In this document: one piece after another, positions 1-64,000 of the stretch | How the letters are laid out: each line of letters starts with the position of its first letter | How positions within the stretch are numbered: position 1 is the first letter of the stretch | Origin: Candidatus Omnitrophota bacterium | GTDB lineage: Bacteria; Hinthialibacterota; Hinthialibacteria; Hinthialibacterales; JAKPRU01 | Assembly (NCBI GenBank): GCA_029570205.1 | Contig: JAKQSI010000088.1 | Span: 33,744-97,743, forward strand | DNA length: 64,000 nt | Reading direction: 5' to 3' | Notes under the pieces: generated by a model | The model's database searches: none | Told to the model about the DNA's origin: nothing | The model's input: only the letters and a program-made list of their open reading frames with translations | Made by a program: the position numbers and the translations under genes

Positions 1-1
1 T

Positions 2-922
2 CCCCGGTCCTATCTGGAAATCGATCAACCGATCTGGCTGTTCGAAAACGGCCTGGAACTCGCCGTGATTCCTTCGCACCGATTCGAAATTACGTACAAG
101 ATCGACTACGATCATCCGGCGGTGGGTATCCGCTCGACCTCTTTTTGGATCACCGAAGAGATCTTCACGGAGAAGATCGCTCCAGCCAGAACCTTCGGAT
201 TTCTGAAGGATATTCAGACCCTGCGCCAGGACGGCAAGATCAAAGGGGGCAGTTTGGACTGTGCCATCGTGATTGGTGAAGAGGGGTTTCTGAATAAGAA
301 CCTGCGTTTTGATGATGAGATTGTGCGGCATAAGGTGCTGGATGTGCTGGGGGATTTCACGTTGTTGGGCCGCCCGATCAAGGCGCATGTTGTTGCAGTT
401 CGTTCGGGCCATGCGTTCAACGTCCGATTTGTCCGCAAGATCCTGGAAACAATCCGAGAACGCGAACAACAGGCGAAGAAATCGTTTGAGCCGCCGCTCG
501 ATATCAATCGCATTCGGGAAATTCTTCCGCATCGGTATCCGTTCCTGTTGATCGATCGTGTTCTGGATCTGGATTACAAGAACAATCGAGTTGTTGCGAT
601 CAAGAATGTCACGGCCAATGAGCCGTTTTTCCAAGGGCATTTCCCAAACCGCCCCATCATGCCGGGTGTTCTGATTATCGAAGCCATGGCGCAGGCGGGC
701 GGTGTTTTGCTTCTTTCCCTGGAGCAAAACGCGGGCAAGCAGGTGTATTTGTCGGCGATCAATGAGGCGAAAATCCGGCGGCCGGTTGTTCCGGGAGACC
801 AACTGGTGATCGAAACGCAGATTATGAAGATCAAAGGACGCTCCGGACGGGTCGAAAGTCGTGTCACTGTGGATGGACAGCGAGCGGCGGAGGCGACCCT
901 GTTGTTCACCATGGTAGACTGA
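2..922 (+). CDS. lpxC-fabZ: Bifunctional LpxC/FabZ, 5'-truncated by the window edge
   Basis: The reading frame is open from base 2, so the true start lies left of the window. The first part is the C-terminal half of UDP-3-O-acyl-GlcNAc deacetylase (lipid A step 2): the segment RHKVLD (about 326-343) carries the zinc-binding His and Asp, and SGH (about 404-412) carries the catalytic His. From about base 500 it continues without a break into 3-hydroxyacyl-ACP dehydratase FabZ, with the active-site His in HRYPFLLIDRV and the Glu in PGVLIIEAMAQ. The fused form is known from Bacteroidetes, Chlorobi and other lineages. It joins lipid A synthesis and fatty acid elongation, which compete for the same 3-hydroxyacyl-ACP. 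lpxA follows 38 bases downstream. Confidence 0.96.
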   Translation, partial: PRSYLEIDQPIWLFENGLELAVIPSHRFEITYKIDYDHPAVGIRSTSFWITEEIFTEKIAPARTFGFLKDIQTLRQDGKIKGGSLDCAIVIGEEGFLNKNLRFDDEIVRHKVLDVLGDFTLLGRPIKAHVVAVRSGHAFNVRFVRKILETIREREQQAKKSFEPPLDINRIREILPHRYPFLLIDRVLDLDYKNNRVVAIKNVTANEPFFQGHFPNRPIMPGVLIIEAMAQAGGVLLLSLEQNAGKQVYLSAINEAKIRRPVVPGDQLVIETQIMKIKGRSGRVESRVTVDGQRAAEATLLFTMVD

Positions 923-960
923 ACGAGGCCGGTTTGTTTGAGGAGCGATGAAATAGAATT

Positions 961-1743
961 ATGCCAGAGACTCTTACGATTGCCAGCACGGCGATTATTC
1001 ACCCGAGAGCGCAGATCGGCGACGATGTGCAAATCGGTCCCTACAGTGTTGTCGGTGAAGATGTCCGAATCGGGCGTGGCACCGAGATCGGCCCTCATGT
1101 GATTCTGGACGGATGGACCACCATCGGGGAGTATTGTCGCATTTTTACCGGAGCTGTCATCGGAAGCGAACCGCAGGACCTTAAATACAAAGGCGGTGTC
1201 TCCTTTGTTCGCATTGGAGACCACACCACCATTCGGGAATACTCTACGGTCAACCGGGGTACCAGTGAGGGGGAAGAAACCCGTGTCGGCCAGGGATGCC
1301 TGTTGATGGCCTACAGTCACGTGGCACATAATTGTATCCTGGAAGATAGTGTGATTATGGCCAGTTTCGCCGCGCTGGCCGGTCATATTCGAGTCGAATC
1401 CAACGCGATTATCGGAGGTCTGGTGGCGATTCATCAGTTCTGCCAGGTGGGGCGATATGCAATTGTCGGCGGGGCTTCCGCAGTCCGACAGGATGTGCTG
1501 CCCTTTACGAGAGTAGCGGGGAACCCCTGCAAGCCGTATGGGATCAATGTGGTGGGGCTTCGCCGACACGGATTTTCGGAAGAGCGGATGAAACGTCTCA
1601 AACGGATTTACCGAATCCTGTATCGGTCCCATCTCTCCGAAGGAGAAGCCTTGGACCGTCTGCACGAAGAGATGGGCGACGATGCGGACGCTCAACATAT
1701 CATCGAATTTGTTAAACGCACGGAACGGGGGATCTGCCGATGA
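961..1743 (+). CDS. lpxA: Acyl-ACP--UDP-N-acetylglucosamine O-acyltransferase LpxA
   Basis: 260 residues, the usual LpxA length. It catalyses the first committed step of lipid A synthesis, transferring a 3-hydroxyacyl chain from ACP to UDP-GlcNAc in the cytosol. The N-terminal two thirds are hexapeptide repeats ([IV]G-x4 pattern) forming a left-handed beta-helix. The motif SHVAHNC contains the catalytic histidine (His123 by alignment to E. coli His125). The C-terminal helical part begins near GLRRHGFS. It lies directly after lpxC-fabZ in the same operon. A GAGGAG motif lies 15 bases before the ATG, which is rather far. The stop overlaps the next start as ATGA, so the next gene is probably translationally coupled. 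Confidence 0.97.
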   Translation: MPETLTIASTAIIHPRAQIGDDVQIGPYSVVGEDVRIGRGTEIGPHVILDGWTTIGEYCRIFTGAVIGSEPQDLKYKGGVSFVRIGDHTTIREYSTVNRGTSEGEETRVGQGCLLMAYSHVAHNCILEDSVIMASFAALAGHIRVESNAIIGGLVAIHQFCQVGRYAIVGGASAVRQDVLPFTRVAGNPCKPYGINVVGLRRHGFSEERMKRLKRIYRILYRSHLSEGEALDRLHEEMGDDADAQHIIEFVKRTERGICR

Positions 1744-3524
1744 AGAATCCCGGATTGGGTACCCATGGCATCACATTATACGCTTGCGCGGCGAATTGTT
1801 GCTCGATTTGTGCAGCCATCACGCGAATCCTGTCGATTCTGGTCTTTGCCGCCGGGATTACGACGGTCAGCGCGGATACGGGTTTTCTCGATCTGCGCTA
1901 CCCGGACGCCGAAGCGGATCGCATGATCTATTTCCCGTACGAGAATGCCTATGGCGGGGTTGCTCTGACCTGCGGAGATTTTGACGGGAACGGAACGGAC
2001 GAGATCGTCATGGGATCTCCGTTTATGGAAAAAGAACGGGGGCGTGTAGATATTCTCCACAACGCCGCTGCGCCGGTTGCCGGAACGACGGATGTTGTTG
2101 ATTTGGCCGATCCTCCCGCAACGGCGGCGATCACTACCCTGATCGGTAGTCAACGAGGCGATTGGATGGGGACCAGTGTAGCCGTGGGGGATTTCAACGC
2201 GGACGGAAGAGATGATCTGGCGGTTGGTGCGCCGAATGTGAACCGGTTAGCCGGAGCCGTCTATCTTTTTCTGGGTGGGAATCCGTGTCTCGAACCCGGA
2301 CGATTTGATGTCTCTGGGGCGGATATTGTATTTCACGGGGCCGGGGAGTGCGATGGAGCCGGGCCGGAACTGGCGTTCGGCGACCTGAACGGCGACGGGA
2401 TGGATGACTTGGTGATTTCCGCGCCGTACACGAATAAACAAGAGTCCATGGCCTTCGCCGACCGGGCCTACATCCTGTATGGTTCGCCGCTTCGCGCGAC
2501 AGGGCAGGTGATTCAACTGGGAACCGACTGCGATGTGCTGCTGAAACATGTTTATGCAGACTACCGGAGTTCCGTCAACAGCAACAGCTATTTCATCGCC
2601 GACGTTCTGGGAGACGGCATTCCGGATTTGATTATCGGTTGCCAGTACGGCTTGGGCCGATACGGTCATGTCTATGTGGTGCGAGGCGCGCCCCGCCCGA
2701 AGGGATCGGTGGTGATGGTTCATGAAGAGGCCGATCTTGTAATCAAGGACAACCACAAAACGGATATGCTCGGCGCGTCCGTCCGAGCGGGAGATATCGA
2801 CGGAGACGGAGATAACGATCTTCTGATCGGCTCTCCGAACGGCTATTCTTCTGCGTACGGAAAACTATCTTTATTGCTGTTCGACGGGAAGCCTGATCCC
2901 GCGCAGCAGACGGTTATCCGTATGGGGCAGCCGACATCCCTTTACCTCGAAGTCAACTATTACGGGATTTATAAGTCGGAGAGTCTCGGCCAGGGATTGA
3001 CACTGGCCGATTTCAATGCGGACGGAATACAGGATATTGCGGTGGGCGCTTTCTATGGGCGTCCGCGGGGAACCGACAAGTCATTCGGCCTGGTATACGT
3101 GCTGCCCGGTCGTCCCAATTGGCCGGAAGGGACCATTTGTATCGGCGATGTGCCGGAGATTCTAATTATGAACGGGGCGACCAAGCAAGAGGAATTCGGG
3201 ATGGTCCTGGCGACGGGCAATTTCGGAGGCGGTGCGCCTTCCCTGCTGGTATCGTCCCGCCTCGGAGACGGCCGGTTCGGGTACGGGGCCAAGAATGCCG
3301 GGCAAGTCTACCAGTTTTCGCGGGTTTTGTTTGATCGTCTTGCGCCTTTGAATCCCAAGATCACTCCCAAAATTGTTGAGGAACTCTACCGGATTTCCGG
3401 GAACTGGATGAAACCGAAAACCGGTTATCAGATCCAATCCGGCTCCGTCGATTCGGAACGGATCGGTCCCCGCGAGATTTTGAATCTGTACAAACGATCG
3501 AGAAAAATGGAGCCTTCCCAGTAG
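1740..3524 (+). CDS. Secreted FG-GAP (integrin-alpha-like) beta-propeller protein
   Basis: 594 residues. A hydrophobic segment at about residues 28-45 ending in SADTG suits a signal peptide preceded by an unusually long N-terminal stretch. At least five calcium-binding loops of FG-GAP type are visible (DFDGNGTDE, DFNADGRDD, DLNGDGMDD, DIDGDGDND, DFNADGIQD), each followed by a strand such as IVMGSP or LAVGAP. This is the blade pattern of integrin-alpha/VCBS propellers, which are normally extracellular. The ATG overlaps the lpxA stop (ATGA) and GGGGGA lies 7 bases upstream, so it should be co-expressed with lipid A synthesis. No enzymatic motif was seen. Function is unknown; binding or surface attachment is an inference. 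Confidence 0.85.
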   Translation: MKNPGLGTHGITLYACAANCCSICAAITRILSILVFAAGITTVSADTGFLDLRYPDAEADRMIYFPYENAYGGVALTCGDFDGNGTDEIVMGSPFMEKERGRVDILHNAAAPVAGTTDVVDLADPPATAAITTLIGSQRGDWMGTSVAVGDFNADGRDDLAVGAPNVNRLAGAVYLFLGGNPCLEPGRFDVSGADIVFHGAGECDGAGPELAFGDLNGDGMDDLVISAPYTNKQESMAFADRAYILYGSPLRATGQVIQLGTDCDVLLKHVYADYRSSVNSNSYFIADVLGDGIPDLIIGCQYGLGRYGHVYVVRGAPRPKGSVVMVHEEADLVIKDNHKTDMLGASVRAGDIDGDGDNDLLIGSPNGYSSAYGKLSLLLFDGKPDPAQQTVIRMGQPTSLYLEVNYYGIYKSESLGQGLTLADFNADGIQDIAVGAFYGRPRGTDKSFGLVYVLPGRPNWPEGTICIGDVPEILIMNGATKQEEFGMVLATGNFGGGAPSLLVSSRLGDGRFGYGAKNAGQVYQFSRVLFDRLAPLNPKITPKIVEELYRISGNWMKPKTGYQIQSGSVDSERIGPREILNLYKRSRKMEPSQ

Positions 3525-3579
3525 TCGTTTCAAAAAAACGAACCGGGTAGATCCTTTTTTTGACGATTCTCTCAGCAGA

Positions 3580-5385
3580 ATGCCCAACCCTGACGGTTTG
3601 AACTCTTCCAGCCATTTTCGTGCTTTACTGGCGTACCTGGCTCCACACACGCACCGCATCGTGCTCGGCTTTGTCTTCATCGTGGCCGGTCAGGTGATCG
3701 CGGTGCAGATACCCCGGCTGGTGCGCCGGGCCATTGATGCGCTGGAGCCGGCCGTCGGGAATCCCGACGCAGTCGGCGGCGTTTCGCCGGTTGTTGCGAC
3801 CGCTTTCTGGGGAATTATTCTACTGGCCATCGGTTCCGCGATCACGCTGTTTTTCTCGCGATATCTTGTGATTACCGTATCGCGCCTGGCGGAAGAGCAG
3901 CTGCGGAACGATCTGTATACGCATCTTCAGTTGCTCACGCCAAGCTACTACAACTCCATCTCTACCGGCGATTTGATGACCCGCGCGGGCAGCGACATCG
4001 AACAGGTTCGGATGCTCCTCGGCCCGGGAATCATGTACCCGTTGCAGTTCGGCATTCTGGCGATTCTGGCCATTGCGCACATGCTGTACAGCGACTGGCT
4101 TCTGACGACAGCGGTTCTTGTACCTATGCTTGGCCTGTCCGTCTGGGTCAATATCTATACCCGACGTCTTCACAACCTGTTCATGGCGTCGCAGGAAATC
4201 TACGCTGCCATGTCGGCTCATGTTCAGGAGAATCTGTCCGGTATTCGCGTGGTGAAGGCATATTGCCAGGAGGCGGCCGAAACGGCTCGTTTTGAGGAAA
4301 TCAACAAACAGTACCTGGACAAGAATTTTGAAATGATTCGTCTGCGGGGACGACTCTGGCCGATCATGCGTTACATTAACGGATTGGGGTTTGCCATGAT
4401 TCTCTTCCTGGGAGGCCGAATGGTCACGGTGAATCGCCTGACCCTCGGCGGACTGGCGGAGTTTATCCAATACTTTACGATGCTGTTTTGGCCGATTGTC
4501 GGTTTCGGATGGGTATTGAACGTCATCTACCGTGGAACCGCCTCCTGGGCGCGAATCCGCGAGATTCTCTGCGCCGTTCCGGAGATTCTACCCGTACCCG
4601 TTACCGTTCCTGAACCGAAAATCCGCGGCGAAATCACGATTCACAATCTGACCTTCCGCTATCGAGAGGATACTCCGCCGGTTCTTCGCGATATTTCCAT
4701 TTCCATTCCTGCCGGTTCGACGTTAGCGATTGTCGGTCCCACGGGGGTCGGAAAATCCACGCTCGTTCACCTTCTTCTTCACCTGTATCCTGTACCTCCC
4801 GGCTCGATCTTTATTGACGGGATGGACATCCGGGATATTCCTCTGGAAGTATTGCGCAGGAATATCGCTTTCGTGTCACAGGAAGTCTTTCTCTTCAGCC
4901 AATCACTAAAAGAGAACATCCTTTTCGGAGAGGAATCGGGAGGACCGGATGCCGACAAACGAACGCGTTCCGCCGCGCGGAAGGCGGGCCTTGAACGCGA
5001 TGTCGGCCAATTCCCGCAGGGGTTTGAGACTCTGCTCGGTGAACGGGGGCTGACCTTGTCGGGAGGCCAACGGCAGCGGACCGGAATCGCCCGCGCGCTG
5101 GTCCGGCATTGTCCCATTCTGATTTTGGACGACGCGCTGTCGAGTGTCGATGCCGAAACGGAGGAACAGATTCTTCGCGGCATACGCGAGGATATCCGGC
5201 AACGCACAACGATTCTTATTTCCCATCGTATTTCGACAGTTCGGAACGCGGATCATATTGTTGTGCTTGGCGATGGAATGATTATCGAGGAGGGGACTCA
5301 CCAGGATTTGGTTGAGCGGGGCGGACTTTATGCGTCTATTTTCCGGCGCCAGCAGTTGGAGGAAAGCCTGGGTATTCGGTCCTGA
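3580..5385 (+). CDS. ABC exporter, fused permease and ATPase (MsbA/YheI-like)
   Basis: 601 residues: a six-helix exporter domain (about 1-330) followed by a nucleotide-binding domain. Walker A is GPTGVGKST (about residue 386), the signature is LSGGQRQRTGIARAL, and the H-loop is ISHRIS. Walker B reads ILILDDALSSVD, with Asp where exporters normally have the catalytic Glu; this Asp occurs in the YheI/BmrC-like subgroup whose members often work as heterodimers. Position after lpxA suggests lipid A flipping (MsbA role), but the sequence resembles drug-exporter-type half transporters as much as MsbA. No partner half-transporter is in the window. No convincing ribosome site precedes the ATG. Confidence 0.9.
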   Translation: MPNPDGLNSSSHFRALLAYLAPHTHRIVLGFVFIVAGQVIAVQIPRLVRRAIDALEPAVGNPDAVGGVSPVVATAFWGIILLAIGSAITLFFSRYLVITVSRLAEEQLRNDLYTHLQLLTPSYYNSISTGDLMTRAGSDIEQVRMLLGPGIMYPLQFGILAILAIAHMLYSDWLLTTAVLVPMLGLSVWVNIYTRRLHNLFMASQEIYAAMSAHVQENLSGIRVVKAYCQEAAETARFEEINKQYLDKNFEMIRLRGRLWPIMRYINGLGFAMILFLGGRMVTVNRLTLGGLAEFIQYFTMLFWPIVGFGWVLNVIYRGTASWARIREILCAVPEILPVPVTVPEPKIRGEITIHNLTFRYREDTPPVLRDISISIPAGSTLAIVGPTGVGKSTLVHLLLHLYPVPPGSIFIDGMDIRDIPLEVLRRNIAFVSQEVFLFSQSLKENILFGEESGGPDADKRTRSAARKAGLERDVGQFPQGFETLLGERGLTLSGGQRQRTGIARALVRHCPILILDDALSSVDAETEEQILRGIREDIRQRTTILISHRISTVRNADHIVVLGDGMIIEEGTHQDLVERGGLYASIFRRQQLEESLGIRS

Positions 5386-5580
5386 ACAGGTAACGGATTA
5401 TAGCGATACGAAGCGATATCCGCTGATTTGGCTACTGTATCACAGGCCGGAAGCCTGTCCCGCCCTGTTTACCAAGAAAGAATACCTTGTTGCGCAAGAG
5501 AGAACATCTTTTCTCCCTCTCGCGCCGGGAGAGGCTTGGCATGAGGGGTTGCCGTATGGAACCCGCTCGACTACATCACG
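5386..5580. repeat. Convergent gap with palindrome and a decayed CCCTCTCCC-type repeat
   Basis: This gap lies between two converging genes. ACAGGC (5442-5447) and GCCTGT (5453-5458) form a hairpin with a 5-base loop. At about 5514-5550 there is a degenerate copy, in reverse orientation, of a dispersed repeat also found at 19.3 kb and 36.5 kb (CCCTCACCCC...CTCTCCCGG). No T-tract terminator was seen. Confidence 0.55.
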
Positions 5581-6705
5581 CTATCGCTGACTCTGCAACA
5601 GCGAGGATCGACCCGCGCCCGACAGAAATGTCTCGTGGAATTGTGTTAGATTGCCGCACGAGATAGCTATTCGAACCGCCTGCATGAATTCCTGATAAAA
5701 AGTTACATTATGAATTGTGGCCAATCGAGAGGCGAGAATCTCGCCTGCAAGGAATAGATGCCGGAGGTACGCTAAGGAGAATTGCCGGCAGCAGCTGCAA
5801 TGACATTCGGTATCCGGCGGGCCTTGTTCATATTTGTATTGAGCCTGCTTGAATGACACTCTACCGGACCAGGTCAGACAATGTCCGTTCCGCGCCAGAC
5901 GTGTCGGAACTACACAATCGAACAGATCGACGCCTCTCTCGATACAGGTTAAAAAATCTTCCGGTGTCCCGACCCCCATCAGGTACCGGGGGCGATCCTC
6001 CGGCAGATGCAAAACAGATACATCCAGCATTGCCAGGGTTTGCGCCTTCTCCTCCCCGACACACAGACCGCCGATTCCATAACCCGGCGAACCGAATCCG
6101 CTTAATATCCGTGCGCTTTCCGCGCGAAGATCGGGATTCATCCCACCCTGTACAATCGGAAACAGTGCTTGGTCTTCGCGTTCTTTCGCCCTGATACATC
6201 GCTCCGCCCATCGATTCGTTAATTCCATGGATTGCCGCATATCCTGATCGGGCAGATCGTGCGGCGGGCATTCATCCAGGCACATAATGATATCCGCGCC
6301 GAGCCGTTCCTGTAAACGAATCGCCGATTCGGGTGTAAAACGATGTATAGAACCGTCAATGTGAGAACGAAAAGTAACTCCGTCCGGATCGATTGACCGC
6401 AGCGGCGCAAGACTAAACACCTGAAATCCCCCGCTGTCGGTTACAATGGGGCCGTCCCACGCCATGAAACGGTGCAGGCCGCCACATTTCTCTACAACGT
6501 CTGCGCCGGGACGAAGATAGAGATGATAGGCATTTGCCAGGATTACCCGGCTTCCGGTCTCGCGGATTTCTGCGGGAGTTAATGCTTTTACGGTTGCATT
6601 CGTTCCCACCGGCATGAATGCAGGTGTATCGACTACCCCATGAGGTGTGTGAAATCTTCCGGTCCGCGCCCGGCTGTCTTTGGCGGTAATATCGTATTCA
6701 AACAT
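5581..6705 (-). CDS. tgt: tRNA-guanine transglycosylase (queuine tRNA-ribosyltransferase)
   Basis: 374 residues, full length for bacterial Tgt. It exchanges guanine-34 for preQ1 in tRNAs with GUN anticodons, on the way to queuosine. Visible family motifs are TDSGGFQVFSL (catalytic Asp region and substrate pocket), IMCLDECPP, GIGGLCVGE and FDCVVPTRLARNG (nucleophile Asp). The zinc site is CHCSCC with a later His in IHN. It is the last gene of recN-dsbD-tgt, 14 bases after dsbD. No other queuosine gene is nearby. Confidence 0.97.
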   Translation of the reverse strand: MFEYDITAKDSRARTGRFHTPHGVVDTPAFMPVGTNATVKALTPAEIRETGSRVILANAYHLYLRPGADVVEKCGGLHRFMAWDGPIVTDSGGFQVFSLAPLRSIDPDGVTFRSHIDGSIHRFTPESAIRLQERLGADIIMCLDECPPHDLPDQDMRQSMELTNRWAERCIRAKEREDQALFPIVQGGMNPDLRAESARILSGFGSPGYGIGGLCVGEEKAQTLAMLDVSVLHLPEDRPRYLMGVGTPEDFLTCIERGVDLFDCVVPTRLARNGHCLTWSGRVSFKQAQYKYEQGPPDTECHCSCCRQFSLAYLRHLFLAGEILASRLATIHNVTFYQEFMQAVRIAISCGNLTQFHETFLSGAGRSSLLQSQR

Positions 6706-6719
6706 GGTTATCCATCTTA

Positions 6720-8495
6720 TTACTCGCTATTGGAATGCGCGATCTTATCCAGGTGCGCAAGCAATTCATCGGCGCTGTGATAGCCAACCAGGCTGGCCTC
6801 GGGTAGATATTCGCCGGACCGGCTATAAAACAGCAGCACAGGCAGCCCGGGGATATTGTATTTGTTCTGCAATTGCCCTCTCTCCGGTGTTTCCCTGGTA
6901 AAGTCCAGCCTGACGGTTACAAATTCCTGAAGGCGCGCTGTAACACGCGGATCGCGGAAAGTAGTCCTGTCTAATTCGATGCAGGCGGCGCACCATTCCG
7001 CCCAGACATCGACCAGGACGGGTTTCTGCGCAGCCCGTGCCCTGTCCAGGCCGGTCTGCTCATCGGCGAGCCAGTCGATGAGGCTTGCGGGTGGTGTTGT
7101 AAATGCGCCGACGCTGAGATAAAGACCGAACACGGCGAGGACAATCCCGAAATGCTTGAGCACTCGACGGATCCCGGAAAGGCCATGAAACGAACGGTGA
7201 ATCGTTCCGAACGGAAGGGAAAGCACGATCATGACGCATCCCATAATCAATCCGGTCGGTAAAGGTTTCAGGAGTTTACCGAGGGCAGGGAAGGCAGATT
7301 TGCCGAAGTAAAGCGCCATGGCGAGCAGAATAATTCCGAAAATAGTTTTGATATGTTCCATCCACGCGCCGGAGCGGGGCATGTAGGAAATCGCGGCGGA
7401 AAAGGTTCCGAGAAAAATAAATAACGTACCGATTCCGAGGGCATACGTGAAGAGCAGCCAAAATCCGAGAAACAGGTTGCCCGACGAGGCGACATAAATC
7501 AGGACGGTTCCGAGAACAGGACCGGTACACGGCGAGGCGATCACTCCGGCGACCAGCCCCATACCGAAGGCGCCGCCGTATCCGCGCCCGGCGAGAGAAG
7601 CGAGTCGGGCCTGTACGGCGGATGGGACCCGGATTTCAAACAGGCCGAGCATGGAAAATCCGAATCCCGCCAGGACCAGCATGACTACACCGACTACAAT
7701 CGGATTGGCCATAAACGACCCGAATACCGCCCCGGTTCCTGCCGCCAGGAGGCCCAATGCGGAGAACATCACGCCGATTCCAAGGACATACGTGACCGAC
7801 AGGGTGAAGGCTCTCCATCGCGGGACATCCTTCGTGCCGAAAATCGTAATCGTAATCGGAATCAACGGGTACACGCACGGTGTAAAACAGGTACCGACAC
7901 CGCCGAGAAAGATTACCAGAAACGTGTAGAACAGTCCTTTTGAGAAAAGGTCAGGTCTCCGGTCGGAAGCCTGCTCGATGGGAATAAATCCCGCCGGGTT
8001 TGTCCCGGGCTGTACGCCGCCGACACGGATGGAGAGATCGAGGGTTCGCTTCGCGGGGAAAAAACAGAGTTCCGGCGAACAGCCGCGATGTCGAACGGTA
8101 AAGCGGACAGGGATGCCTTCCTGTAATACCGGCCCGGTAACGGTGAAGGGGACGCGGATGTCTACAACCCCCTCATATATTGGTACTTCTTTTTCTTCAT
8201 ATTTGTCGTATTTCAATTTCGGTTCCGGGTAAATTGGATCGGAGAAGGTGATCCCCGGGACCGGCTCGGATCGGACCGAGACGGAATCGCGGTAGACATA
8301 ATGATGTTCGGCTATCGTTAATATAAGCCGTATTTCGCCCCGGTCTCCGGGTTCAAATACCGTTACCGGCGCGCTTGCCGACCAGATAAAGGCTTCTTCC
8401 GGTGTGAGACTCCGGGCGGGAGCAAAATCGGCCGTGCCAACACAGCCGCCGATCAGGAGGAAAACAAGCAAGTAGCGGGTGGACGGCCGGATCAT
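6720..8495 (-). CDS. dsbD: Thiol:disulfide interchange protein DsbD
   Basis: 591 residues with the three-part DsbD plan. After an N-terminal signal segment (a lipobox-like LIGGC is visible) comes the periplasmic alpha domain with a redox pair in GCSPELC (about residues 135-141). An eight-helix membrane domain follows with paired cysteines in CFTPCVYP (about 202) and ASPCTGP (about 321). A C-terminal thioredoxin domain has the WCAAC motif (about 502). DsbD carries electrons from cytoplasmic thioredoxin to periplasmic disulfide isomerases and cytochrome c maturation. The ATG overlaps the recN stop by 4 bases, and tgt follows 14 bases later. A lipid anchor is possible but unproven. Confidence 0.95.
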   Translation of the reverse strand: MIRPSTRYLLVFLLIGGCVGTADFAPARSLTPEEAFIWSASAPVTVFEPGDRGEIRLILTIAEHHYVYRDSVSVRSEPVPGITFSDPIYPEPKLKYDKYEEKEVPIYEGVVDIRVPFTVTGPVLQEGIPVRFTVRHRGCSPELCFFPAKRTLDLSIRVGGVQPGTNPAGFIPIEQASDRRPDLFSKGLFYTFLVIFLGGVGTCFTPCVYPLIPITITIFGTKDVPRWRAFTLSVTYVLGIGVMFSALGLLAAGTGAVFGSFMANPIVVGVVMLVLAGFGFSMLGLFEIRVPSAVQARLASLAGRGYGGAFGMGLVAGVIASPCTGPVLGTVLIYVASSGNLFLGFWLLFTYALGIGTLFIFLGTFSAAISYMPRSGAWMEHIKTIFGIILLAMALYFGKSAFPALGKLLKPLPTGLIMGCVMIVLSLPFGTIHRSFHGLSGIRRVLKHFGIVLAVFGLYLSVGAFTTPPASLIDWLADEQTGLDRARAAQKPVLVDVWAEWCAACIELDRTTFRDPRVTARLQEFVTVRLDFTRETPERGQLQNKYNIPGLPVLLFYSRSGEYLPEASLVGYHSADELLAHLDKIAHSNSE

Positions 8496-10225
8496 TTTCT
8501 CTTCCTGTCCTTTCTGAATCCGTTCAGCATTTCGCGGGCATACGAGCGGGATGCCTCCTCACCGCCGAGCATCCGCACGAGCTCCTCTTCGCGGTCTTTC
8601 CCGGTCAGGGTTTCGATGTGTGTTCTGGCCGTGTTTCCGGTAGCGGTTTTTACAACACGGAGATTGGTTTCCGCACGCGCGGCGATTTGCGGCAGATGCG
8701 TAATACAGATTACTTGTTTTTCGTTCGAGAGATCCTGTAGCCGTTGGGCGATCACGTCGGCGGTTTTTCCGCCGATGCCGAGGTCGATTTCATCGAAAAT
8801 CATGGTCGGGACAAGGTGCGCTTTGCCCAAAATGTACTTGATTGCGAGCATGATTCGCGAGATTTCGCCGCCGGAGGCGATCTCCCGCAGCGGACGGAAA
8901 GGACGGTTGGGAATTGTAGACAGAAGAAACTCGATCTCGTCTGCGCCACCGGGGCCCGGGCGAACGGGGCCGAACTCGCCCGCCGGGATACCCTCGGGAT
9001 CGCGTGTGGGTTCGACAGATACGACAAACTGCGCCCCTTTCATTCCGAGATGCGAAAGTTCTGCCGCAACGGCGGCGGATAATTGTTCACCGACGCGGCG
9101 TCGTTCTTTCAGTAGAGTTTCCGTCGCCCGGCCGAGCTGTTGTTCGACTTCGCTGAGTTCTTTTCTTAGTTGTTCGACTTCCTCATCACGATTCTCGATC
9201 TGCCCGAGTTCGGTCTTGGCCGACTCCAGGTATTGAAGTAAATCGGCCACGCTGTTTCCATATTTTGCCTTCAGGTCCTGAATGAGTCGTTTCCGTTCGT
9301 TTCGTTCTTCCAGCCGTTGCGGATCGAACTCGATGGTATGGGAATAATTACGGATTTCGCCGGCCAGTTCCTCTAACTCACTGATGGGGGCGATCCACGA
9401 TTCATAGACACTCTTGAGGCCTTCATCCAGGAGGCTCATCTCCTGAACCACCCGGTGAAGCCGGCCCAGCTCATCCAGAACCGACGGCCGGTCGTCGTCT
9501 CCCTCATACAGGTGGCGGTAGACGCGATGGGCCTGTTCCGCGAGTTGTTCCGCATGTTGCATGATCCGGAGTTCGCGGTCGAGCTCTTCCTCTTCGCCGA
9601 TCTGCAATTTCGCCGCTTCCAGTTCGTGAATCTGGTAACGCAAAATATCCTCGCGGCGTTGGCGCTCACGCTCGTCTCCTTCCAGAGAGACCAGGCGCTC
9701 CCGGCCATGCTGCCGACGCACGTACAGATCGTTATAGCGGGAAACGAGTTGCGGATCGACACCGTATCGGTCCACCACGGCCCGGTATGTGGCGCGACGC
9801 AGCAGAGACTGATGTTCATGCTGTCCGTGCAGATCGACCAGGACCGTTCCGAGTTCTTTCAGCACGCGAACCAGAGCAGGGCGGTTATTGATAAACATGC
9901 GGCTGCGGCCGTCGGCGGATACGCTTCGGCTGAGCAGCAGCGTTCCCTCCTCGCGGTCGATTCCCGCGAGATCCAGGATGGAATCAATGGAATCCTTTTC
10001 GGGGGCATGGCTGTCGTATTCAAAGCGGGCCTCCACCACGGCCTCGCCGCCCTCTCCGGTTACCAGGTCGGCAGCGGCACGATCTCCCAGCAGCAGGCCG
10101 AGCGCCGCCAGCACAATCGACTTCCCGGCTCCTGTTTCGCCGGTCAAGACATTTAACCCGGGCGAGAACTCGATCTCCGCCCGGTCGATCAACACAAAAT
10201 TTCGAATGGAGAGATACCGCAGCAC
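8492..10225 (-). CDS. recN: DNA repair ATPase RecN
   Basis: SMC-like RecN, used in double-strand break repair. Head motifs are Walker A GETGAGKS near the N-terminus, signature IASGGEISR, and Walker B MIFDEIDLGIGGKTA, with a long coiled-coil middle rich in Glu/Arg/Gln. A longer frame runs upstream to 10267. However, a GTG at 10225 is preceded by AAGGTGG at 7 bases and gives the standard RecN N-terminus (VLRYLSIRNFVLID), so this start was chosen (577 residues). It heads recN-dsbD-tgt and overlaps dsbD by 4 bases. Confidence 0.95.
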   Translation of the reverse strand: MLRYLSIRNFVLIDRAEIEFSPGLNVLTGETGAGKSIVLAALGLLLGDRAAADLVTGEGGEAVVEARFEYDSHAPEKDSIDSILDLAGIDREEGTLLLSRSVSADGRSRMFINNRPALVRVLKELGTVLVDLHGQHEHQSLLRRATYRAVVDRYGVDPQLVSRYNDLYVRRQHGRERLVSLEGDERERQRREDILRYQIHELEAAKLQIGEEEELDRELRIMQHAEQLAEQAHRVYRHLYEGDDDRPSVLDELGRLHRVVQEMSLLDEGLKSVYESWIAPISELEELAGEIRNYSHTIEFDPQRLEERNERKRLIQDLKAKYGNSVADLLQYLESAKTELGQIENRDEEVEQLRKELSEVEQQLGRATETLLKERRRVGEQLSAAVAAELSHLGMKGAQFVVSVEPTRDPEGIPAGEFGPVRPGPGGADEIEFLLSTIPNRPFRPLREIASGGEISRIMLAIKYILGKAHLVPTMIFDEIDLGIGGKTADVIAQRLQDLSNEKQVICITHLPQIAARAETNLRVVKTATGNTARTHIETLTGKDREEELVRMLGGEEASRSYAREMLNGFRKDRKRK

Positions 10226-10338
10226 TGACAGCCACCTTGGATATTCCGGTCCGCAAATGCGTAACACGATCTTATCTTACCCACAGAGCTCTTTCCAAGG
10301 AACTGTCCGGCACGGCCCTTGTCTCCACAACAACGGAA

Positions 10339-10369
10339 AAGGCGCAAGAGAAATTGTCCCTTGCGCCTT
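10339..10369. terminator. Bidirectional rho-independent terminator
   Basis: Perfect 10-bp stem AAGGCGCAAG / CTTGCGCCTT with an 11-base loop, followed by T residues on the plus side and, read on the minus strand, by TTTTCC. It sits between the end of the beta-helix gene (10410, minus) and the start of recN, so it insulates the two minus-strand units. Confidence 0.8.
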
Positions 10370-10409
10370 TGTTCTCCTGTCTACCGGCTCGCAGGCCGAC
10401 CGGCTTACA

Positions 10410-13400
10410 TCATTCCAGTTTCACCCAATCGATCTCGAAGTTTACATTTTTGGTAATAGTCGGATCGACCCTCAAAAACGTAAGTACCTCTGCCTCCAGG
10501 GCCTCCGGAGTGAACGGCGCGGTGACGATATTGAACTCACCTGGAGTCAGCACATAGTTGCCCAGACGCTGGAATCCGCCCGCGCCGACCGAGAACTGGC
10601 ATTGCGTTGGAGCGTCCACCTTAATGCGAACGGTAATGGCCGAGATCGATTCTCTCGGCAGGTTCGACAGGAAGCCCAGGCGCATAAACGGGTCGGTAGT
10701 TTTCGCCTGCCCCTTCAGCACACCGTCTGCCACGACGGCATTGTTGATACTCGTGAGGGCCCAACCCTCAAAGTTCCCGTCTTCATCGAAGTTCCACTCT
10801 GTCTCTCGCGGGATATTCTCCATACTGTACAACCCAATCCGGTCGATTTCGAATATCGCGTTTTGTGTAGTTGCCGGATCGATTCGTACAAAGGTGAGTT
10901 CATCGGCGGCGAGAGCCTGCGCGTTCAGCGGGGCAATCACCACATTGACCCCGTTGGGAAACAGCGCAAAATCGCCAAGAGGATCAAACCCGTTTGCGCC
11001 GATAAAGATCTGGCAGCGGGTGGCTCTGTCTACCCGAATACGAACCACGACGGCTTCAATATCCTGACGCGGCACACTTGTCGCGAAATTGAGCCGCACG
11101 AACGGGTCTTTGGTGGTTGCCTCTCCGGTCAGGACACCATTTTCCACCGTGGCATCGGTAATGTTTGTGGCCACCCAGCCTTCAAAGTTGCCGCTCTCAC
11201 TGAAGTTCCACTCCAGCCCTCGCGGCGTTCCCGTGGGCGTTACCGTCGGCGTTACCGTCGGTGTAGAGGTCGCTTCCACTTCTGTAGTCGGAGTGGCGGT
11301 CGGTGTCGGGATGATCTCCACGGTTGGTGTCGGGACGATTGTCGGAGGAACCGGTGTCGCGGTCGCAACCGGTGTATCGGTCGGCCGTGGAGTCGGGGAC
11401 AACACTTCGCCGAACCACGGCACCTCATTGGACGCGACGGGTTCGGTTATAGTCTCGGCGGTTTCCGCTTTCACGGTGACATAATATGTTCCGTAGCCGG
11501 AAACCAGTAACGCCGATTGTCTCGCCCCGCCGCCTTGAATCCAATCCCCGCCGGTTTGGATACCGTCCTTATATACATTCAAGATAAACCGTCGGGGGTT
11601 CTCCGCACAAACCCAAGTGATGCGCAACAGGGCTGTCGAATCTCCGAGACCTCGGCTGATGGATGCCTGGACCGCAGAGGGCGGCGGTACGGGTGTGCTG
11701 GTGGGCGTCACGGTTGGTGTCGGTGTAACCGTGGGTGTCGGTGTATCTGTGGGCGTATCGCTGGCGGTTGGTGTGACGGTGGCTGTCGGTGTATCCGTGC
11801 CGGTCGGGGTCACTGTGGGCGTATCGGTCGGCAGTGGCGTATTTGTGGGCGTATCGGTCGGCAGCGGCGTATTTGTGGGCGTATCGGTGGGCAGCGGCGT
11901 ATTTGTCGCTGTCGGAGTCGGAGTGGGTGCATCCAAAACCCCGACAACCAGAGTCCCCACAGACGAACCGCCATGCCCGTCCGTTACCGTAAATGTAATT
12001 GTTGGGTACTCTTTCCCGCCAAATTCGCTGCTGCCTTGCGAATAACCCGGGGTCCAGGTCAGCATCGGTCCGATATAGGAGGGCGGATTGATTACCGCAA
12101 CGCCGTTCGTGCCATATACCGCACCCTCCGGAAGATCTGCGGCTGTCACGGTTACAGGATCCGCATCTACATCATTAACACTCACATAATACAGGAACAA
12201 GCGCCCTTCCGTCGCCGTCACATTCGCGCTCTCCACAGTCGGCGGATCATTGACGGAATAGACGGTAATGCTGACGTTAGCGGAGTTGGAGTCGAGTTCC
12301 GTATCGTTTACCTTAAATGTGAAGATGTCGCTTCCATACGAGTTCAGGCTAGGGGTATAGGTCAGGTTGGGTGCAGTCCCCGACAGCGTGCCCTGGGTTG
12401 GCTGTGTCAGGACCGTATAAGTCAGCGGTTTGCCACTTGGATTAGTGGCCGTAAGAACAATGGCTATCGCGACATCTTCGTTGGTCCTAACTGATTGGCC
12501 GTACGCAACAGGCGGCAGGGTTGTCCATGGGTCAAAATCCACGTTATTGCTGACCGCATCACCAGTCCCTAGCGGATTGGAAGTGTGAGTCGGCCCCAGG
12601 GAAGATCCCCACCAGTTGTTTTCGGCGGAAAGAAGTGTAGCCGAGGCGTTAAAAACGCCATACTCAGTATTCCCTGTTATGATATTGTCGTTCACTATCC
12701 AAGACGTGATATTACCCCCCACAGAAATGTCGATATCGATGCCGATGGGGCTGCCGGAAATCTTGTTATTCGTCAATGTGAGGTTACTGAGTTGTTCCTT
12801 CAACCTAAGGCCAGCGATTTTGTTCTGGTCAAAGGTGTTGCCTGTCAATGTGTTATGGTCCCCATAATCCTCGCGAAAGCCATACTGGGTGTTCGACTTT
12901 GCTATATTGTTTGTGAACGTGTTGAAGAGACACCCTGGAGGCTCGCCTGTGTCGGGCCCTTTAACCAGGTGAAAACCGTATTTGCCGTTGCTGTTTGCCT
13001 GGTTGTCTGTTAAATTGTTGTGGCTGGCGGTTTCCATCTTGAAACCATAGCTTGTATTCGAACTGGCATCGTTATTCGTAAAGGTGTTGTAGTCCGAGTG
13101 GAAAATCTCAAACCCCTGACGCGTGTTGTTCGTAACGGTATTGTTTGTGAAGGTGTTATGGTTACTGCCTGAACCGAGCCAGACGCCATCGAAGCTCTCT
13201 TTCAGGATGTTATTGGACACATTACAGTTCGCTATGCCAGCATTGATAAAGATTCCCGCTTTTCCGTCGTTACTGGCGCCAGTCAATGTGAATCCCGATA
13301 TGCTGACCCCGTTTGCGCTGACTGTGAAGACGGATTGGCTTGGATCGGCTGCGGTCACAATGGTATTATCGCTGCCCGCGCCTTGAAGAATGAGAAGCTT

Positions 13401-14999
13401 ATTGATATTCACATTCTCCGTGTACGTCCCCGCTGCGACAAGAATCGTGTCTCCTGATGCGGCCGCATTAACCGCAGCCTGAATGCTCTCGTTCGTGTAC
13501 CACGTCATTGGCGAGGTTCCGGGAGTCGCTCCCAGCCAGGGGGAATAGTCCACGTTATTACTAACCTTATCTCCTGTTCCCGTCGGATTGCTTGTGTCAT
13601 GACGCGGCCCGGTTGAGGATCCCCACCAGTTGTTTTCGGCAACAACAAGTCTATCCGAGGCGCTAAGAACGCCATAGGCGTTCGCGTGGAACTTGTTCCC
13701 GGTGATCACTGTACCCGAGGGATTCGTGTGATACAGGGCGGCACAATCCTTGTTACTGTCTTTGCCTGCAGTCGTCCAGCCGGTAACATCGTTGCCGGTT
13801 ATCTCATTGTTGTCACAGTCAACATTGACATAAATACCATACCCCACCCAGAAATTGGTTCCCACGCGGGACAGGATATTGTTTTCTATCACGTTGCTAT
13901 CACAGCCGTCGCTTAGGTCTTGAAGGTATATTCCGAGGTAGATTCCGCATTGCATTTTGTCTACAGTTGGATCGGTAACATCATAGGTGTCACTGGAAAT
14001 CTCAATCGTGTTGCTCGATACCGTGTTCTCGTTCGAGTTATGGGAAAGAAGGATCCCATGCTTCATGTTACCGGTCAGGTGGTTCTCTTGAACTATGCAA
14101 CGTTCGCAACCATCTAAGCCACTTAGATCGCCCATAATATAAATACCATTAAAACAGTCTTCGACAGAATTGCCGCTAACCGTTATATTATCCGAATTAT
14201 AAACCAGTATCCCGCATCCGTCCCAGTCAGTACAGCGAGTATGACCCCGTATGGTATTACCGCTGATGTTTCCACTTACTGATGTAATATCAATTCCATT
14301 CAATGCGCCATCCAATTGTGTGACTTCATTATCGCTGATCGTAACCTGGAGGGTTGCGCCGGACCCGTTCGCGGCAATCCCGTCGCGGGTATAATCCTTC
14401 ACCGTATTGCCATCAATAGTTAAATTGGAGTTTCCCTGAACGCGGACGCCAAATGACTCACATTCCTTCGTTATATCGAACCCCTCTATCGTGCATGAAA
14501 ACAGACCGGCGTGTTCGCTTTCGCTGGAAACGTTTCCGAAAAAGGCGCCTGCGAAGAAGCTGGTGTCGGCGATCTTAGTTCGATTATAGGCGTCGATTGT
14601 GAATCCTTCGATGCGGACATCAATTGTGCCAGTTGTGGCGGTCGCGGCCACAATATAATCCCATGCTGTACCCAATGGAGTGACCTTGCCGGTACGTCCG
14701 TTCGGGGCTTGTATGACTGGTGTTGATCCTTCCACGGCTTTCAAAGTCAGCGACTTTTCTATCAGGATTTGTTCAATATATGTCCCCGTTGCGACAAGAA
14801 TCGTGTCTCCTGATTCGGCCGCATTAACCGCAGCCTGGATCGTGCCGTAGTTGCCAGGAACATTTATTGTGCTAGCGCTCACCGCGGTAGGCGCTGGCAG
14901 AAACACAAACAGGCCGATCAATAAGGTCAATGCCCGACGGCAATTCTTGTGGTGAACAGATTCTTGTGACAGGACTGAGCAGTTCATTGTGTCTTTCAT
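10410..14999 (-). CDS. Giant secreted right-handed beta-helix protein with Thr-Pro linkers
   Basis: 1529 residues. A signal peptide ([20 protein letters not shown]) precedes two parallel beta-helix blocks (about 45-490 and 500-860) of the NosD/CASH type. Each opens with [17 protein letters not shown] and closes near a NNWWGSS.GP motif. Two cadherin-like/VCBS-like domains follow (about 865-1020). Next come a Thr-Pro linker with 10-residue repeats ([10 protein letters not shown], about 1021-1103), an FnIII-like domain, a second Thr-Pro linker (about 1198-1258), and two copies of a ~130-residue domain beginning EWNF.E.GNFEGW. Polysaccharide binding or cleavage at the surface is plausible, but no catalytic residues can be assigned. 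A second ATG at 14987 is better spaced from AAGGA and may be the true start. Confidence 0.88.
11815..11905 (-). repeat. 30-bp in-frame tandem repeat encoding [10 protein letters not shown]
   Basis: Three near-identical 30-bp units coding for the 10-residue Thr-Pro linker repeat of the beta-helix protein. The neighbouring linker shows older, degenerate copies. Such runs expand and contract by slippage, so linker length probably varies among strains. Confidence 0.75.
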
Positions 15000-15039
15000 C
15001 CTTCCATCTTGGGTTTACCCGTTATGGTATTCGACAACT

Positions 15040-15068
15040 ATTATGTACCAGAATCAAGCGTTTTTCAA
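15040..15068 (-). promoter_or_regulatory. Sigma-70-type promoter for the beta-helix gene
   Basis: On the minus strand TTGAAA (15063-15068) and CATAAT (15040-15045) are separated by exactly 17 bases, each matching five of six consensus positions. The likely transcript start is about 35 bases before the gene. The surrounding DNA is AT-rich. Confidence 0.6.
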
Positions 15069-15383
15069 TTAAAAAACAAGAAAAAATAGCGATCCTTAAA
15101 AACCCGCATAAACGCTTTGAATGCCGATTACCCGCAGAAGATTCCCAGGAAAGCGCGTTTGGGGGCTGCCTGATACTTGTGAAGAATCTGAAGACACAAC
15201 TGCCTGATCCGCAAAGACTTGGAACGCCCTAAACCTGATTCTCATTATGAGAACCGATACCCGGCGGATGCTCCGTGCTGTTTTTGCCTGGGAATAAACC
15301 GAATAAGACAGGGGAAAACACATGGGAATATATGCCTTTGTTCCTGGGAATAATCCTGGGACTATCTTGCGCATTCCCAGGAC
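15069..15383. other. Intergenic stretch without a recognised gene
   Basis: AT-rich near 15060-15110, more mixed afterwards. It separates the beta-helix gene from the regulator gene on the same strand. A 92-codon open frame here has no homology, motif or ribosome site that I can recognise. Nothing else is supported. Confidence 0.5.
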
Positions 15384-16022
15384 CTACTTTGAACTTGCGC
15401 GGGATGCGAGACTATTCGACAAAGAATGATTGAACATGGAAAGTTTTTTTCGGATGCAAGACCGCGCGTTCATGACGCTTTTGACGGACAAACCGAGTTC
15501 GTTCGCGATGGCAACAAGGGGCAAGCCTTTTTCCAGATCATCGCGGATTTGTTTTTCTCGAGGGGTGAGGATGTCGAGTTCATGGTTGGCGTGATTGGCG
15601 CGAAAATGTCTGGCGATCAGCCCGGCGGTGAGGTTGTCCATGAAGTACTCATCCCGCCGAACGGCGTACAACGATTCCAGGATGATGTTCGAAGGGGAGT
15701 CTTTGACGATGAACGCCATCGCCCCTGCACGAAAAGATTCGGCCACAAGGTCATAGACCAGTTGTCCTGTCATGACGACGACCTTGGTGATAGGAGAATC
15801 GTTGCGGATTTCGCGGGTCAGGTCGATTCCGGAAAGATCAGGCAGAACCAGGCTGACTGCGGCCAGTTGTGGTTTGGCACGGCGGATCAGATCAAGGCCA
15901 TCGCTTGCCATACACGCAGACCCGATAACTTCAAATCCCCGATCTTTCTCGAGAACGGATTTCAGGCCTTCCACAAAGACAGACTGCTCATCAATAATAA
16001 CTATGGTTGTCTTTTCGGACAT
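15384..16022 (-). CDS. NarL/LuxR-type response regulator with atypical receiver
   Basis: 212 residues from the chosen ATG; AAGGGGG lies 9 bases upstream, and an ATG two codons earlier is also possible. A CheY-like receiver (about 1-120) is followed by a LuxR-type helix-turn-helix (LTPREKQI...ELGLSVKSVMNARSCIRKKL). The acidic pair (IIDEQ), switch Thr (VVMTG) and conserved Lys (VKDSP) are present. The usual phosphorylated Asp is replaced by Ser in AAVSLVLPDLSG (codon AGC). It is therefore likely to act without phosphotransfer, for example by ligand binding or constitutive dimerisation. No histidine kinase is adjacent. The target is unknown. Confidence 0.88.
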   Translation of the reverse strand: MSEKTTIVIIDEQSVFVEGLKSVLEKDRGFEVIGSACMASDGLDLIRRAKPQLAAVSLVLPDLSGIDLTREIRNDSPITKVVVMTGQLVYDLVAESFRAGAMAFIVKDSPSNIILESLYAVRRDEYFMDNLTAGLIARHFRANHANHELDILTPREKQIRDDLEKGLPLVAIANELGLSVKSVMNARSCIRKKLSMFNHSLSNSLASRASSK

Positions 16023-16135
16023 TGCCATCTGCCCCCTTGGGTCAAATAAAGTAGAAAGAACAGCATTCAGGTTAATTTGGATCAATCGAGACGATTCGTC
16101 AAGTGGGTAGGTCAGGCGTCTTTGGCTGTGATTGC

Positions 16136-16208
16136 CCTGGATTCCGGCTTTCGTCGGAATGACAGGACACTGGGCTATGGCCTGGATTCCGGCTTTCGCC
16201 GGAATGAC
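16136..16208. repeat. Two 28-bp hairpin repeats, 45 bp apart
   Basis: Copies at 16136-16163 and 16181-16208 differ at one base. Each contains a hairpin made of ATTCCGGC, TTTC and GCCGGAAT. Similar repeats are scattered between genes in many bacterial genomes. They lie between the regulator and pdxA, which are both on the minus strand. Confidence 0.8.
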
Positions 16209-16310
16209 GGTTCCCGGAGTTTTCCTTGTTAATTACGGGATCGTTTAGCTTAATGCCATTGCCACCTGACCTCGCCCGATCGTCGGGGGAGGGATTGGCT
16301 TGTTCTGCTT

Positions 16311-16329
16311 CCCCCCGAACTTCGGGGGG
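16311..16329. repeat. GC hairpin downstream of pdxA
   Basis: CCCCCCGAA and TTCGGGGGG are perfectly complementary around a single base, so the realistic fold is a 7-bp stem with a 5-base loop. It lies just after the pdxA stop. There is no T-run on the pdxA strand, so it may stabilise the mRNA end rather than terminate transcription. Confidence 0.5.
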
Positions 16330-16355
16330 AAAACAAAAGGGGGGTTGAGTTTATT

Positions 16356-17429
16356 TCACTTATCTCGCCCTTGTCTTTCGGCCAACAGGCGTGCTATCTC
16401 GATCGCATCCAGCAACGACCGCTCTGAGGCTTTCCCCGTGCCCACCAGGTCGAACGCCGTCCCGTGCGCTACGGAGGTCCGTATAATCGGTAATCCAAGG
16501 GTCACATTGACCCCCGCCACCTCTCCCCATTCCTGTAAATCGGAACTGTAACGAAAACAGTGCATTTTGAACGCGATATGCCCCTGATCGTGATACATCG
16601 CTACAATCCCCTCATATCGTCCGCCAAGCATTTGCGGGAACAGGCTGTCCGGCGGGAACGGCCCGGAAACCTGAATCCCGGCTCGTTGCGCTTCCTGTAC
16701 GGCAGGTTCGATTTCCTCGATTTCCTCGCGTCCGAAAAGGCCCGACTCGCCCGCGTGGGGGTTATAGGATGCCACAGCAATCCGGGGCGGTTTGCCGTCG
16801 ATACGCGCCAGAGCATTATTCGTAAGCCTGATCACGTCGAACACTCGCTGCCTCTTGACCATCCCGCATGTTTCACGCAGCGCGACATGATTGGTCACGT
16901 GCGCAACACGGAACTTGCCCGATATCAGCATCAGAGCGGTGGATTTCGCCCCGGTCAGACGGGTGAAAATTTCCGTATGTCCAGCGTATTCCCCATGCCC
17001 GGCTTTGTGAAGGCTTTCTTTGCAAATCGGTGCGGTAACCACGGCATCGCACTGTCCGGCAAGGGCCACCTCGATGGCTGTAGTGATACATCGAAAGGCA
17101 ATTTCGCCGGTGACCGCCTGGGCAATTCCGGGTTCCCAGTGACCGACTTCCAACCCGTCCGGTTCCAAAACCGGAATCTCATTGCCGGCGGGCAGGAACA
17201 TCTCCTCCGGGGTCGCGACGGACCGGAATCTCACCCGCCTTCCCATTTTCTCTGCGGTTGAGGAAAGCGCATCGACCAACCCGATCACGCCATACCGGGA
17301 GAATCGATCCAACTCTTTGCCGGTTAAAGCCTTACAGATGATCTCCGGGCCGATCCCGGCCGGATCGCCCATGGTAATCAACAACCGGGAGACAGATTGT
17401 CCGATATTCCGACTGTATGAATGGGTCAT
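16356..17429 (-). CDS. pdxA: 4-hydroxythreonine-4-phosphate dehydrogenase PdxA
   Basis: 357 residues from the ATG chosen; a TTG six codons earlier lacks a clear ribosome site. PdxA oxidises 4-phosphohydroxy-L-threonine in the DXP-dependent pyridoxal phosphate pathway, using NAD. Family motifs are ITMGDPAGIGPEI at the N-terminus, YAGHTEIF (metal His), VASYNPHAGESGLFG, MYHDQGHIAFK (metal His) and the end segment RTSVAHGTAFD. It is divergent from the unknown gene at 17527. No other pyridoxine gene is in the window. Confidence 0.96.
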   Translation of the reverse strand: MTHSYSRNIGQSVSRLLITMGDPAGIGPEIICKALTGKELDRFSRYGVIGLVDALSSTAEKMGRRVRFRSVATPEEMFLPAGNEIPVLEPDGLEVGHWEPGIAQAVTGEIAFRCITTAIEVALAGQCDAVVTAPICKESLHKAGHGEYAGHTEIFTRLTGAKSTALMLISGKFRVAHVTNHVALRETCGMVKRQRVFDVIRLTNNALARIDGKPPRIAVASYNPHAGESGLFGREEIEEIEPAVQEAQRAGIQVSGPFPPDSLFPQMLGGRYEGIVAMYHDQGHIAFKMHCFRYSSDLQEWGEVAGVNVTLGLPIIRTSVAHGTAFDLVGTGKASERSLLDAIEIARLLAERQGRDK

Positions 17430-17526
17430 TTTACTCAACTCTCTCAAGATTTGATTCCAACTTGCCGATTATCAAAGGATAGAAAATGGAGTTTGCTCTT
17501 CAGCCTCGGAAAGGAATCCCAATACC

Positions 17527-18810
17527 ATGGTCTCACCTCTGAATCTCCAGCTCAATACCGCCGCAGGCGGCCTCTCCAGTTTATTCAACGGGTATCTTCT
17601 GGGAAATCGCATCGGCAATAAAGAAGAAGAACCACAGGGAAATCGTCTCAACCTGCTGGGCAGATCGTCAACAACGGGCAGCTCGCAGGGTCTCACAGGT
17701 CTTCTTCAGCGATATGCCGAACTGACCGCAAATAAGAACTCTATCAAGAACATTCAAGAAGACGACAAGGAAGATAAGAACGAAGAAGAAAAGGAAGATA
17801 CTGTTGAACTGAGTGACTTTGCCAAACAGGCGGTCGAACAGGCGGTGGAACAGGCGGAAGGCGGTCAGCCGGTCAATGGTACAACCGAGCAGGTGTTTGT
17901 CAGCGAGGACGGCCGGTATGAGGCCAGTGTCGATCTGCGGCTGAATGGAGACGGTTCTTTTGACCTGGATATTTCCGTCGGAATGGCCCAATCCAAAAGC
18001 GCGGGAATCGGATCTCCGCAAACCGGTGGGAACGGGGAAGTTGCCGGATCAGGCGCTGTGTATTCGAGTTCCGCCGGCAATATGATGAGCCGGACTACGC
18101 TCGAGTACGAACGCATAATTGCCCGGGATGATTGGCAGGCGGAGGTTTATTACTCTTCTGTCCAACAGGCGGCTGTGGGGATCAGTCAGAGTTATGGTGA
18201 GGAAATGGGCAACCAAGTCATGCAAGTGGGGGCACAGATTTCCAAAGAGTTTCAGATGAATATCTCGGTATCCGGTGAGGATTTGGACAGTTTTCTGTCG
18301 CAGGTGGAGCAGATTGCCTCTTCCGAAGAGGATTCCGGCGATTTAGGCGGATTCTTGACCGCGGTGAGCAATGTGCTTACCGCATCGCCTGAAAACATGA
18401 CTGAGTTCTTCGGCGCGACAAATGCCCTCATCAACAAGGTCGGCGAGCAGATTTCCGGCGCGCTTGACGATTTCTTCACCAGTATCGGCGAGACCTTCGG
18501 TTCACAACTGGAGGAAATGGGCTTGGGAGCGGAGTTCCTGGATGGATTGAAAGAGGAATCCCAGAGCGGATTGACCAAGTTCCTGGACGTGACCAATTCC
18601 TTCTTCCAGAACATTCTTGGCGTGAATTCCCTGGAGGACATTCAGGCCAATTCCGACACGCAGCTGCTCCAGGAGTCGCTGGAAATGCAACAGGAAGCCA
18701 TGGAAGAAGAGGCCGAGCAGACTGAGGAGGAATCGGAAGCCGGAGCGTCGAATGGGATGGACTTCTTTGGTTTTGCCGGGATTCCAAAAGGCATGGACCT
18801 GTTTGCCTGA
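17527..18810 (+). CDS. Unknown acidic, Gln/Glu/Ser-rich protein
   Basis: 427 residues; I recognise no family. It has no signal peptide, membrane helix or cysteine. The N-terminus (MVSPLNLQLNTAAGGLSSLF) is polar with small residues. A charged Asp/Glu/Lys region spans about 75-95, a Gly-rich beta-type middle follows (about 105-200), and the remainder looks helical and acidic, ending with a Glu-rich tail and a hydrophobic C-terminus (MDFFGFAGIPKGMDLFA). The composition recalls substrates of the flagellar export apparatus, which also lack signal peptides and cysteines, but this is only a resemblance. AAGGA lies 11 bases before the ATG. It diverges from pdxA and converges on a DUF1844 gene. Confidence 0.75.
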   Translation: MVSPLNLQLNTAAGGLSSLFNGYLLGNRIGNKEEEPQGNRLNLLGRSSTTGSSQGLTGLLQRYAELTANKNSIKNIQEDDKEDKNEEEKEDTVELSDFAKQAVEQAVEQAEGGQPVNGTTEQVFVSEDGRYEASVDLRLNGDGSFDLDISVGMAQSKSAGIGSPQTGGNGEVAGSGAVYSSSAGNMMSRTTLEYERIIARDDWQAEVYYSSVQQAAVGISQSYGEEMGNQVMQVGAQISKEFQMNISVSGEDLDSFLSQVEQIASSEEDSGDLGGFLTAVSNVLTASPENMTEFFGATNALINKVGEQISGALDDFFTSIGETFGSQLEEMGLGAEFLDGLKEESQSGLTKFLDVTNSFFQNILGVNSLEDIQANSDTQLLQESLEMQQEAMEEEAEQTEEESEAGASNGMDFFGFAGIPKGMDLFA

Positions 18811-18852
18811 GCCAATTGCCTGAAATGGCAGGACAGGCCTCCGTTCCGGTCA

Positions 18853-18872
18853 GCGCCAATCGGCGCGTTTTA
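18853..18872 (+). terminator. Short hairpin terminator after the unknown acidic gene
   Basis: GCGCC and GGCGC pair around AATC, followed by GTTTTAT. It lies 43 bases after the stop of the gene at 17527 and touches the 3' end of the converging DUF1844 gene. The stem is only 5 bp. Confidence 0.4.
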
Positions 18873-19205
18873 TGGGAGAATAATTCTTCCGGGTTTATCT
18901 TCTTTTTTCTTTTTCTCCTCGGAAGGGGGCGATGTGGGACTTTCTTTTGCTTTGGCGAGGAAACCCATTCGCAGTTCGTGAAGAACCCGTTCCAGCATGT
19001 CGTCCTCGTCCGATGTCAGATTGCCTTTCGTTTTCTGCTGGATCATGGTCAACAGAGAAATGGTATGGCGGACGGATTCCAGGTCCGTTTCATACTTATT
19101 GGTGACTGGATTGGGGACATGTCCCAAGCCGACCAGGGCCGAAGTGGACATCATAAAAACAAAATCCTGAAAGGTCACTTCCCTCGGTGCGGATTGTTCG
19201 TTCAT
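18870..19205 (-). CDS. DUF1844 domain protein
   Basis: 111 residues. The body matches DUF1844: TFQDFVFMMSTSALVGLGHVP, then a helix with TISLLTMIQQKTKGNLT and a final DMLERVLHELRMGF, followed by a Lys/Glu/Pro-rich tail. DUF1844 proteins are small cytosolic proteins of unknown role in Deltaproteobacteria, Acidobacteria, Planctomycetes and related groups. GAGAGGTG lies close before the ATG. It converges on the unknown gene at 17527. Confidence 0.85.
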   Translation of the reverse strand: MNEQSAPREVTFQDFVFMMSTSALVGLGHVPNPVTNKYETDLESVRHTISLLTMIQQKTKGNLTSDEDDMLERVLHELRMGFLAKAKESPTSPPSEEKKKKEDKPGRIILP

Positions 19206-19289
19206 TGGATTTCACCTCTCGCGTGATGTTTGCATAGATTTTCCATGCGGAAGCGGTGCGGCTCAAGAGGAATGGCAGGGAAGGGGACG

Positions 19290-19336
19290 CGGCGCCCTCA
19301 CCCCGACCCTATTCTCCGGCGGGAGAAGAGGACGGA
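19290..19336. repeat. Dispersed CCCTCACCCC-type repeat
   Basis: A copy of a repeat with the head CCCTCACCCCGACCC and an imperfect inverted pair TTCTCCGG / CGGGAGAA. Relatives lie at 5.5 kb and 36.5 kb. This copy sits between the DUF1844 and rhamnosidase-like genes. Confidence 0.6.
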
Positions 19337-21841
19337 CTACGCTATTTTCAGATGCAACACGGTCTCTTTTGCCCAAGGCAGGGCGTAGCGTTTGTGTCCT
19401 GGAGGAGCGGGGGATGGCAACGGAGACAAATCTACCTGCTCACCCGCAGGGAGGATCAACTCGGCCGCGCAGTGTTCCGGCACTTGAATGCGGAGAGAGC
19501 GGCTGCCCTGCGGTCCTTCCGATTCGAAGCGAATCGGTCCCTGGACGGTATGCGCAACAAGGCTCACGTGCTCCAAGTCACCCAGCTGTGGACGAATTTC
19601 GCAACGGGAAAATCCGGGCGCCAACGGTTTGATCCCCGCAATCGCCATGAAAAAGAGGTAAAGGGGAACGACCGGGCAGTGACTCCACTCCGAGGCGGTG
19701 GAGTCCGGTATGACCTCCCAGTCCTCCTGTAAGGTGTTGTTGAGACGCACCGAATCCAACGTAGCCCACCGCTCGCGGAGGTCGTTCAGAATGACATCGA
19801 TTCGTCCTGCTTTTGCCAGCGCCCACAGACGCCAGCAGGCATTCGCCGGATACGAGAATCCCATTTCCGGCGGGCATTCCACCAGCATCCGCAGTGCGGC
19901 CTCTGTGTTATTGCCCGGACATTGATCGAAAAGGATAGATGTTGCGAGAGAGCGGTCGCAGAAACGATCCTGTTTTTCCTCTGACCGCCACGGCAGATTG
20001 ACACAAAACAGACCTCGTTCAGGGCGCCAGAAATGTTTTATGGCGGCGTCCAATAGATTCCGGGCAAGCGACTGGGAATCGCGAGCCAGGCCGGGATTTC
20101 CGAAAGCCGCGCAAAGCGGCGCGAAAGCGTTCTCCAGCATCGCCGAGGCGTACAGATTGAAGGCGCATTTCTTATGGCGTGTTTGCTGATAGGCGATATG
20201 ATCCATCCACACACACGGTGTCCCGATATCCTCTACCGGCAGAAGTCCGTCCGAGCGTCGAATACTTTGCAAGTACTCAACAAACTGCACAAGAGCCGCA
20301 AACGGTTTCTCCAGGGAAGATAAATCTCCCGAATACATGTAATGATGAAAGCAGTCAAATACAAAGCCGATACCATGATCCAAAATCGGTCCCCACTTAG
20401 AGAGGTAAAGTTGGCGCTGCATTACGCGGCAGAGACGGTCGTAAGCAGGCCAGCAATCCAGAAAGTAACCTTCATGTGTTATGCCCCGGCTATAGGTATT
20501 GATATATCGCGCCGGGAGACGGGTTTCGCCGAACGCGAAATAAATCGCATGAGCCTGATGAGCGACATCGCCGCTGTATTGCTGCCGTTCCCGTGCCATG
20601 CCGTCCACAAGGGTTTCCTGCGCGGAGTTATGCAAGGTATTGATCGAGGCATTCAGAAGGCGCTGCAAGTCCGAATCGGAACAGGACACCTGCGGTGAAT
20701 TCGGCCAGGGAAACACCCGACGTCGGACGCCGACCCGCTCTACCCGGACCTCCCCGACTGCGCCGTGAATATGTAATTGCAGCCATCGTAACGATTCATA
20801 GTCGAACGGCTCGAATGTATTTTCTCCATCTTTACATAGGAACCGAGACCAGGATTCCCAATGTGTATTCAGAAGCGCCGGACCCCCAATCTCGTGCGCC
20901 TCGTGTACCAATAGTTCCACAACAGTTCCAGCGGGCGCATGAATTGTGAAATAAGGCCAGCCGACAATTTGTTCGGCGAATTCATAAGTCAGCGCGGCGC
21001 CACGGGTTCCGTCCAGGATAACACGCCATTTCCCCGGCTCGATTTCGTCTGCGCACAGTGAGCCGGCTACGCGAAACGCATTTGGCGTCCGGCATTCGAA
21101 ATACTCCCGTGGAGGACGATCCCAGGCAATCCATAGCGACTCGGCAAGACATTTAACCGGTATCAATTCCTCATTCAGTAGAGGAATGCTGCGCGGCGAG
21201 AGATCGCAGCGGTTCCGGTCGCCGATGATGTCCATCATGTAGTCATCATAAGTGGAACAGAGAACGGGCATATCGGCGGGACAGTTGTGCTCCATAGCAG
21301 GCAGCCAGTCCGTCTCGGGGGAAAATCCGGGGGCCGCCCAACCGTACGGATACAAGCGCGCGTCAAATTCTTCTTGTAACGCTCGCAGATACCAGCGCGT
21401 GTAATGCCCCGGCTGCCAGGAGCGGGCAATATGGGCCTGCCAGGATGAATCGGAGAGGAGAGATTCTTTTTCGCCGATAGCGTTTTCAATATCCAGTCGG
21501 AACAGGAATCCCGGTTTGCCGAGCGGCCATGTACCCTCCCCGTGCCCATAGAAGAGTACCTCGCAGCCGATGACATTCTTGCCCGGATGAAGGAGAGATG
21601 TCAAATCCAGAGGATCGGCTTCCAGGTGTTGCGGGTCCGCCGGTGCGGGTCCCCACTGGACCCGCTGCCCGTTGACAAACAGGCGGTAACGGCTGTCTGC
21701 AACAATCCAACCGGTCGCCGCTTTCGGAGCAGCGGAGAGGTCCAGCTCGCGACGAAACAGAACAAAGGTGTTTTGAAGACAACGCCCGGACGGATACCAG
21801 ATCCACCGAGCCGGGGACAGATCGAGAGTCTTTGATGTCAT
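19337..21841 (-). CDS. Alpha-L-rhamnosidase-like glycoside hydrolase (GH78 type)
   Basis: 834 residues from the ATG preceded by GGAG at 6 bases; the longer frame adds 41 unlikely residues. N-terminal beta-sandwich segments (ARWIWYPSG..., FVNGQRVQWGPAPADPQHLE) resemble those of GH78 enzymes. The (alpha/alpha)6 barrel contains DGMARERQQYSGD, corresponding to the acidic motif that holds the general acid, and later NNTLQEDWE...STASEWSHC, the usual position of the second acid. A C-terminal beta domain follows (GFSRCEIRPQLGDL). No signal peptide is evident. It probably releases L-rhamnose or a related deoxysugar. It follows the MtaA/URO-D-like gene after a gap with a palindrome. Confidence 0.82.
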   Translation of the reverse strand: MTSKTLDLSPARWIWYPSGRCLQNTFVLFRRELDLSAAPKAATGWIVADSRYRLFVNGQRVQWGPAPADPQHLEADPLDLTSLLHPGKNVIGCEVLFYGHGEGTWPLGKPGFLFRLDIENAIGEKESLLSDSSWQAHIARSWQPGHYTRWYLRALQEEFDARLYPYGWAAPGFSPETDWLPAMEHNCPADMPVLCSTYDDYMMDIIGDRNRCDLSPRSIPLLNEELIPVKCLAESLWIAWDRPPREYFECRTPNAFRVAGSLCADEIEPGKWRVILDGTRGAALTYEFAEQIVGWPYFTIHAPAGTVVELLVHEAHEIGGPALLNTHWESWSRFLCKDGENTFEPFDYESLRWLQLHIHGAVGEVRVERVGVRRRVFPWPNSPQVSCSDSDLQRLLNASINTLHNSAQETLVDGMARERQQYSGDVAHQAHAIYFAFGETRLPARYINTYSRGITHEGYFLDCWPAYDRLCRVMQRQLYLSKWGPILDHGIGFVFDCFHHYMYSGDLSSLEKPFAALVQFVEYLQSIRRSDGLLPVEDIGTPCVWMDHIAYQQTRHKKCAFNLYASAMLENAFAPLCAAFGNPGLARDSQSLARNLLDAAIKHFWRPERGLFCVNLPWRSEEKQDRFCDRSLATSILFDQCPGNNTEAALRMLVECPPEMGFSYPANACWRLWALAKAGRIDVILNDLRERWATLDSVRLNNTLQEDWEVIPDSTASEWSHCPVVPLYLFFMAIAGIKPLAPGFSRCEIRPQLGDLEHVSLVAHTVQGPIRFESEGPQGSRSLRIQVPEHCAAELILPAGEQVDLSPLPSPAPPGHKRYALPWAKETVLHLKIA

Positions 21842-21881
21842 AATGTTCTCCATGGAGTAGTTAGTGGGGGCAGGTTGGTAA

Positions 21882-21909
21882 GTAGGGGCACGTTGCAACG
21901 TGCCTCTAC
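21882..21909. repeat. 28-bp perfect palindromic repeat, ACGTTGCAACGT core
   Basis: GTAGGGGC, a 12-base self-complementary core ACGTTGCAACGT, then GCCTCTAC; the arms pair with one G-T type mismatch. It has the same length and outer arms as the repeat at 60312, which has a different core. It lies between the MtaA-like and rhamnosidase-like genes. Confidence 0.8.
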
Positions 21910-21950
21910 AGGGAGGGTTAATCGAGATGGAACACCTCTCTAAGTGGAAT

Positions 21951-23009
21951 TCAATAGGTTCCATATTGCAGAACCACCTTGATTACGTGTTTGTACTGCT
22001 CGAAACTTACATCGTCCGGGACGGAGTGGTCCGAGTGGTAGATATATCCCCCGCCTTTCATGGCAAAGGGGATCTTTGTTTTGATTTCCTGCTCAATCAC
22101 GGATGGATCGGGATTAGACATTGCGCGGGCGTCGATTCCGCCCATGAAGCATAGTGTTTCTCCGTAGTCTTTCTTTAACTGAATCAAATCCATCCCGGCC
22201 TTCGACTCCAGCGGCTGCAGGCCGTCGAATCCTGCTTCGATCAGTTGGGGAACCAGTTCGCTTACTCGTCCGCAGCTGTGCAGAAGAACCGGCAATCCTG
22301 CGGCGTGGAAAAAATCGCAGATCCGTTTGTGCAGCGGAAGCAGAAGGCTGCGATAGGTTTGTGGAGAGAACAGGGAGGCATTGCGGTATCCCATATCGTC
22401 ATACAAGAAAGCGCCGTCGAACTTGAATCCGCCTGCCATCATTTCCTCCGCGCAGGCGATATTCAGGTCGATCCCGACCTCGAACATATCGAACACCCAT
22501 TTGGGATCGTCCAGCATAGCCATCAGCAGATTCACGGAGCCGACAATTCCCTGGGTCCGGTCGTATCCGATCGGAGCGCTGTAGGCGCACCATCGTCCGG
22601 CCTCGTGTTCTTTACGATTCCGGGTTAAATCGTTCTCCCAATCGATCCGATCTCTTGCCATGGCCATGCGAGGCCGGTGTTCCTCCCAGTCCTCCCGAGA
22701 GGTAATGGTGAAACCGATCATTTGCGGCGTGGAGGTAGCATGTTTCCAGTTTCGAAGCAGGGCGCCGTTCTTATTGCGTTGGACAATATATTCGTCTGTT
22801 TCCTCGACGGTTTCCTCCGGGAGTCGGAAAGTAGTGTCCGCGCCGAAGCCTGCCATTTCATAGTGAAAGTATTCCTCCGGTTCGACATTTTCCGGAAGCC
22901 CTTCTTTGTGCCAGCGGACAACCGTGGTTTCCCAGGGTGCGTCCTGGATGGCGACACGATCCGGTTCGCGATGTTGCAGGGTCAGACCGATCCGTTCCCG
23001 TGAATTCAT
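21951..23009 (-). CDS. Uroporphyrinogen decarboxylase-like (MtaA/CmuA family) protein
   Basis: 352 residues with the URO-D/methylcobamide:CoM methyltransferase barrel. The motif LLHSCGRVSELVPQLIEAGFDGLQPLE carries His-x-Cys, the metal-binding signature of the MtaA/CmuA branch. The N-terminal RGNDL-type arginine motif of true heme URO-D is not seen (the start reads NSRERIGLTLQHREPDRVAI). It is therefore more likely a methyltransferase-like enzyme than a heme enzyme. Such paralogs are abundant in uncultured polysaccharide degraders, with unknown substrates. AGGAG lies 6 bases before the ATG, and a promoter-like element sits about 50 bases upstream. The rhamnosidase-like gene follows on the same strand. 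Confidence 0.85.
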   Translation of the reverse strand: MNSRERIGLTLQHREPDRVAIQDAPWETTVVRWHKEGLPENVEPEEYFHYEMAGFGADTTFRLPEETVEETDEYIVQRNKNGALLRNWKHATSTPQMIGFTITSREDWEEHRPRMAMARDRIDWENDLTRNRKEHEAGRWCAYSAPIGYDRTQGIVGSVNLLMAMLDDPKWVFDMFEVGIDLNIACAEEMMAGGFKFDGAFLYDDMGYRNASLFSPQTYRSLLLPLHKRICDFFHAAGLPVLLHSCGRVSELVPQLIEAGFDGLQPLESKAGMDLIQLKKDYGETLCFMGGIDARAMSNPDPSVIEQEIKTKIPFAMKGGGYIYHSDHSVPDDVSFEQYKHVIKVVLQYGTY

Positions 23010-23057
23010 CCTGTGCTCCTGTTACAACGATTGTGCCCCCCCGACGACAAAAACCTG

Positions 23058-23086
23058 ATTATAGGTCGTGAAGGGATTGCATTCCA
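23058..23086 (-). promoter_or_regulatory. Promoter candidate for the MtaA/URO-D-like gene
   Basis: On the minus strand a perfect TATAAT (23058-23063) lies 17 bases after TGGAAT (23081-23086), which matches the -35 consensus at three positions. The predicted transcript begins about 40 bases before the ATG. Confidence 0.45.
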
Positions 23087-23149
23087 GGACAACACAGGGA
23101 ACAAGAGAAGCGTAGATGGGAAAGACGACTTGGCGAAATCCTCGCAGAA

Positions 23150-26100
23150 TCAGTTTTCATACCGCAGGCTTTGCCTGTCCCAGAACCAGGAGGGGTCCTG
23201 AACGGCATGAACGGTGATATCATCGATGGCCAGGGTAGCCGCGTCCTTTACCAGGCCGGGAACCGCGCCGGGGAGATACCGATTCTGCAGAAGCAGGACG
23301 GGGTTGACCCCAGCCGGAACGCGAAAGTCGCCGGTTACCGAAACCTTGACCCAGTCGCCGTTGCGAGGAAGGTTGTCGTTGCTCATGTAGGTCACCGCTG
23401 TGTGCAGGCCGTTTGTCATCGCGATGGCAAAGTATCCTTGTCCGTTTTTCACGGCCTTAACGTAACACTGCGCGGTGATGGTATGTGGAAATGCAATGCC
23501 GGGGAGCGGAAGCGGTCCCGCCAGGACTCGCACATATCCGAGAGGATCGGTCAAGTTCAGGATCATTGACTGTGCCCGCCCACCGGCAAACAGATCATGG
23601 TTGTACAGCAGAGTGAGATAGGCCTCGCCGCCGCTCGTATTTGTGGGGTCGATCTGTACCATGTCTCCCAATCCCAGCAGGGTGGACTCAAAGGTTCCGT
23701 CGAACGGCCCCGTGTTGATTTCGGTCTTACCCAGAGCGCGATCCATTTTCCGTACGCTCCGGCAGACACGGATGTTGTCGATGTAGACATACGCGGTTCC
23801 ACGCGCGTAGGTTCTGGCCGAAATCTGGATTACTCCCTGCAGGAGATCCGTGGGGCTGTCATAAGTACTCGAGACAAGCTGATATTGCCCGCCGCCTTGA
23901 ATCTCGTCGGCGGTAATTGTATTGATGGAAAGGTTGGAACTGTCGGCAAACAATCCGATCGAAATATCGGGCAGATCGCGGGGTTCAACAGGATTCTCGG
24001 CCGCGAAGTACCCCTGAATCGTAACCGTACCCTGGCCGGTCTCGATATACGGTGTCATCAGGAGGACATTCTTTCCGGGAGCGACCGTGACCAGCAATCC
24101 GTGACCATCCGTGGCCGACGGATCCAGGGATACAGGAATATCGCCCAAACGAGCCGCTCCGCCACCGCTCAAGCCGACCATCCAGGACGTCGATCCGAGC
24201 GCCAGCGCGGAAAAATCGTAGTCTTCCTCCGCATCGCCGCCGATCGGCGGAATGCAGGAGGATACATAAATCACGGCTCCATCCCGGTCTTTCCAATTGT
24301 TCATTCGATAGGCTCGGAGGCTGACGGGAACCGGGTCTTTCACCAGTCCCCCGGGAAATGTGCTGAAGAAATAGGTTTGACCACGCGCCACATTCGCGGC
24401 TTCCAGCCCCCGACCGATTGTAAACGTTGCAGAAAATGGAATATCCGCGGCATACACGCCTTTCGGGAGCATCTGGTTGTACATCGAATACGGCGTAATG
24501 AAACAATAATCCTCCAATAAGGGCGCGGGATCTTTTATGAAGGGATCGATCATAAATGTAGATGTTTTTACAACCACTTCATCGCTCGCGGAGAATACCC
24601 CATCAGTAGCCCTGAAAATAATGGAGCCTTCCGCCGGGGTTGCGGCCGCACGGACGGAGACCACATTCTGATCGTTAATGGTGAGATCACGAACCGCTCC
24701 CTTTATTTCATAAGTCCAATTCACTCCCGCCTGACCGGAATCCCGATCCACAACATAGTCATCCAGATCGAGCGCGGCGGTCAGGTCTTCGCCGACGATC
24801 AGTCGCAGGTCGGGTATATTGCGAATCTCCGGGGCCAGCAGCAATGCCACCCAAACGGGTGTATTGGTTTGCGGTTCGGTTCCGGTATCCGTTGTCAAAT
24901 TGGAGAGGCGAATGGTAACAAGGTGTTCGCCCTTCTGGAAAAGGCTGGTGACATTTTCCGCCGGTCGGACGGGATTGGCGGCGCTGAATGTAACGGTTGC
25001 GTTTGCGACGGTTCCGTCCGGTCTTTGTACGTCCAACGCAAGCGTATCATTAATCGACAGGGGGCCGCTGCCGTTCTCCGTAGAGGAAAGAACCACGCGA
25101 ACCGTTCCCTGTTTCGGTTCCACCGGAATGTATACCCGGTTCGTATTGGTGTAGTAGATCCCTGTTCGGCCCGGAGTGATACCGGGAGCGAGCTGATTCA
25201 CCGGCAGCGGTGTAGGGGTATTCGTCGGCGTATTGGACGGTCGTGGGGTCGGTGTCCAGGTCGCTGTCGGTGTGGGAGTTCGTGTCGAGGTCGGGGTTTG
25301 TGTCGGAGTCTGGGAGAGATCGCGAAGCGTTACTTCCCGAATCCGGTGGTTTAGAGAATCCACAACCAGAAAACTATCCTGGCTGTACAGTACCAGTCCG
25401 ACCGGATTATTGAGCCAAGCCAGGAGCGCCGGTCCGCCATCGCCGAAATAGCCGTTTTTACCGATTCCGGCAATGGTTTCAATGATTCCGTCCTGGTCCA
25501 CGCGGCGGATGCGGTGGTTTTTGTAATCACTGATGAGGATATTTCCGCGATCATCGATCAACACATCCTGCGGATAGGTCATCTTGGCTTGTGTTGCCGG
25601 TCCGCCATCTCCCGAAAATCCGTTTTGTTGACCGATTCCGGCGATGGTTGTAATGATTCCATTTGTGTCGACTTTGCGGACGACACTATTGAATTGGTCC
25701 ACGATATAGATGTTGCCCAGGCGGTCCAGATCGATGCCGGACGGGTAAAGAAGCAATGCTTCGGTGGCCGGTCCCCCGTCTCCCGCGTAGCCGAACTCAG
25801 TACCTCCGACACCGGCGATGGTCCGCACCATGCCGGAGGTATCCACAACGCGGATGCGGAAATTGGAACTGTCTACCACGTACACATTTCCGGTTGCATC
25901 CACCGTGAGGTCGGCGGGCATTTTGAACAAAGCTTCCGTGGCGGGGACAACCTCGCCACCGACACCCGCGAAGCGACCGATACCCGCAAAGGTGGTGATA
26001 ATGCCGTTTCGGTCAACTTTTCGGATGCAGTGATTATCGGTATCCGCGATGAGAATGGAGCCGTCTGCCAGCGCGGCGACGCCTTTCGGTTTGTTGAGCG

Positions 26101-26467
26101 AGGCATCGGTCGCGGGTCCGCCGTCACCGGAAAACGAGGGGAGTCCGTTGCCCGCGAAGGTACTCACAATACCCCTGCGGTCGATCCGGCGAATACGGTT
26201 GTTGTCGCGATCTGTAATAAAAATATTCCCGTCGGGATCAACAGCGGCGTTCCAGGGGGTGTTGAAACGGGCCTCGACTGCCGGGGAGCCATCCCCTGCG
26301 AATCCGGCGACGCCCGAACCGGCGAAATTCAATATAGAATAAGAATTGGGCGCCTGGCCGGAGGCAACATGGGCCGCCCAGAGAAGGAAAAGAATTGTGA
26401 GGAATGCGATGATGACAGAGTGTATCCGCGAACGGGGCTGACATTGGGGGTGGGCGGCGGCGTACAT
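23150..26467 (-). CDS. Secreted NHL-repeat propeller protein with Thr-Pro linker
   Basis: 1105 residues from the ATG preceded by AGGAG at 8 bases; the longer frame adds 19 residues before the signal peptide. A signal peptide (SVIIAFLTILFLLWAAHVASGQA) leads to about six NHL repeats of the form AGDGGPA..A.....P.G...D..GN..I.D..N..IR.VD (about 30-365). A linker of TPTPT type follows (about 385-415). Then come beta-sandwich-like regions, including a cadherin-like part around DLDDYVVDRDSG, and a C-terminal part with a jelly-roll-like look. It is extracellular; its role is unknown, with binding or scaffolding likely. The linker style matches that of the beta-helix protein at 10.4-15.0 kb. Confidence 0.86.
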   Translation of the reverse strand: MYAAAHPQCQPRSRIHSVIIAFLTILFLLWAAHVASGQAPNSYSILNFAGSGVAGFAGDGSPAVEARFNTPWNAAVDPDGNIFITDRDNNRIRRIDRRGIVSTFAGNGLPSFSGDGGPATDASLNKPKGVAALADGSILIADTDNHCIRKVDRNGIITTFAGIGRFAGVGGEVVPATEALFKMPADLTVDATGNVYVVDSSNFRIRVVDTSGMVRTIAGVGGTEFGYAGDGGPATEALLLYPSGIDLDRLGNIYIVDQFNSVVRKVDTNGIITTIAGIGQQNGFSGDGGPATQAKMTYPQDVLIDDRGNILISDYKNHRIRRVDQDGIIETIAGIGKNGYFGDGGPALLAWLNNPVGLVLYSQDSFLVVDSLNHRIREVTLRDLSQTPTQTPTSTRTPTPTATWTPTPRPSNTPTNTPTPLPVNQLAPGITPGRTGIYYTNTNRVYIPVEPKQGTVRVVLSSTENGSGPLSINDTLALDVQRPDGTVANATVTFSAANPVRPAENVTSLFQKGEHLVTIRLSNLTTDTGTEPQTNTPVWVALLLAPEIRNIPDLRLIVGEDLTAALDLDDYVVDRDSGQAGVNWTYEIKGAVRDLTINDQNVVSVRAAATPAEGSIIFRATDGVFSASDEVVVKTSTFMIDPFIKDPAPLLEDYCFITPYSMYNQMLPKGVYAADIPFSATFTIGRGLEAANVARGQTYFFSTFPGGLVKDPVPVSLRAYRMNNWKDRDGAVIYVSSCIPPIGGDAEEDYDFSALALGSTSWMVGLSGGGAARLGDIPVSLDPSATDGHGLLVTVAPGKNVLLMTPYIETGQGTVTIQGYFAAENPVEPRDLPDISIGLFADSSNLSINTITADEIQGGGQYQLVSSTYDSPTDLLQGVIQISARTYARGTAYVYIDNIRVCRSVRKMDRALGKTEINTGPFDGTFESTLLGLGDMVQIDPTNTSGGEAYLTLLYNHDLFAGGRAQSMILNLTDPLGYVRVLAGPLPLPGIAFPHTITAQCYVKAVKNGQGYFAIAMTNGLHTAVTYMSNDNLPRNGDWVKVSVTGDFRVPAGVNPVLLLQNRYLPGAVPGLVKDAATLAIDDITVHAVQDPSWFWDRQSLRYEN

Positions 26468-26732
26468 GCGCGTGTCTCCTGCACAGGATTTCACCCCGTC
26501 CCTGGGCGGCGGGAGCCACCCCACCGGCCATTGCCGCGCCCCGATATAGCGGCCTCAAAGAGCAGTCCAATACAAAACAAGTATGCGGCGTCCCACATAC
26601 TTTCTACGATTATCGTCCGGATCTCAAGGACCTTTAGGTTTCGAGAAAGCCAAAAAACGGCAGGAACGGTTCTTGTTGTCGGCCATGGCCTGGGTATTCC
26701 TTTTAGATTGGACGACTTAGAATACCCTCACC

Positions 26733-27344
26733 ATGGGAATCGAACCTCACAACGTGGAAGATCACCTGACGGAATATCTGATTCGGCTTGCCGGTGTGGC
26801 CGAGTGTCGCGATCCCGATGTTCCGGTCCATCTGCGTCGGATCAGCTTGTGCAGCCGGATCATGACCCGGCATATCGGCTGGATGGAACACCAGGTTACG
26901 ATGATCGGGTACGCCGCTCTGGCGCATGACATCGGCAAGATCGCCGTGCCGGAAGCGGTTCTGCTCAAGCCGGGGCCGCTGACACCGGAGGAATACGAGA
27001 TCTCGAAACGGCATACCACTGTCGGCGCGGAGATCCTGGGGGATTCGGATGTCCCGTTGGTTCGCATGGCGGCGCGGATTGCGTTGAGTCATCATGAACG
27101 GTGGGATGGAGCGGGATACCCATCGGGGCTTCAGGGCGAAAAAATCCCCCTGGAAGCGCGGATTGTCTCGGTGATTGATGTGTTCGACGCCCTGGTTGGG
27201 AGTCGATGCTACAAGGAACCTATCCGCATCGACCGAAGTATTCAGATCCTTCGCGAGAATTCCGGGATGCATTTTGATCCGGCCATCGTCGGCTTCTTCG
27301 TCGAATGCCTGGACGAAATTCTGCATGTTTACCGGACGGGGTGA
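26733..27344 (+). CDS. Stand-alone HD-GYP phosphohydrolase domain protein
   Basis: 203 residues consisting of little more than one HD-GYP domain. Motifs include HLRRIS, LAHDIGKIAVPEAVLLKPGPLT (HD metal pair), a His before VGAEIL, HHERWDGAGYPSGLQGEKIP (HHE and GYP) and SVIDVFDAL. HD-GYP proteins typically hydrolyse cyclic di-GMP or other dinucleotides. No receiver or membrane segment is attached, so its input signal is unclear. No strong ribosome site precedes the ATG. The motif set is complete, so it is probably active. Confidence 0.9.
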   Translation: MGIEPHNVEDHLTEYLIRLAGVAECRDPDVPVHLRRISLCSRIMTRHIGWMEHQVTMIGYAALAHDIGKIAVPEAVLLKPGPLTPEEYEISKRHTTVGAEILGDSDVPLVRMAARIALSHHERWDGAGYPSGLQGEKIPLEARIVSVIDVFDALVGSRCYKEPIRIDRSIQILRENSGMHFDPAIVGFFVECLDEILHVYRTG

Positions 27345-27582
27345 GGCGATTGGCGATTGTGGGCAGATTGCAGAACTCCTTACGCGTATGTATACCCCCA
27401 GGAATGTGTCAAGTACAATGAGACAGCTCCGTTTGGAAATCAGTGAGTTTTGCTTGTGTTCAACTTCTCCGGTCCGGAGGGTTGATCCAGACCGTTCAAT
27501 GGACGTTTCCACCCGGTGCAGACGCGATTTCAGGCAGGTCACCCGGCTGCGCAAGCGTGTCAGATAAACAATCCGGCCTTGT
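27345..27582. other. Convergent gap, nothing recognised
   Basis: The space between the HD-GYP gene and the converging solute-binding protein gene. A short ATTG-rich run (27353-27370) resembles low-complexity DNA also seen at 43.28 kb. No hairpin terminator or gene could be supported. Confidence 0.4.
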
Positions 27583-28905
27583 TTACCATGTGGCCCTGGC
27601 CAAACGCTCGTTGATGCGTGCCGATTCTCTTTTCAAAATCTCGCGCAATTGATCTTTGGTTAATGATGAACCGCCCTTCTCCTGGACCGGTAGCAGTACG
27701 TTACGCATTACACTTTCCAGGTAACGATATTCCGGGACACAGGGACGCGCCACCGCCCACTCATACTCTTCCACAAAGGTTCGCAGGTGCGGATGCTTTT
27801 TGAGATAGGCATCGAACCGCTCCCCTGTGCGGATGGAGTTGCGGATCGGCAGATGCTGGATTTCCTCTACCGTGTCGAAGTAGACCTCTTCGGTCATCAG
27901 GTACTCGATTATTTTCCAGGCGGCATCCTGCCGGCTCTTGTCGGACTCGGCAGAGATACAGAATCCGTATGCGGCATCGCTGTGGCCGTATGTATTGACA
28001 TGAATCCGTCCCGCGGGAACCGGAGCCACCTCGTAGTTCAGATGACTATACATCCCATAAGTTCCATCCGGTGTGCTCATTTTCATGCCGGTATCGCCAC
28101 GCTCGAAATCCGCGTGCGGCGGGGAGAACGCCAGCAGACGACGGTACAGGTCCAGGGATTCGACACCCAGGTCGCTGTCGAGCAGCACACGCTTATTTTG
28201 CATATCTATAAAAGGTAATCCCATGCCGATCACTTGTAACGGATATTGAAAAGAGCACTGTTGATAGCCGAAACGGTCGAGTGTTCCGTCGCCGTTTGTA
28301 TCGCGTGTCATTTGCTGGGCGAAGGAAAGTGTTTCCTCCCATGTTGCCGGCAGCCGTTCGAGTCCGGCGGCACGGAACAAGTCCCTGTTACAGAATAAGC
28401 CGTAAGTATCCGCGATCAGGGGAATCCCCCAGAGTTTCCCGCGATATGTCCCGGTGTCCAGCGCTTTGCCGTAACGACTGCGGTGGAAATCATCGCGCTT
28501 GAGAGCAGTCGAGGAATCCAGGTACTCATCCAGGGGAATAATCAATCCGGCATCCGCGGCGTGCGCCCAGCCGGTCGAGCGACCATAGTAGATATCCGCC
28601 GGCCCGCCCTCCGTGTACCAGAAGGGAACTTCCTCAAGATGTTTGACCTCATACTCCCAATCCAGATCCCCATTCAGGAACTGCATTGTGACGTGAATAT
28701 CGTCACGGGAAGTATTGAATTGCTCGACTGTTCGCTCGACGGATTCTCCGAGCGGCACTTCATGGCGCAACGAAACGGCTGTCTGTTTTCGCGCCGTCAC
28801 ACCGCCGGAACGCGCGCAGGAGGAACCGACCAGGCCCGCGGCGCTCACGGCGGCCAGACTCAGAAACGCCCTTCTCGACTGTACCCTTTCTTGCTTACCG
28901 GTCAT
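27583..28905 (-). CDS. Extracellular solute-binding lipoprotein (family 1, sugar type)
   Basis: 440 residues. The N-terminus has a twin-arginine-like start (SRRAFLSLAAVSAAGLVG) ending in the lipobox VGSSC, so it is probably a Tat-exported lipoprotein. The mature part matches family 1 binding proteins of carbohydrate ABC importers: VEQFNTSRDDIHV near the start, GIPLIADTYGLFCNRDLFRAAGLERLPATWEE in the middle, and AAWKIIEYLMTEEV late. AAAGGAGA lies 12 bases before the ATG. Permease and ATPase genes are absent nearby, so it must use components encoded elsewhere. A second binding protein of another family lies 51 bases upstream on the same strand. Confidence 0.9.
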   Translation of the reverse strand: MTGKQERVQSRRAFLSLAAVSAAGLVGSSCARSGGVTARKQTAVSLRHEVPLGESVERTVEQFNTSRDDIHVTMQFLNGDLDWEYEVKHLEEVPFWYTEGGPADIYYGRSTGWAHAADAGLIIPLDEYLDSSTALKRDDFHRSRYGKALDTGTYRGKLWGIPLIADTYGLFCNRDLFRAAGLERLPATWEETLSFAQQMTRDTNGDGTLDRFGYQQCSFQYPLQVIGMGLPFIDMQNKRVLLDSDLGVESLDLYRRLLAFSPPHADFERGDTGMKMSTPDGTYGMYSHLNYEVAPVPAGRIHVNTYGHSDAAYGFCISAESDKSRQDAAWKIIEYLMTEEVYFDTVEEIQHLPIRNSIRTGERFDAYLKKHPHLRTFVEEYEWAVARPCVPEYRYLESVMRNVLLPVQEKGGSSLTKDQLREILKRESARINERLARATW

Positions 28906-28956
28906 CTCTCTATCTTTTCTCCTTTCGAAATTGATCGTTTGGACGAATTTGAACGG

Positions 28957-29883
28957 TCATGGCTGATAGAACTGCTGTGCATTCTCTTTAGTAATGACAG
29001 GCGTATCCAGGGAGATGTTTTTCTCGACTGTTTCGCTGTTGAGGATTTTTGCCGCGATCTGCACGGCTTCCCTGCCGCAGTTCGGATAATAGAAGGTCGC
29101 GGTCAGGATGCCATCCAGGACCATTTTCGCACCGCCGTCCGGTCCCGGCAGACCATCCACGCCGATGAACAGAATGTCTTTCTCCCGTCCGACATTTTTC
29201 GCCGCCAGGTAGGCTCCCATGGCCATGGGGTCGTTGTGTGCATAGACCAGGTCAATATCCTCATTTGCCTGAAGGACGGAGGGGAACTGCTGATTGGCCT
29301 CATCGCGCAACCAGCGAGCCTCAAATTCGGCGATGATTTTTATGTCAGGATACCGCGCAAGGACCTCACGCATGGGGAGACTGCGATCAATTGCGGGAGG
29401 CGACCCCGCGAGGCCCTTGATTTCGACAATGTTCCCTTTCCCCTGGAGAACTTCCGCGATGAATTCGCCCGCTTTGCGACCGATTTCTTTGTTGTCTCCA
29501 CCCACAAAACAAGTGTAGGAATCGCCTACAATTGCCCGGTCAATGACCACCACCGGAATGCCGGAGTTATAGACCTCTCGGACCGCCGGGGTCAGCGGAG
29601 CAGCCTCATTGGGAGAGACCATCAGCAAGTCGATTTTCTGGGTCAGGAAACTACGGATCTGGGAGACCTGTTCATCGTTATCCTGGTGCGCATCGGCATA
29701 GATGATTTTCAAGTCGGGGTGGTTAGCGGCTTCTTTCTGCACGGCGGCATTCATCGCCTGACGCCAGGGTTCCGCAAGATTGCATTGAGAGAATCCCACG
29801 AGGTATTTATATTCTTCTTTCGCGCCGCAGGAGGCGAGCAGAAAACAGAGCGACAGCGCTCCAAGAATCCGCAATCGATTCAT
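28957..29883 (-). CDS. Periplasmic sugar-binding lipoprotein (RbsB-like)
   Basis: 308 residues. A lipoprotein signal (LGALSLCFLLASC) precedes a periplasmic-binding-protein type 1 fold of the ribose-binding class. Typical segments are VGFSQCNLAEPWRQAMNAAV, DLLMVSPNEAAPLTPAVREVYNSGIPVVVIDR, VYAHNDPMAMGAYLA and FIGVDGLPGPDGGAKMVLDG. It should deliver a monosaccharide to an RbsA/RbsC-type importer, but none is in the window. AGGAG lies 7 bases before the ATG. The family 1 binding protein follows on the same strand, so the two are probably co-transcribed although they belong to different transporter classes. Confidence 0.9.
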   Translation of the reverse strand: MNRLRILGALSLCFLLASCGAKEEYKYLVGFSQCNLAEPWRQAMNAAVQKEAANHPDLKIIYADAHQDNDEQVSQIRSFLTQKIDLLMVSPNEAAPLTPAVREVYNSGIPVVVIDRAIVGDSYTCFVGGDNKEIGRKAGEFIAEVLQGKGNIVEIKGLAGSPPAIDRSLPMREVLARYPDIKIIAEFEARWLRDEANQQFPSVLQANEDIDLVYAHNDPMAMGAYLAAKNVGREKDILFIGVDGLPGPDGGAKMVLDGILTATFYYPNCGREAVQIAAKILNSETVEKNISLDTPVITKENAQQFYQP

Positions 29884-30027
29884 TTTTGTGCTCCTGACTG
29901 AGAGAAATATCGCATTGTATCCTCAGATGAGCGGGGCTTGAAAGGGGATGGGATGGGACGGATAGAACAAATGAAACCCACAGAGAGTCCGAAGAAAGAA
30001 AATCTTGTTTTATGGGGGAGATGCTTT

Positions 30028-30402
30028 TCAGTGCATTGTGGAGGAGGAAGAATCTTTTTCGTTTTCGAGGAAGAATTCCTCCAGTTCCTTTTCCTCTTCC
30101 TCGCCGATCTCATCCGGCGACTCTTCATCTTCCAAGGCTTCGTTCAGAAAATCATCCAGCATTTCCTGTTGCTTTTCGACGATTTCGTTATAGATTTCCG
30201 CGGCTCCGTCAATCAAGAGTGCGGGGTCCTCTTTCGGAGACATTTCCGAAATCTGGCGATGGACCGCTTCGATTCCGGCCTCATGGAGAGTCTGGATCAG
30301 TTTCAGCAGAGACACCTCCAACTGTACAAGTTCCAGTAAAGGGATCTCGACCGACATATCCATGGGGTTGAGATAGTGAGTCGGCTTATTTTTCCTGGCC
30401 AT
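30028..30402 (-). CDS. Small acidic protein of unknown function
   Basis: 124 residues; no family recognised. A short basic N-terminus (MARKNKPTHYLNPMD) is followed by a predicted helix with heptad-like Leu/Ile spacing (LLELVQLEVSLLKLIQTLHEAGIEAVHRQI), then further helices, and a very acidic tail (EEEEKELEEFFLENEKD). It looks cytosolic. A good extended -10 promoter lies just upstream. It diverges from the radical SAM gene. Confidence 0.7.
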   Translation of the reverse strand: MARKNKPTHYLNPMDMSVEIPLLELVQLEVSLLKLIQTLHEAGIEAVHRQISEMSPKEDPALLIDGAAEIYNEIVEKQQEMLDDFLNEALEDEESPDEIGEEEEKELEEFFLENEKDSSSSTMH

Positions 30403-30437
30403 GTTTTCTAATCTCTCTGCTTGTGTTTCGGCACACC

Positions 30438-30446
30438 ATTATAGCA
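30438..30446 (-). promoter_or_regulatory. Extended -10 promoter for the small acidic protein
   Basis: On the minus strand the sequence is TGCTATAAT, a perfect -10 hexamer with the extended TGn element. The -35 region 17 bases upstream is poor, as is common for extended -10 promoters. It lies 36 bases before the ATG. Confidence 0.55.
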
Positions 30447-30609
30447 ACATGCTCAGCATAGAGCGCACCGTGTCGGAAAAAAAGGGAGATTCCATGAGGC
30501 ATCGGATTCCCGGTTCCTTTCGGCGGGCGGGATGGGGGTGCAGACTACTCGCATGAATGAGATTCCCAATACAATCCGATCTTGATAAGACCCCCTGGAG
30601 GAAATCTCG

Positions 30610-31686
30610 GTGTTCGGCCAACAGAAGGCATTGAAGTACCTCATTTATTATGTGACATCGCGGTGCAACCTTCGATGCCTCCATTGTTTTTACACGGAGG
30701 AGTTGTGCAGCCGGGAAGATTTGTCGCTTTCCGAAATTCGGCGATTGGCGCGGGGGCTTTATCCGTTGGTGTTTCTCCGTGTTACCGGCGGGGAGCCGTT
30801 TCTGCGATCCGATTTGCCGGAGGTGATAGAGGCATTTGTCAACGAGGCCGGTGTGCATCGAATGGGGATGATTACGAACGGGACATTGACGGATGCGATT
30901 GAGGCGAAGGTGAAAGATATCTTTCTGCGCTGCCCATCGTTGAGCCTGGATTTGGGGGTTTCGGTGGATGGTCTCTCCGAAACGCACGATCGACTGCGGA
31001 ACCGAGCGGGGGTGTATGAACAGTGTCGGGCGACGGTTGAGCGTCTGGTCCGAGTGCGGGAACACCAGCCGGGACTTCAAGTTTCCATAGTGGTGACGGT
31101 TTCTTCCGGGAATGTGCAGGAGCTGGGCGACCTGCTCGACGAGTTATCTACGTGGGATGCGGACCGGATTTCACCGAATCTGGTTCGCGGTCGTACAGCG
31201 GATTCCTCCGTTGCGCGGGTCTCGTTTGCGGAATACGAAGATTTTGCACTGAAATGCGAGGCTTATCATCACGCTCGAAGCCGCGATATTCGCTCGGCCG
31301 TGCAACGTGCCAAGAACATCCTTACACGTGAGGCGATCCGGAAAATCCTGACGGAGAACCATTCACCAATAGCCTGCGCCGCCGCATCCCGCATCGGTGT
31401 GCTGTACAGCGATGGAACAGTGAGTATTTGCGAACCGCTTTTCCACGAACGCAGCGGAGACTCAACGGAGAAAGGAATCGATCCGGTTTTGGGGAATGTG
31501 CGGGAAGTCGATTACGATTTCCGTACCTTGTGGGAATCCGAGGCGGCCGAAAAGGCTCGCCGGTGGATCCGAAACACCCACTGTCGCTGCACACATGAAT
31601 GTTTCCTGACGGCGAGCATTCTCTGGGATCGCCGGCGCTACCCAAGACTTCTGATGGAATCCCTGAAGGACATGCTGTTCAGGTAA
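30610..31686 (+). CDS. Radical SAM protein with SPASM-like C-terminus
   Basis: 358 residues from a GTG preceded by GGAGG at 8 bases. The N-terminal motif TSRCNLRCLHCFY is the CxxxCxxC site for the SAM-binding 4Fe-4S cluster, followed by RVTGGEPFLR, the GGE motif. The C-terminal region has Cys in IACAAASRIG, VSICEP, and a cluster NTHCRCTHECF, consistent with an auxiliary Fe-S cluster (SPASM/twitch type). SPASM enzymes often modify peptides or mature sulfatases. No obvious precursor peptide or sulfatase is adjacent, and the 60-residue anaerobic sulfatase signature was not seen. Substrate unknown. Confidence 0.88.
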   Translation: MFGQQKALKYLIYYVTSRCNLRCLHCFYTEELCSREDLSLSEIRRLARGLYPLVFLRVTGGEPFLRSDLPEVIEAFVNEAGVHRMGMITNGTLTDAIEAKVKDIFLRCPSLSLDLGVSVDGLSETHDRLRNRAGVYEQCRATVERLVRVREHQPGLQVSIVVTVSSGNVQELGDLLDELSTWDADRISPNLVRGRTADSSVARVSFAEYEDFALKCEAYHHARSRDIRSAVQRAKNILTREAIRKILTENHSPIACAAASRIGVLYSDGTVSICEPLFHERSGDSTEKGIDPVLGNVREVDYDFRTLWESEAAEKARRWIRNTHCRCTHECFLTASILWDRRRYPRLLMESLKDMLFR

Positions 31687-31728
31687 ATGCGCGCCGGCAG
31701 GGACGCCTGTTCTACCCAGAGAGCGCAA

Positions 31729-32847
31729 TTACAACCACTTTTCGATAAAGGCGAAGCCGCCTTTGCCGTAGAAGGAATGGCCTGCGTCGAAGTGCTCCGA
31801 GTCGATTCGGTCTTCTGCGCCGAAGACTGCGTAAATCTCCCGCGCGCGGTTGACGGCATCTTTCACACCATCGATCAGGAAAATGTTGTCCTGTGTCCCA
31901 GACTCGACAAAGAACGGGCGTGGCGCGATCAGCCCGGCAAATTCGGGCATGTCCGCCACTTTAAATATCCCCGGAATGTAATTGTCGATGCAATGAGGCA
32001 CCGCCATGATGCAGTGATCGAAGGTGCAGAAATATCCTGACGGGAAGGCCACCTTAATGCGCGGTTCCACGCAGGCGGCCCAGAATGTTGTTGTGCCGCC
32101 GCCGGATATCCCCATCGCGCCGATTCGTTTCGGGTCGATTTCACCCCGCGTTTCCAGGTAGTCAATAGAACGGATCGCATCCCAGACGCGCCAGCCGATC
32201 ATGGTCTCGCCCAGCATGAATGCGATGCCCGATGTCGGGCTGCAGGAACTGGCCCCCGCACCCTCCTTTTTGGCGCGCTCGCTCCGACGTTCTCCGAACG
32301 CGAACTGCTCCACCGCAAACGCCGCAATTCCATGATCTACGCATTGCAGGGCGAAATCGTTCTGATATTCGCCGTAGGTTTCGCGCATGGTTCCATCCTC
32401 CTTGATCCCCACAATGTCGTCCACTCCCCGTCCGTGACCGGGCAGGCAAATCATGCAGCGGCCGGGGGGCTCGAAACTTTTCGGCAGAAGCATGTAGGCT
32501 TTGACCGTCAGGTTTTCGCGGCTCTGGAAAAGGATCTTCTCGCGAATGTAATTCGGGAAATCTTTCTGTTCAACGATTTCAGGATAGAGATCGCACTTTT
32601 CGGGGAATCCGCCGAGATATTCGACTACTTTCGGGCGCATTTTTTTCTGCCAGGCGCGTGCCTTCTCGGCGGTTTTTGCCGTGAAGGCTTTCGGCGGTCT
32701 GGCCTCTTCGATACGCATATTTGTGTACTCTTCACTGTCCAGAACCCGATGAACATCGGCGGCTTTTACGGGAGTCGATGCGCCCGAGCCGAGAGTAATT
32801 GCTGTGGCGACAAGAGAGGAGGTTTCGAGGAATTGACGACGGTCCAT
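31729..32847 (-). CDS. Tat-exported alpha/beta-hydrolase (acetyl-xylan-esterase-like)
   Basis: 372 residues. GGAG at 8 bases decides the ATG; a GTG three codons earlier overlaps that site. A twin-arginine signal (MDRRQFLETSSLVATAITLGSGA) directs folded export. The alpha/beta-hydrolase part has CMICLPGHGRG, the nucleophile elbow GAMGISGGGTTTFWAAC, an acid region around VESGTQDNIF and a final His in FDAGHSFYGKGGF. This family includes acetyl-xylan esterases and glucuronoyl-esterase-like proteins, so deacylation of plant or microbial polysaccharide is likely. It fits the sugar-scavenging gene set in the window. It converges on the radical SAM gene. Confidence 0.85.
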   Translation of the reverse strand: MDRRQFLETSSLVATAITLGSGASTPVKAADVHRVLDSEEYTNMRIEEARPPKAFTAKTAEKARAWQKKMRPKVVEYLGGFPEKCDLYPEIVEQKDFPNYIREKILFQSRENLTVKAYMLLPKSFEPPGRCMICLPGHGRGVDDIVGIKEDGTMRETYGEYQNDFALQCVDHGIAAFAVEQFAFGERRSERAKKEGAGASSCSPTSGIAFMLGETMIGWRVWDAIRSIDYLETRGEIDPKRIGAMGISGGGTTTFWAACVEPRIKVAFPSGYFCTFDHCIMAVPHCIDNYIPGIFKVADMPEFAGLIAPRPFFVESGTQDNIFLIDGVKDAVNRAREIYAVFGAEDRIDSEHFDAGHSFYGKGGFAFIEKWL

Positions 32848-32856
32848 TTTGTGCAC

Positions 32857-33144
32857 TCCGGATATTTATATTTGGCCGATCAGGATACTCGTTCCTGACA
32901 GGTTCGTCAAAGTGGAGAGGCTGGACGAAACGGACATAGCGGGCTGACACGGTCAGGCGCAGACAGACAGGGAGGAAAGGTAGAGGGTGTGGGAAATCCA
33001 AATTATTCCGCATCATATCCTGCATCTGGTGGTGTGCGGGGTATGGAACCACAAGACTTGCTATTTTGCGGAGATTTGTGCCTCTTGCATCGGCATGGAA
33101 ATTACTTTCGGTGCAATTTTATTGCGGAAAATGCAAAAAAACGG
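32857..33144. other. Divergent leader between esterase and flagellar operon
   Basis: No gene is recognised here. The stretch carries the upstream region of the esterase (minus) and, at its right end, leads into the fliP promoter. I looked for a GG-N10-GC sigma-54 element and for a TAAA-N15-GCCGATAA sigma-28 element and found neither. Confidence 0.4.
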
Positions 33145-33172
33145 TTGATTCCGGCGGCAAGGAGAGTATAAT
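33145..33172 (+). promoter_or_regulatory. Sigma-70-type promoter of the flagellar operon
   Basis: TTGATT (33145-33150), 16 bases, then a perfect TATAAT (33167-33172). The predicted transcript starts about 95 bases before the fliP ATG. A housekeeping promoter here would place fliA itself under constitutive or middle-class control. Confidence 0.6.
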
Positions 33173-33273
33173 GGGCATGGGTAGTTCTGTCCGAGGATGG
33201 GATACCCGTGTGGTTCTCAGTTGGCGGCGTCCCAGACAGACGCTCCCATTTTGATTTGCCGAAGGGCACTGCG

Positions 33274-34140
33274 ATGTCTCCAGGGTTTACGCCCCGTCAC
33301 GGGGCAGCGTGGCTATTGCTATTAGCAGTCGGCTTTGGGCTGTTCAGCTCCATTGCGGCGGCCCAGCACATCCCGATTACATCCACCGCCAAGCCGGAAG
33401 GTCCCTCCTCTGAACCGCCGGGTGATTATTCCATCAATCTGCAACTGCTTTTTGTTCTGACCGTACTGGCCCTGTTGCCCTCGCTTCTGATTTCGACAAC
33501 ATCCTTTATCCGAATCTCGATTGTTCTGGGGTTTCTGCGCAGGGCGCTTGGGACCCAGCAAACCCCATCGAACCAGATCCTTGTAGCGATCTCTCTTTTC
33601 CTGACGATCTTCATCATGTCCGGGGTATGGGAGAGGGTAAACCGAACTGCCATACAGCCTTATCTGCGGGGCGAAATCAAAGCCATTCACCCGGGCGAAG
33701 AAGCCCCCGATCTGTTGGACGGGAAAGCGGAACGGGAGATTCTTCCGTTCGAGGTGATGGTCCGAAAGTCCCTGCTGCCCATCCGTGAGTTCATGTGGTA
33801 TCAGCTGGGCAGTTCGGGTTCGGAGGTGGCGATGTTCATGGTGATGGCGCGTCTCCCCAAACCCAAAAACATGGACGAAGTGCCCACGGTGGTTCTCATT
33901 CCAGCCTTCATGCTCAGCGAGCTGAAAAAGGCGTTCATCATGGGATTCATCATTTATATTCCCTTTGTTGTTCTCGACATTGTGACGGCATCGGTGACCA
34001 TTTCGATGGGTATGTTCATGCTGCCTCCGGCGCTGCTGTCGCTTCCGTTCAAGGTGATGCTGTTCACGATGATCGACGGTTGGACGCTGCTGGTGAAGGC
34101 GCTCGGATTCTCATTTTATCAGCACATGCCGATGGGATAG
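33274..34140 (+). CDS. fliP: Flagellar export gate protein FliP
   Basis: 288 residues from the ATG preceded by GAAGGG at 7 bases; the frame is open 22 codons further upstream without a ribosome site. FliP has a cleaved signal peptide (WLLLLAVGFGLFSSIAAAQ) and four membrane helices, and forms the pentameric core of the export gate with FliQ and FliR. Signature segments are FVLTVLALLPSLLISTTSFIR, IVLGFLRRALGTQQTPSNQI and PFKVMLFTMIDGWTLLVKAL. It is first in fliP-fliQ-fliR-flhB-flhA-flhF-flhG. Flagellar rather than injectisome identity follows from flhF, flhG and fliA downstream. Confidence 0.96.
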   Translation: MSPGFTPRHGAAWLLLLAVGFGLFSSIAAAQHIPITSTAKPEGPSSEPPGDYSINLQLLFVLTVLALLPSLLISTTSFIRISIVLGFLRRALGTQQTPSNQILVAISLFLTIFIMSGVWERVNRTAIQPYLRGEIKAIHPGEEAPDLLDGKAEREILPFEVMVRKSLLPIREFMWYQLGSSGSEVAMFMVMARLPKPKNMDEVPTVVLIPAFMLSELKKAFIMGFIIYIPFVVLDIVTASVTISMGMFMLPPALLSLPFKVMLFTMIDGWTLLVKALGFSFYQHMPMG

Positions 34141-34165
34141 GCAAGACACGAAAGGATGACAGGCA

Positions 34166-34450
34166 ATGCAGATGGGTATCAGCATGGAACTGGTTATTCA
34201 GCTGGGACAGGAAATGCTTTACAACTCCCTGTTGATTGCGTTCCCGATGCTGGGAGTGGCGCTGGTGGTAGGAGTGCTTATCAGCATTGTTCAGGCGGCG
34301 ACGCAAGTGAATGAGCAGACACTCACGATTGTCCCCAAGCTGGTGATTGTGGGAGCCGTGATGGTGTTCTGCATGCCGTGGATTCTGAATGTGCTGATCG
34401 GCTACACGATCAACCTGTTCAATATGATGCCGATGTTGATCGGGGATTGA
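34166..34450 (+). CDS. fliQ: Flagellar export gate protein FliQ
   Basis: 94 residues with two membrane helices and the family segment LVVGVLISIVQAATQVNEQTL followed by KLVIVGAVMVFCMPWI. FliQ subunits wrap around the FliPR core of the export gate. AAAGGA lies 9 bases before the ATG. The distance from fliP is 25 bases and to fliR 24 bases, which indicates one transcript. Confidence 0.95.
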   Translation: MQMGISMELVIQLGQEMLYNSLLIAFPMLGVALVVGVLISIVQAATQVNEQTLTIVPKLVIVGAVMVFCMPWILNVLIGYTINLFNMMPMLIGD

Positions 34451-34474
34451 TCTTGTTAAGAAGGCGGACGGCAG

Positions 34475-35317
34475 TTGGAACCATTCTTGCAGATATCGCA
34501 GGGGCCGAACGGTCCCATGCTGTCCACGCTGGAAGGGCGGCTGCTGACGTTTTTCCTGATATTTGTTCGGTGTATTGCATTGATTGCGTCCGCCCCGATT
34601 TTCAATTCCCGGTCGGTGGATCGATTGATTAAGGGGGGGCTGGCATTGGGGATATCGCTGGTGGTGGAAGCGGCTCTGCCGGCGCAGCAGTACACCATTG
34701 TGAACTATGTCAGTCTGGTCCTGCTGGTGTTCGGCGAGATGTTGATCGGTTTCATGATGGGTTTTACGGCGCAGATTTTTTATCAGGCCGTGGGGCTGGC
34801 GGGGGAGGTGATCGGCCAGCAGGCGGGATTTGCCATTGCAACCGCATTGGACCCGGCGACGGAACAGGATTCGGCGTTGATGGAGCAGGTTCTGTTAATG
34901 ATTACGACGCTGGTCATTCTGGTGTCGAATATGCACCTGGCTGTTCTTCAGATTCTTGCGGAGACCTTTCGAGTTGTGCCGCCGGGAAGCGTGGTCGGAC
35001 TGAACGATCTCGGCAAAGCAGGGGAGACAATCGCGGCCACCATGTCGGGGGCAGGGCGAGTCCCGGGATTCTTTGAGTTCGCCGTGCGACTCGCAGCGCC
35101 CTCGGTGATCGCGCTGATCGCATTGAATGTGGCGGACGGGATCATGGCGAAGACCTCACCGCAGGTCAACATTATGGTGATCGGGTTTGCGTTGCGGCTG
35201 GTTTGCGGTCTGTTCATTCTGATCGTCACCATGCCGACTATATGCCTGTTGATTCACGATTATCTGGCTTTGTACCCGCATTGGGCGCGGACGGTGATGA
35301 GCTGGCTGAGAGCATAG
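34475..35317 (+). CDS. fliR: Flagellar export gate protein FliR
   Basis: 280 residues with six hydrophobic segments. FliR caps the FliP ring; one copy is present per gate. Family-like segments are LTFFLIFVRCIALIASAPIFNSRSV and MGFTAQIFYQAVGLAGEVIGQQAGFAIATALDP. The start used is TTG at 34475 with AAGG 10 bases upstream. An ATG at 34517 would remove 14 residues but lies close to the first helix, so the TTG is preferred with moderate certainty. flhB begins 9 bases after the stop. Confidence 0.94.
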   Translation: MEPFLQISQGPNGPMLSTLEGRLLTFFLIFVRCIALIASAPIFNSRSVDRLIKGGLALGISLVVEAALPAQQYTIVNYVSLVLLVFGEMLIGFMMGFTAQIFYQAVGLAGEVIGQQAGFAIATALDPATEQDSALMEQVLLMITTLVILVSNMHLAVLQILAETFRVVPPGSVVGLNDLGKAGETIAATMSGAGRVPGFFEFAVRLAAPSVIALIALNVADGIMAKTSPQVNIMVIGFALRLVCGLFILIVTMPTICLLIHDYLALYPHWARTVMSWLRA

Positions 35318-35326
35318 GGCAGAGAG

Positions 35327-36439
35327 ATGGCGGATACGGAGAGCGGACAGGAAAAGACAGAACCTGCAACAGCGCGACGGCGCGAGCAGGCACGGGAACA
35401 GGGACAGGTTCCCAAAAGCATGGAGGCCAACACAGCCGTCATGCTTCTGGCCGCCCTGATTCTGTTTTACTACTATGCTCCGCACTTTCTGGAGAGCCTG
35501 TGCGAGATTATGACGTATTACATCCAGAATGCGGCGCGCATTCCGGTCGACACGGTCAGTTTTCCCTCGCTGGTTTTGACCGTCTGTGTCCAGCTCGCCG
35601 ACTTGCTCTGGCCGTTTGCGCTGACATTTATTCTGGTCGCTCTCGTGATCAACCTGCTCCAGGTCGGATTGCTGTTCAGCGGAAAAGTCCTCATTCCGAA
35701 ATTCAACCGCATTAATCCCAAGAACGGTCTGAAACGGATATTCTCGCTTCGCGGTGTTATGGAAACGCTGAAATCCGCCGCCAAGCTGATGGTTATCGCA
35801 CCGGTTATGTATGGCGTGGTCTATTCGGAGATACCGATTCTCCTGTCGCTGGATCGAATGCCGGTGCGGGATATTTTCGTGGAGTTGGGCCTGCTGACGT
35901 ATCGCATGGTGTTTCGTGGAATCATCATTCTGCTGATTCTCGCCATCATCGACTACATCTACCAGCGCTACGACAACGAGCAGCAACTCCGCATGACCAA
36001 GCAGGAAGTGAAAGATGAGATGAAGCAGAGCCAGGGAGATCCGCAGATCCGTGCCCGGATCCGCTCCATCCAGCGGGATATTGCGCGGCGAAGGATGATG
36101 GGCGCAGTTCCCGAAGCGGAAGTCGTGGTTACCAACCCGACGGAATACGCGGTGGCGCTGTCGTACAAGCAAGAGAAGATGCCTGCCCCGAGAATCGTGG
36201 CAAAGGGGCGCGGATATGTCGCACAAACGATCAAACAGATTGCGCGGGATCACAATGTGCCCATTTATGAGGACCGGCTGCTGGCCCGCACTCTGTTTAA
36301 ACTGGATGTCGGGTCGTTTATCCCGCCGGAATTGTACAGGGCGGTAGCGGAGGTCCTGGTCTGGGTGAACCAGATTACCGGGCGGTACCAGGATGTGGTC
36401 GAACGTCATGCGCGAGAACAGGAGAGGAATACGGCGTAG
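35327..36439 (+). CDS. flhB: Flagellar export switch protein FlhB, NPTE cleavage site
   Basis: 370 residues. The charged N-terminus EKTEPATARRREQAREQGQVPKS is typical, followed by four membrane helices and a cytosolic domain. FlhB switches the export apparatus from rod/hook to filament substrates after self-cleavage at Asn-Pro. The site here reads VTNPTEYAVAL instead of the usual NPTH; Asn-Pro is intact and His is replaced by Glu. The C-terminal part (VPIYEDRLLARTLFKLDVGSFIPPELYRAVAEVLVWV) is complete. It lies between fliR and flhA; the gap to flhA holds a dispersed repeat. Confidence 0.96.
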   Translation: MADTESGQEKTEPATARRREQAREQGQVPKSMEANTAVMLLAALILFYYYAPHFLESLCEIMTYYIQNAARIPVDTVSFPSLVLTVCVQLADLLWPFALTFILVALVINLLQVGLLFSGKVLIPKFNRINPKNGLKRIFSLRGVMETLKSAAKLMVIAPVMYGVVYSEIPILLSLDRMPVRDIFVELGLLTYRMVFRGIIILLILAIIDYIYQRYDNEQQLRMTKQEVKDEMKQSQGDPQIRARIRSIQRDIARRRMMGAVPEAEVVVTNPTEYAVALSYKQEKMPAPRIVAKGRGYVAQTIKQIARDHNVPIYEDRLLARTLFKLDVGSFIPPELYRAVAEVLVWVNQITGRYQDVVERHAREQERNTA

Positions 36440-36469
36440 GCGACCGGCAGCGTGGCGAGATAAATAAGG

Positions 36470-36606
36470 ACCCTCACCCCAACCCTCTCCCGGAGGCAAC
36501 GTTGTTAGATTAAGGATCGAGAGAACGGTGAGAATTGGTCTTGACGAAGCAGCGCAGGGGCTGATGCACTCCCCCCAATCTTCTCCCGGAGGGAGAGAGA
36601 GGCTTT
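36470..36606. repeat. Dispersed repeat pair inside the flagellar operon
   Basis: Two partial copies, at about 36471-36500 (CCCTCACCCCAACCCTCTCC then GGAGG) and about 36570-36602 (TTCTCCCGGAGGGAGAG), belong to the CCCTCACCCC family also seen at 5.5 and 19.3 kb. They form an interruption of 188 bases between flhB and flhA. Related repeats are frequent in uncultured genomes. Confidence 0.65.
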
Positions 36607-36627
36607 TTCAGGGCGAATGAGGCAACT

Positions 36628-38799
36628 ATGGCAGATGCAGGCGGATTGAACAGGATCGCCAGGCAATTCAGCGGCCCGCAGATCGCGAATGCGATTACGG
36701 CGGGGGTGTTTGTGGCGATTCTGGGGATTATGCTGGGGAATATCCCGCCGAATATTCTGTCGATGCTCCTGGTCATCAACATTGCGTTGTCGCTGCTGAT
36801 CCTGATGCTTGGGATCTACGTGGAGCGACCGCTTGATTTCTCCGCATTTCCCAGTGTATTGCTGATGATGACGCTGTTTCGACTGGCTCTGAATGTGGCC
36901 TCGACAAAACTGATTCTAACTTCCGGCGGTCCGAATGTGGGCCTGAATAAGGCCGGTGCGGTGATCCAGTTTTTCGGGGAGGTTGTTGCGGGGAATAATC
37001 CGGTGATCGGTTTTGTGATCTTCATTATCCTGATTATCATCCAGGCCATTGTCATTACAAAAGGCGCGACCCGTATCGCGGAGGTGGCCGCGCGATTCAC
37101 ATTGGATGCCATGCCCGGCAAGCAGATGGCGATTGATGCAGACTTGAACGCGGGTCTCATTACGGAGGCGGAAGCCCGAAGTCGTCGGGCCATGATCTCC
37201 CGCGAAGCGGATTTTTACGGGGCCATGGACGGCGCAAGCAAGTTTGTCCGGGGAGACGTGATTGCGGGAATTATCATCACGGTCGTGAATATCATTGGCG
37301 GCATTTTTGTCGGATTGATTCAGGAGCAATTACCGATCTTCGAGGTGTTGCGTCGGTACACGATCCTGACAATCGGCGACGGCCTGGTGAGCCAGATTCC
37401 ATCCCTGATGGTTTCCACCGCAGCGGGTGTTGTGGTGACAAGGGCCGCCACGGACGAGGCGCTGGGCGTGAACCTGGCGCAGCAGATTTTTGCGAGGCCG
37501 GAGGCCATGTTCGCCGCGTCGTCTGCGCTGGCGTTAATCGCCACGATCGGCGCTGTCATCTCGCCGAGCATTGTGCCGTTCTTTCTCATCGCTGCGCTTA
37601 TTGTCGCAGGAGGGGCGTATTTCCGCCGACATTTGGAGGCGATGAAACGGAAGAAAGAAGAGGAACACCGGCGTGAAGAGGAGGAGGTCGCCGCCGAAGT
37701 GCCGGAAGCGGTGGAACGCCTGCTGGAGGTGGATCCGATGGAGATTGAAATCGGATACGCCCTGATCCCCGTGGTGGATGCGCAGCAGGGCGGTGACCTG
37801 TTGGATCGGGTGTCCGCCATCCGCCGTCAAACCGCAATCGAATTGGGCATTGTTGTTCCGCCGATTCGCATCCGCGACAACATGCAGCTGCCGCCGAGGG
37901 TGTATGTGATTCGCATTCGTGGAAACGAGATGGCCCGTGGGGAACTTCGTCCCGACCGCCTCCTTGCGATGCACCCCTCCGGCCAGGATACGGAGGAAGA
38001 TATTCCGGGAATCAAAACGCGGGAACCGGCTTTCGGGCTGCCCGCGAAATGGATTGAGAAAGACGAGCGAGCCAGGGCGGAAATGGCCGGGTATCAGATT
38101 ATCGAACCGGCCGCTGTTCTCGCCACGCACCTTTCGGAGGTAATCAAGAACAACGCTCACGAACTCCTGGGACGACAGGAAGTCCAGGAACTACTGGACA
38201 ACCTGAAAGAACGCAACCCCGTCCTGGTGAAAGACGTGCTCGAAACGGTTCATGTTAAAGTGGGGGTCATTCAGAAGACACTCCAGAACCTCCTTCGGGA
38301 ACGGGTTCCCATCCGCAACCTGGAAGTGATTCTCGAAACGATCTCCGACTATGCCGAATCCGCCAACCACAATCCCGACACCCTCAGCGAGTATTGCCGA
38401 ATCGCGCTGGCAAGAACGATTACGCACGCTTACCTGGATCAGAGCGGGAAACTGCCGGTGATCAGTCTGGACCCGCGAATCGAGACGAAACTGCTGGATG
38501 CCATGCAGAAAGCAGGCCCGGCCGGAATCATGGCCGTGGATCCCGGTTACGGAGAACGTCTGGTCGGGCGGATTCTAAGCGAGGCGGACCGGGTAATCAG
38601 CCAGGGGCTGCATCCGGTCCTGATTACATCCCCGCAGATCCGGGCGCATTTGAAACGGATGTGCGAGCGAAGAATCCCCAGTTTGGTGGTACTGTCTTTC
38701 AATGAAGTCGCGGCAGAGGTGAACCTGCGCCGCGTGGGAACAATTCCGTTTGAGGATGCCCCGCGCAAGGCAGAGGAGCCGGCAGGAACTCCGGCGTAA
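36628..38799 (+). CDS. flhA: Flagellar export protein FlhA
   Basis: 723 residues, slightly longer than most FlhA. About eight membrane helices in the N-terminal 330 residues are joined to a large cytosolic domain that docks chaperone-substrate complexes and forms a nonameric ring. Motifs are NIALSLLILMLGIYVERPLDFSAFPS, the FHIPEP-type loop FTLDAMPGKQMAIDADLNAG and GAMDGASKFVRGD. A charged linker (KRKKEEEHRREEEEVAAEVPE) separates the halves. The end is rich in Pro/Ala (EEPAGTPA). It couples proton flow to export. Confidence 0.97.
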   Translation: MADAGGLNRIARQFSGPQIANAITAGVFVAILGIMLGNIPPNILSMLLVINIALSLLILMLGIYVERPLDFSAFPSVLLMMTLFRLALNVASTKLILTSGGPNVGLNKAGAVIQFFGEVVAGNNPVIGFVIFIILIIIQAIVITKGATRIAEVAARFTLDAMPGKQMAIDADLNAGLITEAEARSRRAMISREADFYGAMDGASKFVRGDVIAGIIITVVNIIGGIFVGLIQEQLPIFEVLRRYTILTIGDGLVSQIPSLMVSTAAGVVVTRAATDEALGVNLAQQIFARPEAMFAASSALALIATIGAVISPSIVPFFLIAALIVAGGAYFRRHLEAMKRKKEEEHRREEEEVAAEVPEAVERLLEVDPMEIEIGYALIPVVDAQQGGDLLDRVSAIRRQTAIELGIVVPPIRIRDNMQLPPRVYVIRIRGNEMARGELRPDRLLAMHPSGQDTEEDIPGIKTREPAFGLPAKWIEKDERARAEMAGYQIIEPAAVLATHLSEVIKNNAHELLGRQEVQELLDNLKERNPVLVKDVLETVHVKVGVIQKTLQNLLRERVPIRNLEVILETISDYAESANHNPDTLSEYCRIALARTITHAYLDQSGKLPVISLDPRIETKLLDAMQKAGPAGIMAVDPGYGERLVGRILSEADRVISQGLHPVLITSPQIRAHLKRMCERRIPSLVVLSFNEVAAEVNLRRVGTIPFEDAPRKAEEPAGTPA

Positions 38800-38837
38800 T
38801 AAGGAATTCGTAAGGGATAGAAAGGAAGGGCCGAATC

Positions 38838-40265
38838 GTGCGAGTCAAAAAGTTTACCGCTCCGACAATCAGCGAGGCCATGCGTCTTGTGAAGAACGAA
38901 CTGGGCGAGGATGCCATTATCGTTCATACAAAAGAACATCGGAAACCGATTTTGGGGCTGTTCGGACGGCCATTTGTGGAAGTGACCGCCGGGATCGGCC
39001 TTGGTTCCGGCAAGTCCGCCGGAACGGCGAAAAAGTCTCCGGAATCACCGGTCTCCGTCGTCCCTCCTCCCATCATCATGCCTCAAGCGGTCGCGAGTGC
39101 GAACCGCGCGGATCGGGTCGATCTCAGCCCGCACGCCCTCCAATCGTGTGCGGCATCACCGGAATTAAAGGCGCTCGCGCGCTCGGTTCTTACGCAGGCC
39201 GGTCAGTCACCGGAGAAACCAAGCGAAGAAGCCATCCGGCGGGATACCCTGGATGCCTCCATCATGCTGGACAAAAGACTGGCCTCGCTGGAAGAACAGA
39301 TGGTTCGCTTGACCGGCCTGATCGAAAGAGCCGCCGGTCCCGCGCTGTGCGTTCCATCCACGCCGCGTATCTCCGATCCCTGGAAAGATTATCTCCTCAT
39401 GCAGGAGGTCGATGAGACTCTGGCGGATGAAATCCTGGGAGCGATTAACGGGAAAGTAACCCGCCGCGCCATTCGGGAGGAGATCATTCGGCGTCTCACG
39501 GTAACCGGCCCGATCCTCACTGATGAAGTCAAATCCGGTACGAAGGTGGTCATGCTGGTGGGGCCGACCGGTGTAGGAAAGACCACTACGCTGGCGAAAA
39601 TCGCGCCGGGATTCACTCATCCGACCAACGGAATCCGTCGAAGCGCGGTGTTTATGACTGCTGACCTGTTCCGAATTGCCGCTGTCGAACAGCTTCAGAA
39701 ATACAGTGAAATTCTGCGTGTTCCCCTCGAAGTTGTGTACTCCCCCGAAGAGGCCGCCGCCGCCATTCAACGACACCAGGATGCCGACCTGATCCTTGTG
39801 GATACCGGCGGAACCGGCCAACGAAATGAAAGCCAGATTTCCAACCTGGCCGCCATTGCGAAAGCCTGTCAGCCGGTTGAGGTTCACCTGGTTGTCGCGG
39901 CGACGACGAAGAGTTGCGATCTTCGAGACATTGTCGAACGATTTCGGGAGATGGATCCCCAACGGTTGCTGGTGACGAAACTCGATGAGTCCACTGCATT
40001 GGGGAATATCCTCAACGCGGTCGTCGCCTCCGGCCTGCCGGTTTCCTATATGACAACCGGTCAAATGGTTCCCGAAGATATCGAGGTGGCCACATCGGAA
40101 CGTCTTGCGGATCTCATTCTGGGAACCGGGGGGCCGCAGGAGGTTCTGGAATCCGCGAAGGCCATCCATACGGACCCCCCGGATATTTCCGAAGAGGAGT
40201 TTATCCCCATTACCGAACAGGTGACGCAGAAGATCACCCTTGCCGGAGGTGTCCGAAATGCCTGA
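38838..40265 (+). CDS. flhF: Flagellar placement GTPase FlhF
   Basis: 475 residues from a GTG. FlhF is an SRP-type GTPase that sets flagellar position and number. The N-terminal B domain starts MRVKKFTAPTISEAMRLVKNELGEDAIIVH, followed by a variable linker. The NG domain has P-loop GPTGVGKTTTLAKIA, DTGGTGQRNE in place of the common DTAGR-like G3, and TKLDE as G4. FlhG overlaps the last 8 bases. Both the FlhG activator motif and this gene are intact, so the pair is expected to work. Confidence 0.95.
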   Translation: MRVKKFTAPTISEAMRLVKNELGEDAIIVHTKEHRKPILGLFGRPFVEVTAGIGLGSGKSAGTAKKSPESPVSVVPPPIIMPQAVASANRADRVDLSPHALQSCAASPELKALARSVLTQAGQSPEKPSEEAIRRDTLDASIMLDKRLASLEEQMVRLTGLIERAAGPALCVPSTPRISDPWKDYLLMQEVDETLADEILGAINGKVTRRAIREEIIRRLTVTGPILTDEVKSGTKVVMLVGPTGVGKTTTLAKIAPGFTHPTNGIRRSAVFMTADLFRIAAVEQLQKYSEILRVPLEVVYSPEEAAAAIQRHQDADLILVDTGGTGQRNESQISNLAAIAKACQPVEVHLVVAATTKSCDLRDIVERFREMDPQRLLVTKLDESTALGNILNAVVASGLPVSYMTTGQMVPEDIEVATSERLADLILGTGGPQEVLESAKAIHTDPPDISEEEFIPITEQVTQKITLAGGVRNA

Positions 40266-41412
40266 CAACATTCGCGATCAAGCGGAGGGATTGCGCCGTC
40301 TTATGGAATCCGGCGAACTCCCGGAGCCTTCCGCCCAGGAGGGTGCGGTGGCAGTGGAGGATATTCCCGAAGACGCTCCTGTTGTCGAGGATGAAGACTC
40401 GATAGCGGTGGACGTCTGCTCCGAGGAACTCCCTGCGGAATCATCCGGCGCGGACCTCCTGCTTGACACGTCCCGTTCGACGGAAGTCTTTCCAGGAACC
40501 GATTCGCTTTCTCCGTCCGCCGTGTTTCGAATTCCGGCGGTAAAGCCGCTGGAGAAGCCGCTCCCAAGGGGCCGGGATCAACTGGGCATCCGGTCGGAAA
40601 CGAAAGTGATTGCCGTGACCAGCGGAAAAGGCGGCGTCGGGAAAACCAACCTGGTGTGTAACCTGGCTCTCGCTCTGGCGCAAATGGGACGCCGGGTGAT
40701 TGTGTTCGATGCGGACCTGTCGCTTGCGAATATCGACGTCCTGCTGGGCATTTCTCCGCGATTCAACCTGTCCCATGTCCTTTCGGGACAGAAAACGCTG
40801 CGGGAAGTCCTGGTGACCGGACCGGAAGGGATTCTGGTCGTTCCGGGAGGATCGGGCATTGAGGAACTGGCTAACCTGGGAAAGGAAGACCTGGAAAACC
40901 TCCTGGATTCGTTTGAGGAACTGGATGGGGAATGCGATCTCCTGCTGATCGACACCGCAGCGGGCATCAACCACTCCGTCTTGAGCTTCCTTCTGGCGGT
41001 GGACCAGGTACTGGTGGTGACGACTCCCGAACCGACCGCGTATACGGATGCCTACGCGCTGATTAAGGTCCTGGCGCAACACGCCCCGGAAAAGCGGGTG
41101 GGGGTGACGGTGAATATGGCACGTAACAACCGGGAGGCTGCAGACGTGACCCGGCTGATGCTGCAAATCTGCCGGACAATGCTGCATACCGGATTCGACA
41201 ACTTCGGCAGTATTCCCAGGGATATGGAGATGCTTCAGGCCGTGCGGGAACAATGTCCCCTGTTATTACACAGCCCGTACAGCCCGGCCTCAAAGAGCAT
41301 TCGACGCCTGGCATGTTCGTTACTTCAGGCGGAACGGCAGCTGGCATCCTCCGGGGGATTGCGCGGATTTATGAATCGCCTCCTGGGAAGAGCGCGGACC
41401 ACGGCCGCCTAG
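40258..41412 (+). CDS. flhG: Flagellar number regulator FlhG (MinD/ParA-like ATPase)
   Basis: 384 residues from the ATG preceded by GGAGG at 8 bases; a TTG 18 bases earlier is unlikely. The N-terminus contains DQAEGLRRL, the helix (DQAxxLR) that stimulates the FlhF GTPase. A long acidic linker follows (about 20-110). The ATPase core has a deviant Walker A (SGKGGVGKTN) and DADLSLANIDVLLGI. Further typical segments are PGGSGIEELANL and TTPEPTAYTDAYALIK. Together with FlhF it sets the number and site of flagella. Confidence 0.95.
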   Translation: MPDNIRDQAEGLRRLMESGELPEPSAQEGAVAVEDIPEDAPVVEDEDSIAVDVCSEELPAESSGADLLLDTSRSTEVFPGTDSLSPSAVFRIPAVKPLEKPLPRGRDQLGIRSETKVIAVTSGKGGVGKTNLVCNLALALAQMGRRVIVFDADLSLANIDVLLGISPRFNLSHVLSGQKTLREVLVTGPEGILVVPGGSGIEELANLGKEDLENLLDSFEELDGECDLLLIDTAAGINHSVLSFLLAVDQVLVVTTPEPTAYTDAYALIKVLAQHAPEKRVGVTVNMARNNREAADVTRLMLQICRTMLHTGFDNFGSIPRDMEMLQAVREQCPLLLHSPYSPASKSIRRLACSLLQAERQLASSGGLRGFMNRLLGRARTTAA

Positions 41413-41515
41413 CCATATTGTACGATTCGAGAGGCTCTGATAATCTATCAAGCTGCAAGAGAAGGAAATCCGGCAGACAGGAGCGCATTGGTGAAGTGGG
41501 TTTCGGTTTCCGCAA

Positions 41516-41983
41516 ATGGATAAGCGCCGTCTATTCGAAAACATCGCTCTAACCAAGAAACGCATCTTCGCATTGACGACATTTGCGGGATTCAGTGTCG
41601 TATGCGTGGCAACTATCTATGGCAAAGGGATTGATTTTCTTGCGCTTTTTGTGAATAGTGCTGTGGCGGTGATCGTATTCGGACTGCTGGGGTTGGGTAC
41701 GGCCGTTCTATATGAACGGCTGATTGAGGCGCCGCTTATTAACAGTTACCGGGAGGAAGCCCGGCAGCGGATCCGAAACTTGCAGCATGGCGAGCCGGAA
41801 ATGCTGGAAATGGAGGTTCCTGTGTCCGATCTTCGGGCGGGAATGGCGGTGTGTCAGCAGGTTGACAGCGCCGAAGGCGCGTTACTGGTAAGACCGGGTG
41901 CGATCCTGACGGACCGGTTAATTCTGACTCTGCAAGAGAACGGGATCGAGCGGGTTCGAGTCAAGGCGCAAAGAAGCAGTTGA
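41516..41983 (+). CDS. Membrane protein with a small GML-type cytosolic domain
   Basis: 155 residues. Two hydrophobic segments (about 17-37 and 44-65, FALTTFAGFSVVCVATIYG and NSAVAVIVFGLLGLGTAVL) form a hairpin, with a cytosolic tail. The tail (about 95-150) reads VPVSDLRAGMAVCQQVDSAEGALLVRPGAILTDRLILTLQENGIERVRVK. This resembles the small beta-rich segment found before HD-GYP domains, where GM...LL..G..L......L...GI..V.V is typical, but no HD-GYP follows. It lies between flhG and fliA in the same direction. A flagellar or c-di-GMP-related role is inferred only. Confidence 0.75.
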   Translation: MDKRRLFENIALTKKRIFALTTFAGFSVVCVATIYGKGIDFLALFVNSAVAVIVFGLLGLGTAVLYERLIEAPLINSYREEARQRIRNLQHGEPEMLEMEVPVSDLRAGMAVCQQVDSAEGALLVRPGAILTDRLILTLQENGIERVRVKAQRSS

Positions 41984-42053
41984 GAACGGCTACAATAAAA
42001 ACCCTCCGTCGGCTTATGGTCGGAAATCCTGAGACCGACGGACAGACAGCACA

Positions 42054-42869
42054 ATGCGATCACGCGACACCACGACAAAGAAGGCCATCAGCCCGGAGGA
42101 AGAAGCCGAGCTGTGGAAATCTTTCAAGAACGAAAATTCGTTTGAGGCGCGTGAAACGCTGGCGAACAAATACATTCACCTGGTCAAATATGTCATTAAC
42201 CGCCTGTTGTCGGCCTCCCATATCGAAAGCGAGGTACTGGATTATGATGATTTGTTTTCCTGTGGGGTAATGGGATTATTGGCAGCGCTAGATAATTTTG
42301 ATCTTTCCCGGAACGTGAAATTCATTACCTACGCCATCCCCCGAATTCGCGGTTCAATCATTGACGAGTTGCGCTCCGTCGACTGGATTCCCCGCTCGCT
42401 TCGTCAGCGGGTCAACCAGCTTCAGGCGACATTCCAGGAGGTCGAACAGGAGCTCCAGCGACCTGCCACAGATACCGAGGTGGCGGATCGGCTGGGTGTG
42501 GATTCGGCGGTTCTGAGCGGATTGCTTCAGGATGCCAGCCGCGCCGCGCTTCTTTCCCTGGACGAGATCCTTCGCATCTCGGACGAGAGTTCTGCCACAC
42601 GCGGGGAAATGACCCCGGCCGCCGACGCGGAGGACCCCCGTCGTCAGATACAAAAAGAAGAAATCGTCGAGGTCCTCACAGTGGCTATTGAAAACCTCCC
42701 GGAAAAGGAACGCCTTGTTGTCGTCATGTATTACAACGAGGAATTGACCTTGCGGGAAATCGGGGAGGTTTTAGGAGTCACCGAATCGCGAGTTTGCCAG
42801 CTGCACACAAAGGCCATGATGCGGTTGCGCGGTCGATTGGCTTCCATTCAGCACGACCTTTTCGTTTAA
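42054..42869 (+). CDS. fliA: Flagellar sigma factor FliA (sigma-28, WhiG family)
   Basis: 271 residues with the FliA pattern: region 2 (YIHLVKYVINRLLS...LDYDDLFSCGVMGLLAALDNFD), the diagnostic SVDWIPRSLRQRVNQL after it, region 3, and region 4 helix-turn-helix (EIGEVLGVTESRVCQLHTKAMMRLRGRL). It directs transcription of late flagellar and chemotaxis genes. No FlgM anti-sigma gene was seen in this window. The ribosome site before the ATG is weak. It ends the recognised part of the operon. Confidence 0.95.
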   Translation: MRSRDTTTKKAISPEEEAELWKSFKNENSFEARETLANKYIHLVKYVINRLLSASHIESEVLDYDDLFSCGVMGLLAALDNFDLSRNVKFITYAIPRIRGSIIDELRSVDWIPRSLRQRVNQLQATFQEVEQELQRPATDTEVADRLGVDSAVLSGLLQDASRAALLSLDEILRISDESSATRGEMTPAADAEDPRRQIQKEEIVEVLTVAIENLPEKERLVVVMYYNEELTLREIGEVLGVTESRVCQLHTKAMMRLRGRLASIQHDLFV

Positions 42870-42939
42870 TGGTTTTTTGCTTTTTAGAATACATTTGGTA
42901 CTATTTAAAGAAGGAGAATCTCCGAATCGGAGGTGCGCC

Positions 42940-43272
42940 GTGAGACTGGCCGATTTTCAGAACCCCCTGGCGAACACGCTCCACGTCCAGAATCAGCAGC
43001 AGGCCGGACAGCAGCTTCAGCAGACTCTGCCCGTAGCTGTCGCCCGCGAGATCCAACAACAGGATATCCAAGAGACAACCACCGTTAAGGAAACGCAAGA
43101 GGATCGCGGAGTCGATCCGATCCGGCAAGAGGAAGAGCGCGGTCAACGTCGCCGACGGATGCCGCGCAGACGGGCAGCGGCCAGCAGCGGACCTCCGCCC
43201 GTCCCCACCAGAGAACATCGCTCACCCGCCAAGGACGGTATCCACGGGATTAAGATTGACGTTCAGGCGTGA
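42940..43272 (+). CDS. Small Gln/Arg-rich protein at the end of the flagellar operon
   Basis: 110 residues from a GTG preceded by GGAGG at 6 bases. The start MRLADFQNPLANTLHVQNQQQAG, the Gln-rich middle, the basic stretch GQRRRRMPRRRAA and the end DGIHGIKIDVQA resemble small conserved proteins often found downstream of fliA in other phyla, whose function is not established. This resemblance is from memory and unverified. It is 70 bases after fliA and on the same strand. Confidence 0.65.
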   Translation: MRLADFQNPLANTLHVQNQQQAGQQLQQTLPVAVAREIQQQDIQETTTVKETQEDRGVDPIRQEEERGQRRRRMPRRRAAASSGPPPVPTREHRSPAKDGIHGIKIDVQA

Positions 43273-43326
43273 TCACAATTGCGGATTGGGGATTGCGGAT
43301 TGGGAAATCATTGAGAGGTTTGAAAC

Positions 43327-43590
43327 ATGGCGATTGTTGAACGCGGCATCGTGCAGGGACCGAACATCGTTTTTCCGAAAACACTCTCCTTGCCGGTGGA
43401 CACCGAGGTTATCGTCCATATCGAGCCGGTGAGTGCGACTCAGTCCAAAGAAACGCCACTCGATGAAGCGGATTTCATGCGGCAACCTTGCTTCGGGATA
43501 TGGAAAGACCGCGCGGACATGGCTGACGCAGTTGCCTGGGTTAGAAAGGAGCGTGACTCTTGGAATCATCGACCGGGAAGCGGGGACTGA
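43327..43590 (+). CDS. Putative antitoxin (VapB/DUF104-like)
   Basis: 87 residues. The N-terminus VERGIVQGPNIVFPKTLSLPVDTEVIVHIEPV has the short beta-strand pattern G.I....I.....LP..T.V.V.I of DUF104/AF2212-type antitoxins. The C-terminal half (ADFMRQPCFGIWKDRADMADAVAWVRKERDSW) looks helical and is where such antitoxins hold the toxin. GAGAGG lies 8 bases before the ATG. It overlaps the toxin gene by 31 bases. Confidence 0.72.
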   Translation: MAIVERGIVQGPNIVFPKTLSLPVDTEVIVHIEPVSATQSKETPLDEADFMRQPCFGIWKDRADMADAVAWVRKERDSWNHRPGSGD

Positions 43591-43961
43591 TCGATACGGA
43601 CATTCTACTTGATGCGCCCAAGGGAAACGAACGCTCAAAACACCTCCTGTATCAGCAACAAACAAGGGGAGCCATTCAAATCAGCGTCATCACTGCCATG
43701 GAGTTGATCCGCGGATGCCGGAATGCCGGCGAATTGCGATCCCTGCTGGATTTCATGGACACGTTCAGTGTGTTGCCGATCGGCCCGGTGGCCTCACAAA
43801 AAGCCTACCAATGGCCAGTCTCGTATTCCCTGAGCCATGGCCTCCAGATTCCCGATGCCCTCATAGCCGGGACGGCGGTTGAGTACGGTTTGACCCTGTT
43901 TACCGGCAATACATGCCATTTTCGGATGATCCCGGAAGTGATTGTTGAGCAACCCTACTGA
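43560..43961 (+). CDS. PIN-domain toxin (VapC-like ribonuclease)
   Basis: 133 residues from a TTG preceded by AAGGAG at 8 bases. PIN motifs: GLIDTDILLDA (first Asp), ISVITAMELIRG (Glu), IPDALIAGTAVEYGLTLFTGN (Asp and the end strand). The last acidic position seems changed (LFTGNTCHF, where many PIN domains have LxTxNxxHF), which is normal for the family. Mg-dependent RNases of this kind cut tRNA or rRNA. Pairing with the overlapping small upstream gene supports a toxin-antitoxin operon. Confidence 0.85.
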   Translation: MESSTGKRGLIDTDILLDAPKGNERSKHLLYQQQTRGAIQISVITAMELIRGCRNAGELRSLLDFMDTFSVLPIGPVASQKAYQWPVSYSLSHGLQIPDALIAGTAVEYGLTLFTGNTCHFRMIPEVIVEQPY

Positions 43962-43979
43962 TTGCCAGGGAGCAGAACA

Positions 43980-44043
43980 GGCGGACAGCCGTCCGCCCTT
44001 ACGCATGACGTGCATTCCACGGGTGGCCCCGGCATCTTGCCGG
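43980..44043. repeat. Two short palindromes in a convergent gap
   Basis: GGCGGAC and GTCCGCC (43980-43997) pair around AGCC, followed by CTTACG. CCGGC and GCCGG (44029-44043) pair around ATCTT. They lie between the PIN toxin (plus) and the Fe-S scaffold gene (minus). They may fold at both mRNA ends. The first resembles the GTAGGGGC-type repeats in layout. Confidence 0.6.
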
Positions 44044-44061
44044 TGAATCGGGATAGCCGAA

Positions 44062-45021
44062 TCAACCGTTCGACAGAAGCGGCACTCCCAGCAGTCCCTC
44101 AATAATCAGATTCGTGGCGTCCTCTTCGTTAAGTCCCCGGCTCATCAGGGTATCCAGCTGCTTGGAGTCCACGCTTCCGATAGCGGCCTCGTGGGTGACA
44201 TGCGCCTTGGGGTGATAAACCTCTACAATCGGCACGGCTTTCGCCACCGCATTTCCCTTAACGATTTCCTTGCAATCCACATGTCCCCGTGCGTAAGCGG
44301 CATGGGCGGTCAGGGTGTTATAGATTTCTGCCCGTGCGGTGTCCTGAAGAGCGATATTCGTGGTGAGTACGCCGCGAGCATACTCGCCGACCAAATGGGC
44401 GGTCTCTCGAATGGAGATCCGGTCATCCTTGATCGCGCTGACACGGGCGGTGACCTCCGTAACACTCTTTGTCATTCCTGTGACCTCGACATCCATTTGA
44501 ATCTCGCCGACTCGTCCGCGAATCAGCTCGAAATCCGTCTGGTACCGTGCGCCCTCACAGACCTCCACCCTGGACTTCGGTACCACAACCACGCCGCCCT
44601 CTCCGCCGTGTATATGGCGCTCAAAATAGGCATACTGCGCACCCGGACCGACCTTGATAACCGCATCCATTTCATGTCGAATCTGCCGGGCGAACGGGAA
44701 TGTGCAATGGGCGAAGATACCCGCGCGGGCGTTCTCCTCCAACTCGATATCCAGAATGATCTCTTGCAGGCCCGTTTCCGGGATCATGCCGAAACACATT
44801 TGCACCGGCTTTTCGATCACCGTGTCCTTTTTCACAAGGAGCTTGGCGTCGATGCCGTTCTTGGTTTCCCTGGCATTCACCTCCAGCCCCGGCACCAGGT
44901 GAACACCGAGAACCTTGTTGTGGTGAATTTCGATATGAGCGATATTCGGGTCCTGGCGCAGACTGTGAGGATTTACGCCGATGGATTCGTACAGAGTTTC
45001 AATCAAACTGCTATTGGACAC
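44062..45021 (-). CDS. smsB: SUF-like minimal system scaffold SmsB (SufBD type)
   Basis: 319 residues from a GTG preceded by GGAGG at 6 bases. It is much shorter than SufB or SufD and has the SufBD beta-helix core: VGPGAQYAYFERHIHGGEGGVVV, then ARGHVDCKEIVKGNAVAKAVPIVEVYHPKAHVTHEAAIGSVD with the conserved His/Cys/Glu positions of the active interface. The start overlaps smsC by 11 bases. With smsC alone and no sufS, sufU, sufD or sufE next to it, this fits the two-gene SMS Fe-S assembly system proposed as ancestral. Cluster transfer would need partners from elsewhere. Confidence 0.9.
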   Translation of the reverse strand: MSNSSLIETLYESIGVNPHSLRQDPNIAHIEIHHNKVLGVHLVPGLEVNARETKNGIDAKLLVKKDTVIEKPVQMCFGMIPETGLQEIILDIELEENARAGIFAHCTFPFARQIRHEMDAVIKVGPGAQYAYFERHIHGGEGGVVVVPKSRVEVCEGARYQTDFELIRGRVGEIQMDVEVTGMTKSVTEVTARVSAIKDDRISIRETAHLVGEYARGVLTTNIALQDTARAEIYNTLTAHAAYARGHVDCKEIVKGNAVAKAVPIVEVYHPKAHVTHEAAIGSVDSKQLDTLMSRGLNEEDATNLIIEGLLGVPLLSNG

Positions 45022-45757
45022 GGGAACCCTCCGCAACAAGCTTTTCCGGATTCGGGTGGAGGCAGGGAATGCACTTGTTCTCGAAATAGCGGGCGATTTT
45101 GTCCGTGGACCCTTTATCGACCAAATGCCCGCAGCACAGAAGAAACGCGTGTTCCGCCTGGCGAAGCACAGTCAGGCTGTGCGTGATCAGAATGACGGTT
45201 ACACGGTTCTCGCGAAGTTTCTGCAATGCCTGAAAGATCCGTTCGAGCGCCTCGATATCGATCCCGCTGTCGGGTTCGTCCATCAGAACCAGTTTCGGTT
45301 CCATGGCCAGGATTCCCGCCAGTTCGATGCGCTTGCGCTCTCCACCGGAGAGGGTCTTATCCACGGCGCGATGGATGTATTCATCCGGCTCCAGGCCGAC
45401 ATCCTCCAAGACCGCGCGGACCCGTTCCTCGCTCTTGTCTTTCGCGCCGGACTGGATAAACCGTCGAACGGAAAGTCCCTCGAATCGTGCCGGTTCCTGC
45501 CAGGCCAGCGTGATGCCTCTCCGGGCGCGTTCGTAAACCGGAAGCCCCTTGATGGATGCGCCTTCGAACAGGATGTCTCCATCGAAATCGGTATAGCCGG
45601 AGATGCCCATGATGACATTCGCCGTTGTGGATTTCCCTGCGCCGTTCAGACCGATCAACGCGTGGATGTGTCCTTGCCAGAAATCCACGGATAATTCGTG
45701 GAGAATCTTTTTACCGCCGAGACTCAAACTTACGTTTTGCAATTGTAGAATCGTCAT
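45011..45757 (-). CDS. smsC: SufC-like ATPase SmsC of the minimal SUF system
   Basis: 248 residues, full SufC length. Walker A is GLNGAGKST, the signature is LSGGERKRIELAGIL (the SufC form) and Walker B is LVLMDEPDSGIDIEALE. AGGAGGG lies 6 bases before the ATG. It forms an ATPase-scaffold pair with SmsB and overlaps it by 11 bases. Annotated sufC in many pipelines. Confidence 0.92.
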   Translation of the reverse strand: MTILQLQNVSLSLGGKKILHELSVDFWQGHIHALIGLNGAGKSTTANVIMGISGYTDFDGDILFEGASIKGLPVYERARRGITLAWQEPARFEGLSVRRFIQSGAKDKSEERVRAVLEDVGLEPDEYIHRAVDKTLSGGERKRIELAGILAMEPKLVLMDEPDSGIDIEALERIFQALQKLRENRVTVILITHSLTVLRQAEHAFLLCCGHLVDKGSTDKIARYFENKCIPCLHPNPEKLVAEGSRVQ

Positions 45758-45817
45758 TCGATTCCCTCCTGATCCCTATCGGATCACGACGATAAGGATA
45801 CACGAGTCGGGGAGATT

Positions 45818-46003
45818 TCAAACAGATTCGTGGGAGGGAAACTCCCCATTTTGGTCAAGACGATCTCCGTGAGAGAGAATTGGGCGAAGATGGAGGGAGA
45901 CGCAATCCCACCTCACATCCCCCATAGATAGAGTCAAACACGAGCCGCCGGTTATGATCTGTTTACCGTCGGGCGAGAATGCAGCAACGGGGTACGTTCC
46001 CAT
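45818..46003 (-). pseudogene. Fragment resembling one WD40 repeat
   Basis: The frame translates to PVAAFSPDGKQIITGG near its start, the typical strand pair of a WD40 repeat, then decays with no second repeat. There is no convincing ribosome site and the frame is only 61 codons. It may be a remnant of a deleted WD40 protein gene. It lies in the 464-base gap between smsC and the fucosidase. Confidence 0.35.
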
Positions 46004-46118
46004 GGGCTCAGGCGCTGTCCAAAATCAACCTGATGAACTTTGTGGTCGTTTCCACCGGTCAACCCGGAATCGAAATCACAGCGGAAAGTACCCCGGCGGG
46101 CGCTTCAGCAGATCGAAA

Positions 46119-46158
46119 CGGGAAATTCCGGTTTTTCGGGAGTTCCCGCTTTTCTTTT
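46119..46158 (+). terminator. Hairpin with T-tract, possible attenuator before the fucosidase
   Basis: CGGGAA (46119-46124) and TTCCCG (46143-46148) close an inner CCG/CGG stem, followed by CTTTTCTTTT. No plus-strand gene precedes it directly. It may end antisense or leader transcription, or attenuate the fucosidase transcript that starts nearby. Confidence 0.35.
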
Positions 46159-46221
46159 CTGCAAGAATCCCTAAAATAGCGGCTGAACAAACAGAAAAAA
46201 GTCGAATAGAAGGAAACAAAA

Positions 46222-47493
46222 ATGAAGATCCGACAGATGACATCGCTCGTGCTGTGCAGTGGATTGTTTCTTTTAACGATGACTGCACGTGCTCAGGAAA
46301 CAGAATCCTACTTGCAGGCGAAACCGGAAGATATGCGGTGGTTCCGGGATGCGAAATTCGGCCTCTTCATCCACTGGGGGCCGGTCAGCCTGAAAGGGAC
46401 GGAGATCGGGTGGTCCCGGGGCGGCGAACGGCGGGGTATCAAAGGGGTCGGCCCCGTTCCCGTGGAAGAATACGATAATCTCTATAAGAAATTCAATCCG
46501 GTGAAATTCGATGCGAAGGAATGGGTACAGATCGCAAAAGACGCCGGAATGAAATACCTCGTGTTTACCGCCAAACATCACGATGGTTTCTCCATGTTCG
46601 ATACCAAACTGAGCGAATATAAAATTACGAATTCCCCGTTCCAGCGGGATGTTGTGGCGGAGCTGGCCAAAGCCTGCCACGAAGGGGGATTGAAATTGGG
46701 ATTCTATTATTCCCCGGTGGATTGGTATCACCCGGATTATCGTACGGAAAACCACAAACGCTACATTGAATTCCTGCATGGCCAGATTCGTGAATTGTGT
46801 ACCAATTACGGCCAGGTAGACATTCTATGGTTTGACGGATTGGGGGGAACCGCGGAGGACTGGGACTCCAACAATCTGTTCAAAATGATTCGGGAACTAC
46901 AACCGCATATTATTATTAACGATCGCGCCGGATTACCGGGGGACTTCGCGACACCGGAACAGACCATCGGCACGTTTCAAACAGAGAGACCCTGGGAGAG
47001 CTGCATTACCATCGGTACACAATGGGCCTGGAAACCCGCGGATGAGATTAAATCCGTAAGCGAGTGTATACATACATTGGTCCGTTGCGTGGGCGGAGAC
47101 GGAAATCTTCTGTTGAACGTAGGCCCCATGCCGGATGGGCGTATCGAGCCGCGCCAGGCCGCCCGCCTGCAGAAAATCGGCGAGTTTCTGAACCAGTGCG
47201 GCGAAAGCATTTACGGCACACGGGGCGGGCCGTTCCCGCCGGATTCCTGGGGAGCCGGTACGCATAAAGAAAAGAACATTTATGTTCATGTACTGAATTG
47301 GGACTCTGATAAACTGATCCTTCCACCGATCAAGAAACGAATCGTGAGAAACTCGATCCTGAACGGCGGGGTGTGTTTTGTGAAACAGACCGCGGAAGGA
47401 ATTGAGATCTCAACGCGTGAAGCCAACAAGAAGAAGATTGACACCGTCATTGTATTGGAACTGGACGGCCCGGTAACGGATGCGATGAAGTAA
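46222..47493 (+). CDS. Secreted alpha-L-fucosidase (GH29)
   Basis: 423 residues. A signal peptide (SLVLCSGLFLLTMTARAQ) precedes a GH29 barrel. Family segments are WFRDAKFGLFIHWGPVS, YLVFTAKHHDGFSMFDT and QVDILWFDGLGG, whose Asp is the expected nucleophile. The general acid of GH29 varies and cannot be fixed from sequence alone. AAGGA lies 7 bases before the ATG. It retains fucose from host or algal glycans and fits the rhamnosidase-like and esterase genes. A REP pair follows the stop. Confidence 0.92.
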   Translation: MKIRQMTSLVLCSGLFLLTMTARAQETESYLQAKPEDMRWFRDAKFGLFIHWGPVSLKGTEIGWSRGGERRGIKGVGPVPVEEYDNLYKKFNPVKFDAKEWVQIAKDAGMKYLVFTAKHHDGFSMFDTKLSEYKITNSPFQRDVVAELAKACHEGGLKLGFYYSPVDWYHPDYRTENHKRYIEFLHGQIRELCTNYGQVDILWFDGLGGTAEDWDSNNLFKMIRELQPHIIINDRAGLPGDFATPEQTIGTFQTERPWESCITIGTQWAWKPADEIKSVSECIHTLVRCVGGDGNLLLNVGPMPDGRIEPRQAARLQKIGEFLNQCGESIYGTRGGPFPPDSWGAGTHKEKNIYVHVLNWDSDKLILPPIKKRIVRNSILNGGVCFVKQTAEGIEISTREANKKKIDTVIVLELDGPVTDAMK

Positions 47494-47498
47494 ACCCT

Positions 47499-47569
47499 GG
47501 AGTGCGGGAGCGTCAGCTCCCGCCTTCCTTTTCAACCGACGAAGGCGGGAGCTGACGCTCCCGCACTCC
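47499..47569. repeat. Perfect 29-bp inverted repeat (REP) downstream of the transposase
   Basis: Arms 47499-47527 and 47541-47569 are exact reverse complements, separated by 13 bases (CTTTTCAACCGAC). Each arm itself contains a smaller palindromic region (GGGAGCGTCAGCTCCC). The element ends 4 bases before the transposase stop codon. It is identical in layout to the first part of the array on the other side of the gene. Confidence 0.9.
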
Positions 47570-47573
47570 ATAA

Positions 47574-48119
47574 TTAAAAATCATCGCGAACATTGACCCT
47601 CTCAAATCCGAACGACTCTACCTTGCGCCGGAATGAATCCTCTGCTTCATTCTTGAACCAGTTCGCCGAGCAGAACGGATATTGTTCTGCGACTGCCACA
47701 ATACCGTGCTTCACCGGATTATTGTGCACGTAGTTCAGTCGGGCATAATAACTCTTTTCATACGTCAGGCATGTGTCCCAATACTGAAACCACACCTGCC
47801 TCCCTTTTGTTCCATCGAATTGATTGAGCCGAATAGCCGTGACAGAATGCAGTCTTCGCACCATCCGGCGCAGCGAGTCAATTTCTTCCGATGATTGCGC
47901 AACAAAATGGTAGTGATTTGAAAAGATCGCCCACGCCTCCACTTGCCAGCCATACTTATCCGTGACCTCAAACAAAGACTCCTCCAACAGCCTCAAACGC
48001 TCATCGTCTCGAAATAGGCGCTCTTTATGCAAGGTTCCTGCTGTGACGATGAAAGTGGCACCCGGCCGAAACACGTGCAGCGGACTATGGTGCCAATCTG
48101 TACGAGATTCTGTCGCCAT
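47574..48119 (-). CDS. REP-associated tyrosine transposase (RAYT, IS200-like fold)
   Basis: 181 residues from the ATG preceded by AAGGAG at 10 bases. Y1/HUH nuclease motifs: NHYHFV (His-hydrophobic-His metal site) and YYARLNYVHNNPVKHG with the catalytic Tyr. RAYTs are single-copy relatives of IS200/IS605 transposases that bind and process REP palindromes rather than themselves. Here a perfect REP pair lies 4 bases after the stop and an amplified REP array begins 20 bases upstream of the start, so the gene is exactly bracketed by its probable substrate. Confidence 0.9.
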   Translation of the reverse strand: MATESRTDWHHSPLHVFRPGATFIVTAGTLHKERLFRDDERLRLLEESLFEVTDKYGWQVEAWAIFSNHYHFVAQSSEEIDSLRRMVRRLHSVTAIRLNQFDGTKGRQVWFQYWDTCLTYEKSYYARLNYVHNNPVKHGIVAVAEQYPFCSANWFKNEAEDSFRRKVESFGFERVNVRDDF

Positions 48120-48139
48120 TTCAGATGATCTCCTTCCTT

Positions 48140-48498
48140 GGAGTGCGGGAGCGTCAGCTCCCGCCTTCCTTTTCAACCGACGAAGGCGGGAGCTGACGCT
48201 CCCGCCTTACTTCAACCTTTTCAACCGACGAAGGCGGGAGCTGACGCTCCCGCCTTACTTCAACCTTTTCAACCGACGAAGGCGGGAGCTGACGCTCCCG
48301 CCTTACTTCAACCTCTTCAACCGACGAAGGCGGGAGCTGACGCTCCCGCCTTACTTCAACCTTTTCAACCGACGAAGGCGGGAGCTGACGCTCCCGCCTT
48401 GCTTCAACCTCTTCAACCGACAAAGGCGGGAGCTGACGCTCCCGCCTTGCTTCAACCTCTTCAACCGACAAAGGCGGGAGCTGACGCTCCCGCACTCC
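48140..48498. repeat. REP-derived array: seven 48-bp tandem units
   Basis: It starts with the same 29-bp arm as the downstream REP (48140-48168) and spacer. It then continues with seven units of 48 bp beginning at 48179, 48227, 48275, 48323, 48371, 48419 and 48467. Each unit has AAGGCGGGAGCTGACGCTCC plus CGCC and a CTTCAACC-type spacer. The last ends in the normal REP terminus (CGCACTCC). Spacers vary only at a few positions (TTTT/CTCT and ACG/ACA). Units have no unique spacers, so this is not CRISPR. It lies directly between the transposase and rmuC. Confidence 0.92.
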
Positions 48499-48503
48499 AT
48501 AAT

Positions 48504-49955
48504 TCATCTCTGAACTTCCGGCGCCTGTAACTGCCGCGGCGTGTTTTCGATTTGCGACAGTTCCTTAATCTCATCCTTGCTTTGAATACCCAGTTCGGTG
48601 AACTTACGTGCCGTAACCAGTACTCGCGATTCCAGCGATCCCGCCGCGGCGTTGTACTTTTCCACCGCTCTTCGCAGATGACTGCCGACATCATCAAAAT
48701 GGTCGGTAAATACACGTATTCGATCATACAATTCTTTTCCGAGGTCACTGACTTTCTGCGCGCTTTCGGCAATCTGTTCTTGCCGCCAGCCGTAGGCTAC
48801 CGCTCGAAGCAAAGCTATTAGCGTAGTCGGGCTTGCCGGAATCACCCGTTGACTGACCCCCTCTTCGATCAGCTCCGGCTCCTGCTCCAATGCGGCGCTG
48901 AAAAAACTCTCGCCGGGCAGAAACATCACGACAAATTCCGGTGTGGGGACAAACTGGTCCCAGTAGGCCTTCGCGCTGAGTTGTTTAATATGTTGCCGAA
49001 TCTGTCTCGCATGATCTGTTAATCGTTCCCGTCGTCTGTCTTCGTCAACAGCTTCCGCGGCATCCAAATATGCCTCTAACGGTGTTTTGGCATCCACGAC
49101 AACGTTCCTTCCGCCCGGCAGCCGGACTATAAGGTCCGGGCGAAGTCGCTCGGTGCCGCCGGTTGACTCCTGCTCTACAAAATCACAGTAATTGACCATT
49201 CCCGCCATTTCGACTACCCGTCTCAGCTGGATTTCGCCCCAGCGGCCGCGCACGGTCGGCGCGCGAAGGGCGCGGGTGAGATTCCCCGCTTCCTTGCGGA
49301 GTAGTTCCTGGGTTGTAATCAGGTTCTTTACCTGTTCTTGCAGGCCCCCATAAGCATTCTCGCGCAGCAGTTCCATTTGCCCGATTTCCTGCCTTACTTT
49401 GTCCAAAGACTCTTTGATCGGACCCACCAGCTCCCCAATTGCCTTCTGTCGTTGTTCAAGATCGCCTTTCGCCTGGACTTGGAATTTCTCGAGAGTCTCT
49501 TTGGCTAATTGCAGAAACGATTGATTATTGCTTTTCAGCGCCTCTGAAGAGAGCGCTTTGAAGGCGTTACTCAATTCTTCCCTGGCCCGATTCAGCAACT
49601 CCAGTTGTTCCTGGGCCACGCGTCTCTCATTCGCCAGATTGGTTTCCAATCGAGCATTTGCCTCCGAGATCTCGGTTACTTTTTGAGATTTCCCATCGAG
49701 ATCCTTTCGCGCGTTTTGTAAGTCCTCCTGTGCCTGTCTCAGGGTTGCCTCCAAAGCAGCGGCTGTACGATCCCGTTCCGACAGTCTACTCTCCTGTTCG
49801 TTTGCTTTCTCTCGCACGGCTTGTAAATCGGCTTCTGCCTGCCGAAGACGTTCGCGGGTTGCCGTCGCCCGGGAATACATCAGCAGCCACACGAAGCCGG
49901 CGCCCACAGCCACTCCGAGAGCAAAGATTAGAAGAATCATGCCTGTTTCCATCAT
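48504..49955 (-). CDS. rmuC: DNA recombination protein RmuC
   Basis: 483 residues from the ATG preceded by GGAGG at 5 bases; a second ATG follows directly. The longer frame to 50207 would overlap the neighbouring gene and is rejected. A membrane anchor at the N-terminus ([21 protein letters not shown]) is followed by a long coiled coil and the RmuC nuclease-like domain with [25 protein letters not shown] (PD-(D/E)xK type). RmuC limits inversion at short inverted repeats, which is notable next to an inverted-repeat array. Its stop lies 5 bases from that array. Confidence 0.94.
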
Positions 49956-50043
49956 CGATTCCTCCGTAGTAATCGGATATTCGGTCGTTAATGCCCCATC
50001 TATGAATAACGTCTGATCTTGTCTATAAGCAAGACGTTGGCGA

Positions 50044-51894
50044 TCATTCTCGTTGCAGAGCAACAATTTCTCTCGGCGGAATTGCGATTGCGTACGTTCC
50101 GGCGGGGGTCTGCGGAATGATCTCGATGTGATGAAGAATCTCTTTCCAGACTCCATCCAGTCGAAGATGAGCGCGGACTCCACCATCACGGAAGTTCTCG
50201 ATAACAATCGTATCCTTTCCCAGAAGGTACGAGGAAACTCGCGTGGGAGCGCTCATCAGAAACGGATCACGGTGAACAATATCGGAGCGAATCCGGGAAA
50301 CGGCGAGCTCCGGCATGTCGAGAAAGGAAACCGGAGCAGGAGGCAGAAACCGCTCGTTTACCGCATCGAAATCTTCCTGGGAAAAAGTAGACAAATTGAG
50401 CACCATCGCCCTCCCGCCTTCGGAAGTCGCCCGTTCGGTAAACAGGGGAATCTCTCGGTCGTCTGCGAGCAATCGCACGGGTATTTCTGTATCCGGCAGC
50501 GCATGAAGGTCAAACGAAACACGAATCGGCTGATCCGAACGAATCTCTTTCGTCTCGCCGGGTTGGGAAAGCGGGGAATCGAAGACCCTCAGACGATTAC
50601 TTTCGAATTTCTTCCGAGAAATCGGTTCTTCCTGGTAGCCGAATCGTGTGCGCACTTCGCGCTCACACGCCAGCGACTCCAGCAAGGCCGGCGTGAGAAC
50701 GACACTTCCGCCCTTTTGAAAGTGGCCTGCCATACGATCCAGGAGATACGGGTCTTTCAAGGCATGAGAGGAAAGAAACACCGTGCCGTTCTCTTTGGGG
50801 AACTCGTGACATGGAACCACAGGAAATCCAAGCATTCCCAGGTAATCAAAAATAAAATATTCACCCTTGTTCCCTCTACTCTCCAGTGGTTTGTACACAT
50901 ATACGCCATGCAGGTTTCGAACTTTACGCAATTCGCGCAGCGTGCGCAATGTCGGTATAGATTGGACAAAGGCTTCCTGTACCTCGCCGAATTCCAGCAG
51001 ATTATGCAGATGAAACAGAGTGAGATGTTGCGCGCCGGCAAGGACACTCTGGTAGCCCTGTTCGACAAAGACTTCCGCCGGAGTATCGCCATGATCATAC
51101 CAGGCGCCGAGTGTGTTTTCCGGATGAAAACTTGCAATCCAGGCAAAATTCATGAAGCCCTGGAATTGTTGTACAAACCCATATTGCAGCGTATTGGGAT
51201 CGCGGGTTTCCGTACCCACCCAGGCTGCGTCGAAGTCCCGTCCTTCCCGGTCCGGGTTGTAGCCGAATTCGTGAAACTTATCATACCATTGCGGGTATTT
51301 AATGATGACTCGGCATTGGGGATTTGCCTCGTGCGCGGGGCGGACAATTCGATTCCTTCCGACATGAGCCATCAGGGCGGCTCTGTATTCCTCCCAGGTT
51401 CTGGCGCCGCGCGCGCGTTCACACAGTGGGCAGGTACAGAAGGTCATAAAGAAATCATCTACAATGATCTCGTCAAAATCTTCCGCCGCCCGTCGGCACA
51501 GATCCGCAAGGTCCGTCTGCGTTTTCTCGTGGGTATAGCAGAAACAATGGCCGGTAGGGGACAGGTGGCCCCAACCGCCCTCTCCCGGTGCGGTGGTAAC
51601 CCCGGCCGCAACCTCGAATCCCTGCGAAGCGAAATAATCCCGGCAGGTTCTCGCCAGATCCGGGTCCACCAGGTGTCCGCTGCGCAGCAGATCGATCACG
51701 ATTTTTGTTGCCTCCAAGCGGCGCAGAACGGCCACGGCTTTTTCGCGGCCTTCGGGCGTATCCAAGTGATTTTCCACATCCGAGGTCACAGCGAAAACCT
51801 CAATACGAAGGTCGCTCTCTGTGGCGGTCGCTCGAGCCGCAACACCGAAAAACGAGGAAATGATCAGACTGACAGTCAAAAGGAGATTCATCAC
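50044..51894 (-). CDS. Secreted TIM-barrel-like protein of unknown activity
   Basis: 616 residues with a signal peptide ([21 protein letters not shown]). The first 300 residues look like a (beta/alpha)8 barrel similar to putative glycosidases: [66 protein letters not shown]. The Asp pair in VDDFF and the Cys cluster CTCPLC with an earlier HCFC are conserved-looking and may bind metal or form disulfides. A flavodoxin-like middle and C-terminal beta part ([14 protein letters not shown]) follow, as in trimeric glycosidases such as GH42. No catalytic pair can be assigned. Upstream GAGAGG is 11 bases from the first ATG. Confidence 0.72.
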
Positions 51895-52073
51895 GCTGCA
51901 AACCTCTCATTCAAGGGTGACATAAGGCGCGCGACATACCGTGCCGACGCCCAATGCCGCACTATGCACCAGGGTTCGCACAAACTCCAGTGAGGCCCTC
52001 ATCACTCGCATCCGGCACGGAGCGGGATTATCATGGAACATTTGAATGAATCTTCGCCGCGGATGTACCGAGA
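51895..52073. other. Divergent gap, nothing recognised
   Basis: Upstream region of both the secreted protein (minus) and the PA14-glycosyltransferase gene (plus). No convincing promoter, operator or repeat was found. Confidence 0.4.
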
Positions 52074-54608
52074 ATGACTCGCGCGGATATTTCGAAACAA
52101 GTCAACCTGTATGTAAATCGAAGGACGGCGGCTATCTTTACATTTGTCTGCCTTTGCCTGCTCGGAATTCGTATGTGTGACGAAAGCCGAAGGGGACTGA
52201 TTCGGACAATAATCCCGGAATTCGACGGCCAGGCCGGGGAACCTGCAATCTTCCGTGACTCGACAGTTCATTTCGTAGATTGGACACTTCGCCGCGATGC
52301 GTCAACGGCTCGCAAGTTCACGGCACAATGGGATGGATTTATCTGGGTGGATCATACCGACCGTTACACGCTGGTGATTTTCAGCGACGGCGATAGTCAT
52401 GTCGCGATAGACGGCGACATGGTTTTGCACAAACCTCCGAGTTGGGATTTTATCCCGAAAGAGCAGACCGTTGTTTTGACAAGAGGCTCTCACACTATTT
52501 CGATTCGCTACATGGACCAATCCGGTCACAGCGCCGTCTCGTTCTGTTTAAAAGAAGGCGACCAAACCCAACCCTGCCCGTCACAGATTCTCTCCCCCTT
52601 TCCAATAACAAAGCGAGAGGCCATTTTCCGGAGCTGGTCGGATCGTGTGTGGCCCGTTGTTTCGGTAATGATCCTGTGCGCGGTGATCTTCTGGAGCCAT
52701 CTGCTGATCCGCCGTTATGCGAACAGTAATCGACCTCCGCTCGACAGTAACGTGTGGACAATTATCCGTACCCTGTTCGTGTTGGGCTTCGCCTTTCGGG
52801 CTTACGTGGCCGCGCAATCCGAATGGCTATTACTCGCCGACGAATCCGTAGTGGGAATTGCCGGACAGCGGATCAGCCGGGGGGATTCGTTCCCGTTGAT
52901 GTACTACGGGCAGCCCTATGGTGGACCATTCGAGGCGTACCTGATTGCGCCCTTCTTTTTTCTGTTCGGTTCATCCGAGATCCTTCTGCGCATGATGCCC
53001 GTTGTCCTTTCCGCGCTGGGGATACCGCTGATCGGCTGGGCGGCCGGACGGGCCTTTGGAGACCGGGCCGGTCTTGTGGCGGCCGCATTGTGGTGTATCC
53101 CACCGCTTATGCCGTTAGTCTACAGCATGTATGTAATGGTAGGCCCAGTAGAGAACTTGTTGGTAGTCGTGTTGGCTGTGGGTTTCTGGGCAAGGCTGTC
53201 CGATCGGGTACGATCCCCGTCTCGCACGTTCGTTTTCTTAACGGGAACCGCAGCAGGCGCGGCGTTATGGGTAAATGCACAGATCCTGTATGTTCTGGTT
53301 CCCCTTAGTCTGTTTCTTCTCACACCGATGAATCACTACCGCAGTCGGGGATTTTTTTCCCTCTTCTTCGGCGGATTGTTTGTCGGCTGCTTCCCGCTAT
53401 TGATCTACAACATTCAATATCCCTTCGCCACACTTCATTGTCTCCTTCTGTCCGATGGAAAAGGTACTCTATTCTCTAATTTCCGAGGCGATTTTCTTCG
53501 GGGCGCCGCACCTGTTCTTCTCGGAATGAACAATGCCTGGCGACTCATGGATTACCTTTCTCTCTGGCCCACTACATTCGGCCCCGCTTTGTTCGCGATA
53601 GGCGTCATCCTCTGTGCCGTATGGAAATTGGCGACCCATTGGAAACGAGATCGCAACGAGGACCCTGGCAGACATTTTCGGCTACTGTTTCTGATGGCGT
53701 GCTTTCTTTTCGGGATTGTTGTATTTTCGATGTCGAATTTCCCGGGAAAAGCGCCTCGCCACCTTTTCCTTATTTATCCGGTCTATCTGTTTCTTCTGGC
53801 TTGGGCGATCGCGGCTTTGTGGCGTCACTCAGCAACGGCGGCGTGTGTCCTGCTCGGATTGCAGCTGTTCTGGAATATCCAGGGAATCGCGCAATCAGAT
53901 CCGCGTTATTATTTTCAGCCGATCCATCGGATGGCTCAGGGAGAGTTCATACCTGCCGATTTGCGCGAGGCGGTTGCACAAATTCGCCGGTTTGGTGTAG
54001 ACGGCGTTTATAGCGATTACTGGATCGGAGAGAATCTTGCATTCGCTCTGGAGGAAAGCATTCCGGTATCCTGTACGCCGTATCGGCGACTTGACCAGAC
54101 ACAAGCCGCCCTGCAAGGGATTTCACCCGGATATGTGCTTCATGTGAACCAACCCGACGAGCCGGTCTACGACCTCCTATTCCGGGAAATGGGGTGGAAT
54201 CGAGCCGTGGCCTTGCCGCTGCTCCTCTATTCCCCACGGGAATGTTTGCCGTCGGCGAAATCGGAGTGGCACATCGGTACAGAGAATACATCCGTGGGTT
54301 GTGCTGCGTGGGATGGGTCTCTGGAGACAGCCTGGCTCCCGTCTCGTGGACAAGATTCCTTGCTCCTTTCTTTTCCGAATCCAATCTTCTTTCGACAGGT
54401 AGCCGTTCTGTCGGAAAACTTATCGAATACCGATGGGCTTTCCGTTCTGTACCGGGATCGCCAATTGTCCGCGTCGAAAACAAAGCATCTTCGGAATTGG
54501 TCCGTTACAATCCTTGACGTTCCGGAAACCGATGTTCGTGAGTTGAAGATACTGCTTCCCAGGAACAAACAAACCGTGCCGAATATCTACGAGATATTTC
54601 TGTTCTAA
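52074..54608 (+). CDS. PA14 domain fused to a GT-C membrane glycosyltransferase
   Basis: 844 residues. An N-terminal anchor (FTFVCLCLLGIRMC) is followed by a PA14-like beta-barrel (about 65-165: FTAQWDGFIWVDHTDRYTLVIFSDGDSHVAIDGDMVL), a second helix, and then a multi-span GT-C domain of the PMT/ArnT type (about 225-580). The first loop contains LLLADESVVGIAGQRISRGDSF, the usual place for the catalytic Asp/Glu. Several hydrophobic segments follow (FVLGFAFRAYVAAQ, LLVVVLAVGFWA, LFLMACFLFGIVVF). The final 250 residues are non-membrane. It probably transfers a sugar from a polyprenyl phosphate donor to a periplasmic acceptor, with PA14 perhaps binding glycans. It is transcribed away from the secreted protein gene. 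Confidence 0.82.
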   Translation: MTRADISKQVNLYVNRRTAAIFTFVCLCLLGIRMCDESRRGLIRTIIPEFDGQAGEPAIFRDSTVHFVDWTLRRDASTARKFTAQWDGFIWVDHTDRYTLVIFSDGDSHVAIDGDMVLHKPPSWDFIPKEQTVVLTRGSHTISIRYMDQSGHSAVSFCLKEGDQTQPCPSQILSPFPITKREAIFRSWSDRVWPVVSVMILCAVIFWSHLLIRRYANSNRPPLDSNVWTIIRTLFVLGFAFRAYVAAQSEWLLLADESVVGIAGQRISRGDSFPLMYYGQPYGGPFEAYLIAPFFFLFGSSEILLRMMPVVLSALGIPLIGWAAGRAFGDRAGLVAAALWCIPPLMPLVYSMYVMVGPVENLLVVVLAVGFWARLSDRVRSPSRTFVFLTGTAAGAALWVNAQILYVLVPLSLFLLTPMNHYRSRGFFSLFFGGLFVGCFPLLIYNIQYPFATLHCLLLSDGKGTLFSNFRGDFLRGAAPVLLGMNNAWRLMDYLSLWPTTFGPALFAIGVILCAVWKLATHWKRDRNEDPGRHFRLLFLMACFLFGIVVFSMSNFPGKAPRHLFLIYPVYLFLLAWAIAALWRHSATAACVLLGLQLFWNIQGIAQSDPRYYFQPIHRMAQGEFIPADLREAVAQIRRFGVDGVYSDYWIGENLAFALEESIPVSCTPYRRLDQTQAALQGISPGYVLHVNQPDEPVYDLLFREMGWNRAVALPLLLYSPRECLPSAKSEWHIGTENTSVGCAAWDGSLETAWLPSRGQDSLLLSFPNPIFFRQVAVLSENLSNTDGLSVLYRDRQLSASKTKHLRNWSVTILDVPETDVRELKILLPRNKQTVPNIYEIFLF

Positions 54609-54625
54609 TCCCCAATTCGCCCATC

Positions 54626-54705
54626 GACAGGCACAGAGGCCTGTCCCACCAGTAGGCCGGGCGTCTCTGCCTGGTTGTCCCTGCTCGCTACGGCCTGGCT
54701 CTGCA
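54626..54705. repeat. Palindromic repeat block
   Basis: GACAGGC (54626-54632) and GCCTGTC (54639-54645) form a stem, followed by a stretch GGGCGTCTCTGCC resembling the reverse of GGCAGGGACGCC at 31.69 kb. It lies in the convergent gap before the DUF3857 gene. Confidence 0.5.
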
Positions 54706-54740
54706 AAGGCCATTCGGTTGCGGTATTCTATGAAACAGCT

Positions 54741-57700
54741 CTACTTCGCAGAAGATTTCTTGAAAAGAATATCTCGTCTTTCCACCTCGTCAATCTCTCT
54801 GCAGAACTCGACAAAACGGGCGTAGTCTTTGGGTTCGATCCGCTGGACGGGAACAAGTGCGCTTCTGCGAACATACAGTTCATCTCCCTTCCGACGGTAC
54901 GTTAACGAATAGTAGCCGTACGCGCTGATGCACAGGTAGTCTTGCGGAAGAACGATGACGTCGTAACCGGCGTCGATCATCGGGCGAAGCAATACCCGCA
55001 GCTGGATAGGTTCGGTCACCGGAGGACTGTTGAAATCTACGGGCGTTTCCCGCGTGACCTCGCCGACCAGGCCGGATATTTCCAACGGACTCGGTACCGC
55101 AGGTAACCGAAGCATGTCGTTTTCACCTGGCTGCAAGTAACTGGGAATTCGACCGGCGAAATAAAGCTGCGGCGTTCCGTAAGGGGAATCCGCATTCCGA
55201 AGTTCCGTGCGGTCGAGTACAATTCCGCGGAGATCGCCGCTGACTTGGGAATCCCTGAATCGTCGCTCCGCATCTTTATCTACAACCAGTGTGAGAAGAG
55301 CGCGTCGGTGCATCCCGCGATATCCGTATGTGCCCGTAGCAAGAACGGATCGGTCGGATTGCGGGGTGAAGTCAAACGTTCGCTCGATCCACCCGCGAGG
55401 CCAGACCGTCCAATCGACCGGCTCGATGTACTCCCCCGTCGCCGAGAGTACAAATGCTGCCTGCGAGCGGCTTTTCCCGTCGACCTCGCCCATCGCGATG
55501 TGCCGGGAGTTGAAGTCCAGCCAAATCGGATTCTCCCCACCTGTCTCCACACGAAGAAGAAGTTGGCCGGAAACTGTGGAACCCGGTTGCGGCGCAAAGC
55601 CGTCTTCGGGTTTGTTCGTAATGACAAGACTGGGGTCACTCTGTTTTCCAAGTCGCGTCAGGATGGTTTGCGCGAGCAGGGTTTTTTCCTGCGCGGATCC
55701 TGTTCGCAGAATCGCCGTATCGAGTGTTGTATACGAACCCGCCGCGGGTTCGATTTCTTTCTGTACCCAATCATAGACCTTGCGAACCAGGTCGGGATCG
55801 GACGGATCGAACAGACCGATCATCTCATCCAATTCCGAACCGTCTTCTGTACGCCCCAGGAGCTGTTCGCGCCAATTCTCAAGGAAAAATCGCCAATCGA
55901 CCCACGTGCTGAACCGCAGACAGGGAACCACTTCGGAGACGGGCGGCATGTGCGATTCCTCGCGAACCCCATCCTGTAAACGTTTTTCCCACATCAGGGC
56001 AACGCGGCCGTCTCCCAAAATCTCTCTTGTTCCGAATTCCTCCGGTTTGACCTGTAACACGTAATTCATATTTTCCGGCAGGATGATCGTTAATTTCGAC
56101 ACGAGCATCGGCTCGTCGATTCCACCGAAAAAGTAGCCGCCGGCATAATGGTTGTACCCGGGATAGAGGTTCCCCGACACGGATTCGAGATAGGCGTATT
56201 CAATAATAGTTCCAGGCTCTACCCCGTACATCGAGAGAGCTTGTTTCCCGCCCAATTCGGCTACATGTTGTACCGGCCATTCCGTTCCATCCGGAAGGAT
56301 AGAGCGGGCCTGACGAATTTCCACGCCGTCGCCTCTCGGAATAACTGTCTCGGCCCAGCGCTGTCGGCCCTCGGAATTGAGAATCTTAACAGCCTGGTGG
56401 ACGTATTGGCGATATGTGCCCTGGGAATCAAGGACCAGTACCATGACATCAATCAAAAGAATGTCGGGCGCACGGCTGTTTTTCCAGCGGTCGGCTTGAG
56501 ACAGATCGAGTTCCTCCAGGCGGACATCATATCGCTCAATCCGTTCATCCTCGCCGTATCCGAATTGGCGAAGAGTCTTGCGGGCTTCCTCGTTTTGGGG
56601 AGCCACCTCCAGCGCCTTTCGATACAGATCGATTGCCGTGTTCGGAAGGCGGGTAGACGGCTTTTCAGCCTCCAGGCGGGCGGATTCCGTTAACGGTTCC
56701 GGGCGATACGGATAAAGTTCCCGTATCTTGGCGCACAACGTGCCTGCCTGTTCCCGCAGGCCCGCCGAACGCAACGCTTGCACCATCCGCAAGTGATCTC
56801 CCAGGGAAAACGGATGAATTTGCAGGGTCTGCTCAAATGTGGCGGAAACGGACGGGTCCAACGGACCGCCGCTCAGAACCGCGATCGCCTCCTCCAGTAA
56901 CGATCCGTTATGGGGATAGGCTGTCAACCCCTTTTTCAGCGTCTCCAATGCTTCCACTCGATTTCCCCAGTCCGCCTGTATCCGGGCAATCCGGCGGAAA
57001 ATTTCAGCGGACGGTGGTAGAGATTCCGATGCACGTTGCAGCGCGCCGAGCGATTCGTCCATCCAGTTCTTTCTATAGTACAACAGACCGTAAGCGTAGT
57101 CGATTCCTGCCCGGTACTCGATGTTTGCCTCTTTGAGTATCGGTTCGACTTTTTTGAGAGATTCCAATGCCTGGTCGGTATTATCTCGGTCAAGTAAATA
57201 AGTGATGAGGCCGATATGCGCGCCGAGCGTGGCCGGGTAGAGTTCAATGGCCTTCCGATAGGCCGTTTCCGCTTCACGCTGGAGACGGGAACGGGAAGGC
57301 GGTCGATAGGCGGCCTCCCGCATTTTCAGATCGCCCAGAAGGCTGTAAGCCTGCGCAATGTTCGCTTTCAATGCAGGGGAAAGTCTCTGCTGCGCCGGGG
57401 AAAATTCTCCTTTCCGAAAATCGGCTAACGCTCCGTACAATGATGCAAGAACATTCTCATAAGGGCGGGCCGCCATTTCCCCGGAACCGATAACAATCAT
57501 CGGCGGCCGGTAGCGTTTCGGTGTCCTGTTGTCTATCGGATAGAAAACCAGGTTTTTCAAAATCGATTCGTCTTTTTCGGCAATCGACCAATTCGGAAGT
57601 GTATTGGCATCGATGGGACGTAGAGACACGCGCACCCACCATTCCGAACCACGCCGGCAACTCTTGACAAGAATCGGAATCAAGCCCGCGCGGAGGCGGA

Positions 57701-58565
57701 CTTGGACTGTGGTTTCCACCTGGAAATCGCGCCGTTGAAGACAACGGATCGCTAATGGTTTGCCGTCCCACCACACAACATAATTACTGGGGGATTCGAT
57801 GGTCAAAAGAGCGTCGGCTTCGCCTTCCGACAGAACAGCCGTAAATGCATAAGCCGTTCCACGCGAGGGGTAGATCAGCGAATCGAGGTCCAGCATCCCG
57901 GCGGGATCGGGTACCGGAATCTCCGTGCGCGTGACGGAAGAAATCCAGCCGGGAAAAGACAGGGGAGACAGGTCGGTTTCAGGTGGGAACGGTTCCCAGA
58001 GGTCCATCGTGCCGTAAGCGCCGAACGGCCCTGCAACAAACCACCAGTCCGAGACAACGCCGCTGCGTTCCACCGCCCGTTTGGCTTGAACCGGATCGGC
58101 CCATTTTTCCGCCCATTCCAGGTATTCGCGCCATGCCTGGACCCGGCGATCCCCCGAAAGCGGGCCGGATTCGGAGGTAAGGTCCTTCAGCAATCTCTCC
58201 CGGTTTTTGACAGGAATCCCCTGCAATTCCGGCAAGGCCAAGGCCGCCATGTATCCTGACCACCAGGGCCGCGATGCTCCCTTTACGGCCAGCTCCATCC
58301 AGAGGTCGGCGGCTCTCGGCATGTTGCCCCTTGTCCACTGCACCAGCGCCATCCCATCCAGCGCATCCAGGTCCGCGGGATTCTCATGCAGAGCCTTGTC
58401 AAACAGTATCTCTGCCTGGACCAAGTCGTTTTTCAGCAGCGCGTCCCACCCTTCACCCGTCAATGCGGACCATCCCGGAAGCGAAAGCCCCCACGCAAGC
58501 GCGAGGACAAAAAACGGTTGCAGGTAAAAACAGATACCACAGCAATTTGTATCGATCCGCATCAT
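54741..58565 (-). CDS. Large TPR/DUF3857 protein with degenerate transglutaminase domain
   Basis: 1274 residues from the first of two ATGs with AAAGGG 9 bases upstream; a TTG 42 bases earlier is less likely. A signal peptide (FYLQPFFVLALAWGLSLPGWSA) leads to TPR-type repeats (AEILFDKALHENPADLDALDGMALV, AYRKAIELYPATLGAHIGLITYL and others). A DUF3857 region follows (KNSRAPDILLIDVMVLVLDSQGTYRQYVHQAVKILNSEG, ARSILPDGTEWPV). The transglutaminase core reads AILRTGSAQEKTLLAQTILTRLG where active enzymes have a G.C..K pattern, so the catalytic Cys is Ala, and the usual His (fNH) is also missing. It is likely a binding or assembly protein, not an enzyme. Confidence 0.85.
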   Translation of the reverse strand: MMRIDTNCCGICFYLQPFFVLALAWGLSLPGWSALTGEGWDALLKNDLVQAEILFDKALHENPADLDALDGMALVQWTRGNMPRAADLWMELAVKGASRPWWSGYMAALALPELQGIPVKNRERLLKDLTSESGPLSGDRRVQAWREYLEWAEKWADPVQAKRAVERSGVVSDWWFVAGPFGAYGTMDLWEPFPPETDLSPLSFPGWISSVTRTEIPVPDPAGMLDLDSLIYPSRGTAYAFTAVLSEGEADALLTIESPSNYVVWWDGKPLAIRCLQRRDFQVETTVQVRLRAGLIPILVKSCRRGSEWWVRVSLRPIDANTLPNWSIAEKDESILKNLVFYPIDNRTPKRYRPPMIVIGSGEMAARPYENVLASLYGALADFRKGEFSPAQQRLSPALKANIAQAYSLLGDLKMREAAYRPPSRSRLQREAETAYRKAIELYPATLGAHIGLITYLLDRDNTDQALESLKKVEPILKEANIEYRAGIDYAYGLLYYRKNWMDESLGALQRASESLPPSAEIFRRIARIQADWGNRVEALETLKKGLTAYPHNGSLLEEAIAVLSGGPLDPSVSATFEQTLQIHPFSLGDHLRMVQALRSAGLREQAGTLCAKIRELYPYRPEPLTESARLEAEKPSTRLPNTAIDLYRKALEVAPQNEEARKTLRQFGYGEDERIERYDVRLEELDLSQADRWKNSRAPDILLIDVMVLVLDSQGTYRQYVHQAVKILNSEGRQRWAETVIPRGDGVEIRQARSILPDGTEWPVQHVAELGGKQALSMYGVEPGTIIEYAYLESVSGNLYPGYNHYAGGYFFGGIDEPMLVSKLTIILPENMNYVLQVKPEEFGTREILGDGRVALMWEKRLQDGVREESHMPPVSEVVPCLRFSTWVDWRFFLENWREQLLGRTEDGSELDEMIGLFDPSDPDLVRKVYDWVQKEIEPAAGSYTTLDTAILRTGSAQEKTLLAQTILTRLGKQSDPSLVITNKPEDGFAPQPGSTVSGQLLLRVETGGENPIWLDFNSRHIAMGEVDGKSRSQAAFVLSATGEYIEPVDWTVWPRGWIERTFDFTPQSDRSVLATGTYGYRGMHRRALLTLVVDKDAERRFRDSQVSGDLRGIVLDRTELRNADSPYGTPQLYFAGRIPSYLQPGENDMLRLPAVPSPLEISGLVGEVTRETPVDFNSPPVTEPIQLRVLLRPMIDAGYDVIVLPQDYLCISAYGYYSLTYRRKGDELYVRRSALVPVQRIEPKDYARFVEFCREIDEVERRDILFKKSSAK

Positions 58566-58658
58566 GTCCCAAGACCCTTTCGATCCGTTGACGGTCATCG
58601 CCCGCAATGCAGGACGGTTCGTTCCATTGTGACGGGAAGGGTGCGCGGAATCAACATT

Positions 58659-60257
58659 TCAGGCATATACGGTGTAGTCTATCTCCTGAAAAATACTGTC
58701 TTTCGATTCGTAATCGTTCAGGAGAGATTCCTCGATCGTCCTCGCCATCGCCTGTTCGTAGAGCCGTGTAAAACGATGGATGTGTTCCCGGGTTCTTCGG
58801 ACGGCATACGAGACCACCGTCCCGGTCGTCATAATAAAGGCCCAGTCGCTGCTTTGCGCCAACAACAATTCACGGGCCGCCTGGTTCAAGGCTCTGCGGA
58901 GAATCCCGTCGGAAACGGGAAATCGCTGCGCCAGTTCGATCATGCGGCTTTCCGCCAGGTGCAGGTGTCGGTAAATCCAGTCGTTAGAGGCATTGAGCCA
59001 CACCTCGTTGTATCCCTTGTCCCCCCACGACGAGGCTGTCGGTTCAATCACCTGAAGAGACTTGTTTTTCTCCAGATATTCGCTGGGCGTAATCATTTTT
59101 ATGTCGGACTGATCAAAATGAATCTTCCGGCAAAGGAACTCAATGAAATCCGGTCCCTCGTACCACCAATGCCCGAAGAGTTCCGCATCGTATGGCGCTA
59201 CAAGAATCGGAGGTCTCTTGAACACACCGAATAGATGTCTGCATTGATGCTGACGATTGAACATGAAATTGCCTGCGTGGGTAGCCGCTCGTTCCAGTGC
59301 AATATCCGGCAAGTAAGGTTCTTTTTTCCCCAAGTCGATTCCGGCGCCCGTAATTCGGTGGTATTTGAGGCCGACATTCCGGCGGACTCCATCGCTGTGA
59401 AGATAGGGCCGAATGTAATCGTAGGGAGCATCATACCCGATGTCCCGGTAGAACTCGCGATAGTCGAAATCCCCCGGATACCCCTCTTCTCGACTCCAGA
59501 CTTGGCGCGACGACTGGATATCCCGCGCGAACGCCGCCACTCTGTTCGGTGTGTAGACCGGCGCAAATACCCCATATCGCGGGTACGGTTTTCCGTAGAG
59601 AAGCCCGTGGGCATCCATGAAAAAGAAGCGGACCCCCTGGTCCGCCAGGTGACGGTCCACACCCGGGGCATAGCCGCATTCCGCGAGCCAGATCCCGCGT
59701 GGCAATCGCCCGAAATGCTTTTCGTAATTGGTTTTTGCGATTTGTATTTGCGCCCTTTTCGCGTTCTCCGTCTTGATTAACGGCATGAAACCGTGAGTGG
59801 CGCCACACGTGATGATTTCCAGAACACCGTGGTCCTGAAATGCGCGGAATCCTGCAACCAGATTTCGATGGTACCGATTTTGAAACAGGTCCATGGCAAG
59901 AGTCAGTTTGCGCTCGTACATACAGGCTGCATCATGAAACTTGCGCATGTCCCCCCGTGAAGTACGATGCACCTCTTTTTCAGCGAGTTCGAGCAGCGAT
60001 TCCAGGCGACGTTCCGCCCGTTCTTGCAAAAGGGGATCCACCAGCATTTCACACAGAGGCGGAGTCAGGGACATCGTGATCCGAAAGTTGACATTATCAT
60101 TGACTAACCGCTCGTACACCGCAAGAAGAGGGAGATAGGTCTCGATCATGGCCTCAAACAGCCAATCCTCTTCCAGAAACTCAGGATGTTCCGGGTGACG
60201 GACAAAGGGAAGATGCGCGTGCAGCACCAGACACAAATAGCCACGCGGATGCGCCAT
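58659..60257 (-). CDS. GH57 glycogen branching enzyme (DUF1957 type)
   Basis: 532 residues from the ATG at 60257; GGAGG lies 13 bases upstream, and an ATG four codons earlier has it only 1 base away. Start MAHPRGYLCLVLHAHLPFVRHPEHPEFLEEDWLFEA is characteristic. The nucleophile Glu sits in WLAECGYAPGVD (about residue 190) and the acid Asp in PYDAELFGHWWYEG (about 355). Length and spacing agree with the Thermus GH57 branching enzyme. It introduces alpha-1,6 branches into glycogen in the cytosol. It is preceded by the DUF4912 gene, and a repeat array lies between them. Confidence 0.93.
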   Translation of the reverse strand: MAHPRGYLCLVLHAHLPFVRHPEHPEFLEEDWLFEAMIETYLPLLAVYERLVNDNVNFRITMSLTPPLCEMLVDPLLQERAERRLESLLELAEKEVHRTSRGDMRKFHDAACMYERKLTLAMDLFQNRYHRNLVAGFRAFQDHGVLEIITCGATHGFMPLIKTENAKRAQIQIAKTNYEKHFGRLPRGIWLAECGYAPGVDRHLADQGVRFFFMDAHGLLYGKPYPRYGVFAPVYTPNRVAAFARDIQSSRQVWSREEGYPGDFDYREFYRDIGYDAPYDYIRPYLHSDGVRRNVGLKYHRITGAGIDLGKKEPYLPDIALERAATHAGNFMFNRQHQCRHLFGVFKRPPILVAPYDAELFGHWWYEGPDFIEFLCRKIHFDQSDIKMITPSEYLEKNKSLQVIEPTASSWGDKGYNEVWLNASNDWIYRHLHLAESRMIELAQRFPVSDGILRRALNQAARELLLAQSSDWAFIMTTGTVVSYAVRRTREHIHRFTRLYEQAMARTIEESLLNDYESKDSIFQEIDYTVYA

Positions 60258-60311
60258 TATGGATATCATACCTCCAACAGGATGAACCGTAGAATGCAGA
60301 GGCAAGCATCT

Positions 60312-60407
60312 GTAGGGGCGACGCATGCGTCGCCCCTACGGGTGCGTCGTCTCTACAGATGCCTCACCCCTACGGGTGTGTCGCCCCTACGGATGCGTCG
60401 CCCCCTT
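60312..60407. repeat. Palindrome plus 17-bp tandem array derived from one arm
   Basis: A 28-bp perfect palindrome (60312-60339): GTAGGGGC, core GACGCATGCGTC, GCCCCTAC. Its right arm is repeated as 17-bp units: 60323-60339 GCATGCGTCGCCCCTAC, 60340-60356, 60357-60373, 60374-60390 and 60391-60407. The last three bear consensus GGRTGYGTCGCCCCTAC with differences. The outer frame equals that of the repeat at 21882. It lies between DUF4912 and GH57 genes. Confidence 0.88.
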
Positions 60408-60436
60408 TTGCACAATTCCATCGGTTAAAGAGGGTC

Positions 60437-61273
60437 TCATCTCGGACGACCGCTCCGGGATGAAATAGGGGCCAACCCCGACCAGATCATTCTCGCCGCT
60501 TCCCGTTTGAAATGCTGTTCCCCCCGTGGAGAGCCTGGGAGCGACCCCGGAACGAACTCGCCGTAAATATCAAGCAATTCCCGGTATCGTTCCTCCATCG
60601 CCAACCATTCTTCCTCTTCGAGAAAGCTTGGTTCGGCGGCAGGGGTCCGGACCGGCTCCGAGGCCGCGACCGATATGTACCGGCCATCCGGGGTCATCAG
60701 CCCCAATTCGAATTGATAGACACGATCCGGATGAACGGGCAGGTACCAGTTCTTGGCATCCAATAGGATCGGGATATCACAATGCTCCCCGTTTTCTTGC
60801 TCACGGATTCTCAGAACCGACAAAGAGCGTTCAAACACCCACTGCCCATGTTCCGTCCGGATCTTCTTCCGGTCCTCATCTGCAATGTCCCAGTACAGGA
60901 AGATCCAATGGGGATCGCGGGGCATGGCTTGCAGGACCGTCACCGGAAGCCGATCCGGAAGCGGCGGGCCTTCTTCTCCACGATAGACCTCCGTGGGGGG
61001 CGGCGTGAGGTATTGCGGCGCTTTCGGGTGCGGGGGCGGCAGCACGGCGGTAGAAGAGACCTCGGCAGGTTTCACTTCCGGTTCGGCCGTGGGCGAAACC
61101 GGTTTGTCGGACTTGTGAACCATACGAGTCGAGGTTGGGTGCTCTTCCCGACTCAAATCGGACAAAGCCTTAATCAGGGCCGCCTTGGTCATCTTGCTTC
61201 GACCCGCAATATTCCGGCGCTGAGCTTCTTCATACAATTCGGCCTTTGTCATTGTGTCAATCTTTTTCTTCAT
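60437..61273 (-). CDS. DUF4912 protein with Rho-N/SAP-like N-terminus
   Basis: 278 residues from the ATG preceded by AAGGA at 8 bases; the upstream frame is longer but has no site. An N-terminal helix pair MTKAELYEEAQRRNIAGRSKMTKAALIKAL is typical of Rho N-terminal/SAP-like motifs. A Pro-rich linker follows. DUF4912 begins near LPVTVLQAMPRDPHWIFLYWDIADEDRKK and contains RVYQFELGLMTPDGRYI, which resembles carbohydrate-handling beta-sandwiches of amylase-type proteins. DUF4912 genes often neighbour GH57 enzymes, as here. Function is unproven; binding of glucan is inferred. Confidence 0.85.
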   Translation of the reverse strand: MKKKIDTMTKAELYEEAQRRNIAGRSKMTKAALIKALSDLSREEHPTSTRMVHKSDKPVSPTAEPEVKPAEVSSTAVLPPPHPKAPQYLTPPPTEVYRGEEGPPLPDRLPVTVLQAMPRDPHWIFLYWDIADEDRKKIRTEHGQWVFERSLSVLRIREQENGEHCDIPILLDAKNWYLPVHPDRVYQFELGLMTPDGRYISVAASEPVRTPAAEPSFLEEEEWLAMEERYRELLDIYGEFVPGSLPGSPRGEQHFKREAARMIWSGLAPISSRSGRPR

Positions 61274-61420
61274 GGCCTTCTTCCTTTTCACCGAATTAAC
61301 CCCGTTTTGTTTTCCACGAGGGGCCTGATTGTAAAACCTCTCTCGGTCGCTAATGTACCCGTAAATTCGATTTTCTGCAAATACGGTCAATTCGGCCTTC
61401 CGGCAACGCGCATCCCCCAA

Positions 61421-61602
61421 TAAGACTTACCTCCGCAATGGGCAGCGAACATGGACGGGGAATCCGGATTCACACCATTCCCAAGTCCGGGGAGATACGG
61501 AGCAGATTGAATTCGCTCAACTTATCCACACCTTTTGACGCTCTGCAAGACTTGGCCGGGACAGACCCGACTGCATCTGAAACAAGTTTGACAGTGGAGC
61601 TC
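61421..61602. other. Divergent gap, nothing recognised
   Basis: Between the DUF4912 gene (minus) and the pseudopilin gene (plus). No gene, repeat or strong hairpin is visible; a weak promoter candidate lies at the right end. Confidence 0.4.
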
Positions 61603-61631
61603 TTGCATAAGGCCAATTTATCGATTAGAAT
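61603..61631 (+). promoter_or_regulatory. Weak promoter candidate for the pseudopilin gene
   Basis: TTGCAT (61603-61608), 17 bases, then TAGAAT (61626-61631). The -10 matches five of six positions, the -35 three of six. A TATTAT 22 bases further down is an alternative -10. Confidence 0.3.
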
Positions 61632-61672
61632 CTCAAATCGTAGTATTATAGGAATTCACGACGACGGGAGGA

Positions 61673-62281
61673 ATGAAAAGATTCGCCATGTTCTCTCGTA
61701 AGATTGTCAAAAGTCACCAGTGGAAACCAGGTGATCTTGCGTTCACGCTGATTGAGCTTCTGATCGTTGTCGCCATTATCGGCATTCTAGCGGCCATTGC
61801 GGTCCCGAACTTCCTGAATGCCCAAACCCGGGCAAAAGTCGCGCGGGCCGAAGCCGACCTTCGGTCCCTCACGAACGCGCTGGAGATGTATCGACTCGAC
61901 AATAACAAGTATATACCCTTGTTTCACACAAAAGACTGGCCCGGCAACTATAACCCGAACTCCGTCAATTCCCACCGTCTTCTTCCGTTGAGTACACCCA
62001 TTGCCTATATCTCGTCCATTCCACCGGAAGTGTTCGAATTGACAAATCCGGACCCAACTTACAGATACGACACCTATGCGTACGGGGACCGGCCGACCTA
62101 CGACGAGCTAACCTGGAAAAGCTGGTTCGAGAGAGATGGGAAGTACCAGTATTCGATTCGCAGTTGTGGGCCAGACCGGATCTCCAACATCATCGAACCG
62201 GTTTTCCCGGAACACATCCTCCCTTATGCTCCGTCGAATGGACTGGTCAGCCGGGGGGATATCAACCGATTCGGCCCGTAA
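61673..62281 (+). CDS. Lone type II secretion/type IV pilus pseudopilin-like protein
   Basis: 202 residues. A prepilin leader ends before FTLIELLIVVAIIGILAAIAVPNFLNAQTRAKVARAEADLRSLTNALEMYRLDNNKY, the classic N-methylation and hydrophobic helix of GspG/PilA-type proteins (written here in pieces: FTLIELLIVVAIIGILAAIA, then NAQTRAKVARAEADLRSL). The remainder is a loop-rich head with YDTYAYGD and a C-terminus ISNIIEPVFP. Calcium-binding or disulfide motifs were not seen. GGGAGGA lies 1 base before the ATG; a second ATG at 61688 is also possible. No assembly ATPase, secretin or prepilin peptidase is adjacent. Such lone pseudopilins are common in some uncultured phyla. Confidence 0.85.
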   Translation: MKRFAMFSRKIVKSHQWKPGDLAFTLIELLIVVAIIGILAAIAVPNFLNAQTRAKVARAEADLRSLTNALEMYRLDNNKYIPLFHTKDWPGNYNPNSVNSHRLLPLSTPIAYISSIPPEVFELTNPDPTYRYDTYAYGDRPTYDELTWKSWFERDGKYQYSIRSCGPDRISNIIEPVFPEHILPYAPSNGLVSRGDINRFGP

Positions 62282-62398
62282 CGAAATCAATACACGCGCG
62301 CTTCTTGCGCAGTCTTGCAAAGCGCCACACTGTTTTCCACCGCAACCTCCGTCCGGATGTTGCGGTTTGTGAAAATTCATTCATTATTGTTTTTATTT

Positions 62399-63484
62399 TT
62401 ATTTCTTCATCCCCCCGCGGCATTTCCCGACGGTTTCTCCCTCTTGCAGAACAGGCATTTCGATATAGACCTGCCCATCCATGTTTTCCCCCTTTACTAC
62501 CCGGCTCAGCAATTCGAAGGCTTTCCGACCCAAGCCGGCATGGTCGTGATACATGCCTGAGTATCGAGGACGCCATTTGAGTTTGGAGAGGTCCTGCTCC
62601 AGGATAAAAAGGGAGACATCCTGTGGTACTTGAAGGCCGTACCCGGTCAACACATCCCAAACTTGGGAAATGCGAAACTCCCCGGTCACCATGAAAGCGG
62701 TAACACCGTCGTCGATCAGACGCGCGACCCTGGGTTCGATGTCTTCCTCGTCTTCGCTGACCTCCACCTTCCATTCTTCCCTCCATGAAAGAGTATGCTT
62801 GAGAAATGCGGCCTCGTAACCCTGAATAAGTTTCCTTCGCCCGACATTTTTCAGGTCACCTGCCAGCACGGCAATACGGGAATGCCCCAGATTAACGAGG
62901 TATTCCACTGCCTCAAAAGCCATCTGGAAGGTATGCAAAGCTACTGAAGGAAGCGTTACGCTTTCATGCCGACTTCCGATGAGAACCGTGGGGACAGGGG
63001 CATTTTTGAAACGTCGCTGAAGGGAAACAGGCGGACTGATCAGGATCAGGCCATCCCATTCCACATTGGGCATGGCGCCTTTCTGCTGTCGTTCCGCCGA
63101 CATCAATATGATCTGTCCCCCCAACGGTTCAATGGCCGCTCGGATTCCCTGAATCACCATCAGGCATCCGGTGGTGCGTGAAGGATGCAATTCCACATCA
63201 ATTTCGGTAATCACGCCGACAGTGCGCAGAACCGGTCCCTCGGAGGCCGGCTGTCGATCTCGCACATAAGACCCTTTTCCCGGCAATCGAACCACCAGCC
63301 CCTGCTCGATCAGCTCCTCAACAGCCAATCGTGCCGTCGTTCGTGAAACCTGGAACTCTCGGCAGATCTCATGTTCCGACGGCAATTTGCCGCTTGGATC
63401 GACTCGTCCTTCCTTGATACGCTCAATCAGGTGGTCACGAACCTGCAAATAAAGCGGTGAATGTTTTTGGAGAACAGCGGTCAT
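62399..63484 (-). CDS. GntR-LacI hybrid transcriptional regulator
   Basis: 361 residues. The N-terminal GntR winged helix (PLYLQVRDHLIERIKEGRVDPSGKLPSEHEICREFQVSRTTARLAVEELIEQGLV) is followed by a LacI/periplasmic-binding-protein effector domain (about 80-360: VIQGIRAAIEPLGGQIIL, GLILISPPV, LGHSRIAVLAGD, SLFILEQDL). This architecture matches AraR-type regulators that respond to sugars. The gene lies alone, so its targets are unknown; the carbohydrate genes in this window are candidates. An inverted repeat sits upstream. Confidence 0.9.
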   Translation of the reverse strand: MTAVLQKHSPLYLQVRDHLIERIKEGRVDPSGKLPSEHEICREFQVSRTTARLAVEELIEQGLVVRLPGKGSYVRDRQPASEGPVLRTVGVITEIDVELHPSRTTGCLMVIQGIRAAIEPLGGQIILMSAERQQKGAMPNVEWDGLILISPPVSLQRRFKNAPVPTVLIGSRHESVTLPSVALHTFQMAFEAVEYLVNLGHSRIAVLAGDLKNVGRRKLIQGYEAAFLKHTLSWREEWKVEVSEDEEDIEPRVARLIDDGVTAFMVTGEFRISQVWDVLTGYGLQVPQDVSLFILEQDLSKLKWRPRYSGMYHDHAGLGRKAFELLSRVVKGENMDGQVYIEMPVLQEGETVGKCRGGMKK

Positions 63485-63861
63485 GGCGAGCCTCTATCCG
63501 GATGCGCGACCCCGCATATCGAGCTGGTTTGCTTTTCGCAGCCGATGATGTCAAAAGGTAAATTCTTTCAGGCCCATTCGTGTGAAACCGGGTTCGACAT
63601 TCAGGTGATAGCACATTACGAGTACCGGTCACCACCGGTATTTGTAGTGCATGTATACAGCAAAGGCAAGATTGCCCCTGGAACCGGGGCCAAGAGGTGT
63701 TTTGAAGCCCTGGAAAGGAGATATCCGCCGGCAATCGGAGGGTCAAAAGGTTGATCCCGGCATCTCTGGGCGAATTCGGTTCATATTGTCAGGGCAAAGA
63801 AAACAGATTGCGCGGTTATTACTCCGAACCCTAAATAGTAGGCATACTGTAGTAATGTGGC
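63485..63861. other. Upstream region of the regulator; no gene recognised
   Basis: About 380 bases with one good inverted repeat (63623-63640) and a TGTATACA palindrome at 63652-63659. A 97-codon plus-strand open frame overlaps the regulator start but has no motif. Nothing else was seen. Confidence 0.4.
63623..63640. promoter_or_regulatory. Operator candidate, inverted repeat TACCGGT-cacc-ACCGGTA
   Basis: Arms TACCGGT (63623-63629) and ACCGGTA (63634-63640) are exact reverse complements around 4 bases. It lies about 140 bases before the GntR-LacI regulator start. Operators of GntR- and LacI-type proteins are palindromes of this size, so autoregulation is possible. No second copy was seen in the window. 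Confidence 0.35.
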
Positions 63862-64000
63862 TTACTCCATCGCGTAGCGAACCGAAGGTGCGTGAAAGAA
63901 ATTTCGGACGACGTCGGGCCGTTTCTGTGTACTCCGGAGATAGCCGCGCACATTGGCCACCATATCCTCGCGGCTGGAGGCACGCCGGCGGCCCACCGCG
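63862..64000 (-). CDS. C-terminal end of a gene cut by the right edge
   Basis: The minus-strand frame is open to the window edge and ends at a TAA (63862-63864). Its visible residues read SREDMVANVRGYLRSTQ and RPDVVRNFFHAPSVRYAME. The pattern of basic residues and FFHAPSVRYA at the end recalls the C-termini of some IS630-type transposases, but this is a memory-based resemblance only. Other frames are also open over this short piece. Confidence 0.4.
   Translation of the reverse strand, partial: AVGRRRASSREDMVANVRGYLRSTQKRPDVVRNFFHAPSVRYAME

Follow-up and report, generated by a model that had tools for sequence, protein, structure and literature searches.

The locus analyzed here raises the question of how a gene for a REP-associated tyrosine transposase (RAYT) came to lie between a compact inverted pair of REPs on one side and a tandem array of related hairpins on the other, and whether such an array is the work of the transposase or of the hairpins themselves. 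The window, that is, the entire 64,000-nt stretch of DNA that was analyzed, comes from a genome (G000) that is a metagenome bin of 131 contigs; the genome-wide counts given below were obtained by pattern and BLAST searches. The features that carry the argument are listed here, with coordinates in the window unless another sequence is named.

46222..47493, plus strand: alpha-L-fucosidase family gene, left flank and site marker (PF01120)
47498..47570, no strand: downstream REPIN, an inverted pair of 30-nt REP arms, each with a TGGA foot, around a 13-nt loop (fold and foot-plus-stem pattern)
47571..47575, no strand: TAATT beside the downstream REPIN (read from the sequence; putatively significant)
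47574..48119, minus strand: RAYT (TnpA-REP) gene, 181 aa (NF047646, 4er8 match, invariant HUH and Tyr)
48139..48168, plus strand: footed left arm of the REPIN that is expanded upstream of the gene (repeat and foot pattern searches)
48182..48470, no strand: inner part of the expanded REPIN, with six chimeric hairpins that lack a foot and have a period of 48 bp (TRF; feet missing on both sides)
48471..48499, minus strand: footed right arm at the outer end of the expanded REPIN (repeat and foot pattern searches)
48504..50207, minus strand: rmuC, right flank and site marker (PF02646)
L208:924-1353 and 1977-2269 (G000:C89 around 46083-46439), strand not given: 38-bp tandem repeats, the arrays of the second RAYT

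A RAYT between two copies of one REPIN

The identity of the transposase is clear. The 181-aa protein scores 96.8 bits against the NCBIfam model NF047646 (REP-associated tyrosine transposase; cut-off 80) and also matches Pfam Y1_Tnp; its closest solved sequence is 4er8, E. coli TnpA-REP on its REP hairpin (E = 1.6e-6), and the predicted structure (pLDDT 90.5) has 4er8 as its best PDB match as well (E = 8e-10), followed by the IS608 and ISDra2 transposases. The protein contains the HUH motif N68-H69-Y-H71 and the catalytic Y130 within YVHNNP, the class 2 Y---NP signature, and N68, H69, H71, and Y130 are invariant in a 28-sequence alignment of relatives, made without L098, which contains a stop codon; all 28 aligned members of the clade match NF047646 at E <= 0.001. 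An IS200/IS605 insertion sequence was considered and rejected, given the single gene copy in the genome and a signature that is Y---NP, not Y---Q.

Downstream of the RAYT, two inverted REPs of 30 nt each (47498-47527 and 47541-47570), 100% complementary across a loop of 13 nt, form one long hairpin, that is, a REPIN, with a DNA fold of -43.3 kcal/mol (z = -13.3 against dinucleotide shuffles) and an end located 3 nt from the complement of the RAYT stop codon (47574-47576). Upstream, starting 19 nt before the RAYT ATG (48119), the region 48139-48499 consists of eight hairpins with a period of 48, one left arm and seven right-facing ones, within which TRF delineates 48168-48493 (period 48, 6.8 copies, 98% match). 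The two flanks of the RAYT are 99% identical over the first 70 nt and, therefore, are both copies of one REPIN. In the window, the foot-plus-stem pattern is matched 18 times, always at the RAYT locus, compared to 0.36 matches expected by chance; together with the hairpin z of -13, this shows that the repeat pattern is not fortuitous. The preliminary description, which placed a RAYT among its own REPs, is borne out in this respect, with repeat coordinates accurate to within a base or two (an arm of 29 nt, 4 nt from the stop codon, and an array 20 nt upstream).

Elsewhere in the genome, the 20-nt REP core is present in 19 exact copies and the foot-plus-stem REP in 25 copies, with zero matches in the control in each case (reverse-read for the core); the RAYT is thus flanked by REPs that are also dispersed in its host genome. 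An accidental association between gene and repeat, which had been entertained at the outset, does not hold up, because the REP occurs elsewhere in this genome and the relatives of the transposase carry REPs of the same design.

Several further observations pertain to the surroundings of the gene. The first arm of the array abuts the presumed RAYT ribosome-binding site (48120-48139, AGGAAGGAG), and the array hairpins could influence RAYT translation or block transcription coming from rmuC, an open reading frame with its 3' end at 48504 and a real start that is probably further in than listed. The TAATT next to the downstream REPIN recurs immediately beyond the array (48500-48504), and the sister species have it at this site as native sequence. 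At 60312-60404, GTAGGGGCGACGCATGCGTCGCCCCTAC-like palindromes that end in GTAG/CTAC form a short tandem series resembling a double-foot GTAG REP. On contig C115 (L028:1460-1530), a GTAG-type palindrome (GTAGGGGCGCACGGCTGTGCGCCC) is fused directly to a TGGA-footed REP; the counterpart of this place (L160) in G001, one of two sister species compared below, has neither. A search of 44000-52000 against Rfam yielded no structured RNA match, and no match to the locus was detected among 72,556 plasmid records. A CRISPR-like array was also considered and rejected, as the spacers are nearly identical and no cas gene was found among the neighboring genes tested.

TGGA-footed REPs in a clade that spans many phyla

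Characterized RAYTs tell their own repeats from others partly by the REP foot. In the REPs described here, the 5' foot of the hairpin is TGGA(G)TGC and not the canonical GT[AG]G. This RAYT has relatives, 45-62% identical to it, in bins that were assigned to over a dozen phyla, including, among others, KSB1, Ignavibacteriota, Chloroflexota, Planctomycetota, Hydrogenedentota, Sumerlaeota, Acidobacteriota, WOR-3 (Caldifarciminota), Armatimonadota, Lentisphaerota, Verrucomicrobiota, Poribacteria, and Chlamydiota, and the REPs of these relatives carry the foot TTTGGAGTGC where GTAG is usual. An unbiased scan of tetramers showed hairpins with TGGA in front of them near the gene at 29 of the 35 clade loci, compared to 4/35 in DNA at a distance of over 1 kb and 4/35 beside more distant RAYTs; GTAG occupies this position at a single clade locus out of 35, and the next commonest tetramers overlap TGGA inside TTTGGAGTGC. 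The conservation extends outside the search word, with G, T, G, and C following TGGA at 67-93%. Across the clade, the foot is constant and the stem and loop are variable; REP density is 5.1 per kb near the gene versus 0.43 far away, and both flanks of the gene contain REPs at 27 of 34 loci.

The protein may have changed along with the foot. The GTAG-recognition region of E. coli TnpA-REP has been discussed as W94, Q95, E100, H101, and R104 (PMC6006769); by alignment to the 4er8 sequence, these residues correspond to W110, F111, D115, T116, and T119, so that the GTAG contacts Q95, H101, and R104 are replaced by F, T, and T, within a motif, WDTxLT, that is retained in most of the clade. As far as alignment can tell, the altered contact positions fit the altered foot. 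The REP feet described in two surveys (PMC3733652, PMC6006769) are GT[AG]G, CGTC and, for class 3, CnGA, and we found no description of a TGGA foot in the literature searched, most of it outside subscription journals.

In a quick tree, the phylum changes 15 times, compared to a possible minimum of 11 and a shuffled mean of 21.9, so that the phyla are both clustered and mixed. We do not claim transfer between phyla as shown; bins can hold foreign contigs. Three RAYTs from Chloroflexi, Anaerolineales, and Hydrogenedentota bins (L067, L068, L072) share their flanking sequences to the left and right of the gene, a hint of either a single inherited site or a misplaced contig.

The array is the inside of a REPIN

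Contrary to the preliminary description, the repeated unit is not the full REP arm. The foot, TGGAGT, is present on the first and the last of the eight upstream hairpins only; the six inner ones lack it, being flanked by GAAG or AAAG on one side and by an AAG-type sequence on the other. Because only the outermost hairpins are footed, the array is the inside of one REPIN, in which each inner hairpin equals the inner flank of the right arm joined to the inner flank of the left arm. The 3' half-stems of the two arms, both GCTCCCGC, at 48157 and 48198, are 41 bp apart, and the 41-nt product predicted for a slip between them differs from the observed 48-nt unit by zero mismatches and one 7-nt insertion. 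Units 1, 2, and 4 are identical, ordered variants are found in units 3, 5, and 6, and units 5 and 6 contain extra ones, a pattern that fits the one expected of a tandem array growing by slippage.

Nor is the expansion tied to this gene, as had been proposed. The array on contig C26 also combines footed outer arms with footless inner arms (82-bp unit, 4.4 copies), with a spacer unrelated to that of the 48-bp array; the array on C14, located at the contig end, has a 33-bp unit that retains the foot (8.4 copies); and C71, C114, and C64 contain about two REP copies each, with a 34-bp unit and intact feet in the case of C114. REP arrays, then, occur in the genome where no RAYT is near. A second RAYT, on C89, for which BLASTP against the first one gave no useful alignment, is bracketed by 38-bp arrays of a GTAG-footed REP (10.7 and 7.7 copies); its counterpart in the other sister species, G002 (L209), is without these arrays. 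The arrays at the other sites and those of the second RAYT imply that expansion is general to the REP hairpins of this genome, not special to the gene in the window, although RAYT proximity may still matter, given the foot-bearing arrays on both sides of the second RAYT.

Three states of one site

Comparison with the two sister species places the expansion in an evolutionary context. At the RAYT site, G001 has no REP, and G002, in which RmuC is 94% identical, has a solo palindrome, TTGGAGTGCGGGAGC-TGAC-GCTCCCGCACTCCA, and no RAYT. This palindrome is the predicted product of a junction between the outer arms at the 5' half-stem, with one base that differs just outside of it. At the C26 site, both sisters carry a plain REPIN, which indicates that the expansion is derived in the present lineage; at the C114 site, G002 has one REP versus two in this genome. 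The sisters have 10 and 8 REPs, fewer than the genome studied here, although both are fragmented bins, and within these fragmented assemblies no array of two or more complete REP copies in the same direction was found; G002 has one array that consists of a truncated and a full unit. The family model detects RAYTs of other types in G002, so that only the cognate RAYT type is absent from the sisters.

Slippage, transposase, or selection

In our assessment, the locus is probably best explained as a REPtron of a TGGA-footed class in which half-stem slippage occurred inside the upstream REPIN. What the analysis establishes is the anatomy of the locus, the unit arithmetic, the deletion junction, the species comparison, and the conservation of the foot; the activity of the RAYT, slippage as the process, and the order of events are our inference. 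The REPtron would consist of the RAYT flanked, in direct orientation, by two cognate REPIN copies in which TTTGGAGTGC replaces GT[AG]G as the foot; the RAYT, as an HUH/Tyr single-strand nuclease, presumably recognizes the foot and the hairpin and would have spread REPs and REPINs through the genome. Separately, the upstream REPIN would have expanded internally through slippage of the nascent strand (or exchange between sisters) at the 3' half-stems, which produced a footless inner hairpin with an inner flank on either side, to which a 7-bp insertion would have been added, setting the period at 48, followed by ordinary tandem slippage or unequal exchange up to six inner copies. In the opposite event, a deletion between the 5' half-stems of the outer arms, GCGGGAGC, would leave a solo double-foot palindrome, such as the one in G002. 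The two outcomes do not appear to stem from a single reciprocal exchange: the loop sequences show that the deletion in G002 went via the 5' half-stem and the duplication via the 3' half-stem, and this variant was dropped because different half-stems were used. The slip model is supported by the loss of the foot from the inner hairpins of both the 48-bp array and the 82-bp array on C26, the spacers of which are unrelated. The model is burdened by the 7-bp insertion, which is an extra assumption, by the 82-bp spacer of the C26 array, which holds sequence that slippage within the ancestral REPIN alone does not supply, and by the intact-foot arrays (33 bp on C14 and 34 bp on C114), which require a different starting slip.

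The principal competing explanation, which we consider unlikely, is amplification catalyzed by the RAYT itself, whereby cuts at REP feet, followed by strand transfer or via circular single-stranded intermediates, add hairpin units next to the gene. Tandem arrays are indeed enriched within 1 kb of the gene (12 of 36 clade loci, with the local REP contained, by inspection, in 10 of these 12 arrays, and 11 of 34 other RAYT loci) over their incidence further out (3/36 and 2/34, respectively); each of the two RAYTs in this genome has arrays of its own REPs on either side, and the sisters, in which the cognate RAYT type is missing, lack arrays of complete units. Against this explanation stand the footless inner units of the 48-bp and 82-bp arrays and the arrays at sites without a nearby RAYT; the unit itself is explained by half-stem slippage, and the contrast with the sisters is blunted by their fragmentation and by the partial array in G002. 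The preliminary description left the choice between slippage and RAYT processing open; of the two candidate processes, slippage fits the 48-bp unit better and has good support from the unit arithmetic and the sister-species junction, and the RAYT may have taken part in the expansion.

Selection for the array as a host element between rmuC and the RAYT, such as a transcription barrier, an mRNA stabilizer, or a gyrase/IHF site, is compatible with the presence of strong hairpins between two same-strand genes and with the roles proposed for BIMEs in E. coli (summarized in PMC2817692), but seems improbable, considering that the array is absent at the orthologous site in both sister species, that unit number and period vary from site to site, and that no constraint on the spacer sequence was seen. 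Still less probable, to the point that we hardly reckon with it, is misassembly of the metagenome bin as the source of the array or its copy number: C14 and C64 do end inside REP arrays, a usual sign of broken assembly in a bin with this many contigs, but the ordered variants among the units are not expected from a simple assembly artifact, and independent arrays with different periods exist at many sites.

Relationship to known REP systems

A RAYT accompanied by REPs is known; two features appear to be new, the TGGA foot that many phyla share and the expansion of a REPIN between its own feet. Amplification next to the gene, which the preliminary description deemed unusual, is in fact seen at about a third of RAYT loci, and has a precedent in Pseudomonas fluorescens SBW25, where higher-order REPIN clusters lie beside each of three RAYTs (Bertels and Rainey 2011, PMC3116915). 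The two systems share a RAYT with cognate inverted REP doublets, adjacent REPIN clusters, and tandem repeats that include flanking sequence, but in SBW25, whole REPINs of the GTAG/GTGG type are repeated, whereas here it is the inside of one REPIN, with footless inner hairpins. With the E. coli TnpA-REP/REPtron (4er8) and the classes of Quentin et al. 2018 (PMC6006769), our RAYT shares the HUH/Y1 fold, the class 2 YVHNNP, REPs on both sides, and low copy number; unlike these, it is associated with the foot TGGAGTGC, not GT[AG]G. Compared by description, the combination of HYH and YVHNNP has no exact match among the tabulated subclasses (PMC6006769), and the nearest one by HYH and W[YH], again by description, is 2.8, which has HYH in common with our RAYT but differs in the foot, its REPs being GT[AG]G. 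The palindrome of G002, footed at each end as if by a central deletion in an inverted REP dimer, resembles the double-foot REPs of subclass 2.4 (PMC6006769), from which it differs in the TGGAGT foot and in that the products of deletion and expansion are found at one orthologous site. The GTAG and CGTC REP superfamilies (Di Nocera 2013, PMC3733652) are likewise described, in the available text, as short tagged palindromes and dimers, the GTAG kind going with tyrosine transposases; neither tag is present here, and that text contains no TGGA-footed family.

On balance, and with only a slight preference over the contrary, we are inclined to view these systems as a distinct REPtron class, distributed across more than a dozen phyla, with TTTGGAGTGC-footed REPs, RAYTs in which the GTAG-contact residues are replaced, and REPINs that expand internally by half-stem slippage. 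Such slippage would make deletion, yielding the double-foot palindrome, and duplication, yielding the footless array, two outcomes of one hairpin instability. If the inner units are no longer substrates of the RAYT, the arrays would be by-products of this instability and not a multiplication of RAYT targets. A clade in which the foot is different and the contact positions have changed to match provides a natural test of how foot recognition evolves, and one site that, within a single genus, exists in three states, empty, with a solo palindrome, and with a RAYT and an expanded REPIN, illustrates how REPINs can grow and decay.
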